Below, in pieces: positions 1-35,038 of a DNA stretch of 35,038 nucleotides. This DNA is from Chloroflexota bacterium. GTDB taxonomy: Bacteria; Chloroflexota; Anaerolineae; UBA4142; SHND01. The position numbers and the translations under genes are program-made. The stretch lies in the NCBI GenBank assembly GCA_029778615.1, contig JAKOPZ010000224.1, positions 1 to 35,038 of the forward strand, given 5' to 3'. Positions within the stretch are counted from its first letter, which is position 1, and each line of letters opens with the position of its first letter. The notes under the pieces are model-generated. The model was not told the DNA's origin and did not search any database. It worked only from the letters and a program-made list of their open reading frames with translations.

Positions 1-157
1 CGTTTCCGTGCGTTTCTGCGCCTCTGCCAATTCCTCGACGCGCGTTTCCGTGCGTTTCTGCGCCTCTGCCAATTCCTCGACGCGCGTTTCCGTGCGTTTC
101 TGCGCCTCTGCCAATTCCTCGACGCGCGTTTCCGTGCGTTTCTGCGCCTCTGCCAAC
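1..157 (-). repeat. 42-bp tandem repeat inside coiled-coil gene
   Basis: Three identical 42-bp units (1-42, 43-84, 85-126) and a partial fourth (127-157) encode the 14-residue heptad pair. Identity at every base, synonymous sites included, points to recent expansion. The array probably continues beyond the window. Confidence 0.9.
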
Positions 158-285
158 TCGCGCACAATTTCGGGCAGTGAACGCAAGTCCGCCCCCAACA
201 AGGCGCGCTCCATCTCGACGCGCCATTCAGGACGGTCGCGCAAAAGTTGAATCAAGTCTTGGACATCTTGAATCGTAATCGCCAT
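1..285 (-). CDS. Coiled-coil protein, N-terminal part (cut by window edge)
   Basis: Reading from an ATG at 285 the frame stays open for 95 codons to the window edge, so the C-terminus is missing. The N-terminal ~40 residues (starting [15 protein letters not shown]) form a short helical head. From about residue 43 the protein is a repeat of the 14-residue unit [14 protein letters not shown], two heptads long, as expected of a coiled coil. A Shine-Dalgarno-like AGGTG lies just upstream. Proteins with this head and heptad stretch are common in Chloroflexota and cyanobacteria and often continue into a PD-(D/E)XK nuclease-like C-terminal domain (DUF3782 type). That domain would be outside the window, so the function is inferred only from family resemblance. 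A plus-strand frame of 80 codons here is a shadow of the repeat. Confidence 0.8.
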
Positions 286-304
286 CGCGCACCTGCATTG
301 CAAA

Positions 305-1552
305 TTATACCACGCCCGTTACGTTCTTGTGCTTTTCGCCGACCAAAAACCACGTCGCCATTTTGCCTTTGCCTTTGACCTCCAAGATGCCGCGCGGCTC
401 GCACACAAATTCATCGCGAATGAGATGATACGTCAGCGCACCGATTTGGATTTTGCCCGGCACGCTGTACGACTCCATGCGCGCGGCGACGTTCACGGGG
501 TCGCCCCACAAATCGTACACAAATTTCTTTGTGCCGATGACGCCCGCGACCAGTGCGCCCGAATTAATACCGATGCGAAAATTCAAATGCTTGCCGTTGC
601 GCGGCGGGCGTCCGCGAATATAAGCGCGCATATCGAGCGCCATGCGCGCGAGCGTTTGCGCGTGGTCGGGACGCGGCACCGGCACGCCCGCCGCGCACAT
701 GTAATTGTCGCCGATGGTGCGAATCTTTTCCACACCGTAGCGCTCCAAAAGAGAATCAAAGTACGAAAAAATTTCGTTCAACATTTCAACCATTTCGGCG
801 GGCGGCAGTTCCGCCGACCACGGCGTAAAGTTCACAATGTCCGCAAACAGAATGCTCGCGCACTCGTACGAATCGGCAATCGTGCCGCTGTTCTGTTTGA
901 GGCGCGGCGCGATTTCTTTGGGCAAAATGTTGAGCAGCAATTTTTCCGACGTGTCGCGTTCCACACGCACTTGCGCCAGCGCGGTGTTACGTTCGCGGAT
1001 AAAAGAGTATAGCAGCGCGAATGCCACCGTCGAAATCGCGCCGATGTTCATCAAGAAAAACGCGAGCCGCACCAACGCCGGCAAATTATTGTCGGCGCGC
1101 AAATTTGGCTGAATCAAGCTGCTCGCCAATAACAAGGTCAAATACGCGGCGAACCACCCCAATGCCTGGCGCGGTCCATAAAAAATCAATGCCCCAATTG
1201 GCGCGAGCAGAGACCACAACACCACCGCGCTCGAATTGACAAAGCCGCCGAGCGCGATGCCCAATGCAAACGGCAGGAGCAAAATCAGCGCCAATTCCGC
1301 CAAGCGAAAAAAATCATAGTTGCCGGTGAGCGCAAACACAACCATCGCGGCAACCGAAAGCGCCGCATACGTCCATGGCACCAGCGCGGCAAGCGGTTCG
1401 GCATAGAACGCATAGAGCGCACCCCAAACCACTCCGGCGGGCAAAATCAAAAACGACATCAAAAGCAGATAGCGTTTTCGTACGCGCACTTCTTCAGTGT
1501 CGGATTCGCGCGCACCGATGCGAATCACTTTTTCTACAATATCTTTGACCAT
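305..1552 (-). CDS. Membrane-bound class III adenylate cyclase
   Basis: Makes cyclic AMP from ATP at the inner face of the membrane. The 415-residue product has about six membrane helices (residues ~30-185), a short linker helix, then a class III cyclase catalytic domain (~230-400). Both metal-binding aspartates are visible (D238 in FADIVNFT and D282 in TIGDNYM). The purine-specifying pair is K276 and D347 (in VYDLWGD), the combination typical of adenylate rather than guanylate cyclases. The transition-state residues N354 and R358 (in PVNVAARM) are present, so the enzyme should be active. I chose the ATG at 1552; a TTG four codons upstream (1564) is possible and neither has a good ribosome site. 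It follows a decayed hydrolase remnant with no clear promoter. What signal the membrane part senses is not evident. Confidence 0.9.
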   Translation of the reverse strand: MVKDIVEKVIRIGARESDTEEVRVRKRYLLLMSFLILPAGVVWGALYAFYAEPLAALVPWTYAALSVAAMVVFALTGNYDFFRLAELALILLLPFALGIALGGFVNSSAVVLWSLLAPIGALIFYGPRQALGWFAAYLTLLLASSLIQPNLRADNNLPALVRLAFFLMNIGAISTVAFALLYSFIRERNTALAQVRVERDTSEKLLLNILPKEIAPRLKQNSGTIADSYECASILFADIVNFTPWSAELPPAEMVEMLNEIFSYFDSLLERYGVEKIRTIGDNYMCAAGVPVPRPDHAQTLARMALDMRAYIRGRPPRNGKHLNFRIGINSGALVAGVIGTKKFVYDLWGDPVNVAARMESYSVPGKIQIGALTYHLIRDEFVCEPRGILEVKGKGKMATWFLVGEKHKNVTGVV

Positions 1553-1587
1553 ATTTGAGTTCAAGCGGCAGACATTCCAAAGCTTAT

Positions 1588-1865
1588 ATGCGACGCGTCA
1601 AACGTGTGAGATGAATTTCCAGGTCCGCGACGTTTTGCTCCGCAGTGTATGTGGACGCTTCGGCGTGGTCCGAATTTTCGGTATCGCGTTGTTTATAAAA
1701 AATCAAGCGCGCGTCGGATGACAACGCGCGCAGTTCTTGCAAAGAGTCGTGCAAAAGACCGGGTCCGCCGTTTCACAAACACAGCGGCTCGCCCGCATCG
1801 CTAATTTCGTAATAGATTCTTACGCCATTGGTATTAACGTAACCGTCGAATATTTCAGAATTCAT
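1588..1865 (-). pseudogene. Truncated alpha/beta-hydrolase (proline iminopeptidase-like) remnant
   Basis: The minus strand reads MNSEIFDGYVNTNGVRIYYE, then -ISDAGEPLCL, an in-frame TGA at about codon 31 (1773-1775), then NGGPGLLHDSLQEL, LIFYKQRD, and YTAEQNVADLEIHL before a TAA at about 1588. These blocks match in order the N-terminus of S33 peptidases and alpha/beta hydrolases: beta strands, the (H/N)GGPG oxyanion-hole motif, the FYDQRG-like block, and the Tyr-Thr..Gln-Val-Asp-Leu-Glu helix. The nucleophile elbow and the remaining ~200 residues are absent. The internal stop, the damaged FYDQRG block and the truncation indicate a decaying gene. Its ATG overlaps the stop of the upstream crotonase gene as ATGA, so it was once part of that operon. 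This accounts for the otherwise gene-free 1565-1861 interval. Confidence 0.75.
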
Positions 1866-2656
1866 CGTCCGATGTATGACGGCGCGCGTTTTTCCAAGAA
1901 CGCGTGGACGCCTTCGCGATGGTCGGCAGTTTCGATGGCAATGTTTTGCGCGTACGCTTCATAATCGAGCGCGCCTTCCAAATCGGTGACGAGCGCGCGG
2001 TTAAAGGCGCGTTTGGAGAGTCCAATGCCGCGTGTCGGCGCAGTCGCCAATTGTTTCGCCAGCGTCATCGTCGCATCCATCAGTTCAGCGGGCGGAAAAA
2101 CTTTGTTTGCCAAGCCCGCCGCGTACGCGCCGCGCGCGTCGAGCAATTCATTCGTCAGCGCCATTTCTAGGGCGCGCCCGTAGCCGATGAGGCGCGGCAA
2201 AAGAAACGAGGTGCCCGAATCGGGAGCGAGTCCGATGCCGATGAACGCCATGCGAAATTTCGCGTTCTCGGACACATAACGGATATCGCACGCGCAGCAA
2301 ATGCCAAGTCCCGCCCCGGCCGCCGCGCCATTCACCGCGGCGATGATTGGTTTTTCAATCGTGCGGATTTTGGTCACAACCTTGTTGTAACCGTTCAACA
2401 GATGTTCGCGGACGCTTAAACCTTCGGGCGAATTTTGGCGTTCCAAAAATGCGGCGAGGTCTTGCCCCGCGCAAAAATTTTTCCCCGCGCCCGTAAGGAC
2501 GACTGCGCGAATGGTTTCATCGCGTTCGATTTGTTTCAACGCGTCCAACGTTTCTCGCGTCATTTCGTCATCAAACGCATTCGATTTGTCGGGACGATTC
2601 AAAGTAATCGTGGCGACGCCGGAATCGGTCGTGAATAAAATTTTCGTGTAAGACAT
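1862..2656 (-). CDS. Enoyl-CoA hydratase/isomerase family protein (PaaG-like)
   Basis: Crotonase-fold enzyme of 264 residues acting on a CoA thioester in the cytoplasm. The CoA/oxyanion region reads LTGAGKNFCAGQDL, followed by the AAVNGAAAGAG turn. The two glutamates of true enoyl-CoA hydratases are missing: the first position is in GAGLGICC, and the second region reads GLAPDSGTSFLLPRL with D146. That Asp-containing pattern and the overall sequence resemble PaaG, the ring-opening epoxyphenylacetyl-CoA isomerase (oxepin-CoA forming), and related isomerases. Without other paa genes here the substrate remains open. I chose the ATG at 2656; a TTG 11 codons upstream would place a repeat-derived stretch in the protein. 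The stop overlaps the hydrolase remnant. The gap to the Gfo/Idh gene is filled by a palindrome of short tandem units. Confidence 0.88.
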   Translation of the reverse strand: MSYTKILFTTDSGVATITLNRPDKSNAFDDEMTRETLDALKQIERDETIRAVVLTGAGKNFCAGQDLAAFLERQNSPEGLSVREHLLNGYNKVVTKIRTIEKPIIAAVNGAAAGAGLGICCACDIRYVSENAKFRMAFIGIGLAPDSGTSFLLPRLIGYGRALEMALTNELLDARGAYAAGLANKVFPPAELMDATMTLAKQLATAPTRGIGLSKRAFNRALVTDLEGALDYEAYAQNIAIETADHREGVHAFLEKRAPSYIGR

Positions 2657-2660
2657 CGTT

Positions 2661-2726
2661 GTCGGATGGGCGGGTGGTCGGATGGTCAAGGCGAATTGAC
2701 TATCCGACTATCCGCCTATCGGATTG
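2661..2726. repeat. Palindrome with arms of short tandem units (GTCGGATG type)
   Basis: The left arm (2661-2690) and right arm (2696-2726) are inverted copies made of tandem units related to GTCGGATG / GGATAGTC, separated by about 5 bases. The inner 13 bases (GTCGGAT-R-GTCAA) pair almost perfectly. The right arm includes the last codons and stop of the Gfo/Idh gene. It has the same layout as the elements at 4154, 11485 and 32626 but a different unit sequence. Confidence 0.7.
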
Positions 2727-3789
2727 AAGACCACAACATATCATCCGCCGAGCGCTGAATCGCTTCCATGACCTTGTGCGTTCCTACCGCGTCTTGAAAC
2801 GTCGGCGGTTTGCGTCCCGCCAATTTTTCGCCTTGTATTTGTTTCGTCAAATCGGTTATCAATTCGCACAATGCCCACATGAGCGGCTCGCGCGGACGGT
2901 CCGGTAATTCGAGGCGGCGCGGAATTTCGAGCAAACCAAAATCGCGTTCGGTGTCGCGTTTGCCGGCGAGCGCGCCGCTGGTGATTTGCAGTGTCGCACG
3001 CGAACCGACGAGCGAAATGCTCCAGGGCAAATCTTCGCGCGCACCCGTGACAAAATTCAAAATCGCGCTGCCGCCGTTTTCAAATTTCAATAACGCGAGA
3101 AACGTGTCGTCCGCCGTCGCGGTAAATTTTTCAATTTTCTGTTCGCGTCCCACGAGCACGGGACGCCGCACTTTGGAGAATAACGTTTCGCGGTCGGCAA
3201 ACACCGAACCGACAGGACCGAACCACCATTGTAACGCGTCAATGAAATGCACCGCGACATTGCGCATCACACCGCCGCCGCGTTTTTCGTCCGCCGCCCA
3301 ATTACCATTTACACCCCACGGCTGCGCCATTACGAACGTAATCGTCGCACGCAAAAATTTGCCGAGATATTCTTCGGCAATCAATTCTTGCGCGTACGCG
3401 TACGAAGGCAAATAGCGCGTTTGAAAGGCGACGGCGTTTTTGATTTTACGCTGCTGCGCGGTCTCGTGCAGTGCTTGCGCTTGAGGCGAATTCAAACCGA
3501 CGGGCGATTCCACCAACACGGCTTTTTTCGCCAGCATCGCTTTGTTCGCCAATTCCTTTTGCGTGTCGGGCGGCGTCGCAATGGTCACCAAATCAATTTC
3601 ATCACGCGAAAAAATTTCGTTCGGATTGCCTGTGGCGAATGGGATGCCCGCGTTTTTGGCAATCGTCTTGGCGCGTTCCGCGTCCGCATCGCACACCGCG
3701 ACGAGTTCCAAATTTTTGATGCGCCGCAGCGCGTCAATATGCAATTGCCCCCACGCCAAGCCAATCACTGCCGCGCGCACACTCGTCAT
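2716..3789 (-). CDS. Gfo/Idh/MocA family oxidoreductase
   Basis: NAD(P)-dependent oxidoreductase of 357 residues, usually acting on sugars, inositols or their derivatives. The N-terminal Rossmann fold shows the dinucleotide motif in VIGLAWGQLHIDALRR, followed by an acidic VCDAD at the end of the second strand that favours NAD. The C-terminal alpha/beta domain starts near residue 125 and contains the histidine motif GGGVMRNVAVHFIDALQWW. The usual EKP catalytic-lysine motif is replaced by VESPVG, so the lysine is a serine; activity or substrate may differ from the classic enzymes. The ATG at 3789 overlaps the stop of the preceding 119-residue gene (ATGA). The last residues (SSIR) fall in the palindromic repeat. 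Confidence 0.9.
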   Translation of the reverse strand: MTSVRAAVIGLAWGQLHIDALRRIKNLELVAVCDADAERAKTIAKNAGIPFATGNPNEIFSRDEIDLVTIATPPDTQKELANKAMLAKKAVLVESPVGLNSPQAQALHETAQQRKIKNAVAFQTRYLPSYAYAQELIAEEYLGKFLRATITFVMAQPWGVNGNWAADEKRGGGVMRNVAVHFIDALQWWFGPVGSVFADRETLFSKVRRPVLVGREQKIEKFTATADDTFLALLKFENGGSAILNFVTGAREDLPWSISLVGSRATLQITSGALAGKRDTERDFGLLEIPRRLELPDRPREPLMWALCELITDLTKQIQGEKLAGRKPPTFQDAVGTHKVMEAIQRSADDMLWSSIR

Positions 3790-4145
3790 GCGTCATCTTC
3801 ATCCTGCCGACGCGGCATGTTGTCTTGAATATCTTGTGGCTGATGGCGCACCCACAAATTCAACAGGTCCCCTTCGGGCAATGCCTGATATTTTGCGGCA
3901 ACAATTTCCAACTGCTTGCGCATTCCGGTCAGCGTCGGAAAATCCAAATGAATCGGACGTTGGGAATGCCACGCGCGCTGACAGCGCTCCATCAGCATTT
4001 GTCCTTTCAAGGAACGCACTTGACAGAGCGAAATAAAAAACGGACGCGCCGAATCGAGCAGTGAGTACATCCATTCATCTTTCACCACTTGAAATTCGGG
4101 CGGCGGTCCTTCGACAATCGTGATCAGTTCGGGGTCGGCTTCCAT
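3786..4145 (-). CDS. Conserved hypothetical protein, 119 residues
   Basis: I do not recognise this family. The product is soluble, with no signal peptide or membrane segment. It has a beta-strand-like start (PELITIVEGPPPEFQVV), a tryptophan-containing central part (DEWMYSLLDSARPFF, WHSQRPIHLDFPTL), a helical segment (MRKQLEIVAAKYQALP) and an acidic, Arg-rich tail (PRRQDEDDA). The 4-base overlap with the oxidoreductase start suggests it is translated with it and could serve the same pathway. The intact frame, normal composition and coupled position support a real gene. Confidence 0.7.
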   Translation of the reverse strand: MEADPELITIVEGPPPEFQVVKDEWMYSLLDSARPFFISLCQVRSLKGQMLMERCQRAWHSQRPIHLDFPTLTGMRKQLEIVAAKYQALPEGDLLNLWVRHQPQDIQDNMPRRQDEDDA

Positions 4146-4153
4146 GAATAACC

Positions 4154-4220
4154 AGAGACTAGAGATTAGAGATTAGAGATTTAACTTGGATTCAATCTCT
4201 AGTCTCTAATCTCCACTCTC
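4154..4220. repeat. Heptamer-unit palindrome (AGAGAYT type)
   Basis: The left arm at 4154-4182 is four tandem heptamers (AGAGACT then AGAGATT three times). The right arm at 4191-4220 is the inverted counterpart (heptamers AATCTCT, AGTCTCT, AATCTCC, ACTCTCT). About 27 of 31 bases pair, with most differences being C/T or A/G changes tolerated as G-U pairs in RNA. It fills the gap between the crotonase stop and the 119-residue gene. Confidence 0.85.
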
Positions 4221-4993
4221 TACTTGCCTTTCCATTCTGCTTTTCGTTTTTCGACAAACGCGTTCATGCCTTCGTGCGCGTCGTCGGTGCCAAACAAAAA
4301 GTAAAACAATTTGCGTTCGTAATCCAATCCGTCGGCGAGTGAGGATTCGAATGCTTTGTTGACCGATTCCTTGGCGAGCCGCACAGCAATCGGCGCTTTG
4401 GACGCGATTTCGCGCGCGAGATTTTTTGCTTCGTCCAGATAGGATTCTGTTGGCACGACGCGCGCGACAAGTCCGCGCGCTTCGGCTTCGCGCGCGGACA
4501 TGGCGCGTCCCGTCAACACCATTTCCATCGCTTTGGATTTTCCAATCGCCCGCGTGAGACGCTGTGTGCCGCCCGCGCCGGGAATGACGCCGAGATTGAT
4601 TTCGGGCTGGGCGAATTGTGCGGACTCGGAGGCAACAATCAAATCGCAAGTCATCGCGAGTTCACAGCCGCCGCCGAACGCGTAACCGCTCACCGCCGCA
4701 ATCACCGGTTTGGAAACTTTTTTGATGCGGTCCCAATACGCAATCCAATTTTTTTCCAACATTTCGACAGGCGTCGCGCTTGCCATGTCTTTAATGTCCG
4801 CGCCCGCGCCAAACGCGCGTTCATTGCCTGTGACAATCAGGCAGCGAATCGCCGCGTCCGCGTCCAATTCTTCGAGCGCGCTGGTGACTTCGAGCATGAC
4901 GCGGCTGTTGAGCGCGTTGAGTTGTTTGGGGCGATTGATTTGTACAACCGCAATCGGTTCTTCGCGCTGAATGAGAATGAATTCGTATGGCAT
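4220..4993 (-). CDS. Enoyl-CoA hydratase (crotonase)
   Basis: Hydrates trans-2-enoyl-CoA to 3-hydroxyacyl-CoA in fatty or organic acid oxidation. The protein has 257 residues, the standard family length. Both catalytic glutamates are present: E111 in GGGCELAMTCD and E131 in QPEINLGVIPGAGGTQRL. The oxyanion-hole region AFGAGADIKDM is also typical, so this is a full hydratase, unlike its neighbour at 1862-2656. I chose the ATG at 4993; the frame extends 19 codons further only through a palindromic repeat (5006-5068). No acyl-CoA dehydrogenase or thiolase lies in the window, so the pathway cannot be named. Confidence 0.92.
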   Translation of the reverse strand: MPYEFILIQREEPIAVVQINRPKQLNALNSRVMLEVTSALEELDADAAIRCLIVTGNERAFGAGADIKDMASATPVEMLEKNWIAYWDRIKKVSKPVIAAVSGYAFGGGCELAMTCDLIVASESAQFAQPEINLGVIPGAGGTQRLTRAIGKSKAMEMVLTGRAMSAREAEARGLVARVVPTESYLDEAKNLAREIASKAPIAVRLAKESVNKAFESSLADGLDYERKLFYFLFGTDDAHEGMNAFVEKRKAEWKGK

Positions 4994-5005
4994 AAAATTT
5001 TGAGC

Positions 5006-5068
5006 GTAGGACAAATTTGCAATTTGTCCTCTGCAACTCGCGCGGAACAAATTACAAGTTTGTTCTAC
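5006..5068. repeat. Pair of GTAG-headed palindromes in inverted orientation (REP-like)
   Basis: GTAG at 5006-5009 heads a perfect hairpin (AGGACAAATT / AATTTGTCCT, 5008-5030, 3-base loop). An opposite copy, headed by CTAC at 5065-5068, contains GAACAAA / TTTGTTC (5045-5065). The outer ends (CGTAG...CTACG) also pair, so the whole is a two-hairpin unit like a REP doublet. It lies between the DUF1444 stop and the crotonase start. Confidence 0.75.
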
Positions 5069-5886
5069 GGGGAAAGCAATTGTAATTCACCTTCGCGCAC
5101 AAGCAAAAGTTTTTCAAACAGACCGCTTGGCGAATTTTGCGCGTCGGTTGCGATTTGTGCGCGCAGTGCATTGAACGCGGGATGCTCGCGCGCCAAGCCA
5201 AGCAGCAGGTCGTGCGTGGGTATTCCGAGTACGAGCTCGCCTTGGATGCGCGCTTGCCAGTCCAGGCGATGCGATGGCAACATCGCAAACGCGGCGGCGT
5301 TGGGCGAATGAGCCAGCAGCAGTGTTTCAATCCCTTCGCCATTCACCAAAGTTGGAATGTCTGCCGCGCGTCGTTCCAAATTTTCCAACGCAGCATCATA
5401 CGCGGTTTGCGAATCAATCTCCCATGCGGGAATCGCATCGAGTTGAACATATTCAAACGAATCGTCTTGGTCGAGAATCAACGCCGCGCCCAAATCTTGA
5501 ACCATCGAACGAACTACTACGCGCACACCCTCGTCGCGTTTTTTCATCCACTGCGGCGCGGTCATCCAGCGCGGCAATAATTTTTCACGCACGCGCGCAA
5601 ATTTTTCATTCCCCATCTTTTCTTGCGCGCCGTTGTTGAGCAACGCGGCAATGAATTGTTCAATCACGAGCGACAATGCGTCGGGATTCGCGCGATAACG
5701 TTCATACGAACGTTCGAGTTGCGCGGCGGTCTCCGCGCCGCGCACGCGCAGACGCAATTGCAACCCTTTGCCGCCAAGAATTTCGATGTCGTTCAACGGA
5801 CGCAAGCGCGCGGTGACAAGCGCGGAAAACATTTCCGCGCTCATCGGCGGGATTTCGCGTTCGTCAAAGGAGTCGGGCTTCCACAT
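5065..5886 (-). CDS. DUF1444 (YtpQ-like) family protein
   Basis: A soluble protein of 273 residues with no signal peptide. It resembles the DUF1444/YtpQ family: a central block VVRSMVQDLGAALILD, then a Leu/Asn-rich helix (AYDAALENLERR), and near the C-terminus the conserved RIQGELVLGIPTHDLLLGLARE, which aligns with the GDMVVAVPHQDVL block of Bacillus YtpQ. The biochemical role of this family is not established. The gene starts with ATG at 5886, 88 bases downstream of the VWA gene, and its stop codon lies in the palindrome at 5006-5068. Confidence 0.65.
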   Translation of the reverse strand: MWKPDSFDEREIPPMSAEMFSALVTARLRPLNDIEILGGKGLQLRLRVRGAETAAQLERSYERYRANPDALSLVIEQFIAALLNNGAQEKMGNEKFARVREKLLPRWMTAPQWMKKRDEGVRVVVRSMVQDLGAALILDQDDSFEYVQLDAIPAWEIDSQTAYDAALENLERRAADIPTLVNGEGIETLLLAHSPNAAAFAMLPSHRLDWQARIQGELVLGIPTHDLLLGLAREHPAFNALRAQIATDAQNSPSGLFEKLLLVREGELQLLSP

Positions 5887-5960
5887 GAGCTTGATGACCG
5901 TTGTTCAAAACGACGGTAAAAAACCGCAACGAATGGAACGCGCTTGGGTTCTTTCGTTTG

Positions 5961-5981
5961 CCGTTGATTTCCAATCAACGG
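5961..5981 (-). other. Perfect 9-bp stem-loop at the end of the VWA gene
   Basis: CCGTTGATT (5961-5969) and AATCAACGG (5973-5981) form a 9-bp stem with a 3-base loop. The VWA stop codon lies inside the stem. No T-run follows on either strand, so this is more likely a 3'-end stabiliser or pause site than a classic terminator. Confidence 0.5.
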
Positions 5982-6727
5982 GGCGCGGGTGAATTTAACC
6001 TCAAGTACTCGTTCACGCGTCCATCGCCGATCCGGTACACATCGGCAACCGTTTCCGAGACGCGGCTCGCCACATCGCCAAAGATTTCCAGCAAATCGGT
6101 GAAATCGGTGTGGGCAGAAATTTTATACCATTTGCCGCCATTGCGCGCAGCCATTTCTTGATAATACTTGTCTTTGGTCCCGACGACAAAGGTGAGCATT
6201 TCGTTTTCGTGCAATTGTTCGATAACATCGTTGGCTTTGAGTTGGCGCGTTTGTAACGCGGGTTCGTCGGTGATGAGCAGGAGCACTTTGACCGCGTGCG
6301 GACGAAAATCGAGCGCCATTGCTTTTTGCAATGCTTCGAGCGCGGACTCGCCGCGATTCCCGCCGCCGCTGTAGCGCGGAATTTTTTGCAAACTGTTTTT
6401 TGTTGTTTCGATGTTGCGCGAGAAACCTGTCGCTACAATTTTGTCGCCCTTGACCGTGAGGTCGCCGAATGCGACAACGGCGATGCGCGAATCCATTTGC
6501 AAGTTCCCAAAGCGGTCAATAAATTTCGCGGCGGTTTGCAGCAGCCCTTTGATTTTGTCCGACATGGAGCCGGTGGTGTCAATCACAAAAACGAGGTCCA
6601 CCGGTTTGCCGCGCGTCGCCAACAACGTTTCTTCCGTAATCGGTCGTTCCACGCGCGCCAGCCCTTTGTTTTCGTTTTTGCCGCTGCCCAATAAATTGGC
6701 AAATATCTTTTTGCCTGTCTTGCCCAT
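5975..6727 (-). CDS. VWA (von Willebrand factor type A) domain protein
   Basis: A cytoplasmic metal-ion-dependent adhesion-site protein of 250 residues. The VWA domain starts at VDLVFVIDTTGSMSDKIKGL with the MIDAS motif DTTGSMS. The later MIDAS residues are visible in the Gly-rich GGGNRGESALEAL loop and in LLLITDEPA. The end of the domain (MLTFVVGTKDKYYQEMAARNGGKWYKI) matches the usual VWA Gly-Gly-x-Tyr pattern. Such proteins usually mediate metal-dependent protein-protein contacts; the partner is unknown. The ATG at 6727 is supported by a ribosome site (GGAAAGGA, about 8 bases upstream); the frame is open nine codons further but without one. There is no secretion signal. Confidence 0.88.
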   Translation of the reverse strand: MGKTGKKIFANLLGSGKNENKGLARVERPITEETLLATRGKPVDLVFVIDTTGSMSDKIKGLLQTAAKFIDRFGNLQMDSRIAVVAFGDLTVKGDKIVATGFSRNIETTKNSLQKIPRYSGGGNRGESALEALQKAMALDFRPHAVKVLLLITDEPALQTRQLKANDVIEQLHENEMLTFVVGTKDKYYQEMAARNGGKWYKISAHTDFTDLLEIFGDVASRVSETVADVYRIGDGRVNEYLRLNSPAPR

Positions 6728-6774
6728 CGTACACGTTCCTTTCCACGCGCCCAAGGCGCTGTGCTACACATTTT

Positions 6775-6802
6775 ACGCTTGACGTTTCATGCTTCCCGTT
6801 CA
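6775..6802. repeat. Single-arm heptamer array (ACGYTTS type)
   Basis: Four successive heptamers, ACGCTTG, ACGTTTC, ATGCTTC and CCGTTCA, lie between the small lipoprotein stop and the VWA gene. No inverted partner arm is evident, so it looks like a half element of the heptamer class. Confidence 0.5.
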
Positions 6803-6825
6803 AGTCCATCTCACAACGTCGCGCG

Positions 6826-7377
6826 TTATTGTTTCAACATCACCACGCGCCACAAGCTCACGCCTTCGCATTCGTACACACTTCGCAATACGAACGCGCC
6901 GCGCCAACCGTTACCGCTGAATTGCGATTCAGCTTCGTTCGATTCCTGGTCGCCGTATCCCAATTCATAGCCCTGCTTGGGCAGCTCGCGCACCAAGTAG
7001 CTCAAGCCGTCGAACAATCCCATCGGCGCATAGCCCAACACCTGAAGCGAATTGGGGTCATTGTTCAACTGCCACGTGTTGGTAATAACAGTGCCTTTGG
7101 GAAAGGGGAACTTGGGAAAGTTTTCGGGCAGGGGAACCACCTCTTCCAAAGGCGGCGTGCAATCGGGAAGCGCAATGTCTGCGGAGGGAATGCGCGTAAG
7201 GGGAATGTCTGCGCGCGGTGTATTTGTCGGGCGTCCGTGAATGACTAGATCGCCGCCGCCCTGCGCGGACGGATTGTCCACGCCAATTGGGGTGTCTTGC
7301 CCGCACGCAGCCAGCTCAAAGATAAATGTTAAAAGAATCAGCCAACCAAAATTCCAACGCGCTCGTTGCGGTCTCAT
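6826..7377 (-). CDS. Small lipoprotein of unknown function
   Basis: A 183-residue exported protein. The N-terminus has Arg residues, a hydrophobic helix (FGWLILLTFIFEL) and the lipobox LAAC, so it should be lipid-anchored outside the membrane. A low-complexity Pro/Thr linker (VIHGRPTNTPRADIPLTRIP) follows, then a compact domain: PLPENFPKFPFPKGTVITN, YAPMGLFDGLSYLVRELPKQG, and a C-terminal GAFVLRSVYECEGVSLWRV. This layout recalls small extracytoplasmic proteins with a PFP-P-Gly motif, but I cannot name the family. The ATG at 7377 is preferred: the upstream ATG (7407) falls in the loop of a stable hairpin (7391-7424). It follows the sugar-binding protein gene. Confidence 0.75.
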   Translation of the reverse strand: MRPQRARWNFGWLILLTFIFELAACGQDTPIGVDNPSAQGGGDLVIHGRPTNTPRADIPLTRIPSADIALPDCTPPLEEVVPLPENFPKFPFPKGTVITNTWQLNNDPNSLQVLGYAPMGLFDGLSYLVRELPKQGYELGYGDQESNEAESQFSGNGWRGAFVLRSVYECEGVSLWRVVMLKQ

Positions 7378-7390
7378 ACTCTCAAATGGA

Positions 7391-7424
7391 GAGACCGGAT
7401 TTCGCATGATGGAAACCCGGTCTC
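7391..7424 (-). terminator. Stable hairpin after the sugar-binding protein gene
   Basis: 13-bp stem (7391-7403 with 7412-7424) and 8-base loop, 26 bases after the binding-protein stop. The single non-Watson-Crick position is G-U only in minus-strand RNA (A-C on the other strand), which supports function in the minus transcript. The following T-rich tract is weak, so it may protect the 3' end rather than fully terminate. Confidence 0.6.
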
Positions 7425-7449
7425 GTTTACACGCGATGACACTCTCTTG

Positions 7450-8859
7450 TTATTGACTGCCCAAATCGGTGAGGTTCTGCTTGAAATATTCTTGGGTGTT
7501 TTGAATTGCCGCACTCACCGCTTCCTGCACCGTCGCGTCGCCATAGAACGCGCGCTGGATTTCATTGTTCAACGCGCCTTCCACTTCGAGCCACGTAGTC
7601 GCCACAGGCACGCGGCGGATGTTTGGAATCATGTCGAGATACATCTTGTTGTTTGCAGGCGGTTCGCTCGAGACGAGGAAATCGTTCGATTCGGCAATCC
7701 GTTTCATCGAAGGCACCGTGCGTCCTGTTTTTGCCAATTGGGATTGACCGACGGGTCCGTTCGCAAATTCCGTAAACGCCCACGCGAGGTCATGATTTTT
7801 TCCATCTTTGCTGATGCAGTAACCGTCGCTGTGCAAAATCGTCGCGGTGGTCTTGTCGCTTGGCATCGGCGCAACGTCCCACTCGAATGCTTCTTCAATC
7901 GTCTCGCGCAATTCAGGTGTTTCGACGCGGCTGTTCAAGTACATGCCCATCGTCCCGTGTTCAAAACGCGATTGGTCGCCTTCGGTGGCTTCGTCCGCTT
8001 TGGAGGGCACCACATGATGTTTGTTTTGCAAATCCACAAACCATTGAAACGCTTCCATCGCGGCGGGCGAATCGAGCGTCAACTTGGTGGGACGGTCCAC
8101 ATTGTCCACCAGTTCGCCGCCGTGCGCCCAGATGAACGGAGCGAGGCGAATCGTCGAAGGCGCGATGCCCAAACCGTATTGGTCAATCTTGCCATCGCCG
8201 TTCGTGTCCTTGGTCAATGCTTTCGCGGCGTTCAAGAAATCGTCCCATGTCCAACCCGCTTTGGGCAGCGGCACGTTCGCTTTTTCAAAGAGGTCTTTGT
8301 TGTAATAGACTTCGAGCGACGAGATGTTTTGTGGGATGCAAAATTGTTTGCCCTGAAACTTGAACGCATCCAACACTTGCGGATAAAAATCGTCAATCTT
8401 CATCACGGTGCTGGCTTTAAGATAATCGTCCACCGGAATCAACACATCCTTGATGGCGAATTGTCCAAAGCGCCGATAGTTGATGTTGATGACATCGGGC
8501 GGTGTTTTCGCCGCGTACAGCGCCGCGATTTTTTGGTCAAACTCGTCGTCGTTCGGGATATTGACCAAATTGATTTTGACGCCGGGATGCTGCTCTTCAA
8601 ATGCTTCCGCGAGCTGTTCAAACCCTTCCACTTCGTCCGCGCCTTCATTGATATAGAATGAAATTTCGCCGCTCAAACCGGCGGGCGCGGATGTGGACAC
8701 AGGGGCGGGAGTGGGTGCGGCGGTCGGCGCAGGCGGGTTCGTTGGCGGGGGGGGGGGATTCGTCGGCACGGCGGTGGGCGGCGCACCGCCGCACGCAACA
8801 ACGGCAAGCGCCAGCAAGATACCGACGGAAACAAACAAAACACGTACAGCTGCTTTCAT
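7450..8859 (-). CDS. ABC transporter sugar-binding lipoprotein (CUT1 family)
   Basis: Extracytoplasmic solute-binding protein (SBP_bac_1) of 469 residues that captures a sugar or oligosaccharide for the permeases encoded just upstream. The signal sequence ends in a lipobox with Cys23 (LAVVAC). A Pro/Thr/Ala-rich tether follows to about residue 60, then the binding domain begins (GEISFYINEGADEVEGFEQL). Typical family blocks are TPPDVININYRRF, LEVYYNKDLFEKANV and the Ca-loop-like DTNGDGKIDQYGL. A strong ribosome site (GAGGAGG) precedes the ATG at 8859. The Pro-rich tether contains a run of 11 C on the coding strand (8747-8757), a possible slippage site. The ligand cannot be told from sequence; the gene is last in the transporter operon, whereas it is often first. 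Confidence 0.93.
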   Translation of the reverse strand: MKAAVRVLFVSVGILLALAVVACGGAPPTAVPTNPPPPPTNPPAPTAAPTPAPVSTSAPAGLSGEISFYINEGADEVEGFEQLAEAFEEQHPGVKINLVNIPNDDEFDQKIAALYAAKTPPDVININYRRFGQFAIKDVLIPVDDYLKASTVMKIDDFYPQVLDAFKFQGKQFCIPQNISSLEVYYNKDLFEKANVPLPKAGWTWDDFLNAAKALTKDTNGDGKIDQYGLGIAPSTIRLAPFIWAHGGELVDNVDRPTKLTLDSPAAMEAFQWFVDLQNKHHVVPSKADEATEGDQSRFEHGTMGMYLNSRVETPELRETIEEAFEWDVAPMPSDKTTATILHSDGYCISKDGKNHDLAWAFTEFANGPVGQSQLAKTGRTVPSMKRIAESNDFLVSSEPPANNKMYLDMIPNIRRVPVATTWLEVEGALNNEIQRAFYGDATVQEAVSAAIQNTQEYFKQNLTDLGSQ

Positions 8860-8872
8860 TTATTCCTCCTCG

Positions 8873-8899
8873 AAAAAATGTATTCTCGGCGCGCGAGAA
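8873..8899 (-). terminator. Weak hairpin plus T6 tract before the binding-protein gene
   Basis: TTCTCG (8883-8888) and CGAGAA (8894-8899) form a 6-bp stem with a 5-base loop. In the minus transcript, four bases then six T follow, just ahead of the ribosome site of the binding-protein gene. It may act as a partial terminator or RNA-processing site that sets permease versus binding-protein levels. The short stem and the 4-base gap before the T-run make this tentative. Confidence 0.35.
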
Positions 8900-8938
8900 C
8901 GAGCCGTGAGTTTACACGAAGCGTTTTCGTCGCGCAAA

Positions 8939-9775
8939 TCAACCCCGCCCCACCACACGCGCCAACGCGATTTGTCCCTGCAAAAAATAACGCTGCGCGA
9001 ACGCGAACAAAAAAACGACCGGCGCGACGATGATTGCCGATGCCGCCATCAACACGGGAAAATTACTCTTGTGCGCCTGTTCCAGCAAACGCACCGCGAT
9101 GGGCAGCGTGTAATTCGCTTCGGAATTCAGGAACAACTGCGCGTCAATGTAATTGCTCCAATACAAGGCGAACGACAACACCGCCACCGCAATCACGGCG
9201 GGACGCGCGAGCGGCAGCGCGACCCAGTACCACACTTGCAGCGCGTTCGCGCCATCCAAACGCGCGGCGTCATACAATTCCGTCGGCACACGCGAAAATG
9301 CGACGTAAAACAAAATCACATAAAACGGACTCGTCCCCATGATGCCGGGCGCGAGCAGCGGCAGAATGGTATCAATCCAACCCAATTGCGTGAACAAAAC
9401 AAAGCGCGGCACCCACGTCGCGGTCGCAGGCACGAGCAGCAGCGCAATGCTCAGCGTCAACCACAGCGCGCGAGCGCGCGGCGACACTTGCGCCATCGCC
9501 AAGCCCGCCCACGACGCGGTGAGCAAGGTGAGCGGTACGGCAAAGAACACGACGCGGAGCGAATTGAACGTCACCTGCGCGAGCGCAACATAATCGTTTA
9601 CCCGCGCGTAATTTTCAAACGCGAGCGGCGGCGTGAACAATTGAAATTCGCGCGGCGGCGGCAGTCCAACCGGACGCAGGGAATATGACAGCATCCACAC
9701 TAAGGGAAACAAAAACAAAATAACGAGGACTGCCAAGCCCGCGTATCGCAAGCCCGCGCGCGCAATACGTGCCAT
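8939..9775 (-). CDS. Sugar ABC transporter permease (MalG/CUT1-type)
   Basis: Inner-membrane permease of 278 residues. The first membrane helix is at residues ~10-30, and about six helices are seen in all. The cytoplasmic EAA loop that docks the ATPase is ELYDAARLDGANALQVWYWV followed by ALPLARPA. The N-terminal PLVWMLSYSLRP is typical of the MalG-like partner. Its ATG (9775) directly abuts the stop of the MalF-like gene (9776-9778), indicating coupled translation. No ATPase gene lies in the window; CUT1 systems often share a MsmK/MalK-type ATPase encoded elsewhere. Confidence 0.93.
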   Translation of the reverse strand: MARIARAGLRYAGLAVLVILFLFPLVWMLSYSLRPVGLPPPREFQLFTPPLAFENYARVNDYVALAQVTFNSLRVVFFAVPLTLLTASWAGLAMAQVSPRARALWLTLSIALLLVPATATWVPRFVLFTQLGWIDTILPLLAPGIMGTSPFYVILFYVAFSRVPTELYDAARLDGANALQVWYWVALPLARPAVIAVAVLSFALYWSNYIDAQLFLNSEANYTLPIAVRLLEQAHKSNFPVLMAASAIIVAPVVFLFAFAQRYFLQGQIALARVVGRG

Positions 9776-10681
9776 CTAATCCAATTCCTCCAGACGAAAC
9801 CAGCGCCGCATCGCGAGCACTTGACCCGCCACAATCGCCAGCGTGACAACATACACCAACGCTGTAGTCGCCGACGCATAACCGTAACGAAACAAACCGA
9901 ACGCTTCGTCAAAAATATAGTGCGGCAAAAAATACGTGGTGTAGTACGGACCGTTTTCAGTCGTCAACAAACCCGTCACAAAGACGCCTTGAAATGTGAG
10001 CGCAATATCGCGGAACGACAAGAGCAGCAGCGTCGGCACCAACAGCGGCAGAACAATATGACGAAAACGCTGCCAGCGATTCGCGCCGTCCACCGCCGCG
10101 TTTTCCAACATCTCGTGCGAAATCATTTGCAGCGCGGCGAGCATCAAAATAAATCCCTCGCCCAATTGAAACAACCACATGACGACCACCGACGCGCGCG
10201 CGGTGAACGGAATCGTCAGCCACGGTACGCCTTGAATCCCAAACGCTTGCAGCGCGAGATTCACCACGCCAAAACCCGGATTCAAAATCAAAAGCCATAC
10301 GAGGGCGTACGCGACTTCGGGAATAATCGTCGGCACGTACACACTCGCCCGCGCAAACCCAAACGCGCGCCCGCTCCGATTGAGCAAGAGCGCGAGCACT
10401 AATGCGCCGGTCACGCGCAGCGGCACGGCAATCAAAATGAACCACGCGGAATTGTACAGCGCGCGCTGAAACAATTGGTCCACCAACCAATGTCCAAAAT
10501 TGGCAAAGTTGTTCCAACGCGGCGCGGTGAACAAATCATAGTCGGTGAAACCGAGCAGGAACGTTGCCGCCATCGGCAGCAGAATGAGGACAAACACTCC
10601 CAAGAGGAACGGAAGCAAAAGCAAAACAAGTTGTGTGCGATACGAGGGATGGAACAGCCGCAAAGGAAACGAACGCCTCAT
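9776..10681 (-). CDS. Sugar ABC transporter permease (MalF/CUT1-type)
   Basis: Inner-membrane permease of 301 residues, partner of the next gene. The first helix (TQLVLLLLPFLLGVFVLILL) is followed by a short periplasmic stretch (LGFTDYDLFTAPRWNNFANF) and five more helices. The EAA loop is ENAAVDGANRWQRFRHIVLP. The ATG at 10681 overlaps the upstream stop (ATGA) and gives the expected N-terminus (MRRSFPLRLFHPSYR). The frame stays open 100 codons further upstream, but that stretch is the shadow of the membrane-protein gene at 10678-11862. Confidence 0.93.
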   Translation of the reverse strand: MRRSFPLRLFHPSYRTQLVLLLLPFLLGVFVLILLPMAATFLLGFTDYDLFTAPRWNNFANFGHWLVDQLFQRALYNSAWFILIAVPLRVTGALVLALLLNRSGRAFGFARASVYVPTIIPEVAYALVWLLILNPGFGVVNLALQAFGIQGVPWLTIPFTARASVVVMWLFQLGEGFILMLAALQMISHEMLENAAVDGANRWQRFRHIVLPLLVPTLLLLSFRDIALTFQGVFVTGLLTTENGPYYTTYFLPHYIFDEAFGLFRYGYASATTALVYVVTLAIVAGQVLAMRRWFRLEELD

Positions 10682-11862
10682 TTGAGACGCGCTCCCGCGA
10701 AATTTTGTTGTACGCATCGCCGCGCCGAACGGCTCCACTCCCATAGCCACACGCGCGTCAACCTCAACTCGACGATGAACAACGCCACCGCGACGACGAG
10801 CAATAGCGGCAGGTTCCAAAACATTCCAGTCGCGAGCAGCGCGCCCAAAAACAAACCATGAATGACGAGCCGAATCAACAGCAGCCAATGGTCGGCAGGT
10901 TCGCGCGGCACGCGTGCCTGCGCGAACGCCCACCACGTAACGCCCACAAATAACGCGAGCGTCAGCACAAACACAACCCACACCTCATTACGATAGACTG
11001 AAGCGTCATCCGGCACAAACGGCAGCGCCGCCGTATTTTCCAATGCCACAAACGGCACGAGCGTCGCAATCAGCGCGAGAAATGCGAGAATGGGGACGAC
11101 CCATTGTAGGGAACGAACGCCGTTTCGTTCCGTCCCATCCCGTTTTCGTTCCGTCCCATCCCGTTTTCGTTCCGTCCCATCGCGTTTTCGTTCCGTCCCA
11201 TCGCGTTTTCGTTCCGTCCCATCCCGTTTTCGTTCCGTCCCATCCCGTTTTCGTTCCGTCCCATCGCGTTTTCGTTCCGTCTCGTGACGCGCGCGCACCC
11301 ACCGCGTAAAAAACGAAAACCAAAACGCGACAAAGAGCCACGCGAAAAAATTGCCCCACGGCACGCCGAACCAGCCCTGGTCCGCGCGAATCGTCCACGT
11401 CCACAATCCCAACCGAATTGCAATCGCATCAATCGCCAAATCCAAAAGAATCGCCCACACCGCATCTGCCATTGGCGCAACAACGACAAATGACGAATGA
11501 CGAATGACGAAAGCCACATTTCTATTTGTCCTTGGTCCCTCGTCTTTCGTCGGGTTGATGGACGCATCACTCACGCCCAGCGCGTCGGTGATATTCATTG
11601 CGCCCGCGATAATCAGCGCCCACGTCAACGCAATCGCAATCGGCACATCGCCGAGCAAAATCCAATTTTCGTTATAGCGATACGTGCCAAACAAAAAAAT
11701 ATCGCCTTGCTCCAACAGCAAGCCGAATAGAAACGCGGTAATCAATTCAACAAAACGCGCGCGAGAATGTTTCCACGCGCGAAGCGCAGTGACAACAAAA
11801 GTGATCATTACACCGAGCTGTAGAAACGCGTACCAAAAGTCTGGCGTTGTCCCAATCTCCAA
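10678..11862 (-). CDS. CruF/DUF422-like membrane protein with repeat insertions
   Basis: An integral membrane protein of 394 residues with about eight helices. It resembles the carotenoid biosynthesis (CruF/bisanhydrobacterioruberin hydratase, DUF422) family: FLFGLLLEQGDIFLFGTYRYN, then PIAIALTWALIIAGA, LLDLAIDAIAIRLGLWTW and GVPWGNFFAWLFVAFWFSFF. Two foreign-looking stretches interrupt it. One is a heptamer palindrome (11485-11551) encoding DEGPRTNRNVAFVIRHSSFV. The other is seven copies of ERKRDGT from a 21-bp tandem repeat (11127-11284) in a predicted cytoplasmic loop. Both keep the frame. The start is uncertain: a TTG at 11862 lies in a GGAG-rich heptamer array that could supply ribosome sites. 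No other carotenoid gene is near; the stop overlaps the permease start, so it is co-translated with the sugar transporter. Confidence 0.65.
   Translation of the reverse strand: MEIGTTPDFWYAFLQLGVMITFVVTALRAWKHSRARFVELITAFLFGLLLEQGDIFLFGTYRYNENWILLGDVPIAIALTWALIIAGAMNITDALGVSDASINPTKDEGPRTNRNVAFVIRHSSFVVVAPMADAVWAILLDLAIDAIAIRLGLWTWTIRADQGWFGVPWGNFFAWLFVAFWFSFFTRWVRARHETERKRDGTERKRDGTERKRDGTERKRDGTERKRDGTERKRDGTERKRDGTERNGVRSLQWVVPILAFLALIATLVPFVALENTAALPFVPDDASVYRNEVWVVFVLTLALFVGVTWWAFAQARVPREPADHWLLLIRLVIHGLFLGALLATGMFWNLPLLLVVAVALFIVELRLTRVWLWEWSRSARRCVQQNFAGARLK
11106..11131 (+). repeat. GTAG-headed palindrome inside CruF-like gene
   Basis: GTAG (11106-11109) is followed by GGAACGAA (11110-11117) and its inverted copy TTCGTTCC (11124-11131) with a 6-base loop. 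It abuts the 21-bp tandem array, whose unit starts with the same GTTCC sequence, suggesting the array expanded from this element. Confidence 0.6.
11127..11284 (-). repeat. 21-bp tandem repeat encoding (ERKRDGT)7
   Basis: Seven full 21-bp units plus a partial eighth. Units differ only at one synonymous site (CGG or CGC for Arg), in the order C C G G C C G on the plus strand. This suggests an 84-bp (four-unit) secondary duplication. Each unit is itself three heptamers long. The product is a highly charged heptapeptide repeat in a loop between membrane helices. Confidence 0.92.
11485..11551. repeat. Heptamer-unit palindrome (GACRAAT type) inside CruF-like gene
   Basis: Left arm: GACAAAT, GACGAAT twice, GACGAAA (11485-11512). 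After an 11-base spacer, the right arm read in reverse complement is GACGAAA, GACGAGG, GACCAAG, GACAAAT (11524-11551). The phase of seven is strict on both sides. It is translated in frame within the membrane protein. Confidence 0.85.
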
Positions 11863-11888
11863 TCTCCAGTCTCCAATCTCCAGTCTCT
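11854..11888. repeat. Single-arm heptamer array (AATCTCC/AGTCTCC)
   Basis: Five exact-phase heptamers (AATCTCC twice, AGTCTCC, AATCTCC, AGTCTCT) between the ferredoxin stop and the CruF-like start. On the coding strand it reads as GGAGAYT repeats, so each unit carries a GGAG that could act as a ribosome site for the TTG start at 11862. The unit is shared with the elements at 4154, 12888 and 32626. Confidence 0.85.
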
Positions 11889-12135
11889 ATTTTGTTTTCC
11901 CAAAATACGCGTAATTCATTTGAATATATTCACGCCACTGTTCGGGCACCTGGTCTTCGGGAAAAATCGCGCTCACGGGACATTCCGGCGCGCACGCGCC
12001 ACAGTCAATACATTCGTCGGGATTGATATACAACATGTTATCTTCGGGTCCGCCGTGAATACAATCCACCGGACACACCGCCACACACGACGCATCTTTA
12101 ACATCCACACACGGTTCGGCAATGATATATGCCAT
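11887..12135 (-). CDS. fdxA: Seven-iron ferredoxin (3Fe-4S/4Fe-4S), FdxA-type
   Basis: A soluble electron carrier of 82 residues. The first cluster motif is C9-x7-C17-x3-C21-P, lacking the cysteine at position 12, as in 3Fe-4S sites. The second is C42-x2-C45-x2-C48-x3-C52-P. C25 follows in the VDC block typical of Azotobacter FdI-like proteins, and the DECIDCGACAPECP plus FPEDQVPEQW tail is characteristic of FdxA. The ribosome site AAAGGAA lies about 8 bases upstream of the ATG. Its redox partner is not evident; the neighbours are a Uma2-containing gene and a CruF-like membrane protein, so co-operonic use is only a possibility. Confidence 0.93.
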   Translation of the reverse strand: MAYIIAEPCVDVKDASCVAVCPVDCIHGGPEDNMLYINPDECIDCGACAPECPVSAIFPEDQVPEQWREYIQMNYAYFGKTK

Positions 12136-12155
12136 GCAACAATTCCTTTGTGCTT

Positions 12156-13286
12156 TTATTTCGCGCCCGTCAACAAACGGCGCAATATCTGAATTTCAGA
12201 ATCATTCAAGCCACGAATTTCCGCGAGACAATCCAAAGCATCCGGCAGATTCTCTTGCAACAACCATTCCTTGCGAAACCAAAAGCCCGGAATTACGCGC
12301 GAATGGAATTTGTCCTCTTGGTCTGCCAAAATCGGCTGATATTTTCCACTGTCATCCAGACCAAAATAATCCACGCGCTGCTTGCCTTGACGCGGGTCAA
12401 TGATGAGATATTCACGCACACCGATTTCTTCGTATTCGTAGAACTTGTCTGCCCGGTCTCGCCCCACGCTCTCATCTGACACGATCTCGACAACAAAATC
12501 AGCGGCGCCCGCCAAGTGCGTTGCTTTGAGTCGCTCACGATTTTGTTGCGAAAGAAAAATCAAGTCGGGTTCGCGCGCAACATTCACCAATGCACGCATC
12601 ACAATCCGGTCAGTCAAGACAATTCCCAAACCCAGCAATTCGACAAACATACCCAAAACGCGGTCCAAGAAATTAACCAGCTGTTGATGTTTCACACTGA
12701 CAGGCATATAGACTCGCACCTCCCCGTTGACCCACTCGGTCTGCACGCCTTGATCCTCAAGCGCGAGATACTCTTCGAATGTAATCTTGCGAACATGTTC
12801 TCCAACCCGGAGGGCGGGCAAAGTTTGATATTCCATACGTACCTCTTTCAATCGACTCTCGCGCACGAGATGCACCTGCGGCAACTCCATCTCCAAATCT
12901 CTTGTCTCCAGTCTCCCTTTATCACGCACACGCCAATACACCGCGCTCGCTTCCTCAATCAACCGCGCCACGTCCACGCCATAACATGCAGGCGCGTAGG
13001 GTTTCAAATAATTAATGCCGCGTCCCAGAACCTTGATAACGCCATTGTAATTGCCCTTGCGGAGATGATGAAATCCCACGCCGACTTGCAAGATGCCCTT
13101 GTAAAAATTGCGAATCGTCGTATCCGTTTCCGCGCGCCAAATCCATTCCAACGTTTCATGCTGCTCAAAATATTCGCCGCGATTGAATTGCTCGAACGCG
13201 TGCAGCATTCCCGGCGTTGGCGCGCGGTCACAGCACGCGCGCGTGGGGGGGTCAACGGTAGAGAGGACAGCAGGAATATCGTTCAT
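12156..13286 (-). CDS. DUF309-Uma2 composite protein
   Basis: One open frame of 376 residues joins two families. Residues ~25-125 are a DUF309 domain (FNRGEYFEQHETLEWIWRAE, FYKGILQVGVGFHHLRKGNY). Residues ~165-345 are a Uma2 (DUF820) domain with a PD-(D/E)XK-like core: D241 in REPDLIF, E267 in VVEIVSDES, then DKFYEYEEIGVREYLIIDP. Uma2 proteins are restriction-endonuclease-fold proteins of unknown role. The linker (RLETRDLEMELP) is encoded by a heptamer array (12888-12916). An ATG at 12836 with a good ribosome site (AAGAGGT, 7 bases upstream) sits exactly where a stand-alone Uma2 protein would start. It may therefore be a fusion, or two genes whose separating stop was lost. The ATG at 13286 overlaps the upstream stop (ATGA). 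Confidence 0.82.
   Translation of the reverse strand: MNDIPAVLSTVDPPTRACCDRAPTPGMLHAFEQFNRGEYFEQHETLEWIWRAETDTTIRNFYKGILQVGVGFHHLRKGNYNGVIKVLGRGINYLKPYAPACYGVDVARLIEEASAVYWRVRDKGRLETRDLEMELPQVHLVRESRLKEVRMEYQTLPALRVGEHVRKITFEEYLALEDQGVQTEWVNGEVRVYMPVSVKHQQLVNFLDRVLGMFVELLGLGIVLTDRIVMRALVNVAREPDLIFLSQQNRERLKATHLAGAADFVVEIVSDESVGRDRADKFYEYEEIGVREYLIIDPRQGKQRVDYFGLDDSGKYQPILADQEDKFHSRVIPGFWFRKEWLLQENLPDALDCLAEIRGLNDSEIQILRRLLTGAK
12834..12848 (-). promoter_or_regulatory. Internal ribosome site and ATG for a stand-alone Uma2 product
   Basis: On the minus strand AAGAGGT precedes the ATG at 12836 by about 6-7 bases, inside the composite frame. It would start a 226-residue protein (MEYQTLPALRVGEH...), the usual length of a single Uma2 protein. 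Confidence 0.55.
12888..12916. repeat. Heptamer array at the DUF309-Uma2 junction
   Basis: Heptamers CATCTCC, AATCTCT, TGTCTCC and AGTCTCC, with one extra base after the first, lie within the coding sequence between the two domains. Elsewhere in the window the same unit is intergenic. Confidence 0.75.
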
Positions 13287-14077
13287 CCTTCGCCTTTTTC
13301 AATCTTGACATACGCCACTTCCATCCACTCTCTCATCGGCACCGCGACACGCGCAAACGAAAATTCTTTGCCCGGTCCCATCGTCGTCGCGTTGTTGTCC
13401 ACCCACGCGACGAATCCGAGCGGCACGTTCGGCGGATTTTTCGCGCGGAATTTTTCTTGCGCGTCCACCATAAAAATCGCTTCGTCCGCGCGCCATTCAA
13501 TTTTGTATTCGTGCCACTGCGTCATGTCAATTTCGTCAAGCAAAATCTCTTGCGCGTTCATCATTTTTTCTGCCGTCGCGAACATTACTTTGTCCATGCC
13601 GGGAATTTTGAACACCGCGTTACCCACCGCCATCGTCAACGCGTCCGCTTTGCCGCCGTTCAAAAATCCCGCGCGCCAACCGTGCCCGCGCAAGCCGCGC
13701 ACAAACGACATGTCGCTTTGCGGCGACGCGTAAAAAAACCAAATCGCGTTCGGCGGCGCTTGCACGTTGCCTGACCAATCGAACGGGTCATTCCAGAAAC
13801 CAAATCCCGCCGTGCCCATCAATTCTCCGGCAGGATGACTAAAGCGCGCGCGCACCGTCAACGTCAACGGCGGCGTCCAATGCAAATTCCAACGCGGCGC
13901 GGTGCGATGGTCGTCAATTTCCGCGTCCGACAATTCATCCGCCACCGCGCCGTCGAGGACCAAGCGCGCAATGCCCGGCGATGATTCAATCGCGCTGTGT
14001 CCAATCGCAAAGCGCACCCAACGCGGATGAAAACCCTTGACAAAACGGTCTTCGATGAAATCCGAATGATTATTCAT
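13283..14077 (-). CDS. Concanavalin A-like lectin/glucanase-fold protein
   Basis: A 264-residue protein without an evident signal peptide. The sequence suggests a GH16-like beta-sandwich: LTLTVRARFSHP, TAGFGFWNDPFD, NAIWFFYASPQSDM, and especially QWHEYKIEWRADEAIFMVDA followed by PLGFVAWVDNN. That block corresponds to the WHxYxIEWxxxxIxFxVDG region of laminarinase-type enzymes. The catalytic EIDxxE motif is not seen: DEIDMTQ occurs, but directly before WHEY and without the second Glu. A binding or non-hydrolytic role is therefore more likely. The start at 14077 has a purine-rich ribosome site (GGAGAGGGGAG) that is the 3' arm of a 9-bp hairpin. The stop overlaps the next gene. Confidence 0.65.
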   Translation of the reverse strand: MNNHSDFIEDRFVKGFHPRWVRFAIGHSAIESSPGIARLVLDGAVADELSDAEIDDHRTAPRWNLHWTPPLTLTVRARFSHPAGELMGTAGFGFWNDPFDWSGNVQAPPNAIWFFYASPQSDMSFVRGLRGHGWRAGFLNGGKADALTMAVGNAVFKIPGMDKVMFATAEKMMNAQEILLDEIDMTQWHEYKIEWRADEAIFMVDAQEKFRAKNPPNVPLGFVAWVDNNATTMGPGKEFSFARVAVPMREWMEVAYVKIEKGEG

Positions 14078-14086
14078 AATTTTTCT

Positions 14087-14109
14087 CCCCTCTCCTTTTG
14101 GGAGAGGGG
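14087..14109 (-). promoter_or_regulatory. Hairpin that pairs the ribosome site of the lectin-fold gene
   Basis: In the minus transcript CCCCUCUCC (14109-14101) can pair with GGAGAGGGG (14095-14087) across a 5-base loop. The second arm is the only good ribosome site, about 10 bases ahead of the AUG at 14077. It may control translation or may simply be a repeat element reused as a ribosome site. Confidence 0.45.
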
Positions 14110-14125
14110 TTGGGGGAGAGGGATG

Positions 14126-15154
14126 TCACACCGTCAACACAATTTTCCCAAACTGTTCGTTCTTGCTCAAACGTTCATGCGCTTCTGCCGCGCGTTCGAG
14201 GGACAGCACCACATCCACCACCGGTTTCAATTTGCGCTGAAACACCAATTTCATCACATCCATAAACTCGCCTTGATTCGCCATCGTCGTGCCGATAATT
14301 TCCAATTGCTTCCAAAAAATCAAACGAATTTCTTCGGCGGGATTCGGTCCCGTCGTCGCGCCGTATGTTACAAGTCGCCCGCCCTTTCGCAGTGCGCGCA
14401 ATGATTTCAACCACGTCGCTTCACCGACGGAATCAATCACCATATCCGCGCCGCGTTTGTTGGTAATTTTGAAAACCTCTTTTTCCCATTCGCTCGTCGT
14501 GTAATTGATGAGAATGTCCGCGCCCAACTCTTTTGCGCGCTGCAATTTCTCGTCGCTGTGCGAGGTGGCAAAAACGCGCGCACCCGCGTATTTGGCAATT
14601 TGAATCGCGGCGGTTGAAACGCCGCTGCCCGCGCCGAGAACGACGACATCATCGCCCGCTTGCAAACGCCCGCGCGTAATCAACGCGCGCCACGCCGTCA
14701 AAAACGCGAGCGGCGCGGCAACAATTTCTGTAAATTCAAAATCATCGGGAATCGGTAACACATTACGCTGCGGCACGCGCATAAATTCCGCGTAACCGCC
14801 GGGCAAATGTTCGCCATAGATTTTAAAATTTGTGCAGAGCGGATGCTCGCCGCGCAGACAAAATTCGCATGTGGTATCCCACCAACCCGGATTAATCGTC
14901 ACGCGTTGTCCCGCGCGAAATTGTGTCACATTCGCGCCAACGGAATCAATCACACCCGCGACATCCGAGCCGAGCGTGAACGGCATTTGCAATTTCAAGC
15001 CCGGCAATCCTTCGCGCACCCACACGTCGAGCCGATTCAACGCGACCGCTTTCACGTTGATGATGACATCATCCGGTCCCGCGTCCGGTTTGGGCAAATC
15101 AGTGAGCGTGAGTTTGTCCACGCCACCATGTTCAAAAATCGCGACGGCTTTCAT
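14126..15154 (-). CDS. MDR family alcohol dehydrogenase/quinone oxidoreductase-like protein
   Basis: A 342-residue NAD(P)H-dependent medium-chain reductase. An N-terminal GroES-like domain (MPFTLGSDVAGVIDSVGANV) precedes a Rossmann domain with the nucleotide motif VVVLGAGSGVSTAAIQIAKY. The classic catalytic zinc ligands are not evident: NRLDVW replaces the catalytic Cys and GSD replaces the usual GHE. Three of the four structural-zinc cysteines remain (CEFCLRGEHPLC). The enzyme therefore resembles zinc-free quinone oxidoreductase-like members; its substrate is unknown. The ribosome site AAAGGAG lies 5 bases before the ATG. It begins a new unit just after a strong terminator (15178-15210). Confidence 0.9.
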   Translation of the reverse strand: MKAVAIFEHGGVDKLTLTDLPKPDAGPDDVIINVKAVALNRLDVWVREGLPGLKLQMPFTLGSDVAGVIDSVGANVTQFRAGQRVTINPGWWDTTCEFCLRGEHPLCTNFKIYGEHLPGGYAEFMRVPQRNVLPIPDDFEFTEIVAAPLAFLTAWRALITRGRLQAGDDVVVLGAGSGVSTAAIQIAKYAGARVFATSHSDEKLQRAKELGADILINYTTSEWEKEVFKITNKRGADMVIDSVGEATWLKSLRALRKGGRLVTYGATTGPNPAEEIRLIFWKQLEIIGTTMANQGEFMDVMKLVFQRKLKPVVDVVLSLERAAEAHERLSKNEQFGKIVLTV

Positions 15155-15177
15155 CTCGCTCCTTTGCGCGGCAAATA

Positions 15178-15210
15178 AAAATGCGGAAGCATCTTAGCAT
15201 TCCGCATTTT
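15178..15210 (-). terminator. Bidirectional-looking intrinsic terminator
   Basis: AAAATGCGGAA (15178-15188) pairs with TTCCGCATTTT (15200-15210), an 11-bp stem with an 11-base loop. In the minus transcript it is followed by TTTTTATTT. It lies 6 bases after the stop of the lipoprotein gene at 15216. Confidence 0.85.
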
Positions 15211-15215
15211 CAGTG

Positions 15216-16994
15216 TCAAAACTCGCTCTGTTCGGGAAGCCACCCAACGTAAAAATCATTCTCTTCCACATCGAGTGGTTCGACTGTTTGCAAATCGAGC
15301 CGTTGCAAGCGCGCGCCGTCCCATGCGAATCGTTGTTCGCGTCGCACCCCGTCTTCTCTCCACGCAATACTCACCGCAAGTCCGTTGCGCGTGGCAAGAC
15401 GCACGGGTTCCAAGAGCTGCACATTTTCTACATTCCATCCCGCAAAGATTTCGCGCGCCTGCCATTGGTCCGCTTTGCGATACACCAGCCAAACGACCTC
15501 ACGTTTGTTAATCTTGTAACCATCTTGAACAACCAAGAGCAATTCGTTCTGCCCATCTCCATCCCAATCCAAGACTTGGGAATCGCGCCATTGAAAGCCA
15601 AGCGCGCCAACTTCGGGAAAACGTTTTGATAATACTGTCCCATCAATTGCGTATTGTTGCAAATAGGCAGCAACGACTCCACCTTGAAACAAAATGTCAT
15701 GTGCTGAGGCAGGCAAGTCCGCGTTTGATTTTCCATCGGCATCATAAAGTTCGGCTGCTAAATCCATTTCGCGCGGGAGCATTGCCCACGCGCGGATTGC
15801 TGCGTCCGCGCCGCGATAATTTTTTAAAAAGGCAAGCGCCAGTCGTCCAACGGTGCCTCCTGCTTGCGCGGCTTCTTGCATCGCTTGGCGCGCTTCCGCC
15901 TCGCGTCCCAAAAGCGCCAATGTTTGGCTCTGTCGAAAACGCGCAAAAGCGCGCGGTGCATGCTCGACTTGATACCATTTTTCGGTTTTCAAATTTGAAT
16001 CAGTCGCCGCTTTCGCAAACGCGCGCTCTGCACCTTCATAGTCTCCGCGTCGAAACAACACTTCGGCAAGATTGATTTGATGCCGCACGCTGCGTGGTGG
16101 TTCGATTGAGCGCGCGCGGCGCACCATTTGGTTAGTTGTGGCATCATACCTCCAAACTTCTGTCGCGCGCAGATGGTCCACCATTTTGGCAGAAAAAACG
16201 CCGAACCAAGGGAACGTGAATTCAACCTCATTCCCATATTCATTCGTCACAAAACGATAGGTCGAATCGCCTGCCCAATTCACGAGCGTGCCGCGAAAAA
16301 TATCTTGCCACGCATGCGTGACTTGATTCCACCGCATAATGTGCAATTCCGTGCGCGAATTGCTTCCGCCGGCGTGAACATAGCTGAATACAAGTTCGTT
16401 GACTCGATCGCCGTCCAAGTCCACCGCGTTGAAATCGTCGAGCCATGCCCAGCGTTTGCCCTCGCTGTCAAACGCACCCAACACGCTCATCGGCAATATC
16501 TTGAATTGCGCGCCTTCGCGATACAGCATCACGATTGGGTCGCCTTGTAACCCCACAAAGCCGAACCCGATAAAATCTTTTCGTTCGCCATTTTCCTTTG
16601 TCAACGGAATGACGACGAGACGCGCCGCAACACCGTCTGGCAATTTCAAATTACCAAGCAGCGTTTCCCATTCGCGTACTGCGGCGTGGTCGGATAAGGA
16701 TTCCGCCGCACCGACGCGCGTTTGAAAAAATTCACGCGTCAAGCGCGCGAGTGCGTTGTACAACACCGCCGGGTCGCCCTTATCCGACAGAAATTGGTCG
16801 AGAGCATTTTGCGCGCGGCGCGAGAATTGTGCAGCATTTTCCGGCGCGGGCGTTACCGTCGGCAGCCGAGTTACTTGCGCCGATGCAGAATCTGAACGCG
16901 TTGTTACTATGGGCGCGGGCGGTGGATTTATTGTCGCCGCCGCGCAACCGCCACACCACACGAGCGCGAGGAAAAGAAAAACTCTAGAAATCAT
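15216..16994 (-). CDS. Lipoprotein with TPR-like and VCBS/FG-GAP-like segments (paralogue 1)
   Basis: A 592-residue exported protein starting at the ATG at 16994. The signal helix (MISRVFLFLALVW) leads to a candidate lipid-anchor Cys17 (CGGC, not an ideal lipobox). After a Pro/Thr linker it has a helical region and two Asp-rich loops of the kind seen in VCBS/FG-GAP beta-propeller repeats (DLDGDRVNELVF and DWDGDGQNELLLVVQ). Between them lie a conserved FTFPWFGVFSAKMVDHLRATEVW block and a TPR-like stretch (INLAEVLFRRGDYEGAERAFAKAA). The same order is found in the next gene upstream, so the two arose by tandem duplication. The start overlaps the end of that gene by 11 bases; both probably sit on the outer membrane face. 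Their function is unknown to me. Confidence 0.75.
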   Translation of the reverse strand: MISRVFLFLALVWCGGCAAATINPPPAPIVTTRSDSASAQVTRLPTVTPAPENAAQFSRRAQNALDQFLSDKGDPAVLYNALARLTREFFQTRVGAAESLSDHAAVREWETLLGNLKLPDGVAARLVVIPLTKENGERKDFIGFGFVGLQGDPIVMLYREGAQFKILPMSVLGAFDSEGKRWAWLDDFNAVDLDGDRVNELVFSYVHAGGSNSRTELHIMRWNQVTHAWQDIFRGTLVNWAGDSTYRFVTNEYGNEVEFTFPWFGVFSAKMVDHLRATEVWRYDATTNQMVRRARSIEPPRSVRHQINLAEVLFRRGDYEGAERAFAKAATDSNLKTEKWYQVEHAPRAFARFRQSQTLALLGREAEARQAMQEAAQAGGTVGRLALAFLKNYRGADAAIRAWAMLPREMDLAAELYDADGKSNADLPASAHDILFQGGVVAAYLQQYAIDGTVLSKRFPEVGALGFQWRDSQVLDWDGDGQNELLLVVQDGYKINKREVVWLVYRKADQWQAREIFAGWNVENVQLLEPVRLATRNGLAVSIAWREDGVRREQRFAWDGARLQRLDLQTVEPLDVEENDFYVGWLPEQSEF

Positions 16995-18801
16995 CGTCCA
17001 ATACGCCGCCGCCCACGCTCGTCCAATTGTCCTTGCGCGGTTCCAGCGTTTGCGCGTCGAGCCAAATGATGCGCGCCGCGCCGTTGTTGGGCGCATCCCA
17101 CGTGAACGCGATTTCGTTCGGCGTGAACGCGTCGGGTAGTTTCAATTTCAACGCGCGCTGTTTGGAATTTGGCAGCAGCACCGCGTTGCCTTGAAATTGC
17201 ACCGTGTCGGCAACATCCAGCGCGCGGACGCGCCACGCGTTGTCGCGTTGGTACACAAACCACAACACTTGGGCCGCGTTGGGCGAATTGCCGCCTTCTT
17301 GCGTGACCACAAAAAATTCATTCACATCATCGCCGTTCAAATCCGCCACCGCGCGCGCCAAGGGTTTCAATCCCAACCGCTCTAACGCGCTCCACATTTC
17401 GTCGGGCTTTTTGTCCGCGTCGGCATGTGTGTTCAGATATGCCGCGACGATGCCGCCTTGCGCGTAAATCTCTTGCGCGTCAAACGGAAAATCCAAATTG
17501 CCCGCCTTGCCTTCGTAAATCAAATTGTACAAATCGCCCGCGTTCGCCATCGCAATCCAGCCGCGCAGCGCGCTGTCTTGCCCCGCAGAATTTTTCGCGA
17601 ACGTGTTCGCCAGCGACGCGAGCGCGTCGCCGCTTTTTTGCGTATCGCTTAATAATTTTTTTGCTTCCTCTGCGCGTCCCAACAGACCGAGCAACATCAC
17701 CTTACGAAATTTTGCGAACGCTTTCGGGTCCGCTTTCGATTCGGAAAAATCTTCGGCTTGCAGCGTGGGGTCGCTCCACGCGCGTTCGTACATCAAGAGC
17801 GCGTCGTTCCACGCGCCATTGCGAAAGGCGTATTCGCCCGCGTTCAACGCTTGACGCGGCGTTTTGGGCGCGTCAATGGTTTGGCTCACGCGCACAAAAC
17901 GGTCTTGCGCGTCATCATATTCCCAACGCTGTGTCGCGTTCGGATGCGCGAGCAGCTTGTGGTCAAACGCGCCGAACCATGGGAACGTGAGTTTGATGCT
18001 CGCCGCATCGGCAGCCGTTTCAATTTCGTAATCGGATTCGCCTGCCCAGTTAATCAAGTTCGCGTGAAAGATGGGGTGTAATTCTTTTTTGTCTTGGACC
18101 CACCGCGCAATCGTCAACGCATTCGTCGTGCCGCTCGCGCCGGGATATTCCAAAACGTAAATCAGTTCGCGCGCGCCGTCGCGCGTCATGTCTTGGGTCA
18201 TGACTTGAGTCGGATAAAAGTAGCGCCCCTCCGGCGTCGAAATGTCGTCGAACGCGACGGGCGGCAGAGTTTCGTACGTCGCGCCCAATCGTTCCACCGC
18301 TACAATGGGCAGCCCCATCACACCTTGCAGGGCGACAAATATCACATCGCGACTGCCCCCTTGGTCATCGCCCGCGTGAATGGCGACGGCTTGCGCTTTG
18401 CCCTGCCCCGGCAAATTGGGAATCTGCGTCAACGCGACCTCGAGCTGCGTGAGCGCGGGCTGTCCTTCGAGCGAAACATCGCCGTTCGCCGTCGCCGCGA
18501 GAAATTCACCGATGCCGCGCGCCAACGCGTCATACAAGGGCTGCGGGTCGGAATCGGGCGGCTGATACGTTTTGAATAATTCGCCTGCCGCCGAAAACAT
18601 GTCGTTCACATTTTCCGGCGTGGGCAAGGTTTCCACCGTTGCCGTTGGCGCCGCCGCCGCAGGCGTATTCGATTTGGGAGTAACGGGAATGCCGGTGGCG
18701 ATAGGCAGCGTAGCGGGCGGAAGCGGCGTGGGCGTGGCGCGCGTGCTGACGCAGCCGGCGAGTGAAATCAAAATGAGCAAAAAAGCAGTACGAAAAAACA
18801 C
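16984..18801 (-). CDS. Lipoprotein with TPR-like and VCBS/FG-GAP-like segments (paralogue 2)
   Basis: A 605-residue lipoprotein, paralogue of the next gene. I chose a GTG at 18801: a strong ribosome site (GGAGG) precedes it by 4 bases and the product then begins with a normal signal (FFRTAFLLILISLAGC) and lipobox Cys17. The frame extends 36 codons further, but that part overlaps an intrinsic terminator. A Pro/Ala/Thr linker (to ~residue 60) leads to a body with DMTRDGARELIYV and DLNGDDVNEFFVVTQ loops, the FPWFGAFDHKLLAHPNATQRW block and a TPR-like region (LNAGEYAFRNGAWNDALLMYERAW). The second Asp loop is intact; the first is degenerate. It may act as a pair with paralogue 1 at the cell surface. 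Confidence 0.75.
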   Translation of the reverse strand: MFFRTAFLLILISLAGCVSTRATPTPLPPATLPIATGIPVTPKSNTPAAAAPTATVETLPTPENVNDMFSAAGELFKTYQPPDSDPQPLYDALARGIGEFLAATANGDVSLEGQPALTQLEVALTQIPNLPGQGKAQAVAIHAGDDQGGSRDVIFVALQGVMGLPIVAVERLGATYETLPPVAFDDISTPEGRYFYPTQVMTQDMTRDGARELIYVLEYPGASGTTNALTIARWVQDKKELHPIFHANLINWAGESDYEIETAADAASIKLTFPWFGAFDHKLLAHPNATQRWEYDDAQDRFVRVSQTIDAPKTPRQALNAGEYAFRNGAWNDALLMYERAWSDPTLQAEDFSESKADPKAFAKFRKVMLLGLLGRAEEAKKLLSDTQKSGDALASLANTFAKNSAGQDSALRGWIAMANAGDLYNLIYEGKAGNLDFPFDAQEIYAQGGIVAAYLNTHADADKKPDEMWSALERLGLKPLARAVADLNGDDVNEFFVVTQEGGNSPNAAQVLWFVYQRDNAWRVRALDVADTVQFQGNAVLLPNSKQRALKLKLPDAFTPNEIAFTWDAPNNGAARIIWLDAQTLEPRKDNWTSVGGGVLDDDF

Positions 18802-18828
18802 ACGTCCTCCATTCTCACAATGCGCGAT

Positions 18829-18863
18829 AAAAAACCGCCTGCGCTTGCGCACCATGGCGGTTT
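18829..18863 (-). terminator. Intrinsic terminator after the GT2 gene
   Basis: In the minus transcript AAACCGCC (18863-18856) pairs with GGCGGTTT (18839-18832), with an inner TGCGC/GCGCA stem, and a run of T follows. It lies 54 bases beyond the glycosyltransferase stop and argues against the longer start of the lipoprotein gene downstream. Confidence 0.85.
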
Positions 18864-18916
18864 GGAATTTTCTATGGATAGGACGCCATCCCGGCGCGTT
18901 CGGTTCCAATGAACCG

Positions 18917-20419
18917 TTATGCCGTCGCGACCAACGCTTTTTTGCGGTATTGCCGCACCTGAATATTCTGCGCGATGGACAGACCGCTCACGAACAGCGC
19001 ACCGACAAAAAAGATGCCCGCGTAAAACGCAATCACCCAATTCCCCGCGCGCAGAGAATAAATCAAGGTGAACAAATTCCACGCGGCGACCATAAATTCA
19101 AACAGCACCCAAAAATCGAGATGCAGTTGATATTTTTTGTTCACCCACGCTTCGCCGCTTTGTTCCACACCAAATTTTGGCGTGCGTTCAAAACTCTTGC
19201 CGCGCCCCGTGACCATTTCCCATGCCGCGCGCACCGTGTTCGGCATCATCCCCGCGCCGAGCGCCATGATAAAGAGAATCGCCGGAATCTTGCGCCACCA
19301 GCCGCTGCCCAATTCTTTTTGCGCGAGCGTGAAATACATTGTCGGCGCGAGCGCGGACAGATTAAACAGCGCGCCGACGCCGTACAACGCGAGCAGCGCC
19401 GGGAATTGCTGTGAATAAAAAACAATCGCGGGATACACGAGCATCAACGCGAACATGAAAAGATGAATCGAATAGCCCGTGAGATGAAACGTCGCTTCGA
19501 GTTTGCGCGCGAGCGAAATCGGCGCGTTCCACACTTGCGGCAAAAGTTTCACCGCGCACTCGAGCGAACCTTTTGCCCAACGATGCTGCTGCCGTTGATA
19601 CGCGCTGAACGTGACAGGCAGTTCCGCGCGCGTCACCACATCGCGCAAATACAACGCGTTCCAGCCCTGCAAAAACGCGCGGTACGATAAATCCAAATCT
19701 TCGGTGAGCGTATCCTGTTTCCATCCGCCCGCGTTCTCAATCGCCGCGCGCCGCCACACGCCTGCTGTGCCGTTGAAATTGAACCAGTAGCCGCCGCGCG
19801 AACGCGCAAATTGTTCCACCACAAAATGCGCGTCAATCGCCAACGCCTGCAAAAACGTGAGCAGTGAATACTCGCGATTGACGTGTCCCCAACGCGTTTG
19901 AATAAACGCGAGTTTTTCATTCGTGTCCGCGACAAAATGCGGAATCGTTTTCAAAAGAAAATCGCGCGGCGGGATAAAGTCCGCGTCAAAATACGCGATA
20001 TAGTCCGCGTTCGTCAACGTCATACCGGCGGCAAGCGCGCCCGCCTTGAACCCGGTGCGCAGCGTGCGGTGAACATGCTTGATGTTGACACCGTGCGCTT
20101 GCCAACGCTCCACCGCCTTTTGCGCAATCTCGCGCGTTTCGTCCGTCGAATCGTCCAGCACCAAAATTTCCAATTTCGCCGCGTCCCATTCAAACCGCGC
20201 GCACGCGTCAATCAAACGTTCCGCCACATACAACTCGTTGAAAATCGGAATTTGCACACTGACCAACGGTTGTTCGGTCAACGGCGGCGCCACCGGGTCC
20301 GCGCCGCTTTTGCGCGCCGTGACCAACGCCAGATACAGAAAATTCACGCCAAAGGCGAAAAGAATAAAGAGCACGGTGGCGTACAGAACGATGGCAAAGA
20401 TGAACAGAAAACTACTCAT
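18917..20419 (-). CDS. Processive GT2 glycosyltransferase, CslA/cellulose-synthase-like
   Basis: An integral membrane enzyme of 500 residues that likely polymerises a beta-linked polysaccharide from nucleotide sugars and exports it. One N-terminal helix (residues ~3-33) precedes the GT-A domain, with D89-D90 (LVLDDSTDE), D145-A-D147 (YFDADF), the base D241 (LTEDLDL) and the Q277-x2-R280-W281 motif. The FNGTAGVWRRAAIENAGGW block is close to plant CslA mannan synthases and their bacterial homologues, and differs from cellulose synthase BcsA. Five or so C-terminal helices follow; there is no PilZ domain. The ATG at 20419 has a ribosome site (GAGG) 5 bases upstream. It lies immediately downstream of the glycan cluster but is separated from it by an inverted-repeat element, so it may be a separate transcript. 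Confidence 0.9.
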   Translation of the reverse strand: MSSFLFIFAIVLYATVLFILFAFGVNFLYLALVTARKSGADPVAPPLTEQPLVSVQIPIFNELYVAERLIDACARFEWDAAKLEILVLDDSTDETREIAQKAVERWQAHGVNIKHVHRTLRTGFKAGALAAGMTLTNADYIAYFDADFIPPRDFLLKTIPHFVADTNEKLAFIQTRWGHVNREYSLLTFLQALAIDAHFVVEQFARSRGGYWFNFNGTAGVWRRAAIENAGGWKQDTLTEDLDLSYRAFLQGWNALYLRDVVTRAELPVTFSAYQRQQHRWAKGSLECAVKLLPQVWNAPISLARKLEATFHLTGYSIHLFMFALMLVYPAIVFYSQQFPALLALYGVGALFNLSALAPTMYFTLAQKELGSGWWRKIPAILFIMALGAGMMPNTVRAAWEMVTGRGKSFERTPKFGVEQSGEAWVNKKYQLHLDFWVLFEFMVAAWNLFTLIYSLRAGNWVIAFYAGIFFVGALFVSGLSIAQNIQVRQYRKKALVATA

Positions 20420-20507
20420 TTACACCTCATGACAAATTTTGTGCGGAGCAGACAAAAACATGCGGGCGCGTCTTTATTTACGTCCGCGCGCGGCGCGGGG
20501 ATTGCCA

Positions 20508-20608
20508 AGAAACACTAATAAAATGGCTGTGCAAAAACGCTGGGCGGACAAATTCAATTGATTCTTTGCATACCGCCAATCCGGTAAATTCATTTTGTTA
20601 GTGTTTCT
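20508..20608. mobile_element. 101-bp MITE-like inverted-repeat element
   Basis: The 18-base ends (20508-20525 and 20591-20608, AGAAACACTAATAAAATG and its inverse) match at 17 of 18 positions around a 65-base interior. The right end covers the last codons and stop of the O-antigen-ligase-like gene. No clear target-site duplication is visible. It could be a miniature element or a long hairpin that ends that transcript. The rest of the 20420-20589 gap holds no gene that I can see. Confidence 0.45.
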
Positions 20609-22008
20609 AAAGGCGATACCTTCCCGGCGGCGTTGGCATTCCTACGCGCAGAGAACGCGGCGGCAAAAAGACCCCACGCGCTCCACTGCCAGATGCGCCC
20701 CGACTGCCACAGCCACGGATAATAATCAAAAAATCCGACGACCAACATCACAATCAGCGCCGCGCCCACGGCGGCAAGCCACGGCTGCGTACTCATTTGC
20801 GCGCGTTGCCTCCACATGACAACCAACGGCGCCAGCATCAACCACATCCACAAAAACGCGCCCAACAAACCGAGTTCCGCCGCCGCGACCAAAACCACCA
20901 AATGCGCGGGCTGGTAATCATATTGGTCACGTGGAAAATCCTTGTCCAGAAAATACATGCCGAGTGGGAGCGCGCCATTGCCGACGCCCAACAGCTGCCG
21001 CTGATAAAAAATTCGATTCGCCGATGCAATCAGCACGTCGCGTTCCACCAGCGAGCGCGCTTCGCTCACATTTTCTTGAAACGCGTTTTCTTGTCCCACG
21101 CGCAGCGCAATTAAACGCTGATTGTTCAGGAATGGCACGACGAGCGCGACGGCGACCACCACCGCGCCAAGTCCGAACGCGCGCAAATAGAAAAAGCGTT
21201 GCGTCTGCTCACGCAGCAATGCCGCAAGCATGACGACAACGCCGATTCCCAACGCCAATTCCGCCGCACGTGAAAACGAAAAAAACAGCGCAATCACGCC
21301 AAATGCCAGGGGCACAAGCAACCCGTAACGCGCACGACGGTGTGCGGGATCCAAATAATAGCCCAGAACAAAAATCAAAGCAAAAGCGAGAAACCCGCCC
21401 AACAAGTTCGGATGGTCAGTCAAACCGTACGCGCGCAAAATGCGCGCGTCGTCATAACGCAAAATGCTCACGCCCGTTGCCGCAGGGTCCAAATGCAATT
21501 CGCCCCACGCGCTCAAACCCACACTCCCTTGATTCAAAAATTGCAGCGCGGCAACACTGCTTTGAATCATGACGGCGAGCGCGAGCGGCAGCACAATCCA
21601 TTCCGCGCGCAGCGGCGTATTTACGAGCGCAAGATACACGCCAAACAAAAACAAAAAGCGCATCGAATGATAAAACGTCAGCGCGGGGTCAACACTGACG
21701 AGGACGCTCGCAAAACTCAAAAGCACCAGCGCAGCGAGCGGCAAGGTGAGATACCAGGGTCCGCGTTGAAACGGCTTGCCCGCGACAAACGGCGCGCTCA
21801 ACCCAAATAGCACACTCAGCACGATAAACAAATCGCTCGGATAAATGAAAAAATCGGTATAGCCCGAAAACACCGGCGGGGTGCGCCGCAGGACACCGAG
21901 CCACTGCACCATCCAGGGCGATGAAAACAAGAGCGCGGCGATAGAAAATTTTGCCGCGCGCGTAATCCAGATTCCCGCGCGTTCCCGCGCGGACAGCGTT
22001 GCGTTCAA
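20590..22008 (-). CDS. O-antigen ligase/Wzy-like membrane protein
   Basis: Polytopic membrane protein (about 472 residues, 10-12 helices) of the O-antigen ligase/polymerase superfamily (Wzy_C). It has the expected long hydrophilic loop with a conserved Arg/His/Asn-Pro block: YDDARILRAYGLTDHPNLLGGFLAFA, then FSFSRAAELALG and, later, RIFYQRQLLGVGNGALPLG. The family joins or polymerises lipid-linked glycans on the outer membrane face. The start is uncertain: a TTG at 22008 has GGAGGA 12 bases upstream, while a TTG at 22035 lies inside a GTAG-headed palindrome. It closes the glycan cluster. Confidence 0.85.
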   Translation of the reverse strand: MNATLSARERAGIWITRAAKFSIAALLFSSPWMVQWLGVLRRTPPVFSGYTDFFIYPSDLFIVLSVLFGLSAPFVAGKPFQRGPWYLTLPLAALVLLSFASVLVSVDPALTFYHSMRFLFLFGVYLALVNTPLRAEWIVLPLALAVMIQSSVAALQFLNQGSVGLSAWGELHLDPAATGVSILRYDDARILRAYGLTDHPNLLGGFLAFALIFVLGYYLDPAHRRARYGLLVPLAFGVIALFFSFSRAAELALGIGVVVMLAALLREQTQRFFYLRAFGLGAVVVAVALVVPFLNNQRLIALRVGQENAFQENVSEARSLVERDVLIASANRIFYQRQLLGVGNGALPLGMYFLDKDFPRDQYDYQPAHLVVLVAAAELGLLGAFLWMWLMLAPLVVMWRQRAQMSTQPWLAAVGAALIVMLVVGFFDYYPWLWQSGRIWQWSAWGLFAAAFSARRNANAAGKVSPLETLTK

Positions 22009-22030
22009 AAGAAAATTGTCTCCTCCGCAA

Positions 22031-22053
22031 GACAAATTTCAAATTTGTCCTAC
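22031..22053 (-). repeat. GTAG-headed palindrome (GACAAATTT type)
   Basis: GACAAATTT (22031-22039) and AAATTTGTC (22041-22049) form a perfect stem around one base. CTAC (22050-22053) places the GTAG head on the minus strand. The stem is nearly identical to the element at 5006-5030. It separates the GT4 gene from the ligase-like gene. Confidence 0.75.
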
Positions 22054-22058
22054 CGCCC

Positions 22059-23162
22059 TCACCGCGCGTACACACCTTCCAACCGCGCGCAAATGTGCGT
22101 TAGATTATACTCACTCTCGACCATTTGCCTGCTGCGTTCACCCAACGCAACGCGGTCGGTGTACGCCCGCCGCATCGTTTCCGCCAACGCGTTCGCGTCG
22201 CCGACCGCGCACGTGATTGCCCCCCCCCCTCGCGCCAAATCTGCCAACGCACCCACGTGCGTTCCCGCCAACGCGCAGCCGCACGCGCCGGCTTCCAGCG
22301 CCGCCATGCCCTGCCCTTCATGACGCGATGCTTGTACAAACACGGCGGCATTTTGATACAACGCGGCGAGTTCATCATGCGGCACATTTCCCGCAAACGT
22401 CACACGCGCGGCAAGATTCAATTCACGCGCCAACGCGCGCAATTCGTTTTCCAATGGCCCAACACCCGCAATCGTCAACTGTGCGTGCGGCAACTTGTCC
22501 GCCGCCAACGCCAAGGCGCGCAGCAAAATGCTTTGGTCTTTGACCGGCAGGAGCGAACCAACGTTTACAAAACGCGCGTTCGCGTGCGCGCTTGGCACAC
22601 GTGCGAATCGTTGTAAATTCACTCCAAGCGGCAAGCAATCCACGCGCGCGTTCGGGTTGCGCGTGCGCGCGGTGCGTACCATTTGCGCGCAGCCGCACAA
22701 CAGACAATCCGCGTAATTCAAAATCGCCGCGTTCATCCAGCGCTGGCGCGCAATCAAATCCGCGCCGTAACCAATCTCGCGCCGTCCCACCAATTCGCCA
22801 TTCACGAGCCATACCACTGACGGCACGCGCAACAACCTTCCCGCGAGCACCGCCACGCTGCCCGCTTCGCCTCCAAAAATCGCGTGAACCACATCAAAAC
22901 GCGCGCGGCGGTGTTCGCGCGCGATGCTTTGCAAAACATTTTTCCACAAACGCGCGCTTGCCAAGCCGCGACTGCCCACACCGTTAAAGCTGTGAACCGT
23001 CGCGTTTCCGATGGCGTATGTGTCCACCCGATGCGGGTAACGCATGGCGAACACATGCACCGTGTGTTTGCGCGCGAGTTCCCGCACAATATCCGTATGC
23101 GCGGGAATGCACCAATCGTTTTCATCCGCCGAAAACCCGGGTACTACGAACGCAATGTTCAT
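22059..23162 (-). CDS. Glycosyltransferase family 4 protein
   Basis: A cytoplasmic GT-B retaining glycosyltransferase of 367 residues. The N-terminal domain starts MNIAFVVPGFSADENDWCIPAH. The C-terminal donor-binding domain has FVNVGSLLPVKDQSILLRAL and the E-x7-E motif in HEGQGMAALEAGACG. It likely adds a sugar to the lipid-linked or cytoplasmic repeat unit assembled by this cluster; the donor is unknown. The ATG at 23162 overlaps the upstream stop (ATGA). A run of 10 C on the plus strand (22220-22229) encodes Gly-Gly-Gly in the donor domain and is a possible slippage site. Confidence 0.92.
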   Translation of the reverse strand: MNIAFVVPGFSADENDWCIPAHTDIVRELARKHTVHVFAMRYPHRVDTYAIGNATVHSFNGVGSRGLASARLWKNVLQSIAREHRRARFDVVHAIFGGEAGSVAVLAGRLLRVPSVVWLVNGELVGRREIGYGADLIARQRWMNAAILNYADCLLCGCAQMVRTARTRNPNARVDCLPLGVNLQRFARVPSAHANARFVNVGSLLPVKDQSILLRALALAADKLPHAQLTIAGVGPLENELRALARELNLAARVTFAGNVPHDELAALYQNAAVFVQASRHEGQGMAALEAGACGCALAGTHVGALADLARGGGAITCAVGDANALAETMRRAYTDRVALGERSRQMVESEYNLTHICARLEGVYAR

Positions 23163-24697
23163 TCGCAATCCAACACGCGATATGTACAGTCACGCACCCG
23201 ATACAACGTCCATCCTTCAAACGTATCGAGCGGATGCAAAAAATTTGTTTCCGTCAAACCGCGCACCAATTGGTCAGGCAAACGTCCGCGCCATTGCGAG
23301 TCAATGTTGTTGGTGTCGGCATACAAATACGTTGGCACATCACTTGGCAGTGTCGCGGGGTCCATGTTCCATAAATTCTCGACGCGAATTTTTGAATACG
23401 TTTTTAGCGCGCCATCAATGCTCATAGTGTACACCAAAGCATTCGGCAGCAGTTGCGTTTCGAGCCAGCGCACATGTGCCAGTTCGCGCGCCTTGCTGTC
23501 CAACACCGGCGCCAGCACACGCGGCTGCCACACCAACATCACAAGCAGCGCGACACCAATCCATCCCAAAAGTAGTAACGACTTGAGTCGTTCCCTCGCG
23601 CGCCATTTTTCCCAAACCCATCCTCCGCCAATTCCCGTCACCACCGCAATCGGCGCAAACAATCCCAAACTAAAGCGAAAATTTTCGTATGGAATGCCCG
23701 CGAGAAAAAAATACATTCCCAAAATCCATCCCAACAATAAAATCGTTTTTGGAAATAGCTCTAGTCGCCGTAGGACGACTTGGCGATGTTGTTGCGGCGA
23801 ATTCATTCGCCATACTCCCACCACAAACAACGGCGTCAAAATCCCAAACAAATACGCGGGATGCGCAAACACTTGCCCATAAAAAATCGCGACAGGCAGC
23901 GCATAGTCGAAATGTCCGTCCGCATTGTCAAAAGAGCGCGCGAAAAAATTTAGAGCGCTCCATCCTTCCAACCAACTCTGTCCCGCGAGCGGCGCGTTCG
24001 TCGTCGTTCGAATCAGCAGCTGCGGCAGCAAGACGATGGCGATGATGCCGCACGCGAGCAGTCCGCGCGCGCCATGTTTCACGCGAACATTTTCTTGGCG
24101 CGCCATGAGCAGCAGCGTCAAAATCCACACCGCCGCGAAAATCAAATTTTGCCAGCGCGTCCACACCGCCATTCCTACCGCGAACGAAGCAATCGCGAGC
24201 GTCCACACATTTCGCGTGCGCGCGTAACGGAGCAGCAACCACGCGCCGAGCGCTGCCCACATCAACGCGGGCGCGTCCGCCATGATGACGACGGACGATT
24301 GCGCGAGTTGTCCGTTGACCGCGCAGAGCAAACCTGCGACCCAGCCCGCGACATGTTTGTATGCGTGCGGTGCGGCTTCCCGCGCCAACGCAAACGCGAA
24401 CGGCGCAACCAACGCGCCGCACAGCATTGTCGCAATTTGCGCGGTGGCAATGTTCGCGCCGCCGACAAGAAACGCAGCGTTCAACAACGCGGGATAACCG
24501 AGGGGCCACCAAAACGCGGGCGGCGTTTGCCAATGTGTCCACGCCTGAAACCCTTCGCGCGCGTATGCGAAATAGGCATACGCGTCCTGCCCGTACAAAC
24601 CATCGAACGCGTAGAGCTGCGCGAGCGCGAGGCGGTCCACCAACGCAGCAATGAACAAAAAAAACATCGCCGCACGTGTGGATTCAACGAGGCGCAT
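23159..24697 (-). CDS. PMT/ArnT-like GT-C membrane glycosyltransferase
   Basis: A polytopic protein of 512 residues with about 10 helices, in the dolichyl-phosphate mannosyltransferase/ArnT superfamily. The first extracytoplasmic loop carries GLYGQDAYAYFAYAREG, where the acidic catalytic residue is expected. MADAPALMWAALGAWLLLRYAR and AVWTRWQNLIFA are typical later helices, and a soluble C-terminal domain follows residue ~390. Family members use polyprenyl-phosphate sugars outside the membrane. A REP-like element (23762-23811) is translated in frame as RMNSPQQHRQVVLRRL, between two helices. The ATG overlaps the upstream gene by 14 bases. The acceptor is unknown. Confidence 0.85.
   Translation of the reverse strand: MRLVESTRAAMFFLFIAALVDRLALAQLYAFDGLYGQDAYAYFAYAREGFQAWTHWQTPPAFWWPLGYPALLNAAFLVGGANIATAQIATMLCGALVAPFAFALAREAAPHAYKHVAGWVAGLLCAVNGQLAQSSVVIMADAPALMWAALGAWLLLRYARTRNVWTLAIASFAVGMAVWTRWQNLIFAAVWILTLLLMARQENVRVKHGARGLLACGIIAIVLLPQLLIRTTTNAPLAGQSWLEGWSALNFFARSFDNADGHFDYALPVAIFYGQVFAHPAYLFGILTPLFVVGVWRMNSPQQHRQVVLRRLELFPKTILLLGWILGMYFFLAGIPYENFRFSLGLFAPIAVVTGIGGGWVWEKWRARERLKSLLLLGWIGVALLVMLVWQPRVLAPVLDSKARELAHVRWLETQLLPNALVYTMSIDGALKTYSKIRVENLWNMDPATLPSDVPTYLYADTNNIDSQWRGRLPDQLVRGLTETNFLHPLDTFEGWTLYRVRDCTYRVLDCE
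23762..23811 (+). repeat. REP-like element within the GT-C gene
   Basis: GTAG at 23770-23773 lies in a short AGTCG...CGACT stem (23763-23780), and a second hairpin GGCGAATTCATTCGCC occupies 23796-23811. The latter matches the GACGAATTCATTCGTC of the RAYT-flanking array except for one base pair exchanged on both arms (A-T to G-C). This is a compensatory change expected of a conserved palindrome. Confidence 0.6.
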
Positions 24698-26597
24698 ACT
24701 GCATGGTGGGAGCGGTCGCGCGCAGCAGAGACCACTGCGCCGCCAACCACAACACTGCCATCGGTGTCACTTGGGCGACTAGCCGATAGCCCGCGCTCGC
24801 CAAATGACTTGCAAACGGAGTGAACGCGGAAAAAATGAACGCGCAAGCCATCAGGACAAGATACAACAGTGGCGCCAGCAACAATACATCGCGCGCAAAA
24901 TTTTTTACAGAAAACATTCGCGCTATCCGAACCAAGCCAATCAAAATCCAAACGAAACCAAATTCCGCGCTTGCAAATTGTTGGAAAAAATAAAACGCAA
25001 TCGTCGGCACGCGCGTCACATTCGCCCAAAACGTTTCCGCCGTCAAGGGCAAGAAATCAATATTGCGTGTTCCGTGCGCGGCGAGAAACCAAGCCCACGC
25101 GCCCGCGCCGAGCGCGCCCGCGCCAAAAGTCGTCACCGCGCCCCACCACGCGCGACGTTCACGCGGCGCGCAAAAAATTATTGACCCCGCAAGCGCAAAA
25201 ACCAAGACGAGACCTTCGCGTTTCGTCCACACCAAACACAACGCGCCGAATACCGCCGCCGCCCACGCGCCGCGCGAACCGTTTTCATTCCACGCCGCGA
25301 GCGCCAGCGCGGTAAACAGCGCGTACACGGCGAACGGAATGTCCGCGTAATTTTCCGCGCTCAGCAGCGTGACCGTTGGAAGTGAAGCGACGAGCGCCGT
25401 GACCAACCACGCGCGAGTGGGGCGCAGTGCAAGATTGCGCGCGGCGCCATACGTCAAGCCGACCAAAGCGGCAAAGAATGCCAACGCGAGCCAACCGACA
25501 AAGCGGTCGTCGGGCGCGCCGAGCCATTGAAACAACCAAGCTTCCAGAGACGGCAGCAGCAGCGGATAATCGAGATGTGTCACCGCGCGCGCGGAATCGG
25601 CAAACACTGCCGCGCCAAGATGCTGCTCCAAAAAAATCGCGCGCGCTTTCATCGCCCACACGACCCAACTGTCCCAAAAAACCAATGGCTGTCCGAGCGC
25701 GATTACGCCGACAAACAGAAACTGCAGCGCGGTCCACAACATCAAAAAAATTTGTGGCGGCGAGAGCGAATCGGGCAAAGACGGCAGTCGGACATTGCGG
25801 ATTCGTGCGAGCGACACAATTCCACTCGCGAGCGCGAGAGAGGCGAGACACAGAGTTTGAACAGAGAGGGCAACCCCGAACGCGTTCAAGAGCAGCATCG
25901 CCAACGCGGTGACGCCCGCGCCCATTGCCCACGCACTCGCGACCCGCAGCGCGCGCCCGCGCGTCCAAGCGAACGGCGCGCCCAGCAAGAAAATCGCCGC
26001 GAGCGCAAAAATCGCGCGCCACCACCCACTGCTATCAGCAAATTCAATGGGCGCGTTCTCGGCAGAAACGACGTGCGCGTTTGCGAGCGAATACAACGTC
26101 GCGCCATTCAAATCTGTGCGCGGCACCGACGCATCGAAACGGACATCGGCAAACGATAGAATGAAATCGGTCCCGCGTTCGCGCGCCGCGTGCAGCAGCG
26201 CTTCCGATGTCAACGGCGTGCTCGTCCACCAACGCGCTTGCCATGAGCCGTCGTTCGCGGCGGGCGACAGCCACAGCACCGCGCGCGGGGTCAAATAATA
26301 CAGCGCGCGATGATAGGTCGTATATTCCCAATGCTGCGCGTCCTGTCCGTCGGTAACGAGCAACACGCGCGCGTCACGCGGCAGCAGAGTCTGCGCGCGC
26401 TGCAACACATCATACGGAACCGTCCCGAGCGCCGCGCGCGTTTGCGCGTGAGGGTCGCGGGCGAGCTGCGCAAGAGTTGCGGCAGGCATCACGAAACCGC
26501 GCACGCGCAGAACAAACAATGCGCCGTTCGTCAACAAGACCACACACAAGCCGCATAGAAATAACGTTTCGAGAGAAAAGTGTTGGCGTAACGTCAT
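24684..26597 (-). CDS. Large GT-C-like membrane protein (glycosyltransferase)
   Basis: A polytopic protein of 637 residues. An N-terminal helix is followed by a soluble extracytoplasmic domain (~35-190), then about 11 helices. The loop WDSWVVWAMKARAIFLEQ after the fifth helix contains the Asp and Trp residues typical of PMT/ArnT-like GT-C proteins; WTKREGLVLVFALA is another family-like segment. It probably transfers a sugar from a polyprenyl carrier on the outer side of the membrane. The soluble N-terminal part is unusual for the superfamily. ATG at 26597 overlaps the upstream stop (ATGA), and the end overlaps the next gene by 14 bases. Confidence 0.75.
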   Translation of the reverse strand: MTLRQHFSLETLFLCGLCVVLLTNGALFVLRVRGFVMPAATLAQLARDPHAQTRAALGTVPYDVLQRAQTLLPRDARVLLVTDGQDAQHWEYTTYHRALYYLTPRAVLWLSPAANDGSWQARWWTSTPLTSEALLHAARERGTDFILSFADVRFDASVPRTDLNGATLYSLANAHVVSAENAPIEFADSSGWWRAIFALAAIFLLGAPFAWTRGRALRVASAWAMGAGVTALAMLLLNAFGVALSVQTLCLASLALASGIVSLARIRNVRLPSLPDSLSPPQIFLMLWTALQFLFVGVIALGQPLVFWDSWVVWAMKARAIFLEQHLGAAVFADSARAVTHLDYPLLLPSLEAWLFQWLGAPDDRFVGWLALAFFAALVGLTYGAARNLALRPTRAWLVTALVASLPTVTLLSAENYADIPFAVYALFTALALAAWNENGSRGAWAAAVFGALCLVWTKREGLVLVFALAGSIIFCAPRERRAWWGAVTTFGAGALGAGAWAWFLAAHGTRNIDFLPLTAETFWANVTRVPTIAFYFFQQFASAEFGFVWILIGLVRIARMFSVKNFARDVLLLAPLLYLVLMACAFIFSAFTPFASHLASAGYRLVAQVTPMAVLWLAAQWSLLRATAPTMQYAPR

Positions 26598-28162
26598 GGT
26601 GCGCGTGTCACGTGATAGATTTCAAATGCGCCGTATGTGGCATCCGCATACCGCCCCACCGGCTGTGCGTCATGCGCGCGCAGCCATGTGCGAAATGCCG
26701 CGCCGATTGTGGCATCGTTTTCACTCAGGTACGTGCGCGCCGCGTCATCGAGCAAAATGTAATCACTCTGCTGCGCGCTCAATGCCTGTTTGATTTCCAC
26801 AGGCGGATTCGTCAAGCGCGGATTGGCAAGCCAAAACGGGACGGCGAGAGAATGATACTCGTATGCGTCCCAACCGAACCAATACCGCTGCAAACCGAGC
26901 ACGCGCGTTCCTTCGGGCACAAACGCGCGCAAGTGCGCGTTCAACCGGGCATACGGCGTCGTCACATCCGCCTGCTGTTGAAACCACGCGTAACGCGTGA
27001 CCCCTTCAAAAACCACGAGCGCCAGCACAAGTACGAGCGCGGCGCGGACCGGCATCCATTTTGAAAAATGATTCCACGCGACGACAATGCCCCATGCGCT
27101 CAACAATGCGGCGAACGGCGTTATCAACAACAAATAATTTGTGAATTTCGGCTGGAGCAAAACCGCATACGCCAGCGGCAGTCCCGTGACCATTGCGAAC
27201 ACCACGCGCGTGCGCGGCTGTGTTTCGATGCGTCGCAATAGGACAAGCCATGAGGCGAACAGCGCGAGCGCGGCGAACCAAATTCCCGGACGCAGCCAGA
27301 CCGAGAGCGGACGATTCAGACCGATGGCGTAACGCATCCATTCGTTTCGCACATTGTTCCAATACCAATACACATTTCCCAAATCGAACCGCTGCGCGTA
27401 CCAGCGCGTTTGCGCGCGCCATGATTCCACATCGCCGAGAACATAAAACACGTACGGCGCGCAGAGCAAAATTGTCGCACCAATCAAAATCAATTCGTGG
27501 TAACACCAATGGCGTTCGCGTTTCCAGAAAATGAGTACGATAAAAATGCCCAGCACAAAAAAACCGTAAATGTGCGTGAGCCCACACAGACCCACCAACG
27601 CGCCTGACAAAGCATACCAGTACGCGCGCGCGGTGGATTGCGCGTACAAGTACACGTGCGCTGCCAACAACGCGAAAACGGGGACCAACACATCATAGCG
27701 CGCAATGCGCGTCGCATCCCAAAAAAGGATTCCGGTCGTGTCCAATACCGTGTCTGCAAACCAGCGCACACTCAACAACAGCACACACGCCAACACGCCG
27801 ATACGCGCGTCATGCCACACGCGGCGCGCGAGCGCGTACGTCAATGCCAACATCAACACGCCGCACGCAATGCCCAACCAACGCGTTTGAAACAACCCCA
27901 CATCGGCGATGCGATAAACGCCCGCCAACACAATCGGATAGAGGGGCAAATAATCATAATAGCGTCGGTCCATGTGCGCGTACCCCGCGAACAAGTCCGA
28001 AGCAAATACGCCCTGCCGCGCGAGTTTGAGCGCGGTCGAAGCTTGCCACGGTTCATCCTCGTACACGCGCGGCAGGATGGTCAATGCATTCAAGCTGCCT
28101 GCCCAATAGAGCAGAATCAAACCGAGCATCACCGCGCTGACCGAAATTTTGCGCGCACTCAT
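26594..28162 (-). CDS. ArnT/PMT-like GT-C membrane glycosyltransferase
   Basis: A polytopic protein of 522 residues with a classic first-loop catalytic region: after the first helix, LPRVYEDEPWQASTALKLARQG contains the acidic pair expected in ArnT/PMT enzymes (D/E before Pro-Trp). A further signature is WDATRIARYDVLVPVFALLAA, followed by GLCGLTHIYGFFVLG and a soluble C-terminal domain from residue ~400. It probably modifies a lipid carrier-linked glycan or surface polymer. I chose the ATG at 28162, which overlaps the flippase stop (ATGA). The frame is open 204 codons upstream, but that is the shadow of the flippase gene. Confidence 0.9.
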   Translation of the reverse strand: MSARKISVSAVMLGLILLYWAGSLNALTILPRVYEDEPWQASTALKLARQGVFASDLFAGYAHMDRRYYDYLPLYPIVLAGVYRIADVGLFQTRWLGIACGVLMLALTYALARRVWHDARIGVLACVLLLSVRWFADTVLDTTGILFWDATRIARYDVLVPVFALLAAHVYLYAQSTARAYWYALSGALVGLCGLTHIYGFFVLGIFIVLIFWKRERHWCYHELILIGATILLCAPYVFYVLGDVESWRAQTRWYAQRFDLGNVYWYWNNVRNEWMRYAIGLNRPLSVWLRPGIWFAALALFASWLVLLRRIETQPRTRVVFAMVTGLPLAYAVLLQPKFTNYLLLITPFAALLSAWGIVVAWNHFSKWMPVRAALVLVLALVVFEGVTRYAWFQQQADVTTPYARLNAHLRAFVPEGTRVLGLQRYWFGWDAYEYHSLAVPFWLANPRLTNPPVEIKQALSAQQSDYILLDDAARTYLSENDATIGAAFRTWLRAHDAQPVGRYADATYGAFEIYHVTRAP

Positions 28163-29439
28163 TCGTTTTTCAAAAATGGCAGCGCGTGGGCGTGCAACAG
28201 CGCGCAGACCACTAAATCGCTCAACATCGCACCCACTGCCGCGCCCGGCGCGTTGAAATTGAGAATGAGCGGAATCGCAAACGCCACATGCAGCACAAGC
28301 CCCAGCGCCAACACGCGATTGACCGCGCGTTCTTGATGCTGCGCGTACAAAAATAATGTAAGCAAACCGAGCCACAGCGCGGGCACCAGTCCCCACGCCA
28401 AAATAATCAACACGCCGCGCGCGGCGTCGAATTGCGCGCCGTACGTCCACTGCACCAACCACGACGCGCTGACGGTCACGCCGAACGCAATCAACAACGC
28501 GAACGCCAACAGCGCATACTGCGCGCGCCGAAATAAACACCGCGCCGCGTCCGCGTGTTCGCGCGTGCTCAACGTTGCCAACGCGGGCAAGAGCGCGCCA
28601 AAAAAAGCGTTCGGCGCGAGCCGCAATCCGTCGGTGACGCGGGAAGCCGCCGAGTACCACCCCACCGCGCGTTCGTCGTTCAGCCAGCCGAGCAAAAAAA
28701 TGTTCGCGCGCAATTCGACCGCGCCAAGGATTCCTGCCAACGCAAACGGCGCGGCGCGCCGCAGCAGCTGCCAAACAAATTTGCGGTCGAACGGTTCGCG
28801 CGGCGCATCAAAATGAAAACGCGCGCGATACCAAAAGATGAGCGCCGCGCACTGCACCGCTTGCAGGACGACCGCGCTGACAAGAATCAGCGGCACTTGC
28901 CACCCTGCCAGCACCAACCACAATGTCACTGTCGTTTGCAGCAGCAGACCGGCAACGTTGAAAATCAAAATTGCCGCCGCGCGTCCAAATGCGCGCAGGA
29001 CCGTAACGAACGTGCTGTACCACGAATTCAAAAGAATCAGCGCCGCGCCCAGTTGGAGCGTGAGCGCCGTTTCCATTTCACGCGTGACCTGGGAGGCAAA
29101 CACAAGCAAGCCGCAAAGCAAAAGCAGCGCGAACAGCGTTTTGGCGTACAACGCGGCGGCGAGACAGCGCGGCGTGGCAGAGGGTTCGCGCGCGAGTTCG
29201 CGCGTCAACAAGGTGTTCATGCCAAAATCCGCGAACTGCGCGAGCGTTAAACTCCACGCGAGCGCGAGCGAATACTGCCCTAACGCTGCCGCGCCCAGAC
29301 CGCGCGCAACAATCACCGAAATCAAAAAACTGAACGCTGCCGTCGCAATGTTCAAAATAAAAAAAAGAATCGTGTTGCGCGAGAGATGCGTGAGCGCGTC
29401 GCTGCGGGGCAAGACGCGCGTAATCTGTACGGAATTCAT
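28159..29439 (-). CDS. Flippase (Wzx-like polysaccharide transporter, MOP superfamily)
   Basis: A 426-residue membrane protein of the polysaccharide-export MOP superfamily. About 12 helices, with the typical N-terminal FFILNIATAAFSFLISVIVARGLGAAALGQYS and QFADFGMNTLLTRELAREPS. It likely flips the lipid-linked glycan repeat across the cytoplasmic membrane for the downstream ligase/polymerase. The ATG at 29439 overlaps the stop of the preceding gene (ATGA). A 42-codon extension upstream runs through the GT87 gene and is rejected. The Arg-rich loops are on the predicted inner side. Confidence 0.9.
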   Translation of the reverse strand: MNSVQITRVLPRSDALTHLSRNTILFFILNIATAAFSFLISVIVARGLGAAALGQYSLALAWSLTLAQFADFGMNTLLTRELAREPSATPRCLAAALYAKTLFALLLLCGLLVFASQVTREMETALTLQLGAALILLNSWYSTFVTVLRAFGRAAAILIFNVAGLLLQTTVTLWLVLAGWQVPLILVSAVVLQAVQCAALIFWYRARFHFDAPREPFDRKFVWQLLRRAAPFALAGILGAVELRANIFLLGWLNDERAVGWYSAASRVTDGLRLAPNAFFGALLPALATLSTREHADAARCLFRRAQYALLAFALLIAFGVTVSASWLVQWTYGAQFDAARGVLIILAWGLVPALWLGLLTLFLYAQHQERAVNRVLALGLVLHVAFAIPLILNFNAPGAAVGAMLSDLVVCALLHAHALPFLKNE

Positions 29440-30677
29440 TGGGCAACTTGCTTTGCGGGTACCAAGGCAGCAGTTTGAGATTTGCGCGCGGGCAGCATGG
29501 CGCGTACGCACCACACAAACAACAGTCCGCCGCCATACAAACGCGGATACGCGAACAGAACCCACGCGCGTTCATTCCAACGCGGCGCGTTCCAATCGAA
29601 CGGCACGCACAACAAAAGCAAAATCGCGGCGAACCACGCCGCTTCAAAACGGCTGCGCGTTTCGAGCAGGCGCGCACCCATCACCGCAAGCGGCAGTAAC
29701 AAAAGCGTGTAATGATATTCTGTCGCCATCGGGAAAAAAATTACACCGGCGGTTACCGCCGCCGCGAACGCGATTTCAAATTTCGCGTTGCGCGCAAACC
29801 ATCCGAGCGCGCCCAGCGCCGCGCCAAGCAGCACGAAATTGAAAACGGGCGCAAACGCGGGTGCGTCAAATAGCGGCGTGGGATTGAACTCTGCCGAAGC
29901 CACAAACATCCGTTGAAAAAAATCGGGCGTCGCCTGAAACGCGACATGCGCGGCGAGCGGCACGGGTTTGGAATAATCCATCACGCGCTGCAAAAATGCA
30001 AACCATGCCTCCCATCCGAACCCCAGCAAGCCCAACAGCGCGGACAATGCCACAACCACGCCGGACCAAAACAGTGCGCGCCAATCGCGGCGCACCGCCA
30101 GCACAAACCAAATCGGCGCGCCGCTCAACTTAATCCCAGCTGCCGCGCCCAAGCCGATTCCCATGAGCAGTTTCGCGCCGCGCAAGCCGCTCCACAGCGC
30201 GAGCGCAAACAAGAACAATATCAGAATGTACGCTTGCCCCACGCGGATATTTTCCGCGAGCGGCGGATACACGAATGCGAATCCAAACAAGGCAAGTCGC
30301 CAGAAAACGTCGAGAATTTGCAGCGCATCAAGGACGAGCCAGAGTGCAGCAATGAGCAGCGCGAGATTGAAAATTTGCCACACCACCCGCGCGGTCGTCA
30401 GGTCAAGCCATGCGATAGGCACGAGCAGTAATGAGGTCGTCGGCGGATGCAGTGAAAAATGGTCGGACACGCGCCCTTGCGTCATTTCCAAAACGCGCGC
30501 CTCAAACCATTCGTCGTCGTACACTCGCACGCTCCAGCGTCCTTCGACAACCAACCGCGACGCGGTATAGTACGCGGGAAAACTGTGCGTCATTGTCGTC
30601 AGCGCGGGAAGGAAAGTGCGCCCCAAAAAATAAATCGCCGCCAGAACGAAAACCAAAAGTGCGAGCCGCGTTCTCAC
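29436..30677 (-). CDS. GT87-like (DUF2029) membrane mannosyltransferase
   Basis: A 413-residue polytopic protein (~9-10 helices) of the GT87/DUF2029 family, related to PimE-type polyprenyl-phosphate mannosyltransferases. The first loop carries FPAYYTASRLVVEGRWSVRVYDDEW and the loop-2 motif HFSLHPPTTSLLLVPIA, with the conserved Pro-Pro and acidic residues; NIRVGQAYILILFLF and GIGLGAAAGIKLSG are further family signatures. It starts with GTG at 30677, overlapping the amidohydrolase stop as GTGA. Substrates of this bacterial subgroup are not known, so mannose is an inference. Confidence 0.87.
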   Translation of the reverse strand: MRTRLALLVFVLAAIYFLGRTFLPALTTMTHSFPAYYTASRLVVEGRWSVRVYDDEWFEARVLEMTQGRVSDHFSLHPPTTSLLLVPIAWLDLTTARVVWQIFNLALLIAALWLVLDALQILDVFWRLALFGFAFVYPPLAENIRVGQAYILILFLFALALWSGLRGAKLLMGIGLGAAAGIKLSGAPIWFVLAVRRDWRALFWSGVVVALSALLGLLGFGWEAWFAFLQRVMDYSKPVPLAAHVAFQATPDFFQRMFVASAEFNPTPLFDAPAFAPVFNFVLLGAALGALGWFARNAKFEIAFAAAVTAGVIFFPMATEYHYTLLLLPLAVMGARLLETRSRFEAAWFAAILLLLCVPFDWNAPRWNERAWVLFAYPRLYGGGLLFVWCVRAMLPARKSQTAALVPAKQVAQ

Positions 30678-31855
30678 AACAATTCCACCCCCGTCTCACG
30701 AATCGAATTGCGCGCGTAACGTTTCGCCAAATCGCGCGCGAGAATTTTTTCGCGCCCATCCAAATTCACGCGTACTGCATCCGGCAGCAGTGGCGCAAAA
30801 TCCAAATCTGCCACGCGCACCGTTCCGTCCAAAATCACCGCGCGCAAATCCGCGCGCGCAAGGTTCCCCAACGCGTCGGCAGCAGAACCAAACGTATTCG
30901 GCAGAATCACCAAGTCTGCGCGCACCCCGCGTTCAATGATTCCGACATTCCGCACGCGCAAAATGTTCGCCGCATCACACGTCACCGCGCGCAGCAGCGC
31001 GTCTTGAGAAATTTGTTTTGTTTCCCGCGCCACGCGCAATTCATCCAATAAATCACCATCGCCCGTCAAACGCGAATCGCTGCCGACGGCGAGCAAATGC
31101 GCGTCGGAAAATTCGCGCACGCGTGCGGTTTCGTTCAAAAGAAAAAAGTTGCTGCTTGGACACCACGCCAACGCCGCGCGTTTTTGAATCGCCAACGCGC
31201 GCTGGGTTTCGGTCAAACCGACGCCGTGAATCAAAACGGTATTGTCGCCCAACGCGCCCGCGTCATCCAGCCGTGCCAATTCGTTTTGTGCGTCCGCGTC
31301 CGTTCCTTCTGCGAGATGAATCATGTACGGCGCATTGCGCGGCGTACTGCGATACGCGCGCGCAAAATCGGGCGACAAGTACAGGGAATGTGACCATCCA
31401 TAACGCGACACGACGCGTACCGGAAAATGTTTCGAGCGCAGCGGCGCATGGAACGGATTGTGGTGCGCCACCGTCGTTGCGCCGCTCAACAAATTTTTCA
31501 AACCGCCGATAAACAAACGGTCTGCGAGCGGCACAGTGCGCGCGGCAACAATTTCGGCATCGCTGTCGAGACGCGCGTTCATTTCCATCGCCCATTCGCG
31601 CGCGTTGGCATAACACGGGCGATGTTTCCAACGCGGAAAATTATTCAATTCCAAATGGTCATGGGCGTTGATGAACGCGGGCATGACGATGGCGCCATCC
31701 AAATCAAATCGCACATCCGCGCGCGGCGGCGCCACATTCACGCCGTCAATCCGCCCGCGTGCGATGCGTAAGGTTGTTCCTATCTCGCCGCGCGCGCTAT
31801 CCACAACGCGCCCGTTGTCAAAATACAACGCGTCCGACTCGAAAAACCATTTCAT
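30674..31855 (-). CDS. Amidohydrolase family protein (cytosine/guanine deaminase-like)
   Basis: A 393-residue metal-dependent hydrolase. Ligands appear complete: H65-x-H67 in FINAHDHLEL, a His in MIHLAEGTDAD, a His in VLIHGVGL, and an Asp in AVGSDSRLTGDGDLLDEL. Flanking N- and C-terminal strands form the small beta-sandwich seen in deaminase/TRZ/ATZ enzymes. The substrate is unknown; the family deaminates or hydrolyses C-N bonds. It is the first gene of the glycan cluster. I chose the ATG at 31855; an earlier TTG would translate through the terminator at 31861-31904. No ribosome site is visible, so translation may be leaderless. Confidence 0.88.
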   Translation of the reverse strand: MKWFFESDALYFDNGRVVDSARGEIGTTLRIARGRIDGVNVAPPRADVRFDLDGAIVMPAFINAHDHLELNNFPRWKHRPCYANAREWAMEMNARLDSDAEIVAARTVPLADRLFIGGLKNLLSGATTVAHHNPFHAPLRSKHFPVRVVSRYGWSHSLYLSPDFARAYRSTPRNAPYMIHLAEGTDADAQNELARLDDAGALGDNTVLIHGVGLTETQRALAIQKRAALAWCPSSNFFLLNETARVREFSDAHLLAVGSDSRLTGDGDLLDELRVARETKQISQDALLRAVTCDAANILRVRNVGIIERGVRADLVILPNTFGSAADALGNLARADLRAVILDGTVRVADLDFAPLLPDAVRVNLDGREKILARDLAKRYARNSIRETGVELL

Positions 31856-31860
31856 GTTTG

Positions 31861-31904
31861 AAAAAAAGCGCGCCCCGCCAAACGCTGACGCATCCGCAGG
31901 GCGC
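31861..31904 (-). terminator. Intrinsic terminator after the methyltransferase gene
   Basis: In the minus transcript CGCGCCC (31904-31898) pairs with GGGCGCG (31874-31868) across a 23-base loop that can pair further inside, and C then six T follow. It lies 28 bases after the methyltransferase stop and only 6 bases before the amidohydrolase ATG. Confidence 0.75.
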
Positions 31905-31931
31905 GTGAGAATATGTTTTTGCAACGAACGG

Positions 31932-32624
31932 TTATATTTTTTTTGCGCGCACGACGATGGCGACCGGCGTATCCCCCCACTGCGCGCGAAAAGTTTCTGC
32001 GCGTGCGTCGGCGTGAGCCAACTCGACAGTGATGCTCACCGGACGAATGGCGTCTATGATGAATTCCGCGTCACGCAGCGCGCGGATATGGTCGGATTCC
32101 GCGCGCGGAAAATGCTGAACCGCAAAGATTTGATTGTGCGCGCGAAAGGTGCGCTGCCATTTGCGCGTTGCCGCATGAAAATCGGAATAGACCAACGTGC
32201 CGCCGCGCTCCAGGACGCGCGCCATTTCTTGCAGCGTGCGGTGCAAGTCCGCAACATGCCCCACTGCCAAGCCGCACACAATCACATCTATCGCCGCCGC
32301 GTTTAACGGAAGCGCGTTCATGTCCCCTTGGGCGCGCGCAAATGTTTTTTCGCTCTGCGCCAACATTTCGTACGAAAAATCCAACGCAATCACGCGCGCG
32401 CCGCGTTCGCGCAAAATCCGCGCATAACGCCCCGTCCCGCACGCCAAATCCAAAACGCGTTTGCCGCGCACATCGGGCAGCAGTTCGCACACCGCGCGCT
32501 CTTCGACTTGCATCAAAAGATTGTGCGCGTACGGCGGATAAGTTTCTGCCCACAGGCGATAGGCGTCGCGCGGCGCGAGTTCGCGGATACGCGGAGAAAA
32601 AAATTGGCGGACGCGGTGGAACAT
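31932..32624 (-). CDS. Class I SAM-dependent methyltransferase
   Basis: A cytoplasmic methyltransferase of 230 residues. The SAM-binding motif I is VLDLACGTGRYARIL, motif II is VIALDFSYEML, followed by AQGDMNALPL and the VLERGGTLVYSD block. The N-terminal SPRIRELAPRDAYRLWAETYPPYAH is found in UbiE/Methyltransf_11-like enzymes. The substrate is unknown. The ATG at 32624 is preferred; the longer frame adds 13 residues encoded by a heptamer palindrome (32626-32685). It shares an operon with the radical SAM gene upstream, though the palindrome intervenes. Confidence 0.9.
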   Translation of the reverse strand: MFHRVRQFFSPRIRELAPRDAYRLWAETYPPYAHNLLMQVEERAVCELLPDVRGKRVLDLACGTGRYARILRERGARVIALDFSYEMLAQSEKTFARAQGDMNALPLNAAAIDVIVCGLAVGHVADLHRTLQEMARVLERGGTLVYSDFHAATRKWQRTFRAHNQIFAVQHFPRAESDHIRALRDAEFIIDAIRPVSITVELAHADARAETFRAQWGDTPVAIVVRAKKI

Positions 32625-32625
32625 A

Positions 32626-32685
32626 AATGGAGACTGGAGACTGGAGACTGAAGACTCTTCCAATCTCTAGTCTCTAGTCTCCATT
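32626..32685. repeat. Heptamer-unit palindrome (GGAGACT type)
   Basis: The left arm (32626-32649) is AAT followed by three tandem GGAGACT heptamers. The right arm (32662-32685) is the inverted version with AGAGACT-type units. 21 of 24 positions pair, and the three differences are transitions that become G-U pairs in RNA. It fills the gap between the radical SAM stop and the methyltransferase start. Confidence 0.88.
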
Positions 32686-32687
32686 CG

Positions 32688-34166
32688 TTAGAAGCCCGTC
32701 GTTTCGGGACGTTGATAATGCACCAATTTCTGCCACGCTTTCAGTTCAATCGGCGCGGTATAGAATTCAAAATAATAACGCCACGATGCGAGCGCGCGCG
32801 AGAATTGGCGTTTGAGACCGCGCAATTTCATGTCGGTGACAGTGGGATAGTACGCGTTGACGACGGCTTCAAAATCGCGCACGAGTTTCAATGCCTTTTG
32901 GTCGAGCCATGGAACGCCGGGCGTGCGGCGCAGTGAAAATTCTTTCCAATGTCCCGTCGTCCATTCTTCGAGCGTTTCGGGAAATTTGAAACCGTACTCG
33001 CGCGCGGTGTTGTACAAATTGCCGTCGAGCGGAACAGGTGTGTAAATGTACAGAATAATTTCTGTCGCGGGATTGAGTCGTTTCACCTCACGAATAAATT
33101 CCATCGTGACGCGAATGTCCTCCATCGGGTCGGGCGGATTGCCCATCACAAACGAAAGTTCAGGAACGATGCCAAAACTTTTCGCGCGTTTCACGTATTC
33201 GAGTGTCGCGTGAATGCTTGCCTTGCCGCCCTTGTTCATGCGTAACAAAATTTCATCCGAACCGCTTTCCGCGCCGCTGAAAACCATTTTCAAACCGCTC
33301 GCCTTCATCTTGTGCCACGTGTCATCTTTGTAGGCGAGCAGCGTATCTATGCGTCCCAAGCCCCACCAGTGCATTCCCAAATTTTTGATGCGCTCGGAAA
33401 ATTCATTCGTGCGCGCTTCGCTCACAAAAAAATCCATGTCGTGAAAATTCACTGCGTCCGCGCCGTACTCGTCGTGCAAATGACGAAACACTTTTTCGAG
33501 ACGCGCGGCAGATTGCGGGAGCCACCGCCGATTCGACATGCTCACCACCGCGCAAAAATTGCACGCGAACGGACAACCCCAACTCGAATGATGTTCGAGC
33601 ACACGATTGCCCATATAGTTGCGATTGAGATATTTGGGCATGTCGAGTCGGGCGTAATTCCAATCGGGCAATTTGTCGGGCGATGTCAATTCGCGCGGCG
33701 CGTTGTGTTTGATAGCTCCACTCTCTTTGTACGAAATGCCTTTGACCGCGCCCAAATCACCGCCATCGCGCAGTGTTCGCATCAATTCCAAAAACGTAAT
33801 TTCGCCCTGCGTGTGAACGGTGTAATCCACATAGTCCGCGCCCAACACCGTATCGCTGTGCTGTGTCGGAAAATATCCGCCCCACACCATTTCCACATGC
33901 GGCGCGCGTTTTTTCAATTCGCGCGTATCGTTCGTCGCTTCGACGAGCTGCGGACCGGGCATCACCGTCGTCGCGACGATATTGTAGCCCTCGTCGCGAA
34001 TCAAATGTTCCATCACGGGAACCGCGTCGCCCAACAAATTGGAATCTACAATCGTATATTCAAATTCGTTTTCCAACATCGAACCGACGGCAAGCAATGG
34101 CATGGGCAAAATCGCTTTGCCGCCGGGGTTGGATTTGGGATGATAGAGGATAATTTTAGGTTTCAT
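32688..34166 (-). CDS. B12-binding-domain radical SAM protein
   Basis: A 492-residue cytoplasmic radical SAM enzyme. An N-terminal cobalamin-binding-like Rossmann domain (residues ~1-135: IILYHPKSNPGGKAILPMPL, TIVDSNLL, VWGGYFPT) precedes the radical SAM barrel with the cluster motif C198-x3-C202-x2-C205 (SSWGCPFACNFC). Downstream blocks VFSGAESGSDEILLRMNKGG and PELSFVMGNPPDPMED are typical of the class with B12-like N-domains (BchE/HpnJ-like). The canonical DxHxxG B12 motif is not visible, so cobalamin binding may be base-off or lost. Such enzymes methylate or rearrange lipids, pigments or natural products; the substrate here is unknown. Ribosome site GGTGA before the ATG at 34166. Confidence 0.9.
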   Translation of the reverse strand: MKPKIILYHPKSNPGGKAILPMPLLAVGSMLENEFEYTIVDSNLLGDAVPVMEHLIRDEGYNIVATTVMPGPQLVEATNDTRELKKRAPHVEMVWGGYFPTQHSDTVLGADYVDYTVHTQGEITFLELMRTLRDGGDLGAVKGISYKESGAIKHNAPRELTSPDKLPDWNYARLDMPKYLNRNYMGNRVLEHHSSWGCPFACNFCAVVSMSNRRWLPQSAARLEKVFRHLHDEYGADAVNFHDMDFFVSEARTNEFSERIKNLGMHWWGLGRIDTLLAYKDDTWHKMKASGLKMVFSGAESGSDEILLRMNKGGKASIHATLEYVKRAKSFGIVPELSFVMGNPPDPMEDIRVTMEFIREVKRLNPATEIILYIYTPVPLDGNLYNTAREYGFKFPETLEEWTTGHWKEFSLRRTPGVPWLDQKALKLVRDFEAVVNAYYPTVTDMKLRGLKRQFSRALASWRYYFEFYTAPIELKAWQKLVHYQRPETTGF

Positions 34167-34178
34167 AAAATTTTCACC

Positions 34179-34279
34179 GTAGTAACGATTTCAATCGTTC
34201 ATATGTGCGCGGGTGGGACGATTGAAATCGTCACTACGAGTTATCAAACGCGCAGCGTAGTAACGATTTTAATCGTTCA
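34179..34279. repeat. Three GTAG-headed palindromes on the downstream side of the RAYT gene
   Basis: Plus-oriented copies at 34179-34199 and 34257-34277 (AACGATT / AATCGTT stems) flank a minus-oriented copy at 34217-34237 (GACGATT / AATCGTC, with CTAC at 34234). All carry the GTAG head, and alternating orientation resembles BIME arrays. Confidence 0.85.
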
Positions 34280-34288
34280 TCACCACAA

Positions 34289-34885
34289 TCAATCATCCCA
34301 TCCTTTGCCAAAATCGCCCGGGGGATGTGTTTTCCAGGTCTCGTTCAACCAATCGCGTCCCTGTGTTTCGCGATAATTTTCCAAGCTACACCACACCCAT
34401 TCGTACGGGTCTTGGACGTAACCGTGCTTGACAGGATTCATATGGATATAGTTCAAAGCACGGTAATAATGCGACTCGTCGCGAATCAAGCGGTCACGAA
34501 ATTTGTACCAGACGCGTCGTTTATGTGTCAATCCATCTTGCAGATTCCACTCGCGCGCGAGTGAGCCATGAATTTGTTTCAAGGCTGCGGATAGAAAATC
34601 GAGATGCTGCACGCTCACCAGCAGGTGATAATGATTCGGAAGAATGACCCACGCGTTCATATCAATATCGAATGTTCGCAATTCATCATAGAGACGGGAT
34701 TCGATTTCACTGCGGCGCGCCGGGTTTGCCATGATAGGTTTGTGTTCATAGTTCACTGCCGTAATGAAATAATTGCCTGCATGACGAAAAGGGTGCGGCG
34801 GCGCATGCAGCGGGTAGCCGCGCTCGCGACGTTGTTGAATGACGGCGGCGCGTTCTTCAGGCGTCATTTGGCGGTATTGGTACAT
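34289..34885 (-). CDS. REP-associated tyrosine transposase (RAYT, IS200-like Y1)
   Basis: A 198-residue HUH endonuclease of the Y1 transposase superfamily. The HUH pair is H85-x-H87 in PNHYHLLVSV. The catalytic tyrosine is likely Y146 in RALNYIHMNPVKHGYV. The segment HAGNYFITAVNYEHKPIM is the typical N-terminal strand pair. RAYT proteins recognise and cleave GTAG-headed REP palindromes, and such palindromes lie on both sides here (34179-34279 and 34898-35038). It is a single-copy domesticated-type gene with no IS ends and starts with ATG at 34885, without a clear ribosome site. Confidence 0.92.
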   Translation of the reverse strand: MYQYRQMTPEERAAVIQQRRERGYPLHAPPHPFRHAGNYFITAVNYEHKPIMANPARRSEIESRLYDELRTFDIDMNAWVILPNHYHLLVSVQHLDFLSAALKQIHGSLAREWNLQDGLTHKRRVWYKFRDRLIRDESHYYRALNYIHMNPVKHGYVQDPYEWVWCSLENYRETQGRDWLNETWKTHPPGDFGKGWDD

Positions 34886-34897
34886 ACACGCGAATTG

Positions 34898-35038
34898 CGT
34901 AGTGACGAATTCATTCGTCCAAAGAACGATTGAAATCGTTACTACGAGTTATGCTTGACGTAGTGACGAATTCATTCGTCCAAAGAACGATTGAAAATGT
35001 TACTACGGGTTATGCTGGGCGTAGTGACGAATTCATTC
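34898..35038. repeat. 61-bp tandem array of paired GTAG palindromes upstream of RAYT
   Basis: Unit starts at 34898, 34959 and 35020 give an exact 61-bp period; the third is cut by the window. Each unit has one plus-oriented hairpin (GACGAATTCATTCGTC, headed by GTAG) and one minus-oriented hairpin (AACGATT / AATCGTT, with CTAC). In the second unit the latter stem is damaged (AAATGTT). This is the layout of a REP-doublet (BIME) array. Confidence 0.9.

Follow-up and report, generated by a model that had tools for sequence, protein, structure and literature searches.

Near the right end of contig C347, a gene for a REP-associated tyrosine transposase (RAYT) lies among short palindromes headed by GTAG. 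This raises the question of whether the gene and the palindromes belong to one RAYT-REP system, as in gammaproteobacteria. The window is the whole of this contig (35038 bases), and the genome from which it comes (G000, hereafter the own genome) is a draft of 6.0 Mb in 372 contigs.

The transposase gene and its palindromes

ORF calling placed the gene at 34289-34885 on the minus strand, where it encodes 198 amino acids. The protein scored 95.8 bits against the NCBI REP-transposase profile NF047646.1, above the curated cut-off of 80, and it matched the solved TnpAREP structure PDB 4er8 (E=1.1e-8) with the HUH, Tyr and Asn residues aligned. In an alignment of 14 orthologues, the HUH motif is H85-Y86-H87, the catalytic tyrosine is Y146, and N150 and the pair W126-Y127 can also be assigned; H85-Y-H87, Y146 and N150 are invariant. 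The motifs NHYH, W[YH] and YIHxNP (YIHMNP in the window, YIHYNP in most orthologues) and a proline-rich N-terminus are present. The closest named relative, from a Chloroflexi MAG, is 83% identical, which supports the assignment to Chloroflexota. A Pfam search of the protein, the IS200 Y1 model included, gave no match at 1e-3. The features of the locus are as follows.

34179..34199, plus strand: REP a, GTAGT-AACGATT-TC-AATCGTT (sequence)
34217..34237, minus strand: REP b, GTAGT-GACGATT-TC-AATCGTC, head-to-head with REP a (sequence)
34257..34277, plus strand: REP c, GTAGT-AACGATT-TT-AATCGTT, single, adjoining the 3′ end of the RAYT gene (sequence)
34289..34885, minus strand: RAYT, REP-associated tyrosine transposase, 198 aa (ORF, NF047646.1, PDB 4er8, 14-orthologue alignment)
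34898..35038, plus strand: head-to-head REP pairs repeated in tandem with a 61-bp period, 2.3 copies within the contig (tandem-repeat analysis)
34899..34919, plus strand: REP d, GTAGT-GACGAAT-TC-ATTCGTC (sequence)
34925..34945, minus strand: REP e, GTAGT-AACGATT-TC-AATCGTT, head-to-head with REP d (sequence)
34960..34980, plus strand: REP f, GTAGT-GACGAAT-TC-ATTCGTC (sequence)
34986..35006, minus strand: REP g, degenerate, GTAGT-AACATTT-TC-AATCGTT, two stem mismatches (sequence)
35021..35038, plus strand: REP h, GTAGTGACGAATTCATTC..., truncated by the contig end (sequence)

A first-pass annotation had described the gene amid at least seven GTAG palindromes of alternating orientation, with a 61-bp tandem array on one side, and this description held. 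Six of the palindromes are perfect, one is degenerate and one is truncated by the contig end, with a GTAGT head, a 7-bp stem and a 2-nt loop. Their orientation alternates on both sides of the gene, and the copies of the array match at 93%. The same annotation had assigned the stem AACGATT to one side and GACGAAT to the other. This was incorrect; AACGATT occurs on both sides (34179, 34257, 34945). Stems as markers of the two sides of the gene were therefore rejected, as GACGAAT and AACGATT are partners in one head-to-head pair. Elsewhere in the window, at 23572, a lone GTAGT-AACGACT-TG-AGTCGTT hairpin lies within a coding ORF and is probably a relic of the GTAGT REP kind.

Copies in the own genome and in relatives

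The palindromes are not confined to this locus. The pattern GTAGTRACGAWTNNAWTCGT had 113 exact matches in the 6.0 Mb genome and the reversed pattern had none, so the palindromes are non-random; a looser stem pattern raised the number of copies to 127. We read REP placement in 41 regions (0.46 Mb, the window and 40 others), which had been picked because they contain REPs. Only 19 of their 81 REPs lay inside long ORFs, a crude proxy for genes, while these ORFs covered 90% of the bases. The REPs are thus strongly biased to intergenic sequence. The main stems in the 41 regions were GACGAAT (27), AACGAAT (21), AACGATT (20) and GACGATT (9). The repeats show the features of REPs, namely a palindrome of 20-40 bp, an unpaired GTAG at one end, high copy number and mostly intergenic position, and the gene shows the feature of a RAYT, being flanked by GTAG REPs that recur genome-wide, mainly between genes.

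A search at ≥45% identity found a single RAYT of the GTAGT type in the own genome, and no second close one was found when looked for there. Four further RAYT-like loci were seen, on contigs C6 (L010), C55 (L012), C164 (L011/L013) and C328 (L014), each with a GTAG palindrome type of its own; on C164, the coding sequence is divided between two frames. The REP beside the RAYT on C6, GTAGGGAACGAACGCCGTTTCGTTCC, also occurs in the window at 11107-11281, inside the long ORF 10678-11862 (minus strand). It is followed there by a 21-bp tandem array, which is in frame and encodes a seven-residue repeat. A further palindrome family, GTAG-GACAAATT-TGN with stem variants, was seen at 5006 and 22053 of the window and at L187, L204 and L205, and no RAYT was found beside it at these places. 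The first 156 bases of the contig (1-156), at its left end, hold a perfect tandem repeat of 42 bp within an ORF, and this repeat encodes a coiled-coil-like segment that recurs.

An orthologue of the RAYT (at least 45% identity) was present in 15 of 149 genomes. The exact stems occurred 113 and 268 times in two congeners with an orthologue, the own genome being the first, and 2, 0, 5 and 2 times in four congeners without one. From a single exact-stem search of relatives, the repeat had looked species-specific. This idea was dropped, as the hairpins that flank orthologues differ in stem but share the tag and the tip. For the general hairpin, we built a covariance model from 26 hairpins beside orthologues; its counts level off near 55 per genome in a wide search and served as thresholds only. 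By this model, at least 20 hairpins were found in 14 of the 15 genomes with an orthologue compared with 11 of the 134 without one (Fisher p=4e-12). Same-family genomes are not independent in this comparison, and kinship was addressed only by within-genus and within-family contrasts; the contrast usually persists inside families.

Equal abundance in relatives without a RAYT, which the first-pass annotation had named as evidence to the contrary, was thus not the general pattern, whether by exact stems or by the model, although there are exceptions. G119 (100% complete), G031 and G026 have from 40 to at least 142 hairpins of the GTAGT kind and no orthologous RAYT (L155-L184), and G026 yielded no RAYT at all; some other genomes also combine such hairpins with the lack of an orthologue. 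Conversely, G018 has the orthologue, and GTAGT-kind hairpins are absent from it.

A scan of named genomes gave 80 loci encoding RAYT relatives, mainly in Chloroflexota and Cyanobacteria. One or two MAGs each carried the labels Acidobacteriota (Terriglobia, Blastocatellia), KSB1, Planctomycetota, Calditrichaceae, Verrucomicrobia and Poribacteria, although a few of these phylum labels could reflect misbinned contigs. At least two GTAG hairpins lay nearby at 67 of the 80 loci, compared with 4 in a reversed control. When 99 RAYTs were placed in a tree, those of the GTAGT type (82) formed one clade (SH-aLRT 97, by a quick method), with the window protein beside that of G001, and no GTAGT hairpins were found outside this clade. 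Copy number and relatives therefore support the suggestion that a RAYT-REP system operates here as in gammaproteobacteria, with the exceptions given above.

Constant and variable parts of the hairpin

The hairpins at 84 distinct loci were searched for by demanding GTAG and a palindrome only. Among the 405 found, the fifth base of the head was T in 394, the closing pair was T·A in 399 and the loop was TC or TT in 373. Compensatory changes were observed in six of the seven stem pairs, and 98.4% of the cells were paired. As the fifth base, closing pair and loop are nearly constant while the stem pairs covary, the hairpin keeps its tag and tip, and its stem changes as a duplex. What the enzyme recognises is probably the hairpin tip together with the five-letter tag, and not the letters of the stem. 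If the stem is read as a duplex only, one enzyme could serve all four main stems of the own genome. The earlier proposal that one enzyme handles several REP stems is well supported: stem changes are compensatory, and no second close RAYT was found in the own genome.

The tag is changed in three cyanobacterial members that keep the same stem kind and tip: GTTGT in Phormidium (L103, eight copies), and GTAAT and GTTAT in two Calothrix. These tag-variant loci are L103, L097 and L104. In the proteins of the three lineages, we found no clear candidate for contact with the head beyond a change of Y127 to C in L103.

Inverted neighbours usually have unlike stems. All 15 head-to-head pairs in the regions read from the own genome were heterodimers, and their spacers were mostly dissimilar. 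Across loci, we counted each dimer type once per locus and made 5000 draws for the expectation. For head-to-head neighbours, 8 of the 73 types were homodimers where 35.6 were expected; for tail-to-tail neighbours, the count was 5 of 42 with 20.7 expected. Neither value was reached in any of the 5000 draws. Among tandem neighbours, 14 of 28 had the same stem, and 14.0 were expected. The bias affects both inverted arrangements and spares the tandem one, which suggests that perfect inverted repeats as such are avoided and that no single type of unit is responsible. A probable reason for the rarity of identical stems in inverted neighbours is that a long perfect inverted repeat masks its component hairpins or is eliminated by nucleases. 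Folded as single strands, the pairs of the window already prefer the long imperfect hairpin; for 34899-34945 it has -11.3 kcal/mol, compared with about -4 for one hairpin. Perfect inverted repeats could also be under-represented for reasons of sequencing or assembly, but homodimers do occur at some loci, including those of Planktothrix. The heterodimer rule was reported in 2013 and was said to have no obvious explanation (PMC3733652).

We tentatively propose, with somewhat less than half of our confidence behind it, a general rule for the subclass. Across several phyla, its enzymes would read GTAGT and T-TY-A and not the stem letters, and the stems would drift under pressure for unlike inverted neighbours. 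In some Cyanobacteria, the tag has changed (GTTG, GTAA, GTTA) with the tip kept, which would have re-set the cleavage site.

Mobility, alternatives and known systems

Three sites with head-to-head pairs, chosen irrespective of outcome, were compared with congeners. At C262:15217, a REP pair lies between two genes in G000 and is absent from the same junction in G001 and G003. At C176:12134, the pair of G000 is absent in G001, and the homology of G005 begins after the pair. At C184:9228, both G000 and G001 have pairs, with different stems, and in G003, G004 and G005 the pair is absent or the homology ends at its edge. The flanks at these sites are 70-90% identical, so that exact insertion borders are unreadable. 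The contrasts are those of presence and absence and are compatible with gain or loss; a direction can be suggested by parsimony. At the RAYT locus itself, the homology of G003 to the window ends at 34167, at the REP array. The radical-SAM gene that neighbours the RAYT gene in the window has a counterpart in G003 with 93% amino-acid identity. It adjoins a second gene there, which reads like one for a radical-SAM-like protein, and in G001 the RAYT adjoins an orthologue of this second gene (78% identity). At an orthologous site in two congeners (L204:6229 and L251:1608), the REP pairs have different stems, which suggests stem replacement or independent insertion.

The locus is very probably a REPtron, that is, a single-copy gene for a Y1-type HUH single-stranded DNA transposase together with its substrate hairpins, which the enzyme spreads, or spread in the past, as non-autonomous elements across the genome. 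We infer the catalysis, the direction of movement and the role of each part by analogy. As in TnpAREP of E. coli and Marinomonas, the enzyme would bind a single-stranded REP hairpin, reading the tag and the tip (the closing T·A and the TY loop) and the stem only as a duplex. The 5′ tag GTAGT would guide the choice of a nearby cleavage dinucleotide, and attack by Y146 would leave a 5′-phosphotyrosine. An inverted REP pair might then be cut out, or copied, and transferred to a different single-stranded site, in most cases an intergenic one.

It is also possible, though unlikely, that the REPs are host elements, such as terminators, mRNA 3′-end hairpins or elements of DNA architecture, and that the RAYT is a domesticated housekeeping nuclease. 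The strongly intergenic position of the REPs, the persistence of orphan REP populations without an orthologous RAYT and the single RAYT of the GTAGT type per genome, which is usual for domesticated RAYTs (PMC6006769), would all fit such a role. However, copies are far fewer in the congeners that lack the orthologue, and REP pairs are variably present at orthologous sites. Host function and mobile REPs are compatible, and both can hold.

Far less probable is that the RAYT lies in a REP cluster by chance and that the REPs spread without it through recombination, slippage or gene conversion. Tandem arrays with periods of 61, 28, 50 and 88 bp do suggest local slippage or unequal exchange, and the stems differ at one orthologous site, but chance would hardly place hairpins of one kind next to RAYT genes across phyla and so much more often than in the control, or restrict the association, also seen at the genome level, to one RAYT clade. 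An autonomous IS200/IS605 insertion sequence ending in these hairpins is the least probable of these alternatives, and we give it hardly any weight. Hairpins on either side of a gene for a Y1 HUH protein would be expected of it, whereas the protein matched the REP-transposase model above cut-off and no Pfam model, that of the IS200 Y1 included, and the own genome has one copy of the gene and more than 110 hairpins. This candidate was rejected, as neither a Y1 Pfam domain nor several gene copies were found.

By motifs and length, the RAYT fits the TnpAY1 subclass 2.8 described in 2018 (PMC6006769), whose members have about 199 aa, NHYH, W[YH], YIHxNP, a proline-rich N-terminus and flanking GT[AG]G REPs. 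In our tree, the window protein shares a clade with cyanobacterial relatives, which are not the published subclass 2.8 references. The published sample consisted of eight proteins, all cyanobacterial, with relatives in other phyla noted in nr (PMC6006769). Compared with that sample, we found a large Anaerolineae branch and scattered members labelled Acidobacteriota, KSB1, Planctomycetota and others. The window protein reads YIHMNP instead of the YIHYNP of the subclass.

Di Nocera et al. (2013; PMC3733652) described REPtrons that share the GTAG head, the short stem, the TY loop, head-to-head dimers, heterodimers and repeat-specific RAYTs; with the 24 consensuses of that study, the comparison is one of described features. 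GTAG repeats have been known in Chloroflexi (T. roseum) since then (PMC3733652). To that work we add the tandem control and a cross-phylum count of heterodimers. Pseudomonas REPINs (PMC3116915) resemble our system in that inverted REPs recur as pairs, which cluster near the RAYT and form tandem arrays. They differ in belonging to another RAYT subclass, and here the spacers between paired REPs are mostly dissimilar. TnpAREP of E. coli, Stenotrophomonas and Marinomonas (PMC8266576, PDB 4er8) has the HUH, Tyr, Asn and Arg positions, the GTAG guide and palindrome recognition in common with our system, and the loop is important in the Marinomonas enzyme (PMC8266576). These enzymes are of other subclasses with WE or WQ, whereas here we observed WY, a constant T as the fifth head base and no stem bulge.

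The system is real and of a kind already known. What is new is a sharp rule for the substrate of a subclass that has received little study, the breadth of that subclass's distribution, a heterodimer count with a control, and congeners that either have or lack the elements. For most RAYT subclasses, the mode of REP spread and the part of the hairpin that is recognised are questions on which this branch can bear. It provides many stem variants on a constant tag and tip, natural variants of the tag, and congeners in which the same sites can be compared between genomes that have the enzyme and genomes that lack it. Thus, recognition and mobility are directly testable with oligonucleotides and close strains.
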